Shown one piece after another: positions 1 to 64,000 of a stretch of DNA of 64,000 nucleotides (positions within the stretch are counted from its first letter, which is position 1; each line of letters starts with the position of its first letter). The stretch lies in NCBI GenBank assembly GCA_944389545.1, contig CALXMT010000009.1:1-64000 (forward strand), read 5' to 3'. Both the position numbers and the translations under genes were made by a program. Source of the DNA: an uncultured Kiritimatiellota bacterium. Lineage in GTDB: Bacteria; Verrucomicrobiota; Kiritimatiellia; RFP12; DVOR01. The notes under the pieces were generated by a model that saw only the letters and a list, made by a program, of their open reading frames with translations, searched no databases and was not told where the DNA came from.

Positions 1-399
1 CGAAACGGAGGGCGGCGGTCGCGGTCAGCGGCGAAGCCGCAGAGCGACCGATGGAGCCCGAAGCGGTTCGCGCCAATACTGTCCGGGAAAGTTTCCACGA
101 AGACACGAAGGAACGCAAGGGCCTGGGCACTTCACCGTTCGGCCCTCCGGGCCTCACTCCCTATCCCCATCCCTTGCGTTTCTAGTGTTTTTCGGGAAGC
201 ATCATCCGTTGGGTCTGCACGGTAATTTCCAAAACACACTGGCAGTTCTGCGTGCGGTAGCACGCCCTTAATCTGCTCAAAATCTGTGTTACCGAAGGTC
301 TTCCTAGCAAAGCGACGGAACAATCTGCGGTTCCACATTCTGGCAGTCCTTCTCTGTGGTTCTCTGTGTATCCCTCGGTGGCGCTCTGTGATCTAAACA
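1..399. repeat. Non-coding mosaic of interspersed repeat modules
   Basis: No convincing gene. Positions 1-75 carry the GC-rich module containing 'GCGGCGAAGCCGCAGAGCG', seen again near 14020, 17600 (inverted) and 59205. Positions 73-90 hold a copy of the CCAATACTGTCCGGG end motif with no inverted partner in view. Positions 105-180 hold the inverted form of the module around 'GTGCCCAGGCCCTTGCG'. Further modules follow ('CTGGCAGTCC', 'TCTCTGTGG'). Open frames here are by-products of the repeats. Confidence 0.7.
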
Positions 400-430
400 G
401 AAAAAGGAGGGGCGCGGAACCGCGCCCCTC
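400..430 (-). terminator. Rho-independent terminator of the large secreted protein gene
   Basis: Read on the minus strand, GAGGGGCGCGG pairs perfectly with CCGCGCCCCTC across a 2-nt loop and is followed directly by TTTTT. It lies 26 bp past the stop codon at 456. Confidence 0.85.
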
Positions 431-455
431 TTTGGGATTTGTCCGATGGACGGCC

Positions 456-3400
456 TCACTCGGCGGAAGGCGGGGTCAGGCGGACCTTGAAGAGGACCGT
501 GCCGGCAGTGGCCTCGGGCGAAGGCAGCGTCAGCGCGCCATCAGCGCCGACCTCGGCAGTGCCAAGCACATCGCCGGGCTCCGTGCCATCCAGGGTCACG
601 GGCACCAACTCCACCTTCACACCGGACTTGAGCGTGAGCGGCTTGGCCTCGCCGTCGGCACCGGTGAGGGTGGCCGCGACGACTACCTTGCCATCCGCAA
701 TCTCAATCGAGGTGATGGTGAGGTCGCACGCCGCCGTGACCGTGGCCACGCCATTCTCGCCAACTGTGACAGAGAGCGGGAGATTCGCGACGCACGCGGC
801 CAGGTCGTTGAAGGTTGCCGTGTCGGCGGACTGTCCATTCAGCATGAGACTGACGGAGGTCACCTCAGTCACGCCCGTCTGTTCCGCCACGGCACCAAGA
901 ATCGCCGCCTGGGCATCCTCGGAGAAGCCGCCGGTCTCATCGCCCACCACGCCCTCAGGCAGGGGAATGGTAGCCTGAGCTTCCACGGTGATGGCTTTTT
1001 CGCCGAAGTCAACGAGCCAGTTCTCCGCCGTCACGCCGGTGAAAACGATATCGGCAGGCTCCAACCCACCGGACGCAAGCGCGGCGTAAGTCACGAGCGT
1101 CTGCGGTTCCTCGGTAGCAACGAAGTCCGCGGCCAGGTTGACGGTAATGGTGGGAGCATCCGTCTCATCCACAATGCCCGGCACCGTCAGGGTATCCGTG
1201 ATGTTCAGCGGCACTCCCGCCGAGAGGTCGAGCGTCGTCCCATCGGCCAAGGTGAGGTCGGCGCCGAGGGTCGTGTTCACGGCGGGGGCCAGTGCTCCGG
1301 CCTGGACTTCGATGTTCACGCCGACGTTCGCGCCTTCCGCAATGGCGAGCGTACCCGTCCCCGTCTTGACGATGGAGCCGGTACCGGTCACCGTGCCGGC
1401 GACCTCGTCCTCACTGAAGGTGGCATAGGTCAGCGTGGCGTTGAGGGTCGTCTCGGCAGGGAGCATGAGCGCCCCGTCACCGACGTACAGGTCACCATTA
1501 ACCGTCAGCGCGGCAGGTTCAAACGCCACAATGCCCTCGCTTGCCAAGGTCAGCTGATGTTCGCTCGCGTTGATGGTCAGCGAGGCCGGTGCAGCCGTGT
1601 CGACATACACCCGGGCATTCGCATCGGCCGCAGTCAGAGCGAGCGACAGATTCGCCATATCGCCACGCAGGTAATTCCGGATGATCACAGGAATCTCCAC
1701 ACCTTCCGCGTCCGTCCAGACGAGATCTTCCCAGTTGACCGTACCACTGACCGACGCAGAGAAGGGCTGCGTGAAGTTCTTCGTCAGCACGTAACCGTTA
1801 CCACCGAGGTTGCGCACGCGATAACCTTCCGGCACGCCGGTGAAGGTGAAGTCCGTCTTGACCGAGGTAATCAACACGTAGACATTCGTGGTGGGATTCG
1901 CCTCTGCCGGCAGGTTCAACGCGGACAGATCGAGCGCCAACTCCTTCTTACCAGTGAATTCATTAGCAGTGAGGATGAAGTAGCCGACACCCGTGGGCTT
2001 GATGGTCGCGCCCTCGGCGAAGGCAATGGACTTGGCGGTGATGGTGCCATTGCCGCCAATCGTCCCGGCAACGGTCACCGTATCCGTAATCGCGAGGTTG
2101 GACCCGGTGGACCCGGAAAGCGCCCTGGGCGTCTCCCAGAGATAGGCTCCTGCGACAGGGGCTTCCTCATCCGCCATACTCACGAGTGCCTTTGTATCAG
2201 TCTGAGGATTAAGCGTCTGCGTGGAACCGGCGAGGAGATACCACCCAGCCGGGAAGTCAGATACACCGGCGGCCACGTTGTAGCTGTCGAAGGAGATGGT
2301 CTTCCCTTCACCGGCATCAATCTGGATGAAGGTCCTCGCCTGTCCAAACGTCGCTTCCGTCTCTGTGAAACCGTCCACCGCATTCACGGCAGAGTCGACT
2401 CCACCAATGGTCATGCCTTCCAGATCGACTTCCTTACCATTGAGGTAGAGCGTGAACTCGGAGATAGTTCCAGTCGAGAGCGGCATGAAGGTGACATAGC
2501 GGGCGGAGATGGGCTGAGAAAGGAGGGTGAGCGAGCCATCCGCCGTGACCTCGAGGGAGTCCGCACCGAAGTTCTCCGCACCAAGCGCATAATCACCAGA
2601 GACGGTGATGGCGCCGGCGGCAGGGGTGTCCGCAGGAACGACAACGTTCTCGACAACGTCATTCGCACCGAAGGTGACGTTGGCCCCCTCAGCATAGCCC
2701 GGCAGACCCGTGGTCCAATCACCCGCACCAGTGTTCCACGTTAGGTCAACAGAGGGAGGAGGCATTGCCCATTGCGCGGTCAACTCGGCGACCTCACGCG
2801 CAGTGAGAACACGATTCCACACGGCAAAAGTATCAAGCTTACCGCTTTCCGTATTGGCTTCATTACCCGCGACACCACCCACACGGGAACCGAACTTGAA
2901 GTCAGTGTTGTCCGGGATGATTGGTGCTACTGGCTTATTCGAAGCTGTGGCGGAGGCGTCATAATAATGAAGGTAGGGCTTTTCCCTGGTAGCGTCATAC
3001 GTAACAACATACGTATGATATCCTGCGCTCACACTACTAGCACCGAATCCACCGTAAGCAGTCGGGGGATTGCCGGCTCGGAAAAAGAGCGTTCCATTGG
3101 CACCACCGCGCGTGGCGCTCAAACCTCCTGAAGTGTTATTGCCAAAGGCAAAGAGCACAGAGTTGTTGTTACCGCCGACATCCGCGCGGAAAGCGATGGT
3201 GAAGGTTTGATTCTCTGCAGTCAAAAGGCCTTGGGTAAGATCTGTCCCGGTCAAAAAAGCAAGATTGAGGACATGGCGACCATCCTCCAACCGTTCATAA
3301 GGAAGCGTTGTAGCACCCTCAATGGTGCCGGTCCCCTGCTCGCGGGCATCATTAAAGGTCTGCGCCGCAGTATTCTCGAACGTACTGTAATAAACCACGC

Positions 3401-4247
3401 CATCCTTGAGGGTTTCGGAGGAAACAACCTCCTGACCGATGATTTGCAAAGCCGCGATACCGCCACGACCTTTTATACGACCATCTCCTTTAACGGGTGT
3501 TCCCCCACGAATAGTCAAGGAACCAGAAAGGTTCGGGATCCGAAGCGCATTTGTCCCTTCCACCACCGTATCCTGCATGGACTGCCCGAAAGGAACGTCA
3601 GTTGCCGCCTCCCCGGAGACAAGTGCGCCGTCTTGCCACGAGTAAAGCGTCCCATTGACAGTCACAGGGGCAAACTGCATGGCTGGCGCATCGGCGATTT
3701 CTTGTCCATCACCCGCTTTCGCCTGTTTGGCGTTGTCCGTGGCGAAGTAGACAATCACATCGTAAGTATCAAAGGGGACAATCGGGATTGTCACTGCGGC
3801 CCCAGATGCTCCATCATCCAAATAGGCATGGAGGATTGAGGGAGAAGTCGGATTGGCTTGCTTCCCAAGAATGCTCCATCCATTCGCGGCAGAGAATGTA
3901 ACAGACGTGGTTGGGGCACCTGCAATGGGAGCACCTGTCGCCACATCGTAAATCGTGTTCACCGTACTGGTCGCATTGATTGACTTGGCGCTGTTGGTCA
4001 AGCCGTCTTGATAGACATTGCTCCAATACTTTCCCGGAACGGAGACCAAACCGATTGCGGCATCCGTCTCGGACACCAGAATCTGTTCCGTCAGATTTGC
4101 ATTGACGCGTCCATTGGCAAAGCTGATACTGATTACCTTTTCCGAACCTCCTCCGCTTTCTTGTGCGAAGGTGGGGGCGGCGAGGAGGGCCGCGGTGAGG
4201 GCCAGGAGGGTGGGTCTCAGGCGCGAGTGGGGAGAGGTTGAGTTCAT
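456..4247 (-). CDS. Large secreted LamG and beta-strand-repeat protein
   Basis: 1263 aa. A Sec signal peptide is clear (charged start, LLALTAALLAAPTFAQ, cleavage near residue 28). Residues ~285-490 look like a LamG/concanavalin-type jellyroll (YYSTFEN start, 'DTFAVWNRVLTAREVAEL' end, typical of LamG_3). After this come Gly/Thr/Val-rich segments of the autotransporter-associated beta-strand type, for example WNTGAGDWTTGLPGYAEGANV near 510 and GTGSIVKTGTGTLAIAEGANV near 955, then IPLPEGVVGDETGGFSEDAQ and a C-terminal Ig-like end (VLFKVRLTP). No outer-membrane barrel, LPXTG or PEP-CTERM anchor is visible. The start is well set: AAAGGAG sits just before the ATG at 4247. Probable role is surface or extracellular glycan or particle binding; this is inference. 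Exact substrate unknown. Confidence 0.85.
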   Translation of the reverse strand: MNSTSPHSRLRPTLLALTAALLAAPTFAQESGGGSEKVISISFANGRVNANLTEQILVSETDAAIGLVSVPGKYWSNVYQDGLTNSAKSINATSTVNTIYDVATGAPIAGAPTTSVTFSAANGWSILGKQANPTSPSILHAYLDDGASGAAVTIPIVPFDTYDVIVYFATDNAKQAKAGDGQEIADAPAMQFAPVTVNGTLYSWQDGALVSGEAATDVPFGQSMQDTVVEGTNALRIPNLSGSLTIRGGTPVKGDGRIKGRGGIAALQIIGQEVVSSETLKDGVVYYSTFENTAAQTFNDAREQGTGTIEGATTLPYERLEDGRHVLNLAFLTGTDLTQGLLTAENQTFTIAFRADVGGNNNSVLFAFGNNTSGGLSATRGGANGTLFFRAGNPPTAYGGFGASSVSAGYHTYVVTYDATREKPYLHYYDASATASNKPVAPIIPDNTDFKFGSRVGGVAGNEANTESGKLDTFAVWNRVLTAREVAELTAQWAMPPPSVDLTWNTGAGDWTTGLPGYAEGANVTFGANDVVENVVVPADTPAAGAITVSGDYALGAENFGADSLEVTADGSLTLLSQPISARYVTFMPLSTGTISEFTLYLNGKEVDLEGMTIGGVDSAVNAVDGFTETEATFGQARTFIQIDAGEGKTISFDSYNVAAGVSDFPAGWYLLAGSTQTLNPQTDTKALVSMADEEAPVAGAYLWETPRALSGSTGSNLAITDTVTVAGTIGGNGTITAKSIAFAEGATIKPTGVGYFILTANEFTGKKELALDLSALNLPAEANPTTNVYVLITSVKTDFTFTGVPEGYRVRNLGGNGYVLTKNFTQPFSASVSGTVNWEDLVWTDAEGVEIPVIIRNYLRGDMANLSLALTAADANARVYVDTAAPASLTINASEHQLTLASEGIVAFEPAALTVNGDLYVGDGALMLPAETTLNATLTYATFSEDEVAGTVTGTGSIVKTGTGTLAIAEGANVGVNIEVQAGALAPAVNTTLGADLTLADGTTLDLSAGVPLNITDTLTVPGIVDETDAPTITVNLAADFVATEEPQTLVTYAALASGGLEPADIVFTGVTAENWLVDFGEKAITVEAQATIPLPEGVVGDETGGFSEDAQAAILGAVAEQTGVTEVTSVSLMLNGQSADTATFNDLAACVANLPLSVTVGENGVATVTAACDLTITSIEIADGKVVVAATLTGADGEAKPLTLKSGVKVELVPVTLDGTEPGDVLGTAEVGADGALTLPSPEATAGTVLFKVRLTPPSAE

Positions 4248-4844
4248 GGGACGCTCCTTTCGGAAAAGGATTCTTGTGACAAACGGCGGCCCAGGGGTGC
4301 GCCCTGCGCCTACATTGATAGATTAGCACGTTTTCTGTGGATGGCGCAAGAACGTTTTCCACAAAGACACAAAAGCACGACGCTGGGGGAACCGCCGATT
4401 CCGAAGAACACAGAGGACACAGAGAAGGAGGGCGCTACGCGCCCTAGAGAACAGAGAACAGAGAACAGAGAACGGAGAACAGAGAGCGCCCCTGCGGGGC
4501 GACGGATGAGGCTGCTGTGCATGTGCGGCGTCAGCCGAAAAGCCAAGCCTCCAAGCCTCTAACCTTCCAAGCTTCCACTAATCAGGAGATTCAGGAGGTG
4601 CAGGAGATGCAGGAGCGCGCGGCAAGCGCGCGACGAATGAGGCTGCTGTGCATGAGCGGCGTCAGCCGCAAAAGCCAAGCCTCCAAGCCTCCAAGCTTCC
4701 ACAAAAGTACTGAGGCATTTTCAAGAAACCAATAGAGACGCAAGGGATGGGCACGGTAGTGAGGCGCAATGCGCCGAACGGTGAAGTGCCCAGGCCCTTG
4801 CGTCCTTTTGTGTCTTCGTGGGAAGGTGGCTTCTAAGCTTCCAA
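4248..4844. repeat. Non-coding repeat island
   Basis: After ~75 bp of leader for the gene at 456-4247, the stretch is built of recurring modules: 'GAACAGAGAACGGAGAACAG' (4440-4480), 'CCCCTGCGGGGCGACGG' (4488), 'AAGCCAAGCCTCCAAGCCTC' (twice, 4540 and 4673), and the 'GGGATGGGCACGGTAGTGAG' module ending in 'TTTGTGTCTTCGTGG' (4743-4830). No gene recognised. Confidence 0.7.
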
Positions 4845-4876
4845 TTATAAAAAAGGCGCATGGGGGACCATGCGCC
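4845..4876 (-). terminator. Rho-independent terminator of the GH2 gene
   Basis: On the minus strand GGCGCATGG pairs with CCATGCGCC over a short loop and runs into TTTTTTATAATT. It starts ~22 bp after the stop codon at 4899. Confidence 0.88.
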
Positions 4877-4898
4877 GGGGTGAGCGGGAAAGGGGCGC

Positions 4899-9654
<4,756 letters not shown>

Positions 9655-9675
9655 GCGGGGCGGCGATGCCGCCCC
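9655..9675 (-). terminator. Hairpin after nrdR, possible terminator
   Basis: GGGGCGGC / GCCGCCCC inverted repeat (3-nt loop) immediately downstream of the nrdR stop. No direct T-run follows; a TTTTT lies ~18 nt further on the minus strand, so intrinsic termination is uncertain. Confidence 0.45.
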
Positions 9676-9677
9676 AC

Positions 9678-10157
9678 TCAGCGGCGGGTGCGGCGCTTGG
9701 GGAGGGGGGCGGGGGTGATGGTGCGGATGAGGTCGATGAACTGGGAGAGTTCGTCGAAGGCGGAGTAGACCGAGGCGAAGCGAACGTAGGCCACGGGGTC
9801 GAGGGCGCGCAGGCGCTCCATGACCAAGGAGCCGATTTTGGAGGAGGGGACCTCGGCGGCGCCGCTCATCTCCACTTCGTCCATGACATCATCGATCAGA
9901 CGGTCGATGGCGTTGCCGGGAATGGGACGCTTCTGACAGGCGATGGAGAGGCCGCGGACCAACTTCTCGCGGTCGAAGGCCTCGGTGCGGCCGTCGCGCT
10001 TGACGACGCGCGGCAGGTGGCGCTCCAGGCGTTCGTAGGTGGTGTAACGATAGCCGCAGGCGAGGCATTTGCGACGCCGGCGAATGGTGTCGCCCCCGTG
10101 GGTGGCGCGGGAGTCGACCACCTGGTCGTTATCAGCGCCGCATTTGGGGCAGTGCAT
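9678..10157 (-). CDS. nrdR: NrdR, transcriptional repressor of ribonucleotide reductase genes
   Basis: 159 aa, the usual family size. The N-terminal zinc ribbon is intact (MHCPKCG, then CLACGYRYTTYER with the second Cys pair at residues 31 and 34), followed by the ATP-cone (~48-138; VVKRDGRTEAFDREKL, ASVYSAFDELSQF). NrdR senses ATP/dATP and binds NrdR boxes upstream of nrd genes. Here it is the last gene of a minus-strand run, 10 bp after the tandem receiver gene; no nrd genes are in the window. The start is the ATG at 10157, giving the conserved MHCPxC opening. Confidence 0.96.
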   Translation of the reverse strand: MHCPKCGADNDQVVDSRATHGGDTIRRRRKCLACGYRYTTYERLERHLPRVVKRDGRTEAFDREKLVRGLSIACQKRPIPGNAIDRLIDDVMDEVEMSGAAEVPSSKIGSLVMERLRALDPVAYVRFASVYSAFDELSQFIDLIRTITPAPLPKRRTRR

Positions 10158-10167
10158 GGCGGCAGTC

Positions 10168-10932
10168 TCAGACGATGGCGGCGAGGGCGGCCTGGGCGAT
10201 GTCTGCGCCGTCGGTGCCGGAGACCTTGGAGACGCGGCGCGGGTCGATGAAGGCCCACTTGTCGGGGGCCGTCTCGGCGGCATAGACCACCACGGGGAGT
10301 TCCTGGCCGGCGGGAAGCTTGCGGAGGATCTCCAGCACGGCATCGGCGGAGAGGCCCTCGGCGTTGAGCGGGAGGATGAGGCCGGCGGGGCGGCGGGCGA
10401 TGACGGCCTCGACCGCCTCGGCGCCGGTGCGAACGACCTCGACGGAAAAGCCGGCTTTGCCCAAGGCCTCGCGCAAGGCGTTGGCGCGGATGGGGTTGGC
10501 CTCGGCGAGGACGACCAGGCGGCGGACGTCGTCGCCCACCACCAGGGTGTCGCCGCGGGGGAGGTCGCCCTCGGAGAAGAGGATGCGCTGGACCTCGGCC
10601 AGGAGCTCATCGGGGTCGGCGGGCTTGGTGACGAAGCCGGCGATCTGTTTGTCGGCGAAGAACTCCGCCATGTCGCCGCGCGCGGTGAGGACGAGGATGG
10701 GCACGCAGGTGCGGCCCAAGCGGTCGGTGACGCGCTCGAGGAAGCCGGTGCCGCCCATGCCGGGCATGCCGAGATCGAGGATGGCGAGGTCGGGGAGGGA
10801 CTCGCTCATGATGCGGAGGGCCTCCTCGCCGGATTCGGCGCAGGTGACCTCGTAGCCGGCACCCATGAGGAAGTCGCCGAGCATCATGCGGATGTTCGGA
10901 TCGTCATCGATCAGCAGCAAGCGTTTGGGCAT
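10168..10932 (-). CDS. Tandem receiver-domain protein, second receiver degenerate
   Basis: 254 aa with no output domain. Residues 1-120 form a canonical response-regulator receiver: acidic pair D9/D10, phospho-acceptor D53 (LAILDLGMPG), T83 and K103 (VTKP). Residues ~130-254 resemble a second receiver fold (RRLVVLAEANPIRANALREAL, then GLILPLNAEGLSADAVLEIL, then LPVVVYAAE), but the acidic pair and the phospho-acceptor are replaced (LPLN where D would be), so it should not be phosphorylated. It sits between an M18 aminopeptidase (19 bp upstream) and nrdR (10 bp downstream), same strand. No histidine kinase is near. Probably a phosphorylation-dependent interaction module; the partner is unknown. 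Confidence 0.85.
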   Translation of the reverse strand: MPKRLLLIDDDPNIRMMLGDFLMGAGYEVTCAESGEEALRIMSESLPDLAILDLGMPGMGGTGFLERVTDRLGRTCVPILVLTARGDMAEFFADKQIAGFVTKPADPDELLAEVQRILFSEGDLPRGDTLVVGDDVRRLVVLAEANPIRANALREALGKAGFSVEVVRTGAEAVEAVIARRPAGLILPLNAEGLSADAVLEILRKLPAGQELPVVVYAAETAPDKWAFIDPRRVSKVSGTDGADIAQAALAAIV

Positions 10933-10951
10933 GGGGGCTCCTGGGTTGGGC

Positions 10952-12352
10952 TCAGTCGGCCAAGAAGGCGCGATAGGCGCGGTAGGTCATGTAGCAATCG
11001 AGCTTGGAGGCGGTCTCCCAAGGCGCGTGCATATTGAAGAGGGGCACGCCGAAGTCGACCACGTCCATGCCGTAGCGGGCCATATAGAGGGCGATGGTGC
11101 CGCCGCCGCCCTTCTCGCAACGGCCCAGCTCGCCGGCCTGCCAGACCACGCCATCCTTGGCGAAGATGCGGCGGAGGTCGGCGATGAACTCGGCGCGGGC
11201 GTCGGAGGCGCCGCTCTTGCCGCGGGCGCCGGTGTACTTGATGAGGCAACCGCCTGCGTTCATCTTGGCCATGTTGCCGGTGGAGTCGGCGTTGGGGAAG
11301 TGCGGGTCGCTGGCGGCGCAGACGTCGGCCGAGAGCATGCGGCTGGCCTCGAGGGCGCGGCGCACGGCGATTTCGGGCCGGGGGGTGTCCTGGCGCGCAA
11401 TCAGCTCGGCCACGGAGTTCTCGAAGAAGGTGGAGTCCATGCCGGTGGCGCCGACGGAGCCGATCTCCTCCTTGTCGCAGAGGAGGACCATGCCGGTGCG
11501 GCGGGGGATGGCGGGGAGATCCATGAGGGCGCGGAGGCCGGCGTAGGCGCAGACGCGGTCGTCGTGGCCGTAGCCGACAATCATGGAGCGATCGAGGCCC
11601 AGGTCGCGCGGCATGCCGGCGGGGACGAGCTCGAGCTCGGCGGAGAGGAAGTCCTCCTCGGTCACGCCGTAGGTGTCGGCCAGGATGCGGAGGATGTTGC
11701 GCTTGACGGTCTCCTTGGCGTCCTTGTCGGCCGTGGGATCGGGGGCCGAGCCGATGAGCACATCCATGTCCTCGGGGTCAAAGGCCTCGGAGACCTTCTT
11801 GGCGCTCTGCTCGGCGCCGAAGTGCGGGAGGATGTCGGTGATCTGGAAGACGGGATCGCCGGGATTGTCACCGATGGCGACCTCGACCTTCGAGCCATCG
11901 GGCTTGACGATGACCCCGTAGAGGGCGAGGGGGTGGACCAGCCAGTGGAACTTCTTGATGCCGCCGTAGTAATGGGTGTCGAAGTAAGCCAGGCCGCCCT
12001 TTTCGCAGAGGGGGACGGGCTTGAGGTCGATGCGCGGGGCGTCGGTGTGGCCGCCGATGACGTTGATGCCGTTGGCGACGGGCTCCTGGCCGATGACGGC
12101 GGCCATCAGCGTCTTGCCGTGGTAGCCGCGATAGACCTTGTCGCCGGGCTTCAGCGTCTCGAAGGTCGAGAGTTCACGGAAGCCGAGGGCCTCGATGCGG
12201 CGCACGGCCTCGGCGTAGGCGCGGCGCTCGGTCTTGGCGATGCCCAGATAGCTGACGTAATCCTTGGCGTAATCGGCGCAGGCGGCGGTCTCTTTTTCGG
12301 AGAGGCGGCCGACGGCGTTTTCGCGCTTCACGGTTCCAACGATGTCACTCAT
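10952..12352 (-). CDS. M18 family zinc aminopeptidase
   Basis: 466 aa. The M18 metal and catalytic motifs are present: GGHTDAPRIDLKP, the YGHDDRVCAY bridging-Asp motif, CDKEEIGSVGATGMDS with the general-base Glu pair, and a late His (FNMHAPWE). This family of dodecameric cytosolic peptidases releases N-terminal, often acidic, residues. The start is the ATG at 12352 (MSDIVG), preceded by AAGGAG at 7 bp; a TTG six codons upstream is unlikely. The gene follows the Fe-alcohol dehydrogenase by 18 bp, with the ribosome site in the gap, indicating one transcript. Substrate preference cannot be read from sequence. Confidence 0.93.
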   Translation of the reverse strand: MSDIVGTVKRENAVGRLSEKETAACADYAKDYVSYLGIAKTERRAYAEAVRRIEALGFRELSTFETLKPGDKVYRGYHGKTLMAAVIGQEPVANGINVIGGHTDAPRIDLKPVPLCEKGGLAYFDTHYYGGIKKFHWLVHPLALYGVIVKPDGSKVEVAIGDNPGDPVFQITDILPHFGAEQSAKKVSEAFDPEDMDVLIGSAPDPTADKDAKETVKRNILRILADTYGVTEEDFLSAELELVPAGMPRDLGLDRSMIVGYGHDDRVCAYAGLRALMDLPAIPRRTGMVLLCDKEEIGSVGATGMDSTFFENSVAELIARQDTPRPEIAVRRALEASRMLSADVCAASDPHFPNADSTGNMAKMNAGGCLIKYTGARGKSGASDARAEFIADLRRIFAKDGVVWQAGELGRCEKGGGGTIALYMARYGMDVVDFGVPLFNMHAPWETASKLDCYMTYRAYRAFLAD

Positions 12353-12370
12353 GATGAAACTCCTTTTCAA

Positions 12371-13480
12371 TCAAAAGCCAGTGCGATAGATGTCCATGAC
12401 CTCCTCGGGGGAGGGCATGGTGCGATAGCGGCGGACGAGCTCCAGGCGGAGCGGTTCGCGGGTGTAGCGCATCAATTCGTCCTCGCTCGGGGCCTCGGGG
12501 GTCGTTCCCATGGTGTCCAAGAGGGCATCGACCAGGCCATGGAGCTCCTCGCCGGAGGTCAGGTGCGCGGCCTCCAGGATGCGCTCGGTGAGCGCGGCGC
12601 AGGGGCGCACCATGAAGTCCAGATAGCCGGCCAAGAGGATGCCGTTGGCCCGGCCGTGGGGGATGCCCTTATAATAGGTAAGCGGATAGCCCATCGCGTG
12701 CACCAGGCCCGTGCCCGTCTGCGCGATGACCACGCCGGCCACGGTCGCGGCGTACTGCAACTGCGCGAGATTCACGAAGACCCCATGCGCCATGCGCACC
12801 AATTCCGGCACGATGGTATGGACGGCCTCCAACGCCATCATCTCGGTGAAACGCGAGCAACGCGGGGAATAGGCGCCCTCGATGGCGTGCGACAGCGCGT
12901 CCAGCGCCGTGTCGCAGAGCACCGCGGGGGGCAGGCTGGAGAGATAACGCGCGTCCAAGAGGGCAGTCCGCGGGAAGAGGCTGGGGCCGGAGACGTTCTT
13001 TTTGGTCTTGGCGTGGTGGTCGGTGATGATGGAATAGGGCGTGACCTCGCTGCCCGTGCCGCAGGTGGTCGGAATCGCCACGATGGGCAGGGCCTTGTCT
13101 TCCGGCTCCGGGCGCATCCGGAAGAAGCGCTCTTGGGGCACATCCATCGCCACCGCCCAGGCGATGGCCTTGGCCGCATCCAACGGCGAACCGCCGCCGA
13201 TGCCCACCACGAAATCGCATCCTTCTTCCTTCGCACGCGCCACGCCGGCGTAGACCTGATCCGCATCCGGATTCGCGGAAATGCCGTCGAAAAGCGTCCA
13301 TGCCACGCCACGCGCCTCAAGCGCCGTCTGCACATCGGCCAACGCACCGGAAGCCGCGGCCCCGCCATGGCCCGTCACCAACAGCGCCTTGTTGCCGCAA
13401 ACCCAACGTTCTGCCGCGAGGCGCACGCAGTTGGCCCCGGATTCTATCGTCGTCGGAAGGAAGAAACGCAAACTGTCCAT
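12371..13480 (-). CDS. Iron-containing (group III) alcohol dehydrogenase
   Basis: 369 aa. NAD(P)-binding GGGSPLDAAKA and PTTCGTGSEVTP motifs are intact. The metal-binding His residues are seen in DALSHAIE, GLVHAMGYPLTYYKGIPHG and the preceding Asp. The family reduces aldehydes or ketones, or oxidises alcohols and polyols, in the cytosol. First gene of a minus operon with the M18 peptidase, tandem receiver protein and nrdR. The ATG at 13480 has a GAGG only 4 bp upstream, so the ribosome site is weak or slightly unusual. A TACAAT ~38 bp upstream on the minus strand could be a -10 box. Substrate unknown. Confidence 0.93.
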   Translation of the reverse strand: MDSLRFFLPTTIESGANCVRLAAERWVCGNKALLVTGHGGAAASGALADVQTALEARGVAWTLFDGISANPDADQVYAGVARAKEEGCDFVVGIGGGSPLDAAKAIAWAVAMDVPQERFFRMRPEPEDKALPIVAIPTTCGTGSEVTPYSIITDHHAKTKKNVSGPSLFPRTALLDARYLSSLPPAVLCDTALDALSHAIEGAYSPRCSRFTEMMALEAVHTIVPELVRMAHGVFVNLAQLQYAATVAGVVIAQTGTGLVHAMGYPLTYYKGIPHGRANGILLAGYLDFMVRPCAALTERILEAAHLTSGEELHGLVDALLDTMGTTPEAPSEDELMRYTREPLRLELVRRYRTMPSPEEVMDIYRTGF

Positions 13481-13554
13481 AGAACCTCAATGCACCTTAA
13501 AATTGCCTTCCATTGTACCATATCGCCCCCACCCTGCGAAACGGTTTTTCGCGT

Positions 13555-14135
13555 TCCAATATTGTCCGGAAGGAAATGAGAAAGTCACGGCAGTTTTAGA
13601 ACACGGAGAAGCACAGAGGGATGCACAGAGGAACACAGAGAAGGACGACCAAGGGGCGCTGACGCGCCCCAGAGAACGGAGAACAGAGAACGGAGAACAG
13701 AGAACGGAGAACAGAGAACGCCCCTGCGGGGCGACGGGCGAGACCGCTGTGCAAAGCGTCGATAGCCGCAAAAGCCAAGCCTCCAAGCCTCTAAACTTCT
13801 AAACTTCCACTAAAGACGCACGTCCGGCCCGGGGGCCTGTAGGGCGTGGCGGGCTTCGCACGCCACGCTTTGGGGAGGGGCGGCGACGCCGCCACGAGGG
13901 ACTTGCACGATGCGTTTCAGGAGATGTAGGAGGGGCGACGATGTCACCCGGAGAACGGAGAACAGAGAACGGAGCGCCCCTGCGGGCGACGGATGGCGTT
14001 CCCGAGCAATCGAAGGCGCGAAACGGAGGGCGGCGGGCGCGGTCAGCGGCGAAGCCGCAGAGCGACCGATGGAGCCCGAGGCGGTTCGCGCCTCCCCTTG
14101 CGTCTTTGCGGTCCCCTTTTTCCCGGACACTGCCG
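13555..14135. mobile_element. Inverted-end-bracketed non-coding element
   Basis: Starts with CCAATATTGTCCGGAA (13555) and ends with the inverted form TTTTCCCGGACACTG (14117-14135). The interior holds the 'GAACGGAGAACAG' module, the 'CCCCTGCGGGGCGACGGGCG' module, the GCACGTCCGGCC...CACGCCACGCTTTGG module (13815-13873) and the GCGAAACGGAGGGCGGCGG module (14020-14095). No transposase. Resembles a non-autonomous unit into which other repeats accumulated. Confidence 0.5.
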
Positions 14136-14173
14136 TCCATTCTTCCAAAACCGACTCGAAAATGGGAAAACCG

Positions 14174-14202
14174 TTGCGCAAGTTCCGGCTTTTTGCTAGA
14201 CT
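14174..14202 (+). promoter_or_regulatory. Predicted sigma-70-type promoter of the DksA-like gene
   Basis: TTGCGC, 17-bp spacer, TAGACT; 71 bp before the ATG at 14274. Matches are partial (4/6 each), so moderate support. Confidence 0.4.
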
Positions 14203-14273
14203 TTAATCGTTACGTACAGAAGGTAGGCGAAGACGCCACTGTGATACGGAGCCCAAAACAAGGAGTGACACCC

Positions 14274-15263
14274 ATGGCCACTACAAAGAAACCCGCCAAA
14301 CCAGCGAAACCTGCGTCCGCAAAGTCCGCCACTAAGGCAACTTCCTCCAAGCGTGTCACTCCCCTCGCCAAGCCCAAAGCGCCCGCGACGAAGGGCACGA
14401 CCAAGAAGCCCGCCGCAAAGAAGGCTGAGACTAAGGCCCCTGCCAAGTCCAAGGCGGCCGCGACGAAGCCGGCCACGACGAAGGCCACGCCCAAGAAGCC
14501 CGCCACAAAGAAGGCTGAGACCAAGGCCCCCGTCAAGTCCAAGGCGACCGCGACGAAGCCGGCCACGACGAAGGCCACGCCCAAGAAGTCTGCCGCAAAG
14601 AAGGCGGAGACTAAGGCCCCCGTCAAGTCCAAGCCGACCACGGCGAAGCAGACCGCGACGAAGGCCACACCCAAGAAGTCCGCCGCAAAGAAGGCGGAGA
14701 CCAAGGCCCCTGCCAAGTCCAAGCCGGCCGCGGCGAAGCGCACGACCAAACAAGCGGACACCGCCACGCCCCCGCCCGTCCCGCCCAAAGCGGACAAGAA
14801 GCCCACGACGCTGAAGTCGAATTATGGCATTATCCGTCCTTCCGGCGCCAAGACGCAGAAAGCCGCGGCCAAACCCACCGCGACCAAGTCCCGCCTGAGC
14901 GATGCCACGCTGGAAGCGTTCCGCAAACGTCTCCTTGCCGACCGTGCCGCCATCGAAGCGCAACTCAATACCGCCCGCTCCAATGCCCTGCGCCAGACCG
15001 ATGAGGAGAATCAAGAGGAGGACGGTTCCAACTCCTTCAACCGCGCCGCCGACCTCAACCGCGCCGACGATCAGCACAAGCGTCTGCGCGCCATCGATGA
15101 TGCCCTCCTGGCCATCAAAGAGAAGACCTATGGCATTTGCTCCATGTGCGGCAAGCCCATTCCGCGTGACCGCCTGGAGGCCGCCCCCTTTGCCATCCGG
15201 TGCGTTGCCTGCAAAGAAATCTGGGAAAAGACCATGGCCAAGGAGCGCAACCAGTCGCTCTGA
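14274..15263 (+). CDS. DksA/TraR-type zinc finger protein with histone-H1-like repeat tail
   Basis: 329 aa in two parts. Residues 1-~180 are almost only Lys, Ala, Pro and Thr, including four near-perfect 30-residue repeats (residues 44-163; KKPAAKKAETKAPAKSKAAA-type), like eukaryotic H1 tails or bacterial Hc1/AlgP-type proteins. Residues ~215-329 are a DksA/TraR module: coiled coil (EAFRKRLLADRAAIEAQL), EENQEEDGSN acidic turn, and a C4 zinc finger, C289/C292 and C310/C313 (CSMC, CVAC). DksA-family proteins act on RNA polymerase with ppGpp; the basic tail would bind DNA or RNA nonspecifically. The combined role is inference. The ATG follows AAGGAG at 8-9 bp. Standalone gene with its own terminator. 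Confidence 0.88.
   Translation: MATTKKPAKPAKPASAKSATKATSSKRVTPLAKPKAPATKGTTKKPAAKKAETKAPAKSKAAATKPATTKATPKKPATKKAETKAPVKSKATATKPATTKATPKKSAAKKAETKAPVKSKPTTAKQTATKATPKKSAAKKAETKAPAKSKPAAAKRTTKQADTATPPPVPPKADKKPTTLKSNYGIIRPSGAKTQKAAAKPTATKSRLSDATLEAFRKRLLADRAAIEAQLNTARSNALRQTDEENQEEDGSNSFNRAADLNRADDQHKRLRAIDDALLAIKEKTYGICSMCGKPIPRDRLEAAPFAIRCVACKEIWEKTMAKERNQSL
14403..14762 (+). repeat. Four in-frame 90-bp tandem repeats
   Basis: Units start at 14403, 14493, 14583 and 14673, each beginning AAGAAG(C/T)C(C/T)GCC and encoding a 30-residue Lys/Ala/Pro/Thr unit. The fourth diverges near its end (RTTKQADT). Such repeats can change copy number by slippage, so tail length may vary between strains. Confidence 0.9.
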
Positions 15264-15285
15264 GTGCCGTCTAGCCCCCACCCCA

Positions 15286-15328
15286 CCAAGCCGATACGCC
15301 CACAAGGCGCGTCGGCTTGGCGTTTGTT
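15286..15328 (+). terminator. Rho-independent terminator of the DksA-like gene
   Basis: CCAAGCCGA(t)ACGC pairs with GCGTCGGCTTGG around a ~8-nt loop, followed by CGTTTGTT. Located 22 bp after the stop codon. Confidence 0.7.
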
Positions 15329-15385
15329 AAGTAGGGAAGATTGTAGATCAGTGCGAGGACTACCAGATTGGGGAACCGCAGATTT

Positions 15386-15651
15386 CACAGATTTTGAGCA
15401 GATTAAGGGCGTGCTAGCGCACGCTGACTGCCAGAATATTTTAGAACACAGAGGCACACAGAGGGTTGCACAGAGGAACACAGAGAAGGACTGCCAGAAT
15501 GATTGGAGAAATCACAAAGAACACAAAGGACCACAAAGGGACACAAAGCACGACGCAGGGGGCGGGCCGTGCGTGCGCGCAAGGCGCACGTCCGGCCCGA
15601 AGGCCTGTAGGGCGTGGCGGGCTTCGCACGCCACGCTTTGGGAGAGGGGCG
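15386..15651. repeat. 266-bp direct repeat, copy 1
   Basis: Appears identical, base for base by my reading, to 16725-16990 (constant offset of 1339). It contains the 'AGATTTTGAGCAGATTAAGG' module, 'GAACACAGAGGCACACAGAG', 'AAGGACCACAAAGGGACACA', and the GCACGTCCGGCC...CACGCCACGCTTTGG module. No gene. Confidence 0.85.
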
Positions 15652-16375
15652 GCGATGGCCGCCCCGGTGGGCTTGCACGACGCGTAGGAGATTCAGGAGA
15701 TGCAGGAGATACAGGAGGAGGGGCGCTGACGCGCCCCGGAGAACGGAGCGTGCAGGCCTAAAAGGCCAAACCTTCCACGGCCACAGAGAACAGAGCGCCC
15801 CTGTGGGGCGACGGACGAGGTGCTGTGCAAAGCGGCGTCAGCCGCAAGGCCAAGCCCCCAAGCCTCTAAACTTCAAAGCTTCCACTAAATTATTGAGGCG
15901 CTTTTCAAGAAACGAAGAAGCGCAAGGGATGGGCACGATAGAGAGGCCCGTAGGGCCGAACGGTGAAGTGCCCAGGCCCTTGCGTTCCTTTTGCGTCTTC
16001 GTGGAGAAAAAACCTGCCAAGCTTTCATGGCGCCGGTTACGCTTCATACCCCGTATTGATTTTTCTTGCTCCCTGCTTGCCCCTTTGCTAAAATACCCCC
16101 GTATTCGCACCTGTGTAGGCGACGCCTCGTGCACACCCAACATGCCGAGGCGGCGGGCGACGAAGGAATTCTTCCCCTTCGCGCCCGTTTTTTATATCCC
16201 CAACGTTGAATTTTGACTCAGCATCGGCCTTGAGCTCCCCGATGTTTCATCAAAAAAGTACGCGCGAAAGCCTATTCGATCGTCAAACGAGCCCCCAAAC
16301 GCCACTTTTTTCATTCTTAATTTGTATGCAATACCAATGGGTTACGAAAATGTTAGAAAAAAGTTGAAAAAAGGG
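15652..16375. repeat. Repeat modules, then a unique AT-richer stretch before the tRNA pair
   Basis: 15652-16019 continues the mosaic: 'GAGATGCAGGAGATACAGGA', 'CCCCTGTGGGGCGACGG', 'AAGCCAAGCCCCCAAGCCTC', and a 'GCGCAAGGGATGGGCACGAT' module ending in 'CGTCTTCGTGGAGAAA'. A parallel stretch lies at 17193-17300. 16020-16375 is non-repetitive and AT-richer, with no recognisable gene; it leads into the tRNA promoter. Confidence 0.65.
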
Positions 16376-16376
16376 C

Positions 16377-16405
16377 TTGCACAAAATGGGGGACTTTGAT
16401 ACCTT
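16377..16405 (+). promoter_or_regulatory. Predicted promoter of the tRNA-Arg/tRNA-fMet pair
   Basis: TTGCAC, 17-bp spacer, TACCTT, with the first tRNA base 15 bp after the -10 box. Placement and spacing fit a stable RNA promoter. Confidence 0.55.
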
Positions 16406-16419
16406 ATGTCTCGTTTTCA

Positions 16420-16496
16420 GCGCCTTTAGCTCAATTGGATAGAGCATCTGACTACGGATCAGAAGGTTGGAGGTTCAAATCCTCCAAGGCGCGCCA
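16420..16496 (+). tRNA. tRNA-Arg (anticodon ACG)
   Basis: 77 nt with all arms: acceptor GCGCCTT/AAGGCGC, D stem GCTC/GAGC, anticodon stem TCTGA/TCAGA with loop CTACGGA, T stem GGAGG/CCTCC with TTCAAAT. CCA is encoded. The A34 of ACG is normally edited to inosine by TadA, reading CGU, CGC and CGA. Seven bp before the initiator tRNA. Confidence 0.96.
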
Positions 16497-16503
16497 TCCT
16501 AAG

Positions 16504-16580
<77 letters not shown>

Positions 16581-16585
16581 ATCAA

Positions 16586-16619
16586 AAAGCCGTGACCTCA
16601 ACAGGTTGCGGTTTTTTTG
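16586..16619 (+). terminator. Rho-independent terminator of the tRNA operon
   Basis: AGCCGTGACCT pairs imperfectly (one bulge, G:T pairs) with AGGTTGCGGTT and is followed by TTTTTTT, 6 nt after the initiator tRNA. Confidence 0.75.
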
Positions 16620-16724
16620 TTTATTCTGTCGTAGAAAAACGCAGGCGTTTTCCACAAAGACACAAAAAGAACGCAAGAGGAACCGCAGATTGTTCCGTCG
16701 CTTTGCTAGGAAGACCTTCGGTAA

Positions 16725-16990
16725 CACAGATTTTGAGCAGATTAAGGGCGTGCTAGCGCACGCTGACTGCCAGAATATTTTAGAACACAGAGGCACACAG
16801 AGGGTTGCACAGAGGAACACAGAGAAGGACTGCCAGAATGATTGGAGAAATCACAAAGAACACAAAGGACCACAAAGGGACACAAAGCACGACGCAGGGG
16901 GCGGGCCGTGCGTGCGCGCAAGGCGCACGTCCGGCCCGAAGGCCTGTAGGGCGTGGCGGGCTTCGCACGCCACGCTTTGGGAGAGGGGCG
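16725..16990. repeat. 266-bp direct repeat, copy 2
   Basis: Second copy of 15386-15651 with no visible indels. With copy 1 it flanks the tRNA pair, so recombination between copies would delete both tRNAs. 16620-16724 is further mosaic ('TTTTCCACAAAGACACAAAA'). Confidence 0.85.
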
Positions 16991-17300
16991 CAGACGCGCC
17001 CCTGGGGTCTTACCGCGATGCGTTTCAGGAGGTGCAGGAGGGGCGGCGATGCCGCCCCGGAGAACGGAGAACAGAGAACGGAGAACAGAACGCCCGACAA
17101 GCGGGCGACAAATGAGGCGCTGTGCAAAGTGGCGTCAGCCGCAAAGCCAAGCCTCCAAGCCTCTAAACTTCCACACAATTATTGAGGCGCTTTTCAAGAA
17201 ACGAAGAAGCGCAAGAGATGGGCACGGTAGAGAGGCCCGGAGGGCCGAACGGTGAAGTGCCCAGGCCCTTGCGTTCCTTTTGTGTCTTCGTGGAGAAAGA
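16991..17300. repeat. Repeat mosaic parallel to 15652-16019
   Basis: Contains 'GAACGGAGAACAGAGAACGG' (17061), 'AAGCCAAGCCTCCAAGCCTC' (17144) and 'AAGAGATGGGCACGGTAGAG' (17212) ending in 'TTTGTGTCTTCGTGGAGAAA'. Module order matches the stretch after direct-repeat copy 1, so the duplicated block is larger than the exact 266 bp. No gene. Confidence 0.65.
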
Positions 17301-17331
17301 GACCTACCAAGCCGCTAAGCTTCCGGACTTC

Positions 17332-17545
17332 CATTCAACGACAGGTTTTGGAGATGGCGTATTCTGTTTCTAACACGTGGGTTAATTTTCGTTTCAGAAA
17401 TCGAATGACAGGTCTTTTGCAAAGGTGCGTGGAGCAGCATGAAGCAACCACGCCTGATCTTTGACAACTGAATGTCTCTGTTTGTATCGCACGATTGACT
17501 ACGAGGGAACGGTCTCAAGGCGGCCTTCTTTATATAAAGGCACTG
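17332..17545 (+). ncRNA. Duplicated ~214-nt structured element, copy A (candidate ncRNA)
   Basis: Homologous along its length to the reverse complement of 32378-32590, with many point differences but shared blocks: GACAGGT twice (17339, 17407), 'AAAGGTGCGTGG' pairing with CCACGCC (stem 17427-17432 / 17448-17453, loop differs between copies), a boxA-like 'TGATCTTTGACAACTGAATG' (17455-17474), 'TGTTTGTATCG', 'GGTCTCA', and a final AT-rich hairpin (CTTTATATAAAG). No conserved open frame. Its orientation is chosen by the boxA-like motif. Function unknown. Confidence 0.5.
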
Positions 17546-17557
17546 TTTGGTGCCCTA

Positions 17558-17896
17558 CCAATACTGTCCGGGGAAAAGTGGAACCGCAAAGACGCGAAGG
17601 GGGCGCGAACCGCTTCGGGCTCCATCGGTCGCTCTGCGGCTTCGCCGCTGACCGCGACCGCCGCCCTCCGTTTCGCGCCGTGAGATAAGAAGTCAAGGTG
17701 TGGAGCGGAGCCCCACCAACAAAACCAAGCTTCTAAACCTCCAAGCCGCGAAACTTCCCAATTCACTTTTGAGCGCACCTTCAGGGACGCGATAGCGTGG
17801 AAATCCCAAGGGCGGCGTGACCACAGGCAACGACGGAGCCTGCAGGGTTTCCACGCAAGAGCGTCTTTGCGGTAAAACTTCCCCGAACATTATTGG
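17558..17896. mobile_element. Inverted-end-bracketed non-coding element
   Basis: Bounded by CCAATACTGTCCGGGGAAAA (17558-17577) and the inverted AACTTCCCCGAACATTATTGG (17876-17896). Interior: the GC-rich module with 'GCGGCTTCGCCGC' (inverted, 17585-17683), 'AACCTCCAAGCCGCGAAAC' and a 'GGGACGCGATAGCGTGGAAA' module shared with 59090. No coding sequence. Confidence 0.5.
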
Positions 17897-17972
17897 TCCA
17901 TACAGGAAGTGGCCGCGCGGTTTCCGCTATTGTGGTAAAATACGCGACAATTCGATTTAAGGAGCATGGACC

Positions 17973-20393
17973 ATGCGCGTACCGTTGAGTTGGCTGAATG
18001 AATTTGTGGACCTGCGTGACCAGACGCCGCAGCAAGTGGCGGATCTGCTGACCTTTTCCGGGGTGGAGGTGGAAGCCATCGAGCAAACCGGGACGGTGCT
18101 GGACAACCATTTTGTGGTGAGTGAGGTGACGGAATGCGTCATGCATCCGGATTCGGACCACCTGCACGTGTGCAAGGTCTTTGACGGCACTGAGACGTTG
18201 CAGGTCGTCTGCGGTGCGCCGAATGTGCGCGTGGGCGTGAAGGCGCCGCTCGCGAAGATCGGTGCGACGATGCCCGGCCCGGAAGGCTTTGTCATCAAGA
18301 AAGGCAAGCTGCGCGGTGTGGAAAGCTTCGGTATGCTCTGCTCGAAGGACGAGTTGGGCCTGGGCGGCGCGCACGACGGCATCTGGGAGCTCCCCGCAGA
18401 GGCCGTGGCCGGTGCGCCGGTGCAGCCCTTCATGCCCGAGGCCGACACGGTCTATGACCTGGAAGTGACGTGGAACCGTCCCGACTGCCTCTCCGTGCGC
18501 GGCATCGCGCGTGAGCTGGGGGCGCTTCTGGGGCGTCCGCTCGCGGAGCCGCCGACCGATTTCGCCGAGGGCGAGGAGCCCGTGGAGAAGTATGTGAAGG
18601 TGCGCGTGGAGGCCCCGAAGGATTGTCCGCGCTACACCGCGCGCGTCGTGACAGGGCTGGACCCGAACGCGCCGACGCCGGACTGGATGGTGCGCCGCCT
18701 GGAGCAGTGCGGCCAGCGCAGTCTGGGTCTGGCGGTGGACGTGACGAACTATGTGATGATGGAAGTGGGCCACCCGCTCCATGCCTTTGACCATGCGACG
18801 TTGCGCGGCGGGGAGATTGTGGTGCGCCTGGCCAAGCCCGGCGAGACCATCCGCACACTGGACGGGACGGACCGCAAGCTGGACGAGACGATGCTCGTCA
18901 TCGCCGATGCCGAGCGCCCCACGGCGGTCGCCGGCGTGATGGGCGGCGAGGAGAGCGAGATTGAGCACGCCACCGGCACGGTGGTGTTGGAGTCGGCCCT
19001 CTTTGACCCCGCGAGCGTGAAGTTCACGGCCACCAAGCTGGGCATGACCTCCGAGGCGACCTACCGTTACGCCCGCGGCGTGGACAAGGGTTTGGCCGAC
19101 TGGGCCAGCCGCCGCGCCATCCACCTGCTCGTGAAGTACGGTGGGGCCACCGCGTGCAAGGGCGTGCAAGATGTGGACTCGCGCGACCCCGCGCCCATCG
19201 ACGTGGCCCTGCGTTACCGCCGTTGCGACGAGGTGATCGGTACCCCAGTGGCGCCGGAGAAGGTGGACGCCATCCTGACGAGCCTGGGTATCGAGAAAAT
19301 CTCGGGCGATGCGGAGCACGGCGTCTTCCGCAGCCCTAGCTGGCGTTACGACCTAACGCGCGAGGCCGACCTCATCGAAGAGGTCACCCGCATGAATGGG
19401 TTGGACGCCGTGCCCGAGCGCATGCCCTCGGCGCCCTCCGTCTCCCCCCTGCCGGAAGCCGACTACCAGGCCAAACGCACCGTGCGCCACGCCCTGCTCG
19501 CTCTCGGCCTGACCGAGGCGATGCACTACTCTTTCCTCTCCAAGGCCGAGCTTGACGCCTTCGACCCGGAGGCCAAGAACCGTCTGGCCCTGCCTAACCC
19601 CGTCTCGGCCGACTACGGCGTGATGCGTGACACCCTCCTGCCGCAACTCATCGGATCGTTGGGCCGCAATGCCGCGCGCCAGGTGGAGAGCTGCGGGCTC
19701 TTTGAGATTGGCCGCGTTTTCTCCGTGGACCCGAAGTCGGGCAAGCCGGCGGAATCCGAGCGTGTGGCGCTGGGCATGATGGGTCCCTTCGGACGCGATG
19801 CCCTGCGCACTCGCGAGCCGGTGAAGGACGAAGAGGCCCTCCTGTGGCTGAAGGGCGCGATTGAGGCGCTCTGCGAGCGTCTGCACGCGCCGCGTTTCGG
19901 GTTCTTCCCCTGCAAGCACCCCGCCTTCGCGCCGGGTTTCGCGGTGGAGATCTGCCTGGGACGCAAGCGCGTGGGCCTGATGGGCGCGGTGAATGCCTCC
20001 CAACGCCACCGTTACCGCCTCAACACGCCGTTGGTGGTGGCGGAGCTGGACCTGGCGCAACTGACTAAGGGCCTGAACGCGTTGCCGCGTCTGAAGCCCG
20101 TGCCGCAGTTCCCCGCCAGCCGCAAAGACATCGCCTTCATCGCCCCCGATGGGTTGACGCACGAAACGATTGTGCGCACCATCCGCAAGGCCGCACCGCC
20201 GGAATTGACCGACGTGCGACTCTTTGATATCTTTATGTCGAAGGCCATTGGCGCCGGGAAGCGCTCCATGGGGTACTCCCTGGAATTCCGCTCCGCCGAG
20301 CGGACGCTCCGCGACGCCGAGGTCAACGCCGCCTTCACCAAGATTGCCGACGCGCTCCGCAAGGAGCTCAACGTGGAAATCCGCGAGGGTTGA
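17973..20393 (+). CDS. pheT: Phenylalanine--tRNA ligase beta subunit
   Basis: 806 aa, normal length. Domain order fits PheT: B1 (MRVPLSWLNEFVDLRD), an EMAP-like tRNA-binding OB domain (~40-150, VCGAPNVRVGVKAPLA), B3/4 editing domain, B5 (~400-470), the catalytic-like core (~480-690), and the C-terminal FDX-ACB domain that binds the tRNA anticodon (~712-806, FPASRKDIAFIAPDGL to AFTKIADALRKELNVEIREG). It joins PheS to form the alpha2-beta2 enzyme; pheS is not in the window, so the pair is split, unlike many bacteria. AAGGAG lies 8 bp before the ATG. A GCCGC-TTCG-GCGGC hairpin follows the stop at ~20408 without a T-run. Confidence 0.97.
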   Translation: MRVPLSWLNEFVDLRDQTPQQVADLLTFSGVEVEAIEQTGTVLDNHFVVSEVTECVMHPDSDHLHVCKVFDGTETLQVVCGAPNVRVGVKAPLAKIGATMPGPEGFVIKKGKLRGVESFGMLCSKDELGLGGAHDGIWELPAEAVAGAPVQPFMPEADTVYDLEVTWNRPDCLSVRGIARELGALLGRPLAEPPTDFAEGEEPVEKYVKVRVEAPKDCPRYTARVVTGLDPNAPTPDWMVRRLEQCGQRSLGLAVDVTNYVMMEVGHPLHAFDHATLRGGEIVVRLAKPGETIRTLDGTDRKLDETMLVIADAERPTAVAGVMGGEESEIEHATGTVVLESALFDPASVKFTATKLGMTSEATYRYARGVDKGLADWASRRAIHLLVKYGGATACKGVQDVDSRDPAPIDVALRYRRCDEVIGTPVAPEKVDAILTSLGIEKISGDAEHGVFRSPSWRYDLTREADLIEEVTRMNGLDAVPERMPSAPSVSPLPEADYQAKRTVRHALLALGLTEAMHYSFLSKAELDAFDPEAKNRLALPNPVSADYGVMRDTLLPQLIGSLGRNAARQVESCGLFEIGRVFSVDPKSGKPAESERVALGMMGPFGRDALRTREPVKDEEALLWLKGAIEALCERLHAPRFGFFPCKHPAFAPGFAVEICLGRKRVGLMGAVNASQRHRYRLNTPLVVAELDLAQLTKGLNALPRLKPVPQFPASRKDIAFIAPDGLTHETIVRTIRKAAPPELTDVRLFDIFMSKAIGAGKRSMGYSLEFRSAERTLRDAEVNAAFTKIADALRKELNVEIREG

Positions 20394-20651
20394 CGAACAG
20401 GATTTGCCGCTTCGGCGGCTCAAGGAAGTGGGCCCTGTCCTAAACGCGAATTGGCTGATGTTTCTCTGGCCTACACGTTTTTAGGATGGATCGGATCCTC
20501 CGGTGGAATGGCGCGCGCGAGCGTACCCGAAGTCGAAGGGATGAACCGTCACTTAACTACCCAGGGCTTCCAGAGGAGGAAGCGATACGTCTGGACGGGG
20601 CTTTTATTTTGACAGGCGCGGCGGCGCCGGAAACGAGATGAGGTACGCGCG

Positions 20652-21716
20652 ATGCTGAAACGCATGCTCATGGTCGCGGCGCTGATGGGCGCCGGATTGG
20701 CCGCGGCCGCGGAGGAAGTCTCCGACATGGCCATCCAGCTCTTCGGCAAGGAAGAGTCGGGCAAACGCGTCGAGACCGGCGCGCTCTTCATCGACGGTCT
20801 CTACATCAAGGGGCCCTACGAGGTGACGCGCCAAGGCAACGTCATCTTCATCAACGGCCGCGTCGCCAGCCGCTTCAAGGTCGAGGCCAAGGCCAAAGCC
20901 GCCGCCGAGCAACAGGCCGCGCGGGAAGCAGCAGCCAAGGAACGCGCCGAGGCGAAGGCCAAGGCCGCCGAAGAGGCGAAACAGGCCGCGGAAGACCGTC
21001 GCACCGCGGCCCGCGCCCAGAGCGGCGGCGCCACCCCACGCCAGCGCCAAAACATCCGAGGCGGCCTCAAGGAACGCCAAGCCCAAAAGCAACGCGACCA
21101 AGCCATCGCTGCGGCCTCCGGACAGAGCGGTTTCAACACCGATCCCTCCGGCGGCGACCCCACGGCCCTCTTCGAGGAGGCCGACTACACCTACACCCCG
21201 CCCGACCGCCCCGAGCCCAAGGCCGTCCCCTACGTCCGCCCCGGCGCCAAGCAAAACCTCCGTCAGCGCATTGCGGCCCGTGATGAACGCGTGGCCGCCG
21301 CGAAGAAGCAGCAACAAGCCGAAACCGCGGACGACGGCGAGGAAATCGCCACCGAGAATTTCGACGACCTCACCGACGAGGAGATCAAGGCCTACACCGA
21401 GCAGTTCGCCAAGCGGCGCGCCACCCTCGAAACGTTGCTTGCCCGTGACAGCCTTCTGTTGCTCAGTTCGCAGAGTTCCGGTGCGCTTTACAAGAACCAG
21501 ACCACGATGTGCCGCTTCGTGACGCAGCTCGGCGGGCTCTGCCAAGCCGGCAACGCCAACAAGCTCATCTCCGCCTGGGGCAAGGAAATCCCCCGCGCCT
21601 ATCTCCAGCGAATCTACAACAATCGCACCGCCAACAGCACCGAGATGGAGTCTCTCGTCCGTCGCGCGAAAGACATCATCGAGGCCGCCCGCAAGCGGTC
21701 CGAAAGCCGAATTTAA
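20652..21716 (+). CDS. Exported coiled-coil protein preceding the Mla operon
   Basis: 354 aa, family not recognised. A short signal peptide is likely (MLKRMLMVAALMGAGLAAAAEE). Residues ~25-75 form a small folded region (LFIDGLYIKGPYEVTRQGNVIFINGR). Residues ~75-125 are an Ala/Lys/Glu-rich helix like TolA linkers. A Gln/Arg/Pro linker follows (~125-230), then a helical C-terminal domain (~235-354) with two Cys residues (TMCRFVTQLGGLCQAG) that could form a disulphide. It ends 6 bp before the permease gene, so it is probably co-transcribed and may be a periplasmic partner of the lipid transporter; that link is inference. GATGAGG lies 9 bp upstream of the ATG. Confidence 0.75.
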   Translation: MLKRMLMVAALMGAGLAAAAEEVSDMAIQLFGKEESGKRVETGALFIDGLYIKGPYEVTRQGNVIFINGRVASRFKVEAKAKAAAEQQAAREAAAKERAEAKAKAAEEAKQAAEDRRTAARAQSGGATPRQRQNIRGGLKERQAQKQRDQAIAAASGQSGFNTDPSGGDPTALFEEADYTYTPPDRPEPKAVPYVRPGAKQNLRQRIAARDERVAAAKKQQQAETADDGEEIATENFDDLTDEEIKAYTEQFAKRRATLETLLARDSLLLLSSQSSGALYKNQTTMCRFVTQLGGLCQAGNANKLISAWGKEIPRAYLQRIYNNRTANSTEMESLVRRAKDIIEAARKRSESRI

Positions 21717-21722
21717 CCCCAA

Positions 21723-22763
21723 ATGGCAGACGCATCGATTTCGCTCCCCGAAGACTTGACGCGGAGCGCCGTTGAGACGGCCTGCCTCGATGCCAATCCC
21801 CAGGCGATGTATGACTGCGCGGCCGTGCGCCATGCAGACGGCGCCGGCCTCGCCTTCCTCTGGCTCCTCCGTGGCCAAAAGCGTCTGACCGGCACACTCG
21901 CAGACGACCTCGCCAAGACGTTGGAGGCCTTCGACGCTGCCCAAGCCGCGCTTCCCAAACCTACGCCCGCGCCCAAAGAGCCTCCCCTCGTCGCGTTAGG
22001 TCGGGCAGAATGTGGACTCTTCGCCCGTTGGGGCGAGGCCATCGCCTATCTGGGCGAGACGCTCTGTGCGCTCGGCACTCTCTTCCGCAGACGTTTTCGG
22101 TGGGGAGACTGTGGTCTGGCCTTCTTCCGGTGTGGCGTGCAAGCCGTCCCCGTGATGATGCTCATCGGGTTTCTGCTCGGTCTCATTCTTGCCTTCCAAT
22201 CGGCCATTCCCCTCCAGCTCTTTGGTGCCGAGAGTTTCGTTGGTGGGTTGGTCGGCATCGCCTTGGTGCGCGAGTTGGGCGTCCTCGTCGCGGCCATTCT
22301 GATGGCCGGCCGCACGGGATCCGCCTTCGCCGCTGAGCTTGGCGCCATGAAGGTCAACGAAGAGATTGACGCCCTTGAAACGATGGGGTTGCGTCCTGTC
22401 CGCTTCCTGGTTCTCCCACGCGTCCTGGCCGGCACGCTGGCCCTGCCGCTCCTCTCCCTCTTCGTCACGCTCGCTGGCCTGATTGGCGGGGGCGTCGTCA
22501 TGGGCATCCTGGGCTTCTCCGGCAACTACTACCTCGACCAACTCCAACTCTTCGTCGGCCTCTCCGATGTCCTTGGGAGCTTCTGCAAGGCCTTTGCCTT
22601 CGGTTTCTCCGTCTCGGCGGTCGGATGCTGGTGCGGTCTGCGTGCGGGGCGCGACGCCGGCGCCGTCGGCACGGCCACCACTGCCGCCGTTGTCATTGGC
22701 ATCGTCTCCATCGCCCTTCTCGAAGGGCTCTTCTCCGTCGTCTTCTACGCAATGGGATGGTGA
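21723..22763 (+). CDS. mlaE: MlaE-type ABC transporter permease with N-terminal STAS-like domain
   Basis: 346 aa. Residues ~1-85 are soluble and STAS-like (ISLPEDLTRSAVETACLDAN, GAGLAFLWLLRG), matching the MlaB-type domain fused to the permease in many lineages. Residues ~100-346 are the MlaE permease with 5-6 membrane segments and the family signature GAMKVNEEIDALETMGLRPV followed by LVLPRVLAG. It forms the inner-membrane channel of a phospholipid-trafficking transporter with the ATPase and MCE protein downstream. Only 6 bp after the preceding gene; no clear ribosome site, so translation may be coupled. Confidence 0.93.
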   Translation: MADASISLPEDLTRSAVETACLDANPQAMYDCAAVRHADGAGLAFLWLLRGQKRLTGTLADDLAKTLEAFDAAQAALPKPTPAPKEPPLVALGRAECGLFARWGEAIAYLGETLCALGTLFRRRFRWGDCGLAFFRCGVQAVPVMMLIGFLLGLILAFQSAIPLQLFGAESFVGGLVGIALVRELGVLVAAILMAGRTGSAFAAELGAMKVNEEIDALETMGLRPVRFLVLPRVLAGTLALPLLSLFVTLAGLIGGGVVMGILGFSGNYYLDQLQLFVGLSDVLGSFCKAFAFGFSVSAVGCWCGLRAGRDAGAVGTATTAAVVIGIVSIALLEGLFSVVFYAMGW

Positions 22764-22766
22764 GCC

Positions 22767-23531
22767 ATGGCGCGCGCGATCATCGAATGTGAACACGTCG
22801 TCACCGGTTACCCCGGCAATCCCCTCATGCGCGACGTCTCCCTCACCATTTCCGAAGGCGAAGTCGTCTTCATCCTCGGCGGTTCCGGTTGTGGCAAGTC
22901 CACGCTCCTCAAGCACATCATCGGCCAGCTCCCGCCCCTCGGCGGCACCATCCGCATCCTGGGCCAAGATGTCGCCTCCGCCGAAGGCCCGGACCGCGAC
23001 CGCCTCCTCCGCTCCTTCGGCATGATGTACCAGAGCGGCGCCCTTTTTGGCAACCTCACCGTTCTGGAAAACATCCTCCTTCCCCTCGAAGAGTTCACCT
23101 CCCTCCCAGAGCCCCTCCGCCGCGCCATCGCCCGCCTCAAGCTCTCCCAAGTCGGGCTCCTCGACCGTGCAGACGCCTTTCCCGCCGAACTCTCCGGCGG
23201 CCAAGTCAAGCGCGCCGCCATCGCCCGCGCCATGGCCCTTGACCCCAAGATCCTCTTCCTCGATGAACCCTCCGCCGGCCTCGACCCCATCACCTCCGCC
23301 TCCCTCGACGCCCTCATCAAATCCCTCTCCCGAGACCTCGGCATCACCGTCGTCATCATCTCCCACGAGCTCGCCTCCATCAACGCCATCGCCGACCGCG
23401 CCCTCTACCTCGATCGCACCGTCGGCGGCGTCCTCGACCAAGGCTCCCCCGCCGCACTTCGCGCCCACAGCCCCCACCCCGCCATCCGCGCCTTCTTCAA
23501 CCGCGCCCCCAACCCCGGAGACCTCCCATGA
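22767..23531 (+). CDS. mlaF: MlaF-type ABC transporter ATPase
   Basis: 254 aa. Walker A GGSGCGKS (residues 38-45), Q-loop (MMYQSGALFGNLTV), signature LSGGQVKRAAIARAMA, Walker B ILFLDEPSAGLDP, and H-loop VIISHEL are intact. It powers the MlaE/MCE lipid transporter at the inner membrane. Begins 3 bp after mlaE and overlaps the MCE gene by 4 bp (ATGA), so all are one operon. Confidence 0.95.
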   Translation: MARAIIECEHVVTGYPGNPLMRDVSLTISEGEVVFILGGSGCGKSTLLKHIIGQLPPLGGTIRILGQDVASAEGPDRDRLLRSFGMMYQSGALFGNLTVLENILLPLEEFTSLPEPLRRAIARLKLSQVGLLDRADAFPAELSGGQVKRAAIARAMALDPKILFLDEPSAGLDPITSASLDALIKSLSRDLGITVVIISHELASINAIADRALYLDRTVGGVLDQGSPAALRAHSPHPAIRAFFNRAPNPGDLP

Positions 23532-24574
23532 CATCCGGCAAACGACACTTCGCCATCGGCCTCTTCACCCTTCTTGGCCTCCTCCTTCTCGCCGCCGCCT
23601 GCGTCATCTTCGGCGGAGGCAACCTCTTCGCCAAAAAGGCCTACTTCGAGACCTACTTCGAGACCTCCGTCCAAGGCCTCGAGGTCGGCAGCCCCGTCAA
23701 ACTCCGCGGCGTCCAGGTCGGCGCCGTCGAGGCCATCGGCTTCGCCGGCGCCACCTATCGTGACCGGTTCACCGTCAATCGCGACAACCCCCAAACCATT
23801 CGCCCCCTCAACTACGTCCGCGTCCTCTGCTCCATCGATCTCGACAAGCACCCCGACATGGACCAAGCCCGACTCGCCGGCATGGTCGAGCATGGCCTTC
23901 GCGCCAACCTCGCACTCCAGGGCATCACCGGCCAAGTCCTCGTCAACCTCGACTTCCCCCGCCACAGCGGCCTCGCCGCCCCCGAGCAGGAGCTTGATGT
24001 CCCCTGGGAACCGGAAACCATCTATATCCCCTCCACCCCGACCACTCTGCAAACGCTCCTCAACAGCGCCCAGGCCATCGCCGAAAGCCTCGGCGAGAGC
24101 GACATTCCTGAGGCCGTCGAAGCCCTCACCACCCTCGCCAAGAATGTCGACCGTATTGCCACCGAGGCCAACCTCCCCAAGCTCACCGCCACCTTCACCG
24201 AGCTCGGCGCCTCCCTCAACAAGCAATCCGAACAACTCTCCGCCATCCTCGCACGCCTAGATGCCGCCCGCCTCGGCGACAACCTCCAGACCCTCACCGA
24301 CAACCTCGCTCAGACCTCCACCGTTCTCCGCGAAGAAATTCCCGCCCTCGCCGACCAGTTGGAAGAGACCCTTACCCAAGCCAAAGCCATCATCGCCCAG
24401 GCCGACACCACCCTCGCCGAGCTTCGCTCGGATGTGGATGCCCCTGCCCTCGCCAAAGACCTCGAGCAGACCCTCTCCGCGCTTGCCCGCACCACCGCCT
24501 CCACCGAGGCCCTCGTCCGAGAAATTCGCCAAAAGCCCTCTCGCCTCATTTTTGACGAGCCTATCGAGGATTAA
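23528..24574 (+). CDS. mlaD: MlaD-type MCE domain protein
   Basis: 348 aa. One N-terminal transmembrane anchor (~9-28, FAIGLFTLLGLLLLAAACVI), then one MCE domain (~38-150; YFETSVQGLEVGSPVKLRGV, VGAVEAIGF), then a long helical region (~175-330) of repeated Leu/Ala/Glu heptads. MCE proteins form hexameric rings that carry lipids across the periplasm; the long C-terminal helix could build a tunnel, as in longer MCE proteins. A 4-bp overlap with mlaF supports coupling. Confidence 0.93.
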   Translation: MTSGKRHFAIGLFTLLGLLLLAAACVIFGGGNLFAKKAYFETYFETSVQGLEVGSPVKLRGVQVGAVEAIGFAGATYRDRFTVNRDNPQTIRPLNYVRVLCSIDLDKHPDMDQARLAGMVEHGLRANLALQGITGQVLVNLDFPRHSGLAAPEQELDVPWEPETIYIPSTPTTLQTLLNSAQAIAESLGESDIPEAVEALTTLAKNVDRIATEANLPKLTATFTELGASLNKQSEQLSAILARLDAARLGDNLQTLTDNLAQTSTVLREEIPALADQLEETLTQAKAIIAQADTTLAELRSDVDAPALAKDLEQTLSALARTTASTEALVREIRQKPSRLIFDEPIED

Positions 24575-24577
24575 CCC

Positions 24578-25099
24578 ATGAACCGCCTCCTCCCTACCCT
24601 CCTGCTTCCCCTTCTCCTCGCCGGCTGTTTCTCCTCCGGCACGCCTCCGCAGCGCCACTACACCGTCCTCGACCCACCGGCCAGCCAACACCCCGTCACC
24701 CCCGCCGACCTCGACATCACCGTCCGCATGGCCCCCGACCTCCGCGCCGCAGACGCCCCCACCCTCTACCGCGCCGATGGCTCCGTCTCCACCCTCCGCG
24801 CCCTCATCTACTACGCCCCCCTCGAGCTCGCCATTCCCCGAGCCCTCCGTGAACGTGCCAGCCTGGCCGACCTCGGCCTTCAGCCCGGCCAAGCCCTCTC
24901 CCTCCACGTCCACGACTTCTGCGTCGATTACCGCACCGGCGATGGCATTCCCGTCGCCCGCGTCACTCTTTCCGCCAACGGCCACCCCCTTATCACCACC
25001 TCCCAACCTCTCCCCGCCAACGCCACCCCACCCCAAATCCGCGCCACCCTCGCCGACTGCCTCCTCAAGGCCATCCGCCGTTCCCTCTCCCAACCCTGA
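24578..25099 (+). CDS. PqiC-like transport auxiliary lipoprotein
   Basis: 173 aa. Lipoprotein signal with lipobox LLAGC at residue 16 or so (LLLPLLLAGCFSSG), then RHYTVLDPP and the weakly conserved fold of the ABC-type transport auxiliary lipoprotein (PqiC/DUF330) family (MAPDLRAADAPTLYRADGS, LLKAIRRSL). In MCE systems this protein sits in the outer membrane and completes the trans-envelope path. It begins 3 bp after mlaD and is the last gene of the operon. Confidence 0.82.
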   Translation: MNRLLPTLLLPLLLAGCFSSGTPPQRHYTVLDPPASQHPVTPADLDITVRMAPDLRAADAPTLYRADGSVSTLRALIYYAPLELAIPRALRERASLADLGLQPGQALSLHVHDFCVDYRTGDGIPVARVTLSANGHPLITTSQPLPANATPPQIRATLADCLLKAIRRSLSQP

Positions 25100-25119
25100 C
25101 CTGCGACAGGGGAGAACGG

Positions 25120-25329
25120 CAATACTGTCCGGGAAAATCGGCAGGCCTCCTTTTTCCGCGAAAACGCCTGTACGCGCGAAGCCAGATGGGCTAACATCGG
25201 TCGTTTTGCGGCTTCGCCGCTAATCGCACCCTCCCACCCATCGTCTTCGCTTAAGGCCGTCTTCAGAAGTCCTTTTGACGCAGAGGAGTCGCGTTTTTGC
25301 GACTCCTGCATTTTCCCGACCGTATTGGG
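25120..25329. mobile_element. Short inverted-end-bracketed element with central hairpin
   Basis: CAATACTGTCCGGGAAAAT (25120-25138) is mirrored by ATTTTCCCGACCGTATTGG (25310-25328). The interior carries the 'CGCGAAGCCAGATGGGCTAA' variant module and a strong hairpin, GAGGAGTCGC-loop-GCGACTCCT (25283-25307), which may also end transcription from both convergent neighbours. At 210 bp it is the smallest bracketed unit. Its right end abuts the folK stop codon. Confidence 0.55.
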
Positions 25330-25770
25330 TCAGGGAAGCATGTTGGCGAGGAGGTGGGCGCGGGTGATGCCGAGGTCGGCAAGCGGGAGCAGGACGAAGT
25401 CGCGCAGGTGGGCGCGAGGATGGGGAAGGGTGAGCGCGGGATCGTCGGAGGAGACGCCTTCGTAGAGGATGATGTCGAGGTCAATAGGACGAGGGCCGTT
25501 GCGGAGCATACGGACACGGCCGGCATGGGCCTCGATGGCATTGAGGGCGGCGAGGAGGTCGCGCGGGGAGAGGTCGGTTTGGATGAGGAGGGCGGCGTTG
25601 AGGAAGCGGAGATCGGCAAACTGCGGAGGGACATCCTGCGGCGTGGTGTCGTAGCGCCGCGAGGCCTTGAGGATGGCGGTGCCAGGGAGCGCGGCGATGG
25701 CGGCGACAGCGGCATCAAGGGCGGCCTCGCGGTCGCCGAGGTTGGAGCCTAGTGCAATGACGGCACGCAT
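25330..25770 (-). CDS. folK: HPPK, folate biosynthesis pyrophosphokinase
   Basis: 146 aa from the ATG at 25770 (MRAVIALGSNLGD). It transfers pyrophosphate from ATP to 6-hydroxymethyl-7,8-dihydropterin. Signature residues are clear: ALGSNLGD at the start, FLNAALLIQT, GRVRMLRNGPRPIDLDIILY carrying the catalytic Arg/Asp cluster, and PHPRAHLRDFVLLPLADL. Slightly short but complete. No good ribosome site precedes the ATG. No folP or folB nearby. Confidence 0.94.
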   Translation of the reverse strand: MRAVIALGSNLGDREAALDAAVAAIAALPGTAILKASRRYDTTPQDVPPQFADLRFLNAALLIQTDLSPRDLLAALNAIEAHAGRVRMLRNGPRPIDLDIILYEGVSSDDPALTLPHPRAHLRDFVLLPLADLGITRAHLLANMLP

Positions 25771-26042
25771 GGGAAGGAGAAGAGAACAGAGAAAAGAGAA
25801 CGGAGGCCGCATCGCGGCCGGAAGTTTGGAAGCTTGGAGGCTTAGAGGCTTGGTGCGCCCCTGCGGGGCGACGGAGAGAGCGCTGTGCGGCACTCACAAA
25901 GGCGCTGAAGACCCGCAGAACACAAAGAAGAGAACGGAAAACGGAGGCGCCTCTATGCGGCGACGGAGAAAGACTGTTCGGGAATATGCCCGTCGCGCGC
26001 TTGCGCGCGTTCCGTTCTCCGTTTTCCGTTCTCCGTTTTCCC
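25771..26042. repeat. Repeat mosaic between folK and dapB
   Basis: Modules of the 'GAGAACAGAGAAAAGAGAAC', 'TTGGAAGCTTGGAGGCTTAG' and 'CCCCTGCGGGGCGACGG' types, plus 'CCGTTCTCCGTTTTCCGTTC' runs. No gene or bracketing ends seen. Confidence 0.6.
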
Positions 26043-26069
26043 GTTCTCGGCTTCTCAGAAGCCGAGAAC
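26043..26069 (-). terminator. Perfect 12-bp hairpin with the dapB stop codon as its loop
   Basis: GTTCTCGGCTTC and GAAGCCGAGAAC form a perfect stem around the 3-nt TGA stop of dapB on the minus strand. GGGAAAAC rather than a T-run follows, so it may stabilise the mRNA 3' end or impede ribosomes rather than terminate. Confidence 0.5.
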
Positions 26070-26819
26070 GTCCGCCATGTCGTAGAGGCCGGGGGTGCGG
26101 CCTTGGAGCCACTGGGCGGCCTTGAGGGCACCCTTGGCGAAGGCGGCGCGGGAGGAGGCCTTGTGGGTGAGCTCGACGCGCTCTTCGTCGGCGGCGAAGA
26201 TGACGGTGTGGTCGCCGACGACGGAACCGCCGCGGAGGGCGTGGACGGCGATTTGGCCACGGGGGCGCTCGCCGACAATGCCGTGGCGACCGTAGATGGC
26301 CTCGTCATCGAGGTTGACGCCGCGGCCTTGCGCGAGGGCCTGGGCGAGGCCGAGGGCGGTGCCGCTGGGGGCGTCCTTCTTGTGGCGGTGGTGCATCTCG
26401 ACGATCTCGGCGTCGTAGGAGTCGTCAAGAACCTGAGCGGCGCGGCGGACGAGGCCGAGGAGGAGGTTGACGCCGAGGGAGAAGTTGGGGGCGAAGCAGA
26501 GCGGGATCTGCTTGGCGGCCTCATCGACGGCGGCGCGCTCCTCAGGGGTGAGGCCGGTGGTGCCAAGGACGTAGGCCTGACGGTTGGCGACGGCGTTCCG
26601 GAGGTTGGGGATGACGCAGGTGTGGAAGGTGAAGTCGATGATGGTATCCGCGTTCGTGGGCCAGTCGGCCTGGTAGACGAGGCCGGGGGCGGCGGGCTGG
26701 CCGATGTGGGCGGAGCCGGGGATTTCGGTGACGGCGACGACGTCGAGGCCGAGGTCTTTGGCGTTGGCCAGGAGCATCTGGCCCATGCGGCCGGCGCCGC
26801 CGAGGATGGCGAGTTTCAT
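26055..26819 (-). CDS. dapB: 4-hydroxy-tetrahydrodipicolinate reductase
   Basis: 254 aa. NAD(P)-binding ILGGAGRMGQ at the N-terminus, TTGLTPEE, the PNFSLGVNLL loop, and the active-site motif EMHHRHKKDAPSGTA are all present. It carries out the second step of the lysine/diaminopimelate branch, needed for peptidoglycan and lysine. AAAGGA precedes the ATG at 26819. It follows dapA by 10 bp. Confidence 0.97.
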   Translation of the reverse strand: MKLAILGGAGRMGQMLLANAKDLGLDVVAVTEIPGSAHIGQPAAPGLVYQADWPTNADTIIDFTFHTCVIPNLRNAVANRQAYVLGTTGLTPEERAAVDEAAKQIPLCFAPNFSLGVNLLLGLVRRAAQVLDDSYDAEIVEMHHRHKKDAPSGTALGLAQALAQGRGVNLDDEAIYGRHGIVGERPRGQIAVHALRGGSVVGDHTVIFAADEERVELTHKASSRAAFAKGALKAAQWLQGRTPGLYDMADVLGF

Positions 26820-26829
26820 GGGAAGTCCT

Positions 26830-27708
26830 TTACTTGATGAGGCCGAGCTTGGTGAGGCAGTCGCGGAGGATGGCGGTGCAGTGGGCGTCGGGCTCGCAGA
26901 GGGGGAGGCGGTAGACGGGGCGGATCTTGCCCATCATGGCAAGGGCGGCCTTGACGGGGATGGGGTTGGTGTCGCAGAAGAGGTCGCGGAAGAGGGGATA
27001 CCACGTCTCGTGAAGGGCGCGGGCGCCGGCGAAGTCGCCTTCGAGGGCGAGGCGGACCATCCGGGACATCTCGGCGGGGATGACGTTGGAGGCGACGGAG
27101 ATGACGCCCTGGGCGCCGACGGCGATCATGGGGAGGGTGAGGGCGTCGTCGCCGGAGAGAATGGTGAGGTCGGGGGCAATCTGGCGGATCGCGGAGACGC
27201 GGTCGACGCTACCGCCGGCTTCCTTGATGGCGCAGACGTTGGGGTGCTTGGCGAGGCGCTCGACGACGGGGAGGGGAATCTCCTTGGCGGAACGGCCGGG
27301 CACGTTGTAGAGCACGACGGGGACGCCGAGGTCGGCGACGGCGGCGAAGTGGCGGTAGAGGCCCTCGGCGTTGGGCTTGTTGTAGTAAGGCGTGACCTGG
27401 AGGGAGGCGTCGACGCCGAGGCCAATGATTTCCTTGGTGAGGAGGATGGCCTCTTCGGTGGAGTTGGCGCCGGTGCCGGCGATGATTTGGGCCTTGCCGG
27501 CGACGGCCTCGACGGTGGCCTCGATGACCTTGAGGTGGTCGGCGGGGCTGAGGGTGGGGCTTTCGCCGGTGGTGCCGACGGGGCTGACGCCGGCGACGCC
27601 CTGTTCGAGCTGCCACTGGATGAGGGCGCGGAGCGCGCCGTAGTCAACGGAACCGTCATCGTTGAAGGGGGTAACGAGGGCGGAGTAAACACCTTTGAGC
27701 GTGATCAT
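26830..27708 (-). CDS. dapA: 4-hydroxy-tetrahydrodipicolinate synthase
   Basis: 292 aa, normal length. The TIM-barrel aldolase motifs are present: GTTGESPTLS, YNVPGRSAKEI with the catalytic Tyr, and the Schiff-base Lys in AIKEAGG. It condenses pyruvate with aspartate semialdehyde, committing carbon to diaminopimelate and lysine. The start is the ATG at 27708; AAAAGGA lies ~11 bp upstream. 41 bp after glnS and 10 bp before dapB on the same strand. Confidence 0.97.
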   Translation of the reverse strand: MITLKGVYSALVTPFNDDGSVDYGALRALIQWQLEQGVAGVSPVGTTGESPTLSPADHLKVIEATVEAVAGKAQIIAGTGANSTEEAILLTKEIIGLGVDASLQVTPYYNKPNAEGLYRHFAAVADLGVPVVLYNVPGRSAKEIPLPVVERLAKHPNVCAIKEAGGSVDRVSAIRQIAPDLTILSGDDALTLPMIAVGAQGVISVASNVIPAEMSRMVRLALEGDFAGARALHETWYPLFRDLFCDTNPIPVKAALAMMGKIRPVYRLPLCEPDAHCTAILRDCLTKLGLIK

Positions 27709-27749
27709 GGGGAGTGTTCCTTTTGCGGAAGAGTATAGCACAGGGCGAC

Positions 27750-29471
27750 TCACTTCTTGAAGGAGTCTTTGAGGGTGACGGTGCGGTTGAAGACGGGGAC
27801 GCCGGGCTTGGAGGCGTGGACGTCCGGGGTGAAGTAGCCCACGCGCTCGAACTGGTAGTGCTCGCCGGGGAGGGCCTCGGTGAGAGCGGGCTCGACGTAG
27901 GCGGTGACGACCTTCATGCTCTCGGGGTTGATGGCGTCCAGGAAGTTGCCGGAGGGGGCGGACATCGGGTCTTCGAGGGTGAAGAGGCGGTCGTAGAGGC
28001 GGACCTCGGCGGTCTTGGCGTACTTGGCGCTGACCCAGTGGATGGTGCCGCGGACCTTGCGGCCGTCGGCGGGGTTGCCGCCCACGGCGGCGGGGTCGTA
28101 GGTGCCGTGGATCTCGGTGACGGTGCCCTCGGCGTCCTTGACCAGGTGGGTGCAGGTGAAGAGGCAGGCGCCGCGGAGACGCACCTCGTTGCCGGGGGTG
28201 AGGCGGTGGAACTTCTTGGAGGGCACCTCCATGAAGTCGTCGCGGTCGACCCAGAGTTCGCGGGTGCAACGGAGCTCGCGGGTGCCGGCGTCGGGGTCCT
28301 CGGGGTTGTTGGGCGCGTGGGCGATGAGCTCGGCGTCCTCGGGCAGGTTGTCGATGACCAACTTGACGGGGTTGAGGACGGCCATGCGGCGGGTGGCGAC
28401 GCGGTTGAGGTTGTCGCGGACGCACCACTCCAAAAGGGCGAGGTCGGTGAGGGATTTGTACTTGGAGACGCCGGTGCGCTCGCAGAGGTCGCGGATGGCG
28501 GCGGGGGTGTAGCCGCGGCGGCGCATACCCGCGACGGTCGGCATGCGGGGGTCGTCCCAGCCATCGACGTGGCCTTCCTCGACGAGCTGGCGCAAGAGAC
28601 GCTTGCTCATCACGGTGTAGGTGAGGTTGAGTCGGGCGAACTCGCGCTGCTGCGGGCGGATCGTCTTGCCGTCGCGGACGACCAGACGGCCCTGCTCGGC
28701 CAGGCGGTCGATGACCCAATCGTAGAGGGGGCGGTGGACCTCGAACTCCAGCGTGCACATGGAGTGGGTGACGCCCTCGAGCGCGTCCTCGATGGGGTGC
28801 GCGAAGTCGTACATCGGGTAGCAATGCCAGGCGATGCCGGTGCGGTAGTGCGGCAGGTCGACGATGCGGTAGATGACGGGGTCGCGGAAGTGGATGTTGG
28901 GCGAGGCCATGTCAATCTTGGCGCGGAGGCAACACTTGCCCTCGGGAATCTCGCCGGCGCGCATCTTGCGGAAGAGCGCGAGGCTCTCCTCGGCGGGGCG
29001 GTCGCGCCAGGGGGAAGGGCGGCCGGGCTCGGTGGGCACGCCGCGATAGGCCTTCCATTCTTCCTGGGAGAGTTCGCAGACGTAGGCCTGGCCGCGGCGG
29101 ATGAGCTCCTCGGCGATGGCCCACATCTCCTCGAAACGGTCGCAGGCGTAGAAGAAGGCGTCCCACTTGTAACCCAGCCACTCGATGTCGCGCTTGAGCT
29201 GCTCCACAAAGTCCTCGGACTCCTTGGAGGGGTTCGTGTCGTCCATGCGCAGGTGGCAACGACCATGGAAGAGCGCGGCCATGCCGAAGTCCACCCAGAC
29301 GGCCTTGGCGTGGCCGATGTGAATCCAACCGTTGGGCTCCGGCGGGAAACGCGTCACCACCGTGCCATCGTTCTTGCCGGCGGCCAAATCCGCCTCAATC
29401 CATTGCCGCAGAAAGTGCCGCGATGTGTCCAGTTCCGTGCTCTCGGTGCTCTTGTTCGCTTCGTCTTGCAT
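27750..29471 (-). CDS. glnS: Glutamine--tRNA ligase
   Basis: 573 aa. Class I motifs: FPPEPNGWIHIGHAKA (HIGH) near residue 45 and VMSKR (KMSKS equivalent) near 290. The C-terminal anticodon-binding beta barrels are complete (NPVKLVIDNLP, GTIHWVSAKYAKTAEVRLYDRLF). It charges tRNA-Gln directly. A TATAAT box lies ~30 bp upstream on the minus strand, inside the intergenic gap shared with hisG. Confidence 0.97.
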   Translation of the reverse strand: MQDEANKSTESTELDTSRHFLRQWIEADLAAGKNDGTVVTRFPPEPNGWIHIGHAKAVWVDFGMAALFHGRCHLRMDDTNPSKESEDFVEQLKRDIEWLGYKWDAFFYACDRFEEMWAIAEELIRRGQAYVCELSQEEWKAYRGVPTEPGRPSPWRDRPAEESLALFRKMRAGEIPEGKCCLRAKIDMASPNIHFRDPVIYRIVDLPHYRTGIAWHCYPMYDFAHPIEDALEGVTHSMCTLEFEVHRPLYDWVIDRLAEQGRLVVRDGKTIRPQQREFARLNLTYTVMSKRLLRQLVEEGHVDGWDDPRMPTVAGMRRRGYTPAAIRDLCERTGVSKYKSLTDLALLEWCVRDNLNRVATRRMAVLNPVKLVIDNLPEDAELIAHAPNNPEDPDAGTRELRCTRELWVDRDDFMEVPSKKFHRLTPGNEVRLRGACLFTCTHLVKDAEGTVTEIHGTYDPAAVGGNPADGRKVRGTIHWVSAKYAKTAEVRLYDRLFTLEDPMSAPSGNFLDAINPESMKVVTAYVEPALTEALPGEHYQFERVGYFTPDVHASKPGVPVFNRTVTLKDSFKK

Positions 29472-29512
29472 GGTGGGAAGGTCCTTTATTGCCGCGAATT
29501 ATACCAAAGAAG

Positions 29513-29541
29513 TTGCGGTAATTTCCAGAATGTGCCATAAT
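29513..29541 (+). promoter_or_regulatory. Predicted sigma-70-type promoter of hisG
   Basis: TTGCGG, 17-bp spacer, CATAAT, 32 bp before the hisG ATG. A TATAAT for glnS faces the other way at about 29498-29503, so this 100-bp gap is a divergent promoter region. Confidence 0.55.
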
Positions 29542-29573
29542 GTGCAGGTTTTTCCAACCCCGAAGGACTAGAC

Positions 29574-30443
29574 ATGCCCATCGTACTCGGACTTCCAAAG
29601 GGTTCCTTGCAGGAATCCACCTTTAACCTTATGAAGCGCGCCGGCTTTGCCATGACGTGCTCCTCCCGCTCCTACGTGCCCACGGTGAACGACGAGCAGC
29701 TCAAGTGCCGCCTCATTCGCCCGCAGGAAATCGCCCGCTACGTCGAGCTCGGCCTCCTCGACGCCGGCATCACCGGCTTCGACTGGATCTACGAGAACGG
29801 CGCGGACGTCCACGAAGTCTGCGAGATGTGCTACTCCAAGGCCACCAGCCGCCCCGTCCGCTGGGTCGTCGCCGTCCCCAACGATTCCCCCATCCAGTCC
29901 GTGAAGGACCTCGAGGGCAAGCGCATCGCCACCGAGGCCGTCGGCCTCGCCCGCCGTTACCTCGAGCAGCACGGCGTCAAGGCCACCGTCGAGTTCTCCT
30001 GGGGCGCCACCGAGGTCAAGGCCCCCGAGCTCGTCGACGCCATCATCGAGCTCACCGAGACCGGCTCCTCCCTGCGCGCCAACAACCTGCGCATCGTCGA
30101 CACCGTCCTCACCTCCACCACCCGCCTCATCGCCAACAAGGCCGCGTGGGAGAATCCCGAGAAGCGCGCCAAGATCGAGCAGATCGCCATGCTCCTGCAG
30201 GGCGCCCTCGCCGCCGAGAGCCGCGTCCTCCTCAAGATGAACGCCCCCGAAACGCAGGTCCCCGCCATCACCGCCCTGCTCCCCTCCCTGCACGCGCCCA
30301 CCGTCAACCGTATCAGCGCCGAGGGCTGGGTCGCCATCGAAACCGTCATTTTGGAGGACGAGGTCCGTGACCTCATCCCCGCCCTTCGCGCCGCCGGTGC
30401 CCAGGGCATCATCGAATTGGCCCTCAACAAGGTCATTTTCTAA
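29574..30443 (+). CDS. hisG: ATP phosphoribosyltransferase, long form
   Basis: 289 aa, so the long (HisG-L) type with a C-terminal ACT-like regulatory domain (~215-289) that binds histidine for feedback control; it should not need His[13 protein letters not shown] opening, [12 protein letters not shown], and the PRPP-site region ([20 protein letters not shown]) are seen. It carries out the first step of histidine synthesis. GAAGGA precedes the ATG. No other his genes are in the window, so the pathway is dispersed. Confidence 0.95.
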
Positions 30444-30476
30444 CCACCCCCACCACCATAACCAAGGAGCACGACC

Positions 30477-30563
30477 GTGGGTTCCATCAAGAAAAAACGT
30501 CGCGCCAAGATGTCCAAGCACAAATACCGCAAACGCATCAAGGCCAACCGCCACAAGAAGTAA
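30477..30563 (+). CDS. AURKAIP1/COX24-domain (bS22-like) small ribosomal peptide
   Basis: 28 aa, GTG start: (M)GSIKKKRRAKMSKHKYRK then RIKANRHKK. This matches the very short, highly basic AURKAIP1/COX24 family, related to mitochondrial mS38 and the bacterial bS22 peptide of the small subunit. AAGGAG sits 8 bp before the GTG. It lies 33 bp after hisG and directly before a strong terminator, so it is probably in the hisG transcript. Its small size makes it easy to miss. Confidence 0.88.
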   Translation: MGSIKKKRRAKMSKHKYRKRIKANRHKK

Positions 30564-30579
30564 GCCTTGTGCTTGCGAG

Positions 30580-30612
30580 AAGGGCGTCCCATCCGGGGCG
30601 CCCTTATTTTTT
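30580..30612 (+). terminator. Rho-independent terminator after the small ribosomal peptide
   Basis: AAGGGCGTCCC and GGGGCGCCCTT form the stem over a 4-nt loop, followed by ATTTTTTG. Confidence 0.85.
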
Positions 30613-30623
30613 GTTTGCCGCGC

Positions 30624-31373
30624 TCACGGCTCTTCCGGGACTACGATGGACTGGCCGTCTTGCGGAATAAGGTGGACAGAGTAATCGGGGTTGTCAAGGA
30701 CGAGGACTTCGCCATGGGGAAAGAAGGTGGGATTGTCCCAGAATCCTTGGGAAGGTGCAGCCGGCGTGAGGGTAAGCAACGACCCTTGGATGGCATAGGT
30801 GCCGGTGACGTAGGTCGCGCCTTGGGGAATCTCGCCGGCAAGCGTGTAGGTCTTTTGGTCGGTGAGCGTGAGGGTGTAAGGCGCCTCGTGTGTGTCGTCG
30901 GTGCCGAGGCGGCGTTGGACGATTGTGTAGGAGCCGGCCAGGGACTGCGGGGAAAGCTCGGGGATGGAGGGCTCGCGCTCACAACGGATGGCACGTCCGG
31001 GCTGGGTGGGGTCGGGAAGCGAAAAGGCTCGGACGGTGCCATCGGGGAGAAGGTCAAGGGTGGCGACGAGGGCGGAGGTCTTGGGGTCGAAGCCCTCCGG
31101 GACAGACTTTGGGTTCGGGTAGAGATAGAGCTTGCCGTCGTGGATTTGGTAACGGTCTTGATGGACGGGGCCATTTGGGGTCAGAAGGGCCCAGCCCATG
31201 TTGCCGAAGACATAACGCGTGTCGGTGCGGGCAACGATGACATCGGAACGGGAGACATAGGCGCGCCAGGCTCCGCGCAGGGAGGGCGGTTGGGCGGGGT
31301 CCGGATTGTCCGGGGGCGCGGCGTGGACGAACGCCGCGAGGAGAAGGGCAGGGAGCAGGAGGTGACGTTTCAT
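30624..31373 (-). CDS. Exported protein of unknown function
   Basis: 249 aa. Clear signal peptide (MKRHLLLPALLLAAFVHA, cleavage after AHA). The mature part seems to be two similar beta-rich halves: LRGAWRAYVSRSDVIVARTD...GKLYLYPNPKS (~33-130) and LAGSYTIVQRRLG...GSLLTLTPAAPS (~143-225), each starting with a 'GxW/GSY' strand as in lipocalin-like or DUF-type barrels. I recognise no named family. The last gene on this strand before the hisG block; it faces the terminator at 30580-30612. Confidence 0.7.
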   Translation of the reverse strand: MKRHLLLPALLLAAFVHAAPPDNPDPAQPPSLRGAWRAYVSRSDVIVARTDTRYVFGNMGWALLTPNGPVHQDRYQIHDGKLYLYPNPKSVPEGFDPKTSALVATLDLLPDGTVRAFSLPDPTQPGRAIRCEREPSIPELSPQSLAGSYTIVQRRLGTDDTHEAPYTLTLTDQKTYTLAGEIPQGATYVTGTYAIQGSLLTLTPAAPSQGFWDNPTFFPHGEVLVLDNPDYSVHLIPQDGQSIVVPEEP

Positions 31374-31396
31374 GGCGAGGCGCAGGGCAGGTGGAT

Positions 31397-31424
31397 GAAA
31401 AGGCCCGGCACGAGGCCGGGCCGT
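31397..31424 (-). terminator. Rho-independent terminator of the lipoprotein gene
   Basis: On the minus strand GGCCCGGC pairs with GCCGGGCC and leads into TTTTCATCC. It separates the lipoprotein gene from the exported protein gene at 30624-31373. Confidence 0.75.
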
Positions 31425-31442
31425 TTGACCGCGATGGGCGGC

Positions 31443-32012
31443 TTAGAACAGCCAGCCTTCCTCCTTGGCGGTGGCGGGGGCAACGTTAACCATGTTCACG
31501 AACTTGTCGAGAATCACGACCTTGCCACCGGCATCGATGTAGTAAGGAACGGGCTTGATCGTCTCAACACCGGTCTGGGTGACGGGATAGCCCTCGACGG
31601 TGATGTCGTACTTGGCATAGACGATGTAGTCCTTAGCCTTGACGGTGTAACGAGAGGCGACAAGCGCATCACAGTTGTTGGCAACGCAGGCGTCATAGAC
31701 GGCGGCCTTGGCGCCCTTGGCCTTCGCGGAGGGGAGAATCTTCGCGAGGATGGAGTCACCGGCGAAGTCGGCGTAGTCGGCGGTGCCGGCGCCACCCCAC
31801 GTGAAGATGCCGAAGAGCGCGTGGATCTGAGCATTGCCGGTGACCGTCTTGGCGCTATCGACCTTGTAGGTGGGGCGATAGGCGTCAACGGGGCAGACGG
31901 TCTTGGGGTTGATGGTCAGACCACCGGCATCACTGGTGTTGATGGACTGGCAGCCGGTGAGCGCGACGACGGCGGTAACGGCAGCAACGGCGAGCGCGTT
32001 GAGTTTCTTCAT
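31443..32012 (-). CDS. Lipoprotein, possibly TRL-like
   Basis: 189 aa. Signal peptide with a lipobox ending VALTGC, lipidated Cys at residue 21. The central block (GDSILAKILPSAKAKGAKAAVYDACVANN then ALVASRYTVKAKDYIVYAKYDITVEG) resembles the TRL-like family of small secreted proteins, where 'GD.SI..A....GI..I' precedes a 'Y.V.V.G' end; the match is weak. A strong promoter and a structured ~100-nt leader precede it, and AAAGGAG lies ~11 bp before the ATG, so it is probably well expressed. Function unknown. Confidence 0.75.
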   Translation of the reverse strand: MKKLNALAVAAVTAVVALTGCQSINTSDAGGLTINPKTVCPVDAYRPTYKVDSAKTVTGNAQIHALFGIFTWGGAGTADYADFAGDSILAKILPSAKAKGAKAAVYDACVANNCDALVASRYTVKAKDYIVYAKYDITVEGYPVTQTGVETIKPVPYYIDAGGKVVILDKFVNMVNVAPATAKEEGWLF

Positions 32013-32116
32013 GGAGATTGACTCCTTTCACTAGACGGTTGGTTCCCCCCGGGTGGGAGCGGTGCCGAGTTCGTCACGGACGGGCCGCCGGGGGATAAAG
32101 AAATCCCCAACAGGAT
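32013..32116 (-). promoter_or_regulatory. Structured 5' leader of the lipoprotein mRNA
   Basis: From the predicted start site (~32116) to the ATG. Near its middle, TCCCCCGG (minus strand) can pair with CCGGGGGGA ~45 nt later, enclosing a GC-rich loop that ends ~25 nt before the ribosome site. This may be a stability or regulatory hairpin; I recognise no known riboswitch class. Confidence 0.35.
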
Positions 32117-32122
32117 GGTTAT

Positions 32123-32151
32123 ACTCTATCACGATAGGTGGGTATTGTCAA
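32123..32151 (-). promoter_or_regulatory. Predicted strong sigma-70-type promoter of the lipoprotein gene
   Basis: On the minus strand: TTGACA (perfect), 17-bp spacer, TAGAGT. Confidence 0.65.
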
Positions 32152-32329
32152 CACGCCTATCCTCTTGACTTCTCGTGTCAAGCGTGAAAGGATGTGGGGC
32201 AATGCCCCACACATCCAATCAGCCCATGCAGACGCAAAGCGCCAAACCTTCCACGGCTATCAGCAGGTGTCCGTCAGAGCGCCTACGTCTTTGCTGCCCC
32301 TTCTTTTCCCCGGACAGTATTGGCCCAAC

Positions 32330-33052
32330 CCAACACTGTCCGGGGAAAGTCCGCGCATCAATCTGTAGGGCGTCTGACTCCACCTTATATATAAGGCCAT
32401 CGTGAGACCGCTTCCCTACGGTCAATCATCCGATACAAACACCTACATTCAGTTGTCAAAGATCAGGCGTGGGAGCTTCATGACTGCACCACGCACCTTT
32501 GTCAAAAACCTGTCATCTGATTCTCTAAATCGATATTAATCACGCGCTCTATAGCAAGATACGCCATCCCCGAGACCTGTCATTGGATTCCAATCGCCAC
32601 ACCATAGGGAGCCGCAGATTTAGGCAGATTAAGGGCATGCTACCGCACGCAGGACAAGGGTCGGCTTCGCCGCCCCGGAGAACGGAGAACAAAGCGTGCA
32701 GGCCCGAAGGGAAAAACCTTCCACGGCCACGGAGAACAGAGAGCGCGCGGCAAGCGCGCGACGGGTGAGGCGCTGTGCGTGAGCGGCTTTAGCCGCAAAG
32801 CCAAGCCTCCAAGCTTCTAAACTTCCAAGCTTCCACAAAGGCGTATGCCGTCCTATCCGTCCTATAGGTCCCACCGCATCGCCTTCGGGCACTTTCCAAG
32901 AAACGCCAGAAGCGCAAGGGATGGGCACGGCAGAGAGGCCCGAAGGGCCGAACGGTGCGCGCCATTTTCTAATCAGCTAATCAGCTAATCAGCCGGGCGC
33001 TCCGATGGAGTGCCCGCGTCTTTGCGGTCTCCATTTTCCCGAACACAGTCGG
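32330..33052. mobile_element. Largest inverted-end-bracketed element, carrying the ncRNA-like copy B
   Basis: Left end CCAACACTGTCCGGGGAAA (32330-32348), right end ATTTTCCCGAACACAGTCGG (33033-33052). The left end lies head-to-head with an opposite copy, TTTTCCCCGGACAGTATTGG (32304-32323), forming a long interrupted palindrome. Inside are the 213-nt element copy B, the 'GAACGGAGAACAAAGCGTGC' module, 'AAGCCAAGCCTCCAAGCTTC' and the 'GCAAGGGATGGGCACGGCAG' module. No gene. 32152-32300 is further module sequence. Confidence 0.5.
32378..32590 (-). ncRNA. Duplicated ~213-nt structured element, copy B (candidate ncRNA)
   Basis: Reverse complement aligns with 17332-17545. Shared: two GACAGGT boxes, the AGGTGCGTGG / CCACGCCTGAT hairpin with a different loop, the boxA-like motif (complement of 32447-32466), TGTTTGTATCG, and a final AT hairpin whose paired bases differ from copy A but still pair (CCTTATATATAAGG). 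Compensating changes argue for selection on RNA structure, though only two copies can be compared here. Confidence 0.5.
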
Positions 33053-33085
33053 TAAAAATCTGGGCGATGGCGAAGGTTTGCTATA

Positions 33086-34633
33086 ATGGCAGGCATGGAG
33101 GCTACAAGCGATTTCAGTCGAGAGGTCTCGGTGATCCGGGAAATCAGTTCGGCGATTGTGCACGAACGCGACCCACAACGTCTATTGAGCACGGCGCTGG
33201 GGGTGCTGAACCGACGGATGGGGATGTTGCGGGGCACCATCACGTTGCTGCATGACGGTACCCTAACAATCGAGGCCTCGCAGGGGCTGGACGAACGGGC
33301 GCGCAGTCTGGGACGTTACCGACTGGGCGAGGGCATCACGGGTCGTGTGGCCGAGACCGGCAAGCCCGAAATCGTGGCAGACGTGAGCACAGACCCGCGT
33401 TTCCTAAACCGGACCGGCGCCCGCGCCGCAGGGGAGCGCGTGGCCTTCATCTGCGTGCCGGTCATCCTGCGGAACACCGTGATCGGCACGTTGAGCTTCG
33501 ACCGCCGCGTGGAGCCGGGGATGGACTTGGGGCGTGACGCCGCGCTCTTGGAAATCGTGGGCAACCTGACGGCGGGCGCGGTGGGCGTGCTATTGCAGAG
33601 CCAAGAGGAACGGCGGGCGTTGGAAGACGAGAACCGCCGTCTGCGCGACCTATCGGAAAATCCCGGCGAACTGGTGGGCAACTGTTCGGCGATGCGGCGA
33701 GTCTACGCCCAAATCCGTCAGGTGGCATCCTCCGATGCGACGGTCCTGCTCCGCGGGGCCACAGGGACCGGCAAGGAATTGGTGGCGCGGGCCATCGTAC
33801 GTCTCTCGGGGCGGGCGGGCAAACCCTTCGTGGCGCTGAACTGCGCGGCCCTGCCCGAGGCGCTGGTGGAGAGCGAACTCTTCGGCCACGAACGAGGCGC
33901 CTTCACCGGCGCGACAGAGCGCCGAATCGGGCGCGCGGAGGAGGCCGATGGCGGCACCCTTTTCTTGGACGAGGTGGGCGACCTGTCGCCGCAGACGCAG
34001 GTGAAACTGTTGCGCTTCCTGCAGGAGCGGACCTTCAGCCGCATCGGGAGCAACAAAGAGTTGCGGGCCGACGTGCGCTTCATCGCCGCGACGAGCCGCG
34101 ACCTGGAGGCCCTGATGCGCGAGGGACGCTTCCGCGAGGACCTCTACTATCGGCTGAACGTCTTCCCCATCGCGATACCCGACCTCGCGGCGCGGCGGAG
34201 CGACATCGTGTTGCTGGCGGAGCACTTCATGGCGAAATACGCGGTGAAGTACCGCAAGCAAATGACGCGTCTCTCCACCACCGCCATCAACATGCTCATG
34301 GCCTACCACTGGCCGGGCAACGTGCGCGAGTTGGAGAACTGCATCGAGCGCGCGGTCCTCACCTCCACCGACGGTGCCATCCACGGTTACAACCTGCCGG
34401 CCTCGCTCCAAACGGGCGAACGCGCCGGCAACGCCCTCCTGCCGGATGGCCATCCGCCGCTACACGTGATGGTCGCCAGTTACGCCCGCGAACTCATTGT
34501 CGATGCCCTCAAGCGCAACAACGGCAACCTCTCCGCCGCCGGCCGCGCACTCGGCGTCTCGCCGCGCATGATGAACTACAACATCAAGCGCTACGGCATC
34601 ACGCCGGAGTGGTACCGCCAAAACACGGATTAA
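33086..34633 (+). CDS. NifA-type sigma-54-dependent activator (GAF, AAA+, Fis HTH)
   Basis: 515 aa. GAF sensor domain (~20-175), short coiled linker (EERRALEDENRRLRDL), then the AAA+ domain with Walker A GATGTGKE (from ~224), the sigma-54 contact loop GAFTGA (271-276), Walker B GGTLFLDEVGDL, and arginine-finger region (FREDLYYRLNVFPI); a Fis-type HTH ends it (~478-505, NGNLSAAGRALGVSPRMMNYNIKR). It lacks a receiver domain, so it is NifA-like, not NtrC-like. Neighbouring gltDB and glnN have perfect sigma-54 promoters, so it is their likely activator. The ATG at 33086 has GAAGG 9 bp upstream; ATG 33095 is an alternative. A TATAAT overlaps 33082-33087. Confidence 0.94.
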   Translation: MAGMEATSDFSREVSVIREISSAIVHERDPQRLLSTALGVLNRRMGMLRGTITLLHDGTLTIEASQGLDERARSLGRYRLGEGITGRVAETGKPEIVADVSTDPRFLNRTGARAAGERVAFICVPVILRNTVIGTLSFDRRVEPGMDLGRDAALLEIVGNLTAGAVGVLLQSQEERRALEDENRRLRDLSENPGELVGNCSAMRRVYAQIRQVASSDATVLLRGATGTGKELVARAIVRLSGRAGKPFVALNCAALPEALVESELFGHERGAFTGATERRIGRAEEADGGTLFLDEVGDLSPQTQVKLLRFLQERTFSRIGSNKELRADVRFIAATSRDLEALMREGRFREDLYYRLNVFPIAIPDLAARRSDIVLLAEHFMAKYAVKYRKQMTRLSTTAINMLMAYHWPGNVRELENCIERAVLTSTDGAIHGYNLPASLQTGERAGNALLPDGHPPLHVMVASYARELIVDALKRNNGNLSAAGRALGVSPRMMNYNIKRYGITPEWYRQNTD

Positions 34634-34636
34634 CGG

Positions 34637-34889
34637 GCAATAGTGTCCGGAGAAATCGACAAACACCAGTTTCCCGCGAAAACGCCAGTGCGCGCGAAGC
34701 CAGATGGGCTAACGCCGGTCGCTTTGCGGGCTAAATACCCGCTGATCGCTCCCTCCCGCCCATCGTCTTCGCGCTTGAAGGAGAGAAGAGGGGTGTGGGG
34801 CGAAGCCCCTCCAAGAACGCCAATCAGCTAATCAGCCAATCAGCAGGCGCTCCGTCGGAGCGCCTACGTCTTTGCGGCCGACAGCATTG
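34637..34889. mobile_element. Inverted-end-bracketed element between the activator gene and gltD
   Basis: GCAATAGTGTCCGGAGAAA (34637-34655) faces GCGGCCGACAGCATTG (34874-34889). Interior: the 'CGCGAAGCCAGATGGGCTAA' module, 'CCCGCCCATCGTCTTCGCG' and tandem 'AATCAGCTAATCAGCCAATC'. The convergent genes' stops flank it within 3 bp on the left and 2 bp on the right. Confidence 0.5.
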
Positions 34890-34890
34890 A

Positions 34891-36255
34891 TTAACGGGCC
34901 GTCAGCCGAGCCAGGAGAGCATCCGCCGTGCGGCGGGCATCGGCCAAAGCGCGGACGACGAGCGAGGGCCCGGTGACGCAATCGCCGCACGCGACATGGG
35001 GCGACCCGGCCGTCTCGGCACGCAGATAGGGCCGTTCTTGGCGCGGAAGTGCGGCGAGCAAGCCCTCCGGCACGCCCGTGAACCCCATCGCCAGCAAGAC
35101 CAAATCGGCGGGGAGCGTACGCTTCGTGCCTTCAATGGGGTGTTGCGACAACGGCTTCCCGAAGGGCGAAAGCGACCACGCCACGTCGCGCACACGCACC
35201 CCTTCGATGTGCCCTACCCCCTCGAACGCGAGGGTCTCGACCGACCAGAGACGTTCGCCGCCCTCCTCATGCGAGGACGACGTGCGGAGTTTCCACGGCC
35301 AGCGCGGCCACGGCGTGGAGGGGGAACGCGTCTCGGGCGGACGCGGCAGGATCTCAATCTGGGTCACGGACGCGGCGCCTTGACGAATGGCCGTGCCGAC
35401 GCAGTCGCTGCCGGTGTCACCGCCGCCGATGACGATGACGCGCCGGCCCGCGGCGGAAATCGGCGCCTCGGGGAGCTCGCCGGAGAGGACGCGGTTCTGG
35501 CCCTTCAGGAAGTCAAGCGCGAAGACGATGCCCGCGAGGTCACGCCCCGGGACAGGAAGGTCACGCGGCACCCCCGCGCCGACGGCCCACAGCACGGCGT
35601 CATGCCGCTTGGCGAGCCATTCGGGGGCGATGTCACGCCCAATCTCCGCGTCACAGACAAAACAGATGCCCTCGAACTCCAGGAGTTCGATGCGGCGATC
35701 GATGAGCCGCTTGTCCAACTTAAAGTCGGGGATGCCGTAACGCAAGAGTCCGCCCGGTGCGTGGTCGCGTTCGTAGACGGTGACGTCGACGCCCGCACGG
35801 TTGAGCCGCTCGGCTGCGGCGAGGCCCGCCGGGCCGGACCCGACGACGGCGACGCGCAGGCCAAGCCTTCGCGCGGGCGGCTCAGGACGAACAAGTCCCG
35901 CAGCCCAGGCGGCGTCGCTGATATGGCGCTCCAACGCACGGATGTCGACGGGCGCGCCGCCGTCCATGCCGCGCGTGCAGGATCCCTCGCACAGGGCGGG
36001 GCAGACACGCGACGTGAACTCCGGGAAGGGGTCGGTCTGGGCGAGCAGGGCGTGGGCCAAGGCATCGTCCCCGGCGGCAACGGCGGCGTTGGTCTCGGGG
36101 ATGGGGTTGGCCAGCGGACACCCCAGCCCATGACAGAAGGGGAGTCCGCAGGACATGCAGGCTTGGGCACGCTCGCGGCAGGCGGACGCGGCGAGGGGAA
36201 CCTCCACCTCGTCCCAGTCTCGGCGGCGTTCTTCGATGGGGCGATACTCACTCAT
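34891..36255 (-). CDS. gltD: Glutamate synthase small subunit
   Basis: 454 aa. The N-terminal Fe-S region has CMSCGLPFCHGLGCPLANPIPE and CPALCEGSCTRG (4Fe-4S ligands). Then come the FAD site VVGSGPAGLAAAERLNRAG and NADPH site VIVIGGGDTGSDCVGTAIRQG. It feeds electrons from NADPH to GltB. The start is the ATG at 36255, which overlaps the end of gltB by 8 bp (ATGAGTGA), showing translational coupling. Last gene of the sigma-54-driven gltB-gltD unit. Confidence 0.96.
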   Translation of the reverse strand: MSEYRPIEERRRDWDEVEVPLAASACRERAQACMSCGLPFCHGLGCPLANPIPETNAAVAAGDDALAHALLAQTDPFPEFTSRVCPALCEGSCTRGMDGGAPVDIRALERHISDAAWAAGLVRPEPPARRLGLRVAVVGSGPAGLAAAERLNRAGVDVTVYERDHAPGGLLRYGIPDFKLDKRLIDRRIELLEFEGICFVCDAEIGRDIAPEWLAKRHDAVLWAVGAGVPRDLPVPGRDLAGIVFALDFLKGQNRVLSGELPEAPISAAGRRVIVIGGGDTGSDCVGTAIRQGAASVTQIEILPRPPETRSPSTPWPRWPWKLRTSSSHEEGGERLWSVETLAFEGVGHIEGVRVRDVAWSLSPFGKPLSQHPIEGTKRTLPADLVLLAMGFTGVPEGLLAALPRQERPYLRAETAGSPHVACGDCVTGPSLVVRALADARRTADALLARLTAR

Positions 36256-39200
36256 GGGCCTGGGCCTCCAAAACACGGCGATACTCAACAGGGAAGACAC
36301 GGACGAAACGCGGCAGCCAGTCCGGCAAATCGGCGAGGATACGCTTGGCCTTGGGACTGCCGGTGGCGGCGGCGTGCGCCTCGATGAGGGCGCGCAACTC
36401 GTCGGCGGCCTCGGTGCCGGGGTCGACACTCTCAAGGTCGACGTCGCCTAGGTTGCACCGCAGGTCGAGGTCTCCCGCCTCATCCAGCACGTAGGCCAGG
36501 CCGCCGGTCATGCCCGCGGCGAAGTTGTCGCCCGTGCGCCCCAGAACAAGGACGCGCCCGCCGGTCATGTATTCGCACCCATGGTCGCCCGTGCCTTCGC
36601 AGGTGAGGGTGGCGCCGGAGTTGCGGATGGCGAAGCGTTCGCCCACCTGGCCGCCGATGTGGATGCGGCCCGAGGTGGCGCCGTAACCGATGACGTTGCC
36701 GGCCGAGACGTTCTCCTCGGGGGCGAAGCCCGGAACCGCGGGCGGGCACACGGCGATAACGCCGCCGGAGAGGCCCTTGCCCACGTAGTCGTTGGCTACG
36801 CCTTCCAGCGTCAGCGTCACGCCGCGGGTGAGGAAAGCGCCCAGACTCTGTCCCGCCACGCCGCGCAACCGCACGCGGAAGGTCTCTTCGGGGAAGCCCG
36901 CGCCATCCGTGGCGGCGGCGATTTCGCCGGCCAATCCCGCACCGACGGAGCGGTCGGTGTTGCGCACGGGGAGCGTGGTCTCGCAGGGTGTCCCGGCGCG
37001 GACGGCCTCAAGTCCGCCGAGAGCGGGAATGAGCGACTCGCGGTCGAAGCAACCCGCGGGTTCCTTCTCGGGGAGCGGCTCCGCGGGGTCCGGGGCGATG
37101 CGGCGGAAGAGGGCCGAGAAGTCAAGCGTCGTGGCCTTGCCGACTGCGGCCTCAGGGTTCACGCACAGGAGGTCGGCGCGGCCGCACGCCTCGTCGAGCG
37201 AGCGGAGTCCGAGGGCGGCAAGTTCCTCGCGCACCTCGCGGGCGATGAAGGTCAGGAAGTTGATGATGTATTCCGGCTTGCCGGAGAAACACTTGCGGCG
37301 CTCGGGGTCCTGCGTGGCGACGCCGGCGGGACAGGTGTTGGCGTGGCACTGCCGCATCATGACGCACCCCAGACAGACCAGGATGGTGGTGGCGAAGCCG
37401 AATTCCTGCGCACCGAGCAAGGCGCCGATGACCACGTCGCGACCGGTCTTCAGCTGGCCGTCCACCTGCAGACGGACACGGCGGCGCAGACGGTTGAGCG
37501 TCAGGGTCTGGTGGGTTTCAGCCAAGCCCAGCTCCCACGGCAGACCGGCATGGTGGATGGAGGAGAGGGGCGAGGCCCCGGTGCCGCCGTCGTGTCCGGC
37601 CACGAGGATGACATCGGCCTGCGCCTTGGCGACGCCCGCCGCGACGGTGCCGATGCCGGCCTCGGAGACGAGCTTCACGGAGACGCGGGCACCGGGGTTC
37701 ACGGAACGAAGGTCGTGGATGAGTTGGGCGAAGTCCTCGATGGAGTAGATGTCGTGGTGCGGGGGCGGGGAGATAAGGGTGAGTCCCGGCAGGGCGTGAC
37801 GGATGCGCGCGACAAAGGCGTCCACCTTGTGTCCGGGGAGCTGTCCGCCCTCGCCGGGTTTCGCGCCCTGGGCGATCTTGATCTGGAGGTCGCGGGCGCT
37901 GCGCAGGTAGGCCGCGGTGACGCCGAAACGGCCCGAGGCGACCTGCTTGATGGCGCTGGCACGGTCGGTGCCAAAACGTTCCGCGTTTTCGCCGCCCTCG
38001 CCGGAGTTGCTCATCGCGCCGATGGCGTTCATGGCCCGAGCGATGGTCTCGTGCGCCTCGGGACTGAGGGAGCCCAGGCTCATGGCGCCGGAGACAAACC
38101 GTCGCAGAATGGAGGCCTCGCTCTCCACCTCTTCTAGAGGGATGGCTTGCGTGGGCTTGAAGGCGAAGAGCCCGCGCAGGGTGCACAGACGACGGGCCTG
38201 GTCGTCAATGGCCCGCGAGAAACGCTTGAACAGCTCATAATTCCCCTCACGGACGGCCTGGCGGAAGTCGGCCAACGCCTCAGGCGTCCACAAGTGACGT
38301 TCCCCGCCGACGCGGAAGACGTGTGCCCCACCGGGCGGCAACAGGGGCGAGGACACGGCGGCGGAGGCATTGCGACGGACGGCGTCCGCGGCGATTTCGT
38401 CCAACCCGATACCGCCCACGCGACTGACCGTCCCCGGGAGCCAACGCGACACCAGCGCCTCGCCCAGACCAACAGCCTCAAAGAGCTGGGCCGAGCGGTA
38501 AGAACGCAGCGTGGAGACGCCCATTTTGGAGAGAACCTTCAGGAGGCCTTTGTCGAGCGCCTGGATGAAGTTGCCCGTGGCGGTCACGGCGTCGGTACCG
38601 GTCTGTCCGCGGGCGGTGAGATCGGCCACCGTGGCCAAAGCCAACCACGGGTGCACGGCGGTGGCGCCGTAGCCCAACAGCAGCGCCACGTGCATCACCT
38701 CGCGCACCTCGCCGGACTGGACGATCAGCCCGGTCTCGGGGCGGACCCCGGCGGCGACCAGGGCGCGATTGACGGCGGCGACGGCCAGGAGCGAGGGGAT
38801 GGGCGCCTCATCCGCCGCAAGTCCGCGGTCGGAGAGGATGAGCAGACGGCGGCCCTCCCCCTTCGCCAAGGCGACGGCCTGTTCGGCCAGTCCCTCCAGT
38901 GCGGTCTCGAGCACGGCTCCGTTCCCATTCGCAGGGAAAGCCAAACGCAACGTGGCGGGGCGGAACTCCTCTGCGCCGACCCGGCCCAGACGTTCCACCT
39001 CGGCGTCGGTGAGGATGGGTCGGCGCATCTTGATGAGGCGTGCGTGGGCGGGGGTCTCTTCGAGGATGTTGGCGCGGTTGCCCACATAGGTCATCAGACT
39101 CATCACCGACCGCTCGCGGATGGGGTCGATGGGCGGGTTGGTCACCTGCGCGAAACGTTGCTTAAAGTAGTCAAAGAGCAGGCGGGGCCGGTCGGAGAGC

Positions 39201-40672
39201 ACGGCGAGGGCGGAGTCGTCGCCCATCGAGCCGACGGGTTCCTGTCCCTGTCGCGCCATCGGCAAGAGGATGGCGGAGACGTCCTCGCGGGAGTAACCAA
39301 AGCACTGTTGCAGGGCGGCGAGTCCGCCGGGCACGGGGTCGGGCGCGGTCTCGCGGAAGAGCCCGTCCACGACAATGCGGTTTTCCTTCACCCAGCGGCG
39401 ATAGGGGCGGCGACGAGCGACGTGGGCTTTGATCTCAGCGTCGCCCATCACGCGGTGCGCGGCGAGGTCGAGCCAAATCATCTCGCCGGGACGGAGGCGG
39501 CCGCGCCGCACAATGTCCTCCGGCGCCAGGTCGAGCACGCCGGCCTCGGAGGCCAACACGAAGGTGCCGTCCTTGCACAGGGCATAACGGGCGGGACGCA
39601 ACCCATTGCGGTCGAGCACGGCGCCGGCGCGCAGGCCATCGGAGAAGACGACGGCGGCGGGACCGTCCCACGGTTCCATGAGGGCCGATTCGTATTCCAA
39701 GAAACCGCGGACGTCGTTGCCCATGTAGTGCGTGGGACCCCAAGCCTGCGGCAAGAGCATCAGCATGGCGTGCGGCAGGTCGCGCCCCGCGCGGACGAGC
39801 AGTTCCAGCATGTTGTCCAGACAGGCGGAGTCCGACTGTCCGGGCGGGATAAGCGGCAGGACCTTGGCCAGGTTGTCGCCAAAGAGGGGGCTGGCGAGGC
39901 CGGGTTCACGGGCACGGAGCGCGGCAAGATTGCCCCGCAGGGTGTTGATCTCGCCGTTGTGGGCCAAGAGCCGGAAGGGCTGGGCGAGGTTCCACGTCGG
40001 GAAGGTGTTGGTGCTGTAACGTTGGTGCGCCACGGCCAGGGCGGAGGCGAAGTCGGGTGCGCGCAAGTCCTCGTAGAAGGCATCGAGCTGATGGGCCAAA
40101 AGCAGACCCTTGTAGACAATGCTGCGCGCGGAGAAGGAGCAGAGGTAAAGGCCCTCGCCCAACGCCTTTTCGACACGGCGGCGGACGATGAAGAGCCGAC
40201 GCTCCAGATCGTCCCCGCGACACTCCGCCGGCGGCGCAACGAAGAGTTGGCGGATGCGCGGGCGGCTCGCCTGGGCGGAGCGGCCAATGGCCTCGGGATG
40301 CACGGGCACCTCGCGCCAAGAGAGCGGCGTGAACCCCTCATCGCGGAGGATTGCCTCGAAGTCGGCCTCGCGTCCCTCACCGCCGAAGACCATCGCCACG
40401 GCATAGACCTCCGGGAGGTCCTTCACGCGGGCGCGGAAGAAGGCGTCCGGAAGCGCGAGGAGCAATCCCGCGCCGTCCCCTGTCTCGGGGTCCCACCCCG
40501 CCGCGCCGCGGTGGGCCAAGCGGCGGAGCACGGTCAATCCCTGCTCGACAATGCGGTGGCTGGGGCAGCCGTTGAGGTCGGCCACCAGCCCCACGCCGCA
40601 CGCGTCGTGCTCAAACTGCGGGTCATAAAGTCCCTGCCGTCCGGGCAGGCCTGCTTGATGTGTCTCGTCCAT
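36248..40672 (-). CDS. gltB: Glutamate synthase large subunit
   Basis: 1474 aa from the ATG at 40672. The N-terminal class II amidotransferase begins after a short propeptide, with nucleophile C25 in HDACGVGLVADLNG. Central and FMN-binding barrel domains follow (GGTGASPLSSIHHAGLPWELGL), then the 3Fe-4S cluster Cys motif (CVMMRQCHANTCPAG, ~1100-1117) and the C-terminal GXGXG beta-helix (VIGYGATSGRIHIGGQVG, GDHGCEYMTGG). It moves the glutamine amide to 2-oxoglutarate, giving two glutamates. AAAGGA precedes the ATG, and a perfect sigma-54 promoter lies 33-48 bp upstream. Divergent from glnN, which makes its substrate. Confidence 0.97.
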   Translation of the reverse strand: MDETHQAGLPGRQGLYDPQFEHDACGVGLVADLNGCPSHRIVEQGLTVLRRLAHRGAAGWDPETGDGAGLLLALPDAFFRARVKDLPEVYAVAMVFGGEGREADFEAILRDEGFTPLSWREVPVHPEAIGRSAQASRPRIRQLFVAPPAECRGDDLERRLFIVRRRVEKALGEGLYLCSFSARSIVYKGLLLAHQLDAFYEDLRAPDFASALAVAHQRYSTNTFPTWNLAQPFRLLAHNGEINTLRGNLAALRAREPGLASPLFGDNLAKVLPLIPPGQSDSACLDNMLELLVRAGRDLPHAMLMLLPQAWGPTHYMGNDVRGFLEYESALMEPWDGPAAVVFSDGLRAGAVLDRNGLRPARYALCKDGTFVLASEAGVLDLAPEDIVRRGRLRPGEMIWLDLAAHRVMGDAEIKAHVARRRPYRRWVKENRIVVDGLFRETAPDPVPGGLAALQQCFGYSREDVSAILLPMARQGQEPVGSMGDDSALAVLSDRPRLLFDYFKQRFAQVTNPPIDPIRERSVMSLMTYVGNRANILEETPAHARLIKMRRPILTDAEVERLGRVGAEEFRPATLRLAFPANGNGAVLETALEGLAEQAVALAKGEGRRLLILSDRGLAADEAPIPSLLAVAAVNRALVAAGVRPETGLIVQSGEVREVMHVALLLGYGATAVHPWLALATVADLTARGQTGTDAVTATGNFIQALDKGLLKVLSKMGVSTLRSYRSAQLFEAVGLGEALVSRWLPGTVSRVGGIGLDEIAADAVRRNASAAVSSPLLPPGGAHVFRVGGERHLWTPEALADFRQAVREGNYELFKRFSRAIDDQARRLCTLRGLFAFKPTQAIPLEEVESEASILRRFVSGAMSLGSLSPEAHETIARAMNAIGAMSNSGEGGENAERFGTDRASAIKQVASGRFGVTAAYLRSARDLQIKIAQGAKPGEGGQLPGHKVDAFVARIRHALPGLTLISPPPHHDIYSIEDFAQLIHDLRSVNPGARVSVKLVSEAGIGTVAAGVAKAQADVILVAGHDGGTGASPLSSIHHAGLPWELGLAETHQTLTLNRLRRRVRLQVDGQLKTGRDVVIGALLGAQEFGFATTILVCLGCVMMRQCHANTCPAGVATQDPERRKCFSGKPEYIINFLTFIAREVREELAALGLRSLDEACGRADLLCVNPEAAVGKATTLDFSALFRRIAPDPAEPLPEKEPAGCFDRESLIPALGGLEAVRAGTPCETTLPVRNTDRSVGAGLAGEIAAATDGAGFPEETFRVRLRGVAGQSLGAFLTRGVTLTLEGVANDYVGKGLSGGVIAVCPPAVPGFAPEENVSAGNVIGYGATSGRIHIGGQVGERFAIRNSGATLTCEGTGDHGCEYMTGGRVLVLGRTGDNFAAGMTGGLAYVLDEAGDLDLRCNLGDVDLESVDPGTEAADELRALIEAHAAATGSPKAKRILADLPDWLPRFVRVFPVEYRRVLEAQAHE

Positions 40673-40704
40673 GACGGTTCCTTTGTGTGGTCTCAGAAAA
40701 ACTT

Positions 40705-40720
40705 TGCAATCGCCGTGCCA
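40705..40720 (-). promoter_or_regulatory. Sigma-54 promoter of gltB
   Basis: Minus-strand TGGCACG-N4-TTGCA, a full match to the -24/-12 consensus with correct GG/GC spacing, 33 bp upstream of the gltB ATG. Confidence 0.9.
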
Positions 40721-40734
40721 ATGTGGCCGCCAAA

Positions 40735-41015
40735 GGGCGGCCACAAGAGAACAGAGAACAGAAAACAGAAAACAGAACGCCCGCAAGCGGGCGACGGGCG
40801 AATCTTCTGCCATCAAGTCAACCGCCTCGCTTTTACATTTCTGTACAACCAAGCCCGCCCTTTCCTCCCCTACTCCACCCAAATGCTTACGTTTGTAGGG
40901 AGATGATGGGGATGTTTACAGTTTCGTAAAGTGCTCTTTAATCTTTTACACTATTGTATAAAGCCTCTCGACAGGAACAATTCTGCCATTGAGGAAACAC
41001 AAGTCATTGACAGCG
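40735..41015. other. Central part of the gltB/glnN divergent region
   Basis: 40741-40800 is an 'AGAGAACAGAGAACAG' repeat module. 40830-40965 is AT-rich and unique, with several TTTACA/TGTA-type motifs: TTACATTTCTGTACAA (~40833), TTTACAGTTTCGTAAAG (40915-40931) and CTTTTACACTATTGTATAAAG (40943-40963), possible operators or a vegetative promoter. No gene; a 62-codon frame at 40931 is an artefact of the array. Confidence 0.4.
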
Positions 41016-41176
41016 CAAGTACTAGAGGGAGTCTCAGAGACAAACCTAGAAGGGGCCTCAGAGAAACCTTAAAGGGTCTGACCCGAGACCCTATAAGGGT
41101 CGGGGTCGAGACCCTATAGTGGTCCGAGGTCAACCACTATAGTGGTCCATGGCCGACCACTATAGGGTCTCAGAAG
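41016..41176. repeat. Array of ~23-bp-period palindromic sites in the gltB/glnN divergent region
   Basis: About seven units with centres (CTA...) at 41022, 41046, 41068, 41091, 41114, 41137 and 41160. The last four are the best: GAGACCCTATAAGGGTC, GAGACCCTATAGTGGTCC, CAACCACTATAGTGGTCC and CGACCACTATAGGGTCTC, spaced exactly 23 bp. Each is a ~16-bp palindrome with CTATAG at the centre. Spacing near two helical turns would place bound proteins on one DNA face. It lies ~165-320 bp from the glnN promoter and ~300-455 bp from the gltB promoter, suitable for enhancer sites, but a like array occurs at 56527-56680 without a visible sigma-54 promoter. Confidence 0.8.
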
Positions 41177-41334
41177 AGGGGTTCTAAGCACGCCTTATAA
41201 TAAGGTAAAGGCGGCTTTCCATCCCCAGAGCGTTGTCCGTCGCCCGCTTGCGGGCGTTCTGTTCTCTGTTCTCCGTTCTCTGTTCTCTCCTCCCTCCGTT
41301 CTCTGTTCTCTTGTGGCCGCCTCGGTGGCCACAT

Positions 41335-41350
41335 TGGCACGCCGGTTGCA
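41335..41350 (+). promoter_or_regulatory. Sigma-54 promoter of the glnN operon
   Basis: TGGCACG-N4-TTGCA, a perfect consensus match, 32 bp before the glnN ATG. It mirrors the gltB promoter in sequence and distance. 41230-41310 before it is a repeat module ('GTTCTGTTCTCTGTTCTCCG'). Confidence 0.9.
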
Positions 41351-41381
41351 ATTGAAGGCGACCCCAACACACGGAGCACCC

Positions 41382-43445
41382 ATGAACGACACACAAGTAG
41401 ATTACGGCACGGACGTCTTCAACGAAGGCGTCATGCGTGAGTACCTGGCCAAAGACACAGCCGGGAAATTGTTGCACACCATGCGCGACCACGCGCCGCT
41501 GGACCCGGCCATCGCCAACGAGGTGGCCCACGCCCTCAAGCAGTGGGCGATGGATCGCGGCGCAACCCACTTCACCCACTGGTTCCAGCCCCTCACCGGG
41601 AGCACGGCAGAGAAGCACGATGCCTTCTTCGAGCCCACGGGCGTGGGGCAAACCTTGGCCCGTTTCTCCGGCAAGAACCTGATCATGGGCGAACCCGATG
41701 CCTCGAGCTTCCCGAGCGGCGGGTTGCGGCGTACCTTCGAGGCGCGCGGCTATACGGCCTGGGACGTGACGAGCCCGGCCTTCATCAAGCGCCACGCCAA
41801 CGGCGCCACGCTCTGCATTCCCTCTCTCTTCTGTTCCTACACCGGCGAGGCGCTCGACAAGAAGACGCCGCTGTTGCGCTCGATGCAGGCGTTGGAGCGG
41901 GCCGTGCGCAAGCTCATGGCCTGTTTCGGCGAACCCGATGGCCGCGTGGTCTGCACGCTCGGCCCGGAGCAGGAATACTTCCTCATCGACAAGGCCTTTT
42001 GGCTGAAGCGTCCCGACCTAATTCAATGCGGACGCACCCTCTTCGGCGCGCCGCCCGCCCGCCACCAGCAGTTGGAGGATCACTACTTTGGCTCCATCAA
42101 ACCCCGCGTGCTGGCCTTCATGGAAGACGTTGAGCGCGAGCTGTGGCGCCTGGGCATCCCCGCCAAGACCCGCCACAACGAGGTCGCCCCCGCGCAGTTC
42201 GAGCTCGCCCCCATGTTCGAGGAGCTCAACCTGGCCATCGACCACAACATGCTGACGATGGAGACCCTGCGCAACGTGGCCGAGCGCCACGGCTTCGTCT
42301 GTCTGCTGCATGAGAAGCCCTTCGCGGGCGTGAACGGATCTGGCAAACACAACAACTGGTCCGTGGCCTACAACGGCAAGAACCTGCTCGACCCCGGGCA
42401 AAACCCGCAGGAGAACGCCATCTTCTTGGCCGTGCTCGCCAGCGTCATCCGCGCGGTGGACCTGCATGCCGACATTCTGCGGGCGGCCACGGCGGGCGCT
42501 GGCAACGACCACCGCCTAGGTGCCAATGAGGCCCCGCCCTCCATCATCTCCATCTTCCTGGGCGACGAGCTGGCCGAAGTGATCGGCCGCATCGAGCGCG
42601 GCGCCCGCGCCAAAGGCGCCCACACCGCGCCCCTGCGCATCGGCATCGACACCCTGCCGCCCTTGCCGCGCGACGCGACCGACCGCAACCGCACAAGCCC
42701 CTTCGCCTTCACCGGAAACAAGTTCGAATTCCGCGCGCCGGGCTCCAGCCACAACTGCGCAAGCGTCTGCATGACGCTGAACACCATCGTGGCCGAGAGC
42801 ATGGAAACCCTGGCCGAAGCCATCGCCAAGCTGCCCAAGGGCAAGTTCAACGAAGGACTCCAGAAAATCATCCAGGCCGTCATCAAAGACCACAAACGCG
42901 TCATTTTCAACGGCGATGGCTATTCCGAGGCCTGGGTGAAGGAAGCCGCCAAGCGCGGCCTGCCCAACCTGCACACCACCCCAGAGGCCCTCGCGCCCAT
43001 GCTCGACCCCAAGAACCTGGCGCTCTTCGACAAGGCCGGCGTGCTCCGCCCCACCGAGATGGAGAGCCGCCACGGCGTCTTCATGGAGGAATACGAGCGC
43101 AAGGTCCTCATCGAGGGCAAGACCGCGCTGGAGATGGCCCGGAGCCTCATCGAACCCGCCGCGACCGCCGAATTCGGCGTGGTCTGCAAGGCCGTCGCCG
43201 CGGCCAAACAAGCGGGTGTCAAGGAAGGCACGGCGAGCGTCTCGGACGTTGCCCGCACGCTCGGCCGCGGGTTGGACGCTCTCCACCGCGACTGCGCGGA
43301 GCTGGAGGCGGCCCTCACAAGGGGCCCCGCCGACATTCTGGATGCGTTGGCCGCCCTCCGCAAGACGGTCGACAAACTGGAGGAGGACGTGGACGACGCG
43401 CGCTGGCCGTTGCCGAAGTACCGCGATATGCTCTTCGTCTACTGA
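41382..43445 (+). CDS. glnN: Type III glutamine synthetase
   Basis: 687 aa, matching the GSIII family (about 700), far longer than GSI or GSII. Family motifs: FTHWFQPLTGSTAEKHDAF, the metal/glutamate-site GPEQEYFLID, NEVAPAQFELAPMFEE, and the ATP-site AGVNGSGKHNNWS. It makes glutamine from glutamate, ammonium and ATP in the cytosol. The start is the ATG at 41382, following ACGGAG. First gene of a sigma-54-controlled operon whose later genes all use glutamine. No PII or ammonium transporter gene is present here. Confidence 0.96.
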   Translation: MNDTQVDYGTDVFNEGVMREYLAKDTAGKLLHTMRDHAPLDPAIANEVAHALKQWAMDRGATHFTHWFQPLTGSTAEKHDAFFEPTGVGQTLARFSGKNLIMGEPDASSFPSGGLRRTFEARGYTAWDVTSPAFIKRHANGATLCIPSLFCSYTGEALDKKTPLLRSMQALERAVRKLMACFGEPDGRVVCTLGPEQEYFLIDKAFWLKRPDLIQCGRTLFGAPPARHQQLEDHYFGSIKPRVLAFMEDVERELWRLGIPAKTRHNEVAPAQFELAPMFEELNLAIDHNMLTMETLRNVAERHGFVCLLHEKPFAGVNGSGKHNNWSVAYNGKNLLDPGQNPQENAIFLAVLASVIRAVDLHADILRAATAGAGNDHRLGANEAPPSIISIFLGDELAEVIGRIERGARAKGAHTAPLRIGIDTLPPLPRDATDRNRTSPFAFTGNKFEFRAPGSSHNCASVCMTLNTIVAESMETLAEAIAKLPKGKFNEGLQKIIQAVIKDHKRVIFNGDGYSEAWVKEAAKRGLPNLHTTPEALAPMLDPKNLALFDKAGVLRPTEMESRHGVFMEEYERKVLIEGKTALEMARSLIEPAATAEFGVVCKAVAAAKQAGVKEGTASVSDVARTLGRGLDALHRDCAELEAALTRGPADILDALAALRKTVDKLEEDVDDARWPLPKYRDMLFVY

Positions 43446-43453
43446 GGCGCGCG

Positions 43454-45187
43454 ATGTCCGACGACCTCAAACACGAGTGCGGCGTGGCCCTCCTACGGTT
43501 GCGGGGGCCCGCCGCACGGTACGGTCAAGAACACGGCACGCGTGCCTATGGCTTCCGCAAGGCCGCGCTGATGCTCGAGAAGCAGCACAACCGCGGCCAA
43601 GACGGCGCCGGCCTCGCCTGCCTCCACCTTCACCCGGGCCAAGGGCGTCCCTGTTACGACCTGGAGAAGTCCGTCGCGCCCCTGCCCCTCGCCGATTTGT
43701 TGGCGCGGTGCGGACGGCGTCTGACCGAGGATCCGGAGGCCTTCCGGGGCGAACTCTTCCTGGGCCACCTGCGCTACGCCACCTTCGGCCGACACGACCT
43801 CGGCGCCTGCCATCCCTTTGTGCGCGACAGCGCCTTCCTCGACCGCCTCTTGCTCTTCGCGGGCAACTTCAACCTCACCGACACCCGCGAACTGGCCGAC
43901 TGGTTGGCCGCCTCGGGCCACCACCTGCCGAGCCTGGCCGACGGCGCCGTCATCCTGCAATGCCTGACCCACGCCTTGGAGCAGGAGCGGACGCGCCCGG
44001 GTGGTTTCCGCGGGATGGCCCACGTCCTGCGCGAGGCCGCCTCGCGGTTCGACGGCGCCTTCGTGCTCTGCGGCGCGCTCGGGGATGGGACCGCCTTCGC
44101 CCTGCGCGATGCCCACGGCATCCGCCCCGCCTATTGGTATCAGGACGATGCGGTGGTGGCCGTGGCCTCGGAGCGGCCCGCCATCCAGGCGGCCTTTGAT
44201 GTCGCCTCCGAGGATGTGCGCGAGTTGCCACCCGGCAAGGCGTTCCTCATCGCGCCCGACGGCGCGGTCGCGCTGGAGGACTGCCTGGATCCCGCGCCCC
44301 GTCGCGCCTGCGTCTTCGAACGGATCTACTTCTCCCGCGCCAACGACGCCGACATCCACGCCGAGCGCAAACGGCTGGGCCACGCCTTGGCGCCGCAGGT
44401 CGTCCGTGCCGTGGGCGGGGATTTGGAGCATCTCTTCCTGAGCTATATCCCCAACTCCGCGCAGGTCTGTTTCCACGGCCTGCTTGAGACGTTGCTGGGA
44501 GCCGCGGCCACCGAGGGGCGCACCGTGCGCTTCGGGCAGGTGGCCGTCAAGGACGCGAAGTTCCGTACCTTCATCGCCGATGAGGAGGCCCGCAAGGATT
44601 TGGCCATGCACGTCTACGACGTCACCTATGGCCTCGTGCGGCCGGGGGACACGCTTGTGGTGCTCGATGATTCGATTGTCCGCGGGACCACGATGCGCGA
44701 TGCCATCCTGCCCATCCTCGACCGCCTCGGGCCGAAGGAAATCGTCGTGGCCTCCAGCGCCCCGCCCATCCTCTATCCGGACTGTTACGGCATCGACATG
44801 GCCACGCTCGATGAACTCGTCGCCTTCAACGCGTTGGAGGATGTCCTGCGTGCGACCGACCGACTGGGCCTCCTGCAGGCGGCCTACGCGGAGGCCAAAC
44901 GCCAGCTGGATCTGCCCGCCGCAGAACAGACGAACGTCCTGTGCACGGTCTACGCCGAAGTCTCGCGCGAGGCACTCATCGCGGCCATCGCCGAGCGTCT
45001 GCGCCCCGCAGGACTGCGCGCCAACTTGCGGGTCCTCTTCCAGACCGTCGCAGACCTACGCCGCTGTTGCCCCAACCACACGGGCGACTGGTACTTCACG
45101 GGCGATTATCCCACGCCCGGCGGCAACCGGGTGGTCAATCGCGCTCTCGTCAACCACATGGAGCATCGCCATGAACGCGCCTATTGA
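43454..45187 (+). CDS. PurF-like amidophosphoribosyltransferase, divergent long form
   Basis: 577 aa, about 80-100 longer than standard PurF. N-terminal Ntn glutaminase: Cys9 after an 8-residue propeptide (KHECGVALLRL), then QHNRGQDGAGLACL and HLRYATFG. The phosphoribosyltransferase part keeps the PRPP loop VVLDDSIVRGTTMRD. The C-terminus is unusual (LRRCCPNHTGDWYFTGDYPTPGG), and the Fe-S Cys pattern of Bacillus-type PurF is altered. It would convert PRPP and glutamine to phosphoribosylamine. No other purine genes adjoin; it sits between glnN (8 bp) and carA (17-bp overlap). It may be a paralogue used under nitrogen control instead of the housekeeping PurF; that is inference. Confidence 0.88.
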   Translation: MSDDLKHECGVALLRLRGPAARYGQEHGTRAYGFRKAALMLEKQHNRGQDGAGLACLHLHPGQGRPCYDLEKSVAPLPLADLLARCGRRLTEDPEAFRGELFLGHLRYATFGRHDLGACHPFVRDSAFLDRLLLFAGNFNLTDTRELADWLAASGHHLPSLADGAVILQCLTHALEQERTRPGGFRGMAHVLREAASRFDGAFVLCGALGDGTAFALRDAHGIRPAYWYQDDAVVAVASERPAIQAAFDVASEDVRELPPGKAFLIAPDGAVALEDCLDPAPRRACVFERIYFSRANDADIHAERKRLGHALAPQVVRAVGGDLEHLFLSYIPNSAQVCFHGLLETLLGAAATEGRTVRFGQVAVKDAKFRTFIADEEARKDLAMHVYDVTYGLVRPGDTLVVLDDSIVRGTTMRDAILPILDRLGPKEIVVASSAPPILYPDCYGIDMATLDELVAFNALEDVLRATDRLGLLQAAYAEAKRQLDLPAAEQTNVLCTVYAEVSREALIAAIAERLRPAGLRANLRVLFQTVADLRRCCPNHTGDWYFTGDYPTPGGNRVVNRALVNHMEHRHERAY

Positions 45188-46295
45188 GTATCGCGCCAAG
45201 TGGGCCGCAGAGCGTGCCCAAAACGCTTTTCTTGCCCTCGCCGACGGGACCGTCTTCAGGGGCGTCGCCTTCGGGGCGCGCCAAGACGCCTTGGGCGAGG
45301 CGGTCTTCAACACCGGCATGAGTGGTTACCAGGAAATCCTCACCGACCCCTCCTATGCCGGTCAGTTCGTCGTCCTCACCACGCCGGAGGTCGGCAACTA
45401 CGGCTGCAACCCTGAGGACGAGGAGAGCCGCGGTCTCTTCCTCAATGGCTTGGTGGTGCGCCGCGTGAACCCGCCGAGCAACTTCCGCGCCACCGAGAGT
45501 CTGGAGGCCTATCTCGCGCGCCACGGCAAACCGGGAATTTACGGCGTGGACACCCGCGCCTTGACGCTCCACCTGCGCGACCATGGGACGCAACGGGCCT
45601 ACCTCCACGTCTCGGACGAGCCGCTCTCCGAGGCTGAGGCCATCACCCGGGCCCGCGCCTGGGAAGGGCTGGACGGCCAAGATTACGCCGCCCGCGTCTC
45701 CGCGCCAGCACCCTACGCCTGGAACGACACGGGCCGCTTCCACGTGGTGGTCTACGACTTCGGCGTGAAGCGCAACATCCTGCGTTGCCTGGCCGCCGCG
45801 GGATGCCGCGTCACCGTCGTCCCCGCGCAGACGCCCGCCGAGACCGTGCTCGCCCTGCGGCCAAACGGCGTCTTCCTCTCCAACGGTCCCGCCGACCCCA
45901 ACGCCCTCCCCTACGCGCAAGAGTCCGTCCGCGCCCTGCTCGCCGCGCGGGTCCCGCTCATGGGCATCTGCCTGGGCCACCAGTTACTCGGACTGGCCTG
46001 CGGGGCGCGCTGTGGCCGCCTTCCCTTCGGCCACCACGGTTGCAACCATCCCGTGAAGAACCTCTTGGACGGCTCGATCGCCATCACCAGCCAGAACCAC
46101 AACTACGCCCTCGCCGACCTGCCTGACTGCCTGGAACTCACCCACGTGAACCTCAACGACGGCACCTGCGAGGGCATCCGCCATCGCGCGCTCCCGGCCT
46201 TCTCCGTGCAGTTCCACCCCGAGGCCGCCCCCGGCCCGCACGAGGCCCAGTCCCTCTTCCGTCCCTTCGTCGCCCTCATGGAGTCCGCCCAATGA
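45171..46295 (+). CDS. carA: Carbamoyl-phosphate synthase small (glutaminase) subunit
   Basis: 374 aa. N-terminal CPSase_sm domain (ALADGTVFRGVAFG, FNTGMSGYQEILTDPSY), then a class I glutaminase with the nucleophile Cys in GICLGHQLLGLA and the His/Glu in FSVQFHPEA. It releases ammonia from glutamine for CarB. It overlaps the purF-like gene by 17 bp and pyrG by 4 bp (ATGA). Confidence 0.97.
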   Translation: MNAPIEYRAKWAAERAQNAFLALADGTVFRGVAFGARQDALGEAVFNTGMSGYQEILTDPSYAGQFVVLTTPEVGNYGCNPEDEESRGLFLNGLVVRRVNPPSNFRATESLEAYLARHGKPGIYGVDTRALTLHLRDHGTQRAYLHVSDEPLSEAEAITRARAWEGLDGQDYAARVSAPAPYAWNDTGRFHVVVYDFGVKRNILRCLAAAGCRVTVVPAQTPAETVLALRPNGVFLSNGPADPNALPYAQESVRALLAARVPLMGICLGHQLLGLACGARCGRLPFGHHGCNHPVKNLLDGSIAITSQNHNYALADLPDCLELTHVNLNDGTCEGIRHRALPAFSVQFHPEAAPGPHEAQSLFRPFVALMESAQ

Positions 46296-47900
46296 GCACC
46301 AAACACCTCTTCGTCACCGGCGGCGTGGTCAGCAGTCTCGGCAAAGGCGTCACCGCCGCCGCCCTCGCCTTCCTCCTCCGCCGCCGTGGCTACCGCGTGG
46401 CCATGCAGAAACTCGACCCCTACCTCAACGTCGACCCCGGCACGATGAGCCCCTATCAACACGGCGAGGTCTTCGTCACCGATGACGGCGCCGAGACCGA
46501 CCTCGACCTGGGTCATTACGAACGCATCGCGGGCATCACCTGTTCCAAGGCCTCCAACTACACCAGCGGCAAAATCTACGGCGCCGTCCTCGCCCGCGAG
46601 CGTCAGGGCGGCTACCTCGGCGCCACCGTCCAGGTCATCCCCCACATCACCGACGAAATCCAGCGCGCCATGCGCGCCCTCCACGGCCCGGACGTCGACA
46701 TCGCCATCACCGAGATCGGCGGCACCGCGGGCGACATCGAGAGCCTCCCCTTCCTCGAGGCCGCGCGCCAATTCCGCATGGCCGCCGAGCCCGGCGATGT
46801 CGCCTTCATCCACCTGACCTACGTGCCCTATCTCAAGGCCGCCAAGGAACTGAAGACGAAGCCCTCGCAGCAGTCCGTCGGCGTCCTGCGCAACATCGGC
46901 ATCCAGCCCGACCTCCTGGTCTGCCGCGCCGAACGCCGCCTGGAACCCGAGCACCTGCGTAAACTCGCCGTCTTCTGCAATGTCCCGGAGCGCTGCGTCA
47001 TCGAGGAACTCGACGTCCGCCACGCCATCTACGAGGTCCCCATCAAACTCGCACAGAAGGGCTTCGACACGGAGGTCCTCCGTGCCCTCCGATTGGAGCC
47101 GCGTCCGTTGGATCTGCGCGACTATCGCGCCTGGCTCGCCCGCGCCCTCCGCCCCACGCGCCCCGTCACCGTCGCCGTCGTCGGCAAATACATCCGCCAC
47201 CAAGACGCCTACAAGAGCATCTACGAAGCCCTCTCCCACGCCGCCATGGCACACGGCGCCAAGCTCGAAATCCTCCGCGTGGAGTCCGAGGAACTCGAGA
47301 CCGGCGACCCCGCCGAACGCCTCGCCCGCGCCGATGCCATCCTCGTCCCGGGCGGCTTCGGGCGGCGCGGCCTGCTGGGGATGTTCCGCGCCGTCTCCTA
47401 CGCCCGCACCTCGGGCATGCCCTTCCTCGGCATCTGCCTGGGGATGCAGTGCGCCGTCATCGCCTTCGCCCGAGACGTCCTCGGCTGGGCCGATGCCGAC
47501 AGCGCGGAGTTCGCGCCCGACACCACCCACCCCGTCATCGCGCTCATGGAGGACCAAAAGGCCGTCCGCGGCCTCGGCGGCACCATGCGTCTGGGCGCCT
47601 ATGCCTGCGACCTCGCGCCGGACTCCCGCGCCGCCGCGCTCTACGGCGCCACCCACATCTCCGAACGCCACCGCCACCGCTACGAGTTCAACCCCGCCTT
47701 CCGCGATGCCCTCGGGCACGCCGGCCTCCGCGTCACCGGCACCAATCCCGAGACCGGTCTGGCCGAGGTCGTCGAGCTCCCGGGCCATCCTTTCTTCATC
47801 GGTTGCCAGTTCCATCCCGAGTTCAAGTCCCGCCCCCGCGACCCGCACCCGCTCTTCGCGGGACTCCTCGCCGCCGCCCTCCAACACCGGGAGCACCGCC

Positions 47901-47908
<8 letters not shown>
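46292..47908 (+). CDS. pyrG: CTP synthase
   Basis: 538 aa. N-terminal amidoligase domain ([45 protein letters not shown]) and a C-terminal class I glutaminase ([27 protein letters not shown]). It converts UTP to CTP with glutamine. Placed between carA and carB, overlapping both (4 and 8 bp), which is not the usual setting of pyrG and ties it to the glutamine-use operon. Confidence 0.97.
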
Positions 47909-51152
<3,244 letters not shown>

Positions 51153-51176
51153 CCCCTTTTCGCAAACCGAACCATC

Positions 51177-51209
51177 GGCCCTGGGCGGGTGCCCAGGGCC
51201 TTCCTTTTA
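51177..51209 (+). terminator. Rho-independent terminator of the glnN-carB operon
   Basis: GGCCCTGGGC and GCCCAGGGCC form a perfect 10-bp stem over a 4-nt loop, then TTCCTTTT, 24 bp after the carB stop. Confidence 0.88.
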
Positions 51210-51302
51210 GTCCTACCCTCCACTGGCTGCACCAATTAGCTAATCTGCCAATCAGCTACTCAGCTACTCAGCGGAATCGCCCCCCCAGGAACCAATTCCA
51301 AA

Positions 51303-51357
51303 AGGTCCCTATGCATTTCCGAAACCCTTAGGGTTTCACCCCAGACCTTTTAGGGGG
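51303..51357. repeat. Short palindromic mini-array related to the 23-bp-period arrays
   Basis: Three loosely spaced sites: AGGTCCCTATGCATTTCC, GAAACCCTTAGGGTTTCAC (near-perfect palindrome) and AGACCTTTTAGGGGGC. Spacing is ~18 and ~22 bp, less regular than the other two arrays. It lies between the carB terminator and the low-GC island. 51210-51302 holds 'AATTAGCTAATCTGCCAATC' repeats; 51358-51498 is AT-rich with nothing else recognisable. Confidence 0.45.
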
Positions 51358-51498
51358 CGAACACATCGCATGAATTGATTTAAGGAAAATTGTTTGATTA
51401 CCCATCATCTTTTGTGATAAGGTCCGTATAACTTAAGTAAGACGGCATATGCCCTGCCATCCAGTCGGGAGGGACGTTCCGTCAGCAAGGAGACACAC

Positions 51499-51714
51499 AT
51501 GGGCTTTGATAGAGACGTTGGTTGGCTTGAGGGAGACGGAACAAAAGTCCTGGTTTATAGCGCAGGTCTTCACTTTACAGATGTTCAACTCATGATTCCG
51601 TACAGCGAGGTTATAGGCAGTTGCATCGATGAAGACGACTGTTTGACCATATCGCTCACCGGTGGCGTATATGTCGCTGATGAAAAAGTGGCCGATAGGC
51701 ATAAAGACGAATAA
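51499..51714 (+). CDS. Small protein of unknown function in a low-GC island
   Basis: 71 aa, MGFDRDVGWLEGDGTKVLV... A very good ribosome site (AAGGAG, 8 bp) supports it. The sequence is beta-prone with a charged end (VYVADEKVADRHKDE) and shows no signal peptide, membrane segment or named motif. It and the next gene are clearly richer in A/T than the surrounding operons, suggesting transfer. A 23-codon frame begins at 51717 (MYVEKEAEQDSRRQKGKK) but has no separate support. Confidence 0.6.
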   Translation: MGFDRDVGWLEGDGTKVLVYSAGLHFTDVQLMIPYSEVIGSCIDEDDCLTISLTGGVYVADEKVADRHKDE

Positions 51715-51914
51715 TGATGTATGTAGAAAAGGAGGCCGAGCAGGACTCACGAAGGCAAAAAGGTAAAAAAGTGGGCGTGATGGGGTAATTTTCGCCCCTT
51801 TTTGAGAATGTTGAAAGAGATCTCAAAGCGGAGAACTCAGGGATTCACCTTACGCTATGCTTCTCTTTTGACTTTTTCATCACCGACGTATATGTTGCCG
51901 TCGCATTTTCCGAT

Positions 51915-53459
51915 TTGCTCATCAAAGGTACGAACGTAAAAACGTGGCGTGACCTCTCACATCTGCCGGATATTCACATCCCAAACGCGGACGCACTCGC
52001 AGAACAGGTCCTTTCTGCGGTAGATCCCCATGCGGCGCTTCGGGAGGTCTGGAACAATCAGTATGCATGGGCAATCAACACCTACACCAAACTTTTACCG
52101 TTAAACAAGACAGGGTTATACGTTAGTACTTACTGGCCAGCTTTGGCGTTCAAGCTCTTTTATGATGCGTTGACAACAGATGAGCGGTTTAATGGCCTCG
52201 CCGATGATGAGCGTGTGATGGCTCCGCTACGGAAAGCCTTAAGGTTCTGGCTGGACAATCTGCCCTTCGGGGAGGCTGCCGACGAAGGTGACCGTCAGCT
52301 CGCCTCGACGCTTGCCGCCTATGTGCGCCGTTACGAAGCGTGTCCAGAGACTTTTGTTGGAGAGTTGGCCGAATACGATTCGCGGCTCAACCACAGTATC
52401 CTCTTCGGAGAAGATCTTAGCGACCCTAATAAGCGAGGCGAGCGTATTGTGAGCCTGCTTGGCTTGGGTGAAGCAGAGAACGCTAGGGAGCGCCGAATCA
52501 TCACCTGTATGGTGCCGCCCGCTCGCGCCCCCCGGGAATGCGGAAAACGCGTCCCTGGCGTCTTGGTGGTGATGGCGCAGGATCTAGAACGTTACAATGA
52601 TTTGATGGAACCAGCCCAACGACTCCATTTCCAACCCGGCCACCCGCGCATGGGGGTCACCTACATCCAACATCCCCTGCGCACAAACACCTACTATGAC
52701 GTGGATTCCTTCCACGCGAACCTGCTGGCGAGCAAACATGGCGAGCTGATGTATCTGTTGCAGTGCCTAGGGGCGAAGCGCGTTTCCCTGAAGGTTAACC
52801 ATTCCGTAACAGAGGAACAGCGCCAGCGGTTGGCGACGCAACAGGGCTTCGGTGCAGACGGGATTCTCTTTGGCGGCTCCTTCCAACGGGACACGCAGGC
52901 GGAATCCGGAAGCACCGCGGCGCTCTACCAGAAGCTGGGCGAGTCCGCGGAGTTCACGGGCAACGTGGAGCCGCACATCCCGGATGACCTCATCTTTTTC
53001 CCGCACGAGGAGCAGTGGCAACGCCTGGCGCAGACAGCGTTGCAGCGCGGTTACCGAAAGACCCACGTAGTACTGGAGTATCGGCAGGACTATGCCATCA
53101 ACGAACGTTACCTCAGTCATATAGAGGCCCAGTTGCGGATTCTCTTCCGCGACTTTGATCTAAACCTTAAGAAAGACTTCTCCTCCGAGGTCAAGTGCAT
53201 CACGTCGACGACGTGGGAGTACGAAGTGGACTTCGGCGACCCCGGCGCCCAGGCCTGTCCCGCGGCCTCCGCCGGCGCGGCCCCCGAGGACGACATGGCC
53301 CGTAAGGAAGCGCTCTTCCTGAAGCGCGCCCGCCGCTTCGCCAAGAACGACGGGGAGATTGACGAGAAGGAACAGGCGCAGTTGGAGAAGCTCGCCGAGG
53401 AGCTGGGTATCCCCCGCCTCCGCATGGAAGAGCTCATCAAAGACGCCTTCGACGACTAA
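51915..53459 (+). CDS. Unknown protein with TerB-like C-terminal tail; 5' end uncertain
   Basis: 514 aa if the TTG at 51915 is used; no ATG or GTG exists in the open frame, which runs back to 51789 (residues NSGIHLTLCFSFDFFITDVY look protein-like). The true start may be a rare codon, or the gene may have lost its start by frameshift: an ATG at 51809 opens a different frame. No ribosome site is seen. The body is cytosolic; ~250-370 contains HPRMGVTYIQHPLRTNTYYD and HGELMYLLQCLGAKRVSLKV. The last ~50 residues (RRFAKNDGEIDEKEQAQLEKLAEELGI) resemble a TerB/calcium-binding-like helix pair. Base composition shifts from AT-rich at the start to GC-rich at the end. Not recognised. Confidence 0.6.
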   Translation: MLIKGTNVKTWRDLSHLPDIHIPNADALAEQVLSAVDPHAALREVWNNQYAWAINTYTKLLPLNKTGLYVSTYWPALAFKLFYDALTTDERFNGLADDERVMAPLRKALRFWLDNLPFGEAADEGDRQLASTLAAYVRRYEACPETFVGELAEYDSRLNHSILFGEDLSDPNKRGERIVSLLGLGEAENARERRIITCMVPPARAPRECGKRVPGVLVVMAQDLERYNDLMEPAQRLHFQPGHPRMGVTYIQHPLRTNTYYDVDSFHANLLASKHGELMYLLQCLGAKRVSLKVNHSVTEEQRQRLATQQGFGADGILFGGSFQRDTQAESGSTAALYQKLGESAEFTGNVEPHIPDDLIFFPHEEQWQRLAQTALQRGYRKTHVVLEYRQDYAINERYLSHIEAQLRILFRDFDLNLKKDFSSEVKCITSTTWEYEVDFGDPGAQACPAASAGAAPEDDMARKEALFLKRARRFAKNDGEIDEKEQAQLEKLAEELGIPRLRMEELIKDAFDD

Positions 53460-53465
53460 GCACGA

Positions 53466-53491
53466 AGGGGGCGGTTACACCGCCCCCTTTT
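53466..53491 (+). terminator. Rho-independent terminator of the unknown gene
   Basis: GGGGGCGGT and ACCGCCCCC pair over a 3-nt loop, followed by CTTTTCATC; 6 bp after the stop codon. Confidence 0.82.
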
Positions 53492-53754
53492 CATCGATCG
53501 ACGCTCCTGGAAAGCAAAAAGAGGCAGTCAATATAACAGGCAAAGACGCCGCAGCAACTCCCGAACAACAGATAAAAGAAGTCCGGGCCACCGGCCTCAA
53601 ACTCAAAGAGGACATACAAGAACGCACCATCCACAGGGATGGTCTCGCTAGAGAACAACGGGACGTCCAAAAGCGAGAGAAAAACAAACACGCCCACCCC
53701 GAAAAAGAAGTCCCGCACCATCCGCCAAACAAAACGCAACGCCTTCTGCCACAT
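53491..53754 (-). CDS. Small two-helix membrane protein, unknown
   Basis: 87 aa, MWQKALRFVWRMVRDFFFGV... with two hydrophobic segments (~16-32, FFFGVGVFVFLSLLDVP; ~58-80, FFYLLFGSCCGVFACYIDCL) and a basic N-terminus, so the N-terminus is probably cytosolic. GGGAGG lies 8 bp before the ATG, better than for any competing frame. It converges on the unknown gene at 51915. The overlapping 122-codon frame in another register is a shadow. No family recognised. Confidence 0.5.
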   Translation of the reverse strand: MWQKALRFVWRMVRDFFFGVGVFVFLSLLDVPLFSSETIPVDGAFLYVLFEFEAGGPDFFYLLFGSCCGVFACYIDCLFLLSRSVDR

Positions 53755-53839
53755 CTCATATCCCTCCCGATTCTCATCAACGACCTTGCCGACAGTTCTT
53801 CCATCCTACCCCATCCCCTCGTTCCCGTCAAGCGACAAC

Positions 53840-54460
53840 CCAATACTGTCCAGAGAAAACCGAGACCTTCTTTTCCGCGAGAACGCGAGTGTACGCGAAG
53901 GCAGATGGGCTAACGCCGACCACTCTGCGGGCTAACCGTCCGCTGATAACTCCCGTTCGCCATCGGCTTCGCGCTTGCAGGTGGGTGAAAGCAGATTCTG
54001 GCGCAGGAAAGTGGGGCGCGGGAGGGCGCACGCACGTGCGCCCGGCGTTAGCGCCCCATCTTTCCGGCAAGACTTGCGTTTTTGCGGTTTCCTCACACTG
54101 GCAGTCCAGCCGGCGGTAGCCGGCCCTCAATCTGCTCAAAATCTGCGAAATCTGCGGTTCCCCATCCTGGCAGTCTTTGTGCCCTTTGTGGTTCCTTGAG
54201 CCCTTTGTGGTAACCATTCTGGCAGTCCAGCCGGCGGTAGCCGGCCCCTAATCTGCCCTAATCTGCGTAATCGGCGGTAGCCGTGGAAGGTTTGTAGCTT
54301 CGCACCTGCACGCCCCATTCTGGCAGTCCAGCGTGCGCTAGCACGCCCTTAATCTGCTCAAAATCGGCGTAATCTGCGGTTCCCCATCCTGGCAGTCCTT
54401 TCCGTTCTCCGTTCTCCGTTTTCCGTTCTCCGGGGCGCGTAGCGCCCAACCCCTGCGTCT
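53840..54460. repeat. Non-coding repeat mosaic before the GH20 gene
   Basis: Opens with the end motif CCAATACTGTCCAGAGAAAA (53840), for which no clear inverted partner is found. It continues with the 'CGCGAAGGCAGATGGGCTAA'-like module (53895), repeated 'CTGGCAGTCCAGC' and 'AATCTGCTCAAAATCTGCG' blocks (three rounds, 54100-54390) and 'CCGTTCTCCGTTCTCCG' (54410). No gene. Confidence 0.65.
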
Positions 54461-54530
54461 TCATGCACGCAGGCAAAAAAAGTTCTCTGATGAGTAGACG
54501 AATGCCACTGGATAGTGCTATGCTATAGAC

Positions 54531-56429
54531 ATGAAAACGACACTCCTTGCCACGATGCTGGTGACGGCGGCGACCGCTTGGTGCGCGAAGCCCTTCGTCA
54601 TCCCCGAGCTCCGGGATTGGAGCGACAACGCCGATGCCGGGTCCTTCGAGTTGACCGAGGACACCCGCATCGTCATCCCCGAGGACGCCTGCGACGCCCT
54701 CGCCCGCTATGCCCAGACCTTCGCCGACGACCTAGGCCTCCCCCTCGTCCGCGAGGCCTCCGGCTTCTGGCACACCGTCACCTTCACCGCCGAAAGCGCC
54801 GAGCCCGGCGACATCCTCCTGCGCGTCGTCCCCGACGACAACGCCAACCCCGAGGCCTACACCCTCACCGCAGGCAAATCTGGCATCGTCATCCAGGCCC
54901 CCACCCCCCTCGGCGCCTTCTGGGGCACCCGGACCATCCTCCAAGTCTTCGCCGACCAGGGCAACACCTTCCCCGGCGGCGAGGCCAAAGACTGGCCGGA
55001 ATACGCCAAGCGCGGCTTCATGTTCGACTGCGGCCGCAAGCCCTTCGCCCTGGAGACCCTCCGCCAGCTCGCCGACATCTGCTCCTACTACAAGATGAAC
55101 GAGCTCCAGCTCCACCTCTCCGACAACTACATCTGGCTCCACAGGTACGCCGAGTGGTACCCTGAGCAAATCAAGACGCCCGCCGACCTCCTCACCTACG
55201 AGCCCTCCGCGGGCGGATTCCGCCTCGAAAGCGAGACCCACCCCAAGCTCACCTCCACCGACATCTCCTACACCAAAGCCGAGTTCAAGGCCCTCGTCGA
55301 CGAGGCCAAGGCCAAGGGCGTCGACATCATCCCCGAGCTGGACGTCCCCGGCCACGCCCTCCAGATGGTGCGCGTGCGCCCCGACCTCATGTACAAGGGT
55401 TCCGTCGGCGGCAAGCACGACATGGAGCGCGCCGCGATGCTTGACCTCTCCAACCCCGAGACCCTCCCCTTCGTCCAGTCCATCTACGACGAATACATCG
55501 ACGAGGGCGTCTTCCCCAACGACGTCGTCCACATCGGCACCGACGAGTATTACGGCGACAACGAAAGCTACCGCAAGTTCGCCGACGCCTTCTGCAAGCA
55601 CATCCTCTCCAAGGGCAAGACCCCCCGCATGTGGGGCTCCCTCAGCTACAAACGCGGCAAGACCCCCGTGGACTCCAAGGGCGTGCAGATGAACATCTGG
55701 AGCATGGGCTGGCAGAACCCCGTTGAGGCCACCAAGGCCGGCTTTGAGATCATGAACACCCTCGACATCTGGATGTACATCGTCCCCAGCGGCAACGGCT
55801 CCGTCGGAGGCTACGGCGACGACCTCAACACCCAATGGGTCTACGACAACTGGACTCCCGTCACCTTCCCCAAGACCAAGCCCGAGGATCTCGACCGCTC
55901 CAAGGTGCTCGGCGGCTCCTGGGCCATGTGGAACGACAACGCCTTCCTCACCGACCCCGGCCTCTGCGCCGAGGATCTCCTCCCGCGCATCCAAAAGAAC
56001 TGCGCCACCGTCGCCCAAAAGACCTGGGCCACGGCCAACACCCGCGGTTACAAGGCCTTCCTCGCCCAAGTCCAATCCCAAGCCAAGGCCCTCGACGCCG
56101 AGGAGCCCCAGCCCTGGGAAATGACCTTCACCGTCACCGTCCCCGAGGGCGAGGACAAGCCCCTCATGCTCGCCACCGGCCCCGAGACCGACCTCTATGC
56201 CGTCTCCCCCGTCAACGGCAACGTCGGCTTCCGCCGCGAAGGCGCCCAATACACCTTCGACTGCAAGCTCCCCAAAGGCAAGCCCGTCCAGCTCACCTTC
56301 CACTCCGAGAAGCACAAGACCTGGATCGTCGTCGACGGCAAGAAGATCGAGGGTAACCCCGTCCGCGAATACTACGCCAAGACCTGCAAGTTCTTCACCC
56401 TTGCCAAGCCCACCACCGTCCTCAAGTGA
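54531..56429 (+). CDS. Secreted GH20 beta-N-acetylhexosaminidase
   Basis: 632 aa. Signal peptide (MKTTLLATMLVTAATAWCA). GH20 N-terminal domain (~20-160), then the TIM barrel (~165-500): RGFMFDCGRKPF, LQLHLSDNYIWL, PELDVPGHALQM, and the catalytic pair D338-E339 in HIGTDEYYG. In GH20 the Asp orients the substrate N-acetyl group and the Glu is the acid/base. Residues ~535-632 form a C-terminal beta domain (WEMTFTVTVPEGEDKPLML, KTWIVVDGKKIEGNPV) of the LamG or Ig kind. It removes terminal GlcNAc or GalNAc from glycans. A TATGCT box at 54519-54524 puts the start site near the ATG, so the mRNA may be leaderless; no ribosome site is seen. Confidence 0.93.
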   Translation: MKTTLLATMLVTAATAWCAKPFVIPELRDWSDNADAGSFELTEDTRIVIPEDACDALARYAQTFADDLGLPLVREASGFWHTVTFTAESAEPGDILLRVVPDDNANPEAYTLTAGKSGIVIQAPTPLGAFWGTRTILQVFADQGNTFPGGEAKDWPEYAKRGFMFDCGRKPFALETLRQLADICSYYKMNELQLHLSDNYIWLHRYAEWYPEQIKTPADLLTYEPSAGGFRLESETHPKLTSTDISYTKAEFKALVDEAKAKGVDIIPELDVPGHALQMVRVRPDLMYKGSVGGKHDMERAAMLDLSNPETLPFVQSIYDEYIDEGVFPNDVVHIGTDEYYGDNESYRKFADAFCKHILSKGKTPRMWGSLSYKRGKTPVDSKGVQMNIWSMGWQNPVEATKAGFEIMNTLDIWMYIVPSGNGSVGGYGDDLNTQWVYDNWTPVTFPKTKPEDLDRSKVLGGSWAMWNDNAFLTDPGLCAEDLLPRIQKNCATVAQKTWATANTRGYKAFLAQVQSQAKALDAEEPQPWEMTFTVTVPEGEDKPLMLATGPETDLYAVSPVNGNVGFRREGAQYTFDCKLPKGKPVQLTFHSEKHKTWIVVDGKKIEGNPVREYYAKTCKFFTLAKPTTVLK

Positions 56430-56453
56430 CAGCACGCCGACATCCGGCACATC

Positions 56454-56482
56454 AAAAGGCCCGCCCCCGGCGGGCCTTTTTT
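56454..56482 (+). terminator. Rho-independent terminator of the GH20 gene
   Basis: AAAAGGCCCGCC and GGCGGGCCTTTTTT pair over a 3-nt loop; the T-run is part of the second arm. 25 bp after the stop. Confidence 0.9.
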
Positions 56483-56526
56483 GTCTCCCCCACCCCACCT
56501 TAACACCGCCCTCCAAACCCTCCTCG

Positions 56527-56680
56527 CCAGACCCTATAGGGGTCGACCCTGGACCACTAAGGGTTTCGACCCCGACCCCTATAGGGTCTCACCCTCGACC
56601 ACTATAGTGGTTGACCTCGGACCCTTATAGGGTCTCAAAAGGCCCCTTTAGAGCGGCTCTAAAGAGGACCTAGAGCCGCC
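56527..56680. repeat. Second array of 23-bp-period palindromic sites
   Basis: Seven units with centres at about 56534, 56557, 56579, 56602, 56625, 56648 and 56670 (spacing 22-23 bp). Examples: AGACCCTATAGGGGTC, GACCCCTATAGGGTCTC, CGACCACTATAGTGGTTG, GGACCCTTATAGGGTCTC. These are the same sites as at 41016-41176. No gene is included. It begins 45 bp after the GH20 terminator; the next gene is ~850 bp on. 56681-56819 holds no gene; CTTTATAGTATATGGTATAG at 56753 is AT-rich and palindromic. Confidence 0.8.
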
Positions 56681-56819
56681 TTTTTGCTGGAAGCAATCCG
56701 CGATTCGGAGAAAATGGGTAAGACCACGAAAACGCCGTTTCGCGCCTTGTCTCTTTATAGTATATGGTATAGGTCGCCCCCCACCAACAAAACCAAACTT
56801 CCAAACCAAACTCTCTTCA

Positions 56820-57333
56820 CCAATGCTGTCCGGGGAAAATGGGGGCCGCAAAGACGTAGGCGCTCTAACGGAGCGCCTGCTGATTGGCTGATTAGCTGAA
56901 TTGGCTGATTGGATGTGTGGGGCGTTGCCCACCCTCTTTCACACGCTGTACTCCCGCGCCCCACTTTCCTGCGCCAAAAGAGGATGAAGGAGCTTGAGGC
57001 TTGAAAGTTAACCGTGGAAGGATTGGCACTTTGGATCAGTACGCTAATTTCCAAAACACACTGGCAGTCCTGCGTGCGGTAGCACGCCCTTAATCTGCTC
57101 AAAATCTGCGAAATCTGCGGTTCCCATTCTGGCAGTCCTTGTGCCCTTTGTGCTCCTTTGTGGTAGCCCCACACCCCTCCTTCTCTCCTTTCAAGCGCGA
57201 AGACGATGGGCGGGAGGGAGCGATTAGCGGGCGTTTAACCCGCAAAGCGACCGACGTCAGCCCATCTGGCTTCGCACGCATTGGCGTCCTTGCGGAAAAA
57301 AAGGTTTGCCGATTTCCCCGAACACTATTGACC
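56820..57333. mobile_element. Inverted-end-bracketed non-coding element
   Basis: CCAATGCTGTCCGGGGAAAA (56820-56839) faces ATTTCCCCGAACACTATTGACC (57312-57333). Inside: 'TGATTGGCTGATTAGCTG', 'CTGGCAGTCCTGCGTGCGG', 'CTTTGTGCTCCTTTGTGG' and the inverted 'AGCCCATCTGGCTTCGC' module. No coding sequence. 57334-57531 carries more modules ('TTCCGTTCTCCGGGGCGGC') and the leader of the next gene. Confidence 0.5.
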
Positions 57334-57531
57334 TTTACCCCCCTTCGTGGTTCTTCGTGCCCCTTCGTGTCAGCCCCGCAGGGTAAACCTTCCACACTCT
57401 CCCTGCGCCCCCACTCGTCGCCCCGCAGGGGCGTTCTGTTCCCCGTTCTCCGTTTTCCGTTCTCCGGGGCGGCGCAAGCCGCCCCTCGAGGAATGTGTTA
57501 TTATATAGGTAGTGAAACGAAAGGAACGGGT

Positions 57532-57996
57532 ATGATCATCGATACGCTTGAGAATGCCGAGAAATTGAATTTGGGGCCGCGCTTCGCCAAGGCCTTTGCG
57601 TGGTTGAAGGACCCCGCGAATGCGGCGTTGCCGGCGGGACACCATGTCATCGAGACGGCGCCGGACGGGACGGAGACGCTCTTCGCGAACGTGCAGGAAT
57701 ACGACACGCGCGACCCCGCGACGTGCCGTCTGGAGTTCCACCGCCGCTATGCGGACATCCAGTTCCTCTTCGAAGGGAACGAGGCGATTGGCTGGCGGCC
57801 GCTGACGGACGACCTGGCGGTGACGCAACCCTATTCCGAACAGGACGACATCGGCTTTGTGGCCGGCGAGGGGACGGCGATTCCCTTTGTGCCCAACGGC
57901 TTCTTTGTGCTCTTCCCGCAGGACGCGCACGCGCCCGGTCAGCGGACGCCGGCGGCGACGCGGGTGAAGAAGGCCATCGTGAAGGTGTTGCTCTGA
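57532..57996 (+). CDS. YhcH/YjgK/YiaL family protein
   Basis: 154 aa, the family's usual size. MIIDTLENAEKL opening, VQEYDTRDPATCRLEFHRRYADIQFLFEG with the metal-site His/Glu region, and VPNGFFVLFPQDAHAPGQ are typical. Members are small cupins; E. coli YhcH (NanQ) is an N-acetylneuraminate anomerase and others act on sugars. The start is the ATG at 57532, preceded by AAAGGA; the open frame upstream is repeat sequence. The nearby GH20 makes an amino-sugar or sialic acid role plausible, but no nan genes are present. It overlaps or nearly touches nadK (4 bp). Confidence 0.92.
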   Translation: MIIDTLENAEKLNLGPRFAKAFAWLKDPANAALPAGHHVIETAPDGTETLFANVQEYDTRDPATCRLEFHRRYADIQFLFEGNEAIGWRPLTDDLAVTQPYSEQDDIGFVAGEGTAIPFVPNGFFVLFPQDAHAPGQRTPAATRVKKAIVKVLL

Positions 57997-58000
57997 GGTG

Positions 58001-58888
58001 ATGGCGCCCATCAAACGCCTTGGCGTCATCGCCAACCTGACCCGTCCGCGGGCGCGGGAGGGCCTAGAGGCCTTTGCCCGCGCCGCCGCAGCGGCGGGCA
58101 TCGCGGTGTGCGCCGAGCCTGAGACGGCGGCGGCGTTGCCCGGCGCGACGGCCCTGCCGTTGTCGGGATTTCCCGGCGCCGGGGTGCAGGCGGTGGCCTC
58201 GCTGGGCGGCGATGGGTCGCTCCTGGCGGCGGCGCACGCGTTGGCCGAGGCCGGGGTCGATTTGCCGCTCATCGGACTGAACGTGGGGCGGCTGGGTTAC
58301 CTGACGGCCGTCAACGAAGAGGGCTTCGCGCCGACCCTGGCCCATTTGGCGGCGGGACGTTGCGAGGAAGAGGCCCGGACGGCGCTGTCGGCGAAGGTCC
58401 GCCTCGGGGATGGCGCGCCCAAGGCCATCCCGAACGCGTTGAACGACGTGGTCATCTCGCGCGCGGAGGGCGGACACGCCTTCGCGCTGGAGCTGGATTT
58501 GGACGGTTATCCCGTGGCGCGGTGGTTGTGCGACGGCTTGATCTTGGCCACGCCGACGGGGTCGACGGCCTATTCGCTCTCGGTGGGCGGGCCGGTGATG
58601 GCGCCGGACGCGCGGGCGTTGGTCATCAGCGTCATCGCGCCGCACGCGTTGAGCGCCCGTCCCTTGGTGGTGCCGGACACGGCGCAGATCACGGTGCGGG
58701 TGAGCGAGGAGGGCGGCGGCCCGGCGACGGTCTATGTGGACGGCCAATCGGCCTCGCCTTTGGCGCCCGGCGATTCGGTCTGCGCACAGGCGGCGGAACG
58801 CCCCATCCGGTTGTTGACGCCGTGGCACCGTAATCCTTACGCGCCGCTTTCACGGAAACTCGGCTGGGGGGTGCCCTTCGTGCGTTAA
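58001..58888 (+). CDS. nadK: NAD kinase
   Basis: 295 aa. GGDGS motif at residues 69-73 (VASLGGDGSLLAA), the NVGRLGYLT loop, the conserved ALNDVVISRAEGG with the NAD-contact Asn/Asp, and the TPTGSTAYSLSVGGPVMAP block. It phosphorylates NAD to NADP. Start taken at ATG 58001; GTG 57998 is also possible. GAAGGTG lies 13 bp upstream inside the yhcH-family gene, so the two are likely co-translated. Confidence 0.96.
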   Translation: MAPIKRLGVIANLTRPRAREGLEAFARAAAAAGIAVCAEPETAAALPGATALPLSGFPGAGVQAVASLGGDGSLLAAAHALAEAGVDLPLIGLNVGRLGYLTAVNEEGFAPTLAHLAAGRCEEEARTALSAKVRLGDGAPKAIPNALNDVVISRAEGGHAFALELDLDGYPVARWLCDGLILATPTGSTAYSLSVGGPVMAPDARALVISVIAPHALSARPLVVPDTAQITVRVSEEGGGPATVYVDGQSASPLAPGDSVCAQAAERPIRLLTPWHRNPYAPLSRKLGWGVPFVR

Positions 58889-58994
58889 GGCAGCCGCCAA
58901 TGGCCCATACAGCCCACCCCCCGGAAAAGACAGAGCCGTTCCCATGAGGCTCCACGTGAAGCAACAACCCAACTTCCAAGCCTCCAAACTTCCA

Positions 58995-59320
58995 CCAATA
59001 GTGTCCGGGGAAGTTTTTCCGCGAAGACGGTCTTGCGTGGAAACCCTGCGGGCTCCATCGCTCCCGTTGGTCGCGCCGTCCTTGGGATTTCCACGCTATC
59101 GCGCCCCTGAAGGGGCGCTCAAAGGGGAAATTGGCAATTTGAAGGTTTGGAAGTTTGGCTCTCGCGGAGAGACTTCGCCCCACTCCCCTACTTTCTTTAA
59201 GGCGCGAAACGGAGGGCGGCGGTCGCGGTCAGCGGCGAAGCCGCAGAGCGACCGATGGAGCCCGAAGCGGTTCGCGCCCTCAATTGCGTCTTTGCGGTCT
59301 CCATTTTCCCCGGGCAAAGA
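58995..59320. mobile_element. Inverted-end-bracketed non-coding element before prfB
   Basis: CCAATAGTGTCCGGGGAAG (58995-59013) faces a weaker ATTTTCCCCGGGCAAAG (59303-59319). Inside: 'TTGGGATTTCCACGCTATCG' (shared inverted with 17790) and the GCGAAACGGAGGGCGGCGG module (59203-59278). The stretch 58889-58994 has 'CCAAACTTCCACC'-type repeat and no gene. Confidence 0.45.
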
Positions 59321-59363
59321 TCGAACTTCCACGCGAACGCGCGCATAGTGGAAGGGGTTGTGG

Positions 59364-59369
59364 TATAAT
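59364..59369 (+). promoter_or_regulatory. Probable -10 box of prfB
   Basis: Perfect TATAAT, 26 bp before the ATG. No good -35 at the usual distance, so partly inferred. Confidence 0.4.
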
Positions 59370-59395
59370 GAAAGGACTTTAGGAGTTTCTGCACA

Positions 59396-60526
59396 ATGTT
59401 TGACCGGGATGGTATCGTGGCGCGCGTGGCCAAGCTGAAGGAAGGCTTGGAGGAAATGCGCGGCTATTTGAAGATTGAGGAACGCCAGGAGCGCCTGTCG
59501 AAGGCTGAGGCGCGTCAGGCGGAGCCGGGCTTTTGGGACAACCCCGAGGCCGCGCGCGGCGTGATTGCGGAGGCAAACGCGGAAAAGGCGGTGCTCAATC
59601 CGTTCAATGACTTGGCTTCGGCCATCGAAGAGGCCGAAATGGCCCTGGAGATGGCGGACGCGGAAGAGCCCGGCGAAGAGCAGGATTTGATGGCCGCAGA
59701 GGCCACGGCGAGCCTGGAAAAGGCGGAGAAGATCGAGGACAAGCTGCGTCTGCAGTCGCTTCTCTGCGGGAAGTTGGACGCTTGCAACGCGATTCTGACG
59801 CTCCACTCCGGCGCGGGTGGCACGGAGGCGTGCGACTGGGCGCAGATGCTCTTCCGTATGTATCAGATGTACGCGGAGGACGCGGGGTTCGAGGTCGAAG
59901 TGCTCGACCTGCAGCCGGGCGAAGAAGCGGGCATCAAGAGCGTGATGTTCGTGGTCAAGGGCCCGTACGCCTATGGTTATCTGAAGGCCGAGCGCGGCGT
60001 GCACCGCCTGGTGCGCATCTCGCCGTTCGACGCGGCCAAGCGCCGGCACACCTCGTTCGTCTCGCTGGACGTGGTGGCGGAGATCTCCGATGACGTGGAC
60101 GTGGAGATCAAGGAAGAGGATCTGCGCGTGGACACCTACCGTTCCGGCGGCGCCGGCGGCCAGAAGGTGAACAAGACCGACTCCGCAGTCCGCTTGACGC
60201 ATATCCCTACGGGCATCGTGGTGGCGTGCCAGGTGGAGCGCTCCCAGCACCAGAACAAGGCGCGCGCCATGCAGGTGTTGAAGGCGAAACTCTATGAGTT
60301 GGAGATGGACAAGAAGCGCAAGGAGATGGAGCGCTTCTACGGCGACAAGGGCGAAATCGCCTGGGGCAGCCAGATCCGTTCCTACGTCTTCCAACCTTAC
60401 ACCATGGTGAAGGATCACCGCACGGGGCACGAGACGGCAAACGTCCAGGGCATGATGGATGGCCGCTACGTGCAAGGCTTTATCGAGGCTTACCTGAAGC
60501 AACGCGCCCAGCAAGCGCAAGAGTGA
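59396..60526 (+). CDS. prfB: Peptide chain release factor 2, without programmed frameshift
   Basis: 376 aa in one uninterrupted frame. GGQ at residues 254-256 (SGGAGGQKVNKTDSAVRLTH) and the UGA/UAA-reading SPF tripeptide (VRISPFDAAKRRH) identify RF2. In many bacteria prfB needs a +1 frameshift at an in-frame UGA after 'RGYL'; here the same region (LEEMRGYLKIEERQ) reads straight through GGC TAT TTG AAG, so autoregulation by frameshifting is absent. AGGAG lies 12 bp before the ATG. Confidence 0.97.
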   Translation: MFDRDGIVARVAKLKEGLEEMRGYLKIEERQERLSKAEARQAEPGFWDNPEAARGVIAEANAEKAVLNPFNDLASAIEEAEMALEMADAEEPGEEQDLMAAEATASLEKAEKIEDKLRLQSLLCGKLDACNAILTLHSGAGGTEACDWAQMLFRMYQMYAEDAGFEVEVLDLQPGEEAGIKSVMFVVKGPYAYGYLKAERGVHRLVRISPFDAAKRRHTSFVSLDVVAEISDDVDVEIKEEDLRVDTYRSGGAGGQKVNKTDSAVRLTHIPTGIVVACQVERSQHQNKARAMQVLKAKLYELEMDKKRKEMERFYGDKGEIAWGSQIRSYVFQPYTMVKDHRTGHETANVQGMMDGRYVQGFIEAYLKQRAQQAQE

Positions 60527-60555
60527 CTTTTCCGATTCAACCAAGGAGACTAACC

Positions 60556-61896
60556 ATGACGTTCGAAGAGGCCAAGGCAGTTTTGGAAAGCAATGGGCAG
60601 GGCCATGTGCTCCGCTTTTGGGACAAGCTTGACGCGACCGGTCAGGCCGCCCTGCTCGCGCAAATCGCGACGCTCGACTTCGCGGCGATCGGCCGCATGC
60701 AAGCCATGCTGAAGGATGCCGGCAAGCCGGCCGCCGCCGCAGGCACCTTCGAACCGGCCCCCGTGGAGGCCCCCGAGGGTGACGAAAAGGCGGTCTATCA
60801 TGCCAAAGGCGAGGAGCTCCTCCGCGCCGGCAAGGTGGCGGCGTTGCTCGTCGCCGGCGGCCAGGGCTCCCGTCTGGGTTACGACGGCCCCAAGGGCGCC
60901 TACCCCATCGGGCCGATCAGCGACCGCCCGCTCTTCTGGTTCCACGCGCGCAAGCTGTTGGGCCTGAAGCAGACCTACGGCGCGCCCGTGCCCTTCTACA
61001 TCATGACCTCCGAGACCAACGACGCGGCCACCCGCGCCGTCTTCGAGGCCAACGACTACTTCGGGCTTGACCGCGCGGGCGTCTTCTTCTTCGTGCAGGG
61101 GATGTGGCCGGCACTCGACCCCGAGGGCAAGATCATCCTCGACAAGCCCGGCCACATCTTCATGAGCCCCGACGGCCACGGCGGCACCCTCGCCGCGCTC
61201 GACCGCTCCGGCGCCCTGGCCGACATGGCCAAGCGCGGCATCGAGCAGGTCTTCTTCTTCCAGGTCGACAACCCGATGGTCGACATCGCCGACCCCACCT
61301 TCGTGGGCCTGAACGCCACCAAGGGCGCCGACATGAGCCTGAAGGTCTGCAAGAAGCGCGATGCCCACGAGGGCATGGGCGTGGTCGTCATCCGCGACAA
61401 CACCTACGCGATGGTGGAATACTCCGAGCTCTCCGATGAGCAGATGGAGCGCACCAACCCCGACGGCTCCCTGTGGCTGGCCTACGGCTCGCCCGCCATC
61501 CACATGTTCTCCCGCGCCTTCCTGCAGGCCGAGGCCGAGCGCCCCATGCCGCTCCACCTCGCCCACAAGAAGATCGCCATGGTCAACGACGCCGGCGAGA
61601 CGGTGAAGCCCGAGAAGCCCAACGGCTACAAGTTCGAGAAGTTCATCTTCGACGTCATCCCCAACGCCAAGACCCTGCTCACGATGGCCTTCGACCGCAC
61701 CCAGGAGTTCAGCCCCGTCAAGAACGCCGAGGGCAACGACTCCCCCGCCACCACCAAGCGCGACCTCCAGGCCAAGTGGCGCGGCTGGCTCGCCCAGGCC
61801 GGCGTGACCCTGCCCGAGGGCACGCCCGTGGAAATCGACCCCGCCTACGCCCTGAACGCCGAGCAGCTCAAGGCCAAGGGCATTCTCATCGGCTGA
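60556..61896 (+). CDS. UDPGP-family UDP-sugar pyrophosphorylase (UAP/AGX-like)
   Basis: 446 aa from the ATG at 60556 (AAGGAG 8 bp upstream). Nucleotide-binding motif AGGQGSRLGYDGPKG (residues 100-114), GMWPALDPEGKI, SPDGHGGTLAAL, FFFQVDNPMVDIADP and the NGYKFEKFIFDVIP block are typical of eukaryote-type UDP-N-acetylglucosamine pyrophosphorylases. It would make UDP-GlcNAc (or a related UDP-hexose) from UTP and the sugar-1-phosphate. The following two genes are for surface polysaccharide. Substrate sugar is inferred. Confidence 0.9.
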   Translation: MTFEEAKAVLESNGQGHVLRFWDKLDATGQAALLAQIATLDFAAIGRMQAMLKDAGKPAAAAGTFEPAPVEAPEGDEKAVYHAKGEELLRAGKVAALLVAGGQGSRLGYDGPKGAYPIGPISDRPLFWFHARKLLGLKQTYGAPVPFYIMTSETNDAATRAVFEANDYFGLDRAGVFFFVQGMWPALDPEGKIILDKPGHIFMSPDGHGGTLAALDRSGALADMAKRGIEQVFFFQVDNPMVDIADPTFVGLNATKGADMSLKVCKKRDAHEGMGVVVIRDNTYAMVEYSELSDEQMERTNPDGSLWLAYGSPAIHMFSRAFLQAEAERPMPLHLAHKKIAMVNDAGETVKPEKPNGYKFEKFIFDVIPNAKTLLTMAFDRTQEFSPVKNAEGNDSPATTKRDLQAKWRGWLAQAGVTLPEGTPVEIDPAYALNAEQLKAKGILIG

Positions 61897-61941
61897 CGCC
61901 ACAACAATCGGCAGGATGGGTGACCCACCCGGGAAGGACGC

Positions 61942-63792
61942 ATGGAACGTTATCTGACGTGTGCGCTGGTTGCAATCCTGCTGACCCTGTACGCGTGGCT
62001 GGGGGGCGGCATCGTCGCCCCCTGGCTCGCGCCTTGGACGCCCTGGATCACGCTCCTCATCGGCGAGGTCGCCCTCCTGCTCCCCGAGCAGAAGCGCAAC
62101 GAGACGCTCTTCGATGCCCGCCGGCGTGTCTGGCGCGGCATCGTGCGCGACCCGCTCACGTGGTGCTCCGTGGCGCTCATCGCCTTCCTGACCCTCCAGT
62201 GGCTCAATGCCTGCGTCACGGTGGAGTGGAACCCGAAGGCGAAGGCCTGGCAGTTGCCCAGTCCCATCTCGACGGCGCTGATCACCGAAGACGCGGTGCA
62301 GAAGACCTGTGCGTATGAGTACATCGCGCCCTACGTGACGCCCGAGGTGAAAGCCTCCATGGAGGGACTCCCGCCCAACGAGGCCATGGGCGTGCTGCTC
62401 AAGGGGCTCACGCCCCCGGACAAGCCGGAGGCCATCCTCACCGTCCACATCCTCGACACGCAACCTTGGCCGGGACTCCCCTGGAGCCTCTTCGCCGCGG
62501 AATCGCGCAACGCGTTGGACTGGTTCCCGCCCATTTTGGTCGCGCTCATCGCCGTGCGCCACGCCTTGCTCAAGCGCAACAAGCGCGCCTTGATGGGCTT
62601 TGCCTGCGTGATGTCCGCCGTGTTGGCTCTCGCCGGCATCGTGCAATATGCGCTTGACGGGCAGTTCCTCTATTGGGGCATGAACGCGACCTCGGGTGTC
62701 GACAGTCAGGGCGGGCTCGCCTATTTCTTCGCCACCTTCGGCTATCCCAACCACGCCGCCAGTTGGTTCTCCGCCGTGATGCTGCTGAGCATCGGGATGG
62801 CGCTTTGGGCAAGCGAACACCGTGATGCCGCCCGCCTCCACCCCGTTGTCTACATCGTCTGCGCCGTACTCTGTTGCGTCTCGGCCATCCTCAGCGGCTC
62901 GCGCGCAGGCATGCTCTTTGCGCTCTTCATCGTCGCCTTCGCCGCGCTCTACATTCCTTTCCGTTGCCTGGGTTCATGGTCTCCGAGCGCACGCTTCTCC
63001 GTTTTGGGCACGCTCTTTCTTGTGGCCGCCGTCACCCTCGGCACCGCCGCTTTCCGTCTCTACGTCATCGACGCCAACCAAACCCGCGCCGATGCGATAG
63101 AGACCGCCCAGGCTGACCTTGCAAAGGCCAAGTCCGCCGGTGCCCAAGAAGCCATCGACGCCGCCCTCGCCGCAAAATCCAACGCCGAGGCGCTCCCTCA
63201 TTACGGTGAGATGCCTTCCGTCGACCTCGTCTTCAAGGAGATTTACGACACCGACTGGGAAGTCTTCTTCGAAGACCCCATACGCGGTCGCTCCGGCTAT
63301 CAAGGCATCCTCGCCGGCCGCCAGCATGACGCTTATCCTTGGTTCGGCTCCGGCGCTTGGAGTTTCCGCTGGCTCAACACCTCCTACATCAATCCGGATG
63401 CGCCCGAGGAAAAGAGTTGGTTCGGCGCCCGTGGCGGTGTCGGCCAGGCCAACGTCCACAACGACACCCTCCAGTTCCTCGCCGAGCACGGGTGGATCGG
63501 CTTTGGCCTCATGCTGGGGTGCCTCGCCTCGCTCGCGCTTCCCTTCCTGTGGGTGCTCTTCACCAGCCCGCGCCACGCCTTCACGGATACGTTGGCCGAC
63601 CGTTGGTGGCTCAACCGTATCGACGCCTACTGCGTCTTCGCGCTCGTCGCCATCCTCATGATGACGGTGCATAGCTTCATCGATATCGTCTTCCGGAGCC
63701 CCGCCTGCATGTTGCTCTACGGACTCCTCTTTGTCTGTGCCCCCGGCTTTGTCCTTAACCGGACTTCCAACCAGGAGTTGACCCATGCGTAA
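61942..63792 (+). CDS. O-antigen ligase/polymerase-like membrane protein
   Basis: 616 aa with ~11 hydrophobic segments and a long non-membrane loop (~375-510). The Wzy_C/O-antigen ligase signature is present: [28 protein letters not shown], and the loop His in [21 protein letters not shown]. This family joins or polymerises lipid-linked glycans on the periplasmic side. It precedes rfbA with an 8-bp overlap. GGAAGGA lies just before the ATG. Ligase and polymerase cannot be told apart from sequence alone. Confidence 0.88.
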
Positions 63793-64000
63793 AGGCATCA
63801 TCCTTGCCGGCGGCGCCGGCACCCGCCTCTACCCCGCCACCACCGTCGTCTGCAAGCAACTCCTGCCTGTCTACGACAAGCCGATGATTTACTACCCCCT
63901 CTCCACCCTCATGCTCGCGGGCATCCGGGAAATCCTCATCATCTCCACCCCCGAGGCCACCCCCCTCTTCCGCGCCCTCCTCGGCGACGGCTCCCACCTC
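63785..64000 (+). CDS. rfbA: Glucose-1-phosphate thymidylyltransferase, 5' part
   Basis: 72 codons before the window ends. [19 protein letters not shown], then [20 protein letters not shown] and [10 protein letters not shown] match RfbA/RmlA closely. It makes dTDP-glucose, the first step to dTDP-rhamnose. It overlaps the O-antigen ligase gene by 8 bp, so more of an O-antigen locus probably follows. Confidence 0.94.

Follow-up and report, generated by a model that had tools for sequence, protein, structure and literature searches.

A dispersed intergenic repeat of one Kiritimatiellota genus carries a covarying hairpin and an rRNA-like boxA, apparently as cargo of IS4-type elements

What is the role of a boxA sequence in intergenic DNA? 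BoxA has been described for rRNA operons, nut sites and certain CRISPR leaders. In the window, by which we mean the whole 64,000-nt stretch analyzed here from an uncultured Kiritimatiellota bacterium, the 18-nt sequence GATCTTTGACAACTGAAT is identical in two elements of opposite orientation, in agreement with the original prediction, which had called the boxA-like motif nearly invariant. The alignment of the two cores (Table 1), predicted to run from end to end, was borne out over nearly the whole length: in a blastn comparison, copy 1 (17332-17545, plus strand) matched 32386-32588 on the minus strand with 79% identity over query positions 2-203 (E ~1e-37). The element had also been described as present in two copies, and this was not upheld. 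The genome from which the window is derived (G000; 2.53 Mb, 61 contigs) yielded 13 blastn matches and 18 copies in a covariance-model search, both numbers being lower bounds (at least 13 and at least 18, respectively).

The same covariance search was applied to 59 related genomes. At least 48 copies were found in the congener G003, and one or two in each of G005, G008 and G013, while the repeat was absent from the other 12 congeners and from 42 genomes of the same order. With a second, sequence-only model, 388 genomes of the phylum were screened, and one of the 199 genera represented was positive. A pattern search with the conserved motif 2 in 85,000 species genomes returned Kiritimatiellaeota MAGs, Candidatus Spyradenecus faecavium and one isolated match in Paenibacillus. 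Viral contigs were free of motif 2 in this search, and a phage origin was rejected on that ground. Rfam gave no match to the repeat up to an E value of 10. The repeat family is non-coding and intergenic and, among the Kiritimatiellota sampled, restricted to one genus.

Table 1. Features of the two repeat copies and of the adjoining elements (window coordinates)
Feature	Position	Strand	Basis or remark
Copy 1, core	17332..17545	+	alignment, blastn, covariance model
Copy 1, motif 1 CAACGACAGGTTTTGGAGATGGCGTATTCTG	17336..17366	+	alignments; within the 68-nt unit that is tandem or missing in other copies
Copy 1, motif 2 GAATGACAGGTCTTTTGCAAAGGTG	17403..17427	+	among the most conserved blocks of the family
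Copy 1, hairpin P1, directly 5' of boxA	17427..17453	+	covaries across the family
Copy 1, rRNA-type boxA GATCTTTGACAACTGAAT	17456..17473	+	
Copy 1, AT-rich palindrome CCTTCTTTATATAAAGG	17524..17540	+	sequence conserved, no covariation
Adjacent inverted-repeat element (MITE) between copy 1 and pheT; ends CCAATACTGTCCGGGGAAA / CTTCCCCGAACATTATTGG	17558..17896	.	
Copy 2, core	32378..32590	-	alignment, blastn, covariance model
Copy 2, motif 1	32555..32586	-	
Copy 2, motif 2	32494..32518	-	
Copy 2, hairpin P1	32467..32494	-	
Copy 2, boxA GATCTTTGACAACTGAAT	32447..32464	-	
Copy 2, AT-rich palindrome CCTTATATATAAGG	32383..32396	-	
Terminal inverted repeat of IS4 type closing copy 2 on its 3' side; reads TTTCCCCGGACAGTGTTGG on the minus strand	32330..32348	-	
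Second, opposed copy of that inverted repeat, 6 nt further, starting the next element	32305..32323	.	

The family is modular. Its members comprise, in this order, (i) motif 1 (CAAATGACAGGTCTnGGAGATGGCGTATC), (ii) a spacer of variable sequence with a conserved TTTAG at its end, (iii) motif 2 (AATGACAGGTCTTTGGCAARGGTG), (iv) hairpin P1, and (v) boxA (GATCTTTGACAACTGAAT), followed on the 3' side by about 50 variable bases with TTTGTAT and usually, with exceptions, by the AT-rich palindrome (CCTTATnTATAAGG). The sequence AATGACAGGTCT is common to both conserved motifs of each copy. A 68-nt unit starting with motif 1 occurs twice in tandem in locus L090 and is missing in L086, L088 and L099 (all in G003). 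A recognizable boxA is missing in 19 of the 66 copies, some of which have other sequences on their 3' side. A sister group in G003 (L089, L091, L092, L093 and L097) has motifs 1 and 2, no P1-boxA, and another 3' module (GTGTATGATACATTCACCGGCCTCTAAGCCGC...), which in at least one case is located inside a complete unit bounded by terminal inverted repeats and a target duplication. A small peptide beginning at motif 2 (GGAGGnnATGACAGG) was rejected, the reading frame reaching TGA after four codons in several copies.

The relationship of this boxA to those of the host rRNA operons was examined by searching G000 with the 18-mer. At up to three mismatches, 19 matches were found, compared to two for a reversed-pattern control. 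Five of them belong to rRNA and 12 to repeat copies; one is in a degraded-looking copy (C6:45813), and the last, with three mismatches, is taken as a chance match. The rRNA boxes consist of four leader boxes (GATCTTTGAGAATTGAAT) and one box in the tRNA-Ile/23S spacer (GATCTTTGACAATTGAAC). Three of the leader boxes lie at contig ends, and the sequence surrounding them is that of the box preceding the 16S gene on contig C61. The boxA of the element matches both the leader and the spacer boxes of G000 at 16 of 18 positions. It matches the rRNA leader boxA of congener G011 at all 17 positions of the 17-nt core that was searched, and the rRNA boxes of G001, G005 and G010 fit GATCTTTGANAAYTGAA; these congener boxes were identified by the common leader sequence, Rfam having given no rRNA in the short contig ends concerned. 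In six genomes of the genus, the rRNA leader folds into a stem-loop that precedes boxA on the 5' side, as in the element. G000 also encodes NusB (PF01029 at C26:24383-24661, E 2e-28). Judged by these comparisons, the boxA of the element is of the type found in the host's own rRNA operons.

The conservation of boxA contrasts with the decay around it. All 18 nt are exact in 35 of the 47 boxA-bearing copies, in which the spacers are nearly randomized, and among the G000 copies boxA is 95% identical, compared to 39% for a 27-nt spacer window of the same copies, although the copies were recruited through conserved motifs, which inflates the apparent conservation of boxA and biases the comparison with the spacer. 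Spacer decay within copies that retain an intact boxA is not expected under neutral decay. The shared sequence could be taken to mean that the repeats are remnants of rRNA leaders or spacers spread through recombination, since the two have boxA and 2-5 flanking bases in common. However, only 17-23 nt of the element resemble the leader or spacer, nothing in rRNA corresponds to motifs 1 and 2 or to the AT-rich palindrome, and Rfam detects no rRNA in the element. A leader remnant was ruled out on account of this confinement of the likeness to boxA, and we regard such an origin as highly improbable.

It had been predicted that the stem next to boxA is kept while its loop changes, and this is the case in the window: GCGTGG/CCACGC of P1 is intact in both copies and the loop differs. 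In the family, the stems themselves differ yet still pair (e.g., GCGTGG/CCACGC, GGGGCGA/TCGCCCC, GGATG/CATCC and GCGGAG/CTCCGT). A permutation test was performed with 19 non-redundant copies, in which the 5' half of the hairpin was paired with its own 3' half or with those of other copies. The mean energy was -13.0 kcal/mol for own halves versus -9.2 kcal/mol for swapped ones, and a mean this low was not obtained in any of 20,000 permutations. The P1 hairpin is under RNA-level constraint; covariation among homologues, on which the original prediction had been content to be judged, was found in the hairpin beside boxA. The AT-rich palindrome behaved differently. Pairing with different bases, as predicted, is seen in the two window copies, but covariation was absent in the family (12736 of 20,000 permutations), where it is the sequence of the palindrome that is conserved. 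Another hairpin, placed after boxA, was discarded, its own halves pairing no better than swapped ones (8242 of 20,000), and the folding energy of the whole 229 nt gave an uninformative z = -0.4. A long-range pairing between motif 2 and boxA, suggested by RNAalifold, was also rejected, being not clearly above shuffled sequences (334-656 of 5000 were as good). Motif 2 contains GGTCTTTGRCAA (e.g., within 17403-17427), which is itself boxA-like; its 3' part is complementary to boxA, a match that is not significant against shuffles.

Several observations point to mobility of the repeat. The sequence TTTCCCCGGACASTATTG is located at or after the end of many copies, and its reverse complement forms the beginning of some copies, about 87 nt upstream; the inverted repeats of the carrier elements are CAATASTGTCCGGGGAAA. 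The boxA-bearing locus L055 is a 431-nt unit bounded by inverted repeats and flanked by a perfect 9-bp target duplication (ACCTTCCCT), and L091, which belongs to the type without boxA, spans 467 nt as a unit of this kind and also has a perfect 9-bp duplication (TCGCTGAAG). L039 of G000 and L080 of G003 are 98.6% identical over 211 nt, with otherwise unrelated flanks. The inverted repeat has 122 matches in G000 at one mismatch. In G003, L193 contains a fragment of a DDE transposase of the IS4 family (NF033592, E 2e-30, which is below the curated cut-off; PF01609, E 8e-18). Its stop codon is followed by TTTCCCCGGACACTATTGG, and the fossil transposase ends directly at the same inverted repeat. 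The last 30-36 residues of this protein recur with 90-94% identity where contigs of G008 and G007 end, a pattern to be expected if an insertion sequence is present in many copies and interrupts assembly. An intact transposase of this kind was not found in G000.

Most copies, including those of the window, no longer have both inverted repeats or a target duplication. Neither window copy is a complete unit: copy 2 ends in the 3' terminal inverted repeat only, and copy 1 abuts another element (Table 1), which agrees with the prediction that each copy adjoins an element end. As judged from the inverted repeats and target duplications, the boxA module is most probably the cargo of non-autonomous IS4-type elements (MITEs) that move now or did so formerly. 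A plain selfish MITE would need no transcriptional role for boxA, which would be a chance capture, the motifs and the hairpin acting as DNA (binding of transposase or of host proteins, cruciform formation). The inverted repeats, the target duplications and the IS4-family transposase fossil would all be explained, as would the amplification of copies without boxA (L089, L091 and L093). We nevertheless consider this rather unlikely, because boxA is exact in so many copies with nearly randomized spacers, and because the hairpin is placed 5' of boxA, in the order of rRNA leaders.

The copies lie between genes. The gene downstream of boxA-bearing copies is co-directed in 24 cases and opposed in 19, and the subfamily with a 30-nt hairpin gave a ratio of 13:5 (p = 0.1), the gene orientations being those of a home-made gene caller. 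Orientation to neighboring genes is random, and the repeat is therefore not a leader of particular genes. The predicted alternative of an unknown structured RNA or a mobile boxA leader stands insofar as the hairpin covaries, boxA is rRNA-like and the module is found inside IS4-type elements bounded by inverted repeats and target duplications; it is not supported where "leader" implies a particular downstream gene. Six G000 copies, copy 1 upstream of pheT among them, lie beside the same gene in G003, and a regulatory leader, e.g., of pheT, would account for such matching positions. Apart from the random orientation, two facts speak against it: the pheT copy is upstream of a conserved promoter-proximal stretch, and the element is absent from the pheT upstream regions of G008, G001, G005, G015 and other congeners. 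This role is very unlikely. The distribution at pheT indicates an insertion that predates the split of G000 and G003 and is not ancient. Copy 2 (within 32305-32590) and L056 of G003 are located in the same intergenic region by a sigma-54 activator gene (33086-34633) in opposite orientation, the result of either independent insertions or an inversion.

G000 has a CRISPR array beside cas1 in which CTTCTCCCCGCACCCGCGGGGATGATCC is repeated at least 50 times; the array reaches the end of contig C27 (L190:11757-14849) and looks like type I-E. An orphan CRISPR leader or a fossil CRISPR might be considered for the repeat, given the boxA of some CRISPR leaders and the tandem 68-nt unit of L090. However, the 68-nt units copy each other rather than forming repeats with unique spacers, and in G000 no boxA was found in the DNA that separates the array from the cas genes. 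As the element contains no array and the host's own CRISPR leader has no boxA, a CRISPR leader was ruled out; we find this explanation scarcely credible.

Could the repeat encode an independent small RNA, each copy having its own promoter and the boxA binding or titrating NusB-S10, or serving another role in trans? The orientation independent of neighboring genes, the near-invariance of motifs 1 and 2 beyond boxA and the covariation of P1 are consistent with this, and motif 1 contains the weakly promoter-like ATGACA-16-TATCTT. On the other side, the last T of the putative -10 box varies between copies, and neither a promoter-like nor a terminator-like site was detected when copy 1 and its surroundings were scanned. 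A sigma-70 promoter at TTGACA, considered separately, was likewise not found in the scan. We hold a small RNA of this kind to be unlikely.

The arrangement of the element is best compared with known antitermination sites. In Escherichia coli, the order on rRNA is boxB-boxA-boxC, and the role of the boxB hairpin there, without N protein, has been called puzzling (PMC10250234). Like the boxB-boxA sites of rRNA operons (leader and 16S-23S spacer), the element has the genus's own boxA and a stem-loop 5' of it. Unlike them, it is dispersed in intergenic DNA on mobile elements with no rRNA downstream, has the extra motifs 1 and 2 and the AT-rich palindrome, and in the blocks inspected has no boxC of recognizable E. 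coli type (UCUGUGUGGG). In lambda-type nut sites, boxA and a hairpin likewise act jointly on RNA polymerase; there, boxB follows boxA and the phage N protein is required, whereas the element lacks a phage context and its motif 2 is on no viral contig. What it would share with the boxA-containing CRISPR leaders is a boxA located outside rRNA, on a long RNA that is not translated; it differs in having no array, and the CRISPR leader of G000 itself has no boxA.

Functional cargo is carried by bacterial MITEs and by short intergenic repeats such as Correia/NEMIS, RUP, BOX and ERIC. The present repeat resembles them in being short, intergenic, non-coding, multi-copy, lineage-restricted and partly bounded by terminal inverted repeats, and differs from them in that its cargo is a covarying hairpin together with a boxA of the rRNA type, and in its IS4-family ends. 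To our knowledge, no mobile repeat with this combination has been described, and a partial literature search revealed no work on MITEs with antitermination sites. The parts, MITEs and boxA, are already known; their union, an rRNA-type boxA and a covarying hairpin on a mobile repeat, appears to be new.

The repeat family, its mobility, the identity of its boxA, the RNA-level constraint on P1 and the presence of NusB are observed, and the model proposed here starts from them. The best reading, held with about even confidence, is that of a MITE whose cargo is a self-contained, rRNA-like signal made up of hairpin and boxA; this signal probably protects transcripts running through the insertion from Rho. 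Sense transcription through the element would expose the nascent hairpin-boxA, which would bind NusB-S10 (NusE); this pair would join NusA/NusG on RNA polymerase, as on rRNA operons, and the resulting complex would make the untranslated transcript Rho-resistant. Consequently, the insertion would cause little downstream polarity, and any RNA made from the element itself would be completed, to the presumed benefit of the element or of its host. More tentatively, a class of mobile elements may have taken up the host rRNA antitermination signal, for non-polar insertions or for completing element-encoded RNA, as a portable, self-amplifying processive module.

Several findings stand against this model. 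Copy 1 and its surroundings gave no promoter- or terminator-like site in the scan, most copies have incomplete ends, and the apparent conservation of boxA is inflated by the way in which copies were recruited. With random orientation, a gene located downstream could not profit from roughly one insertion in two. In addition, the 19 copies without boxA keep motifs 1 and 2, and boxA is therefore not essential to the family. The conservation of motif 2 is not accounted for by the model. Nor does the model explain why orientation is random and why motifs 1 and 2 are invariant, and these points keep the small-RNA and DNA-level explanations alive. That antitermination signals can travel as mobile cargo would be demonstrated by a dispersed repeat in which a covarying hairpin precedes a boxA of rRNA grade, and the dozens of natural copies with varied hairpins provide material for asking what an antitermination site needs besides boxA.

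The intergenic DNA around the repeats (window positions 16800-17330, 32650-33040 and elsewhere) is crowded with short repeats, namely GAGAACGGAGAACAG, AAGCCTCCAAGCTTCTAAACTTCC (in 8-nt steps) and CACAAAGACACGAAGG. In L042 and L048, such short-repeat filler is located within P1, and the closing stem is still kept. The halves of some copies at matching places in two genomes differ in their similarity: L033 and L087 share 95% identity up to and including motif 2 and 60% beyond it; L042 and L083 share 100% identity in the 117 nt that start at boxA and 81%, with gaps, in the part preceding boxA. Sequence exchange seems to have taken place around the P1 hairpin.
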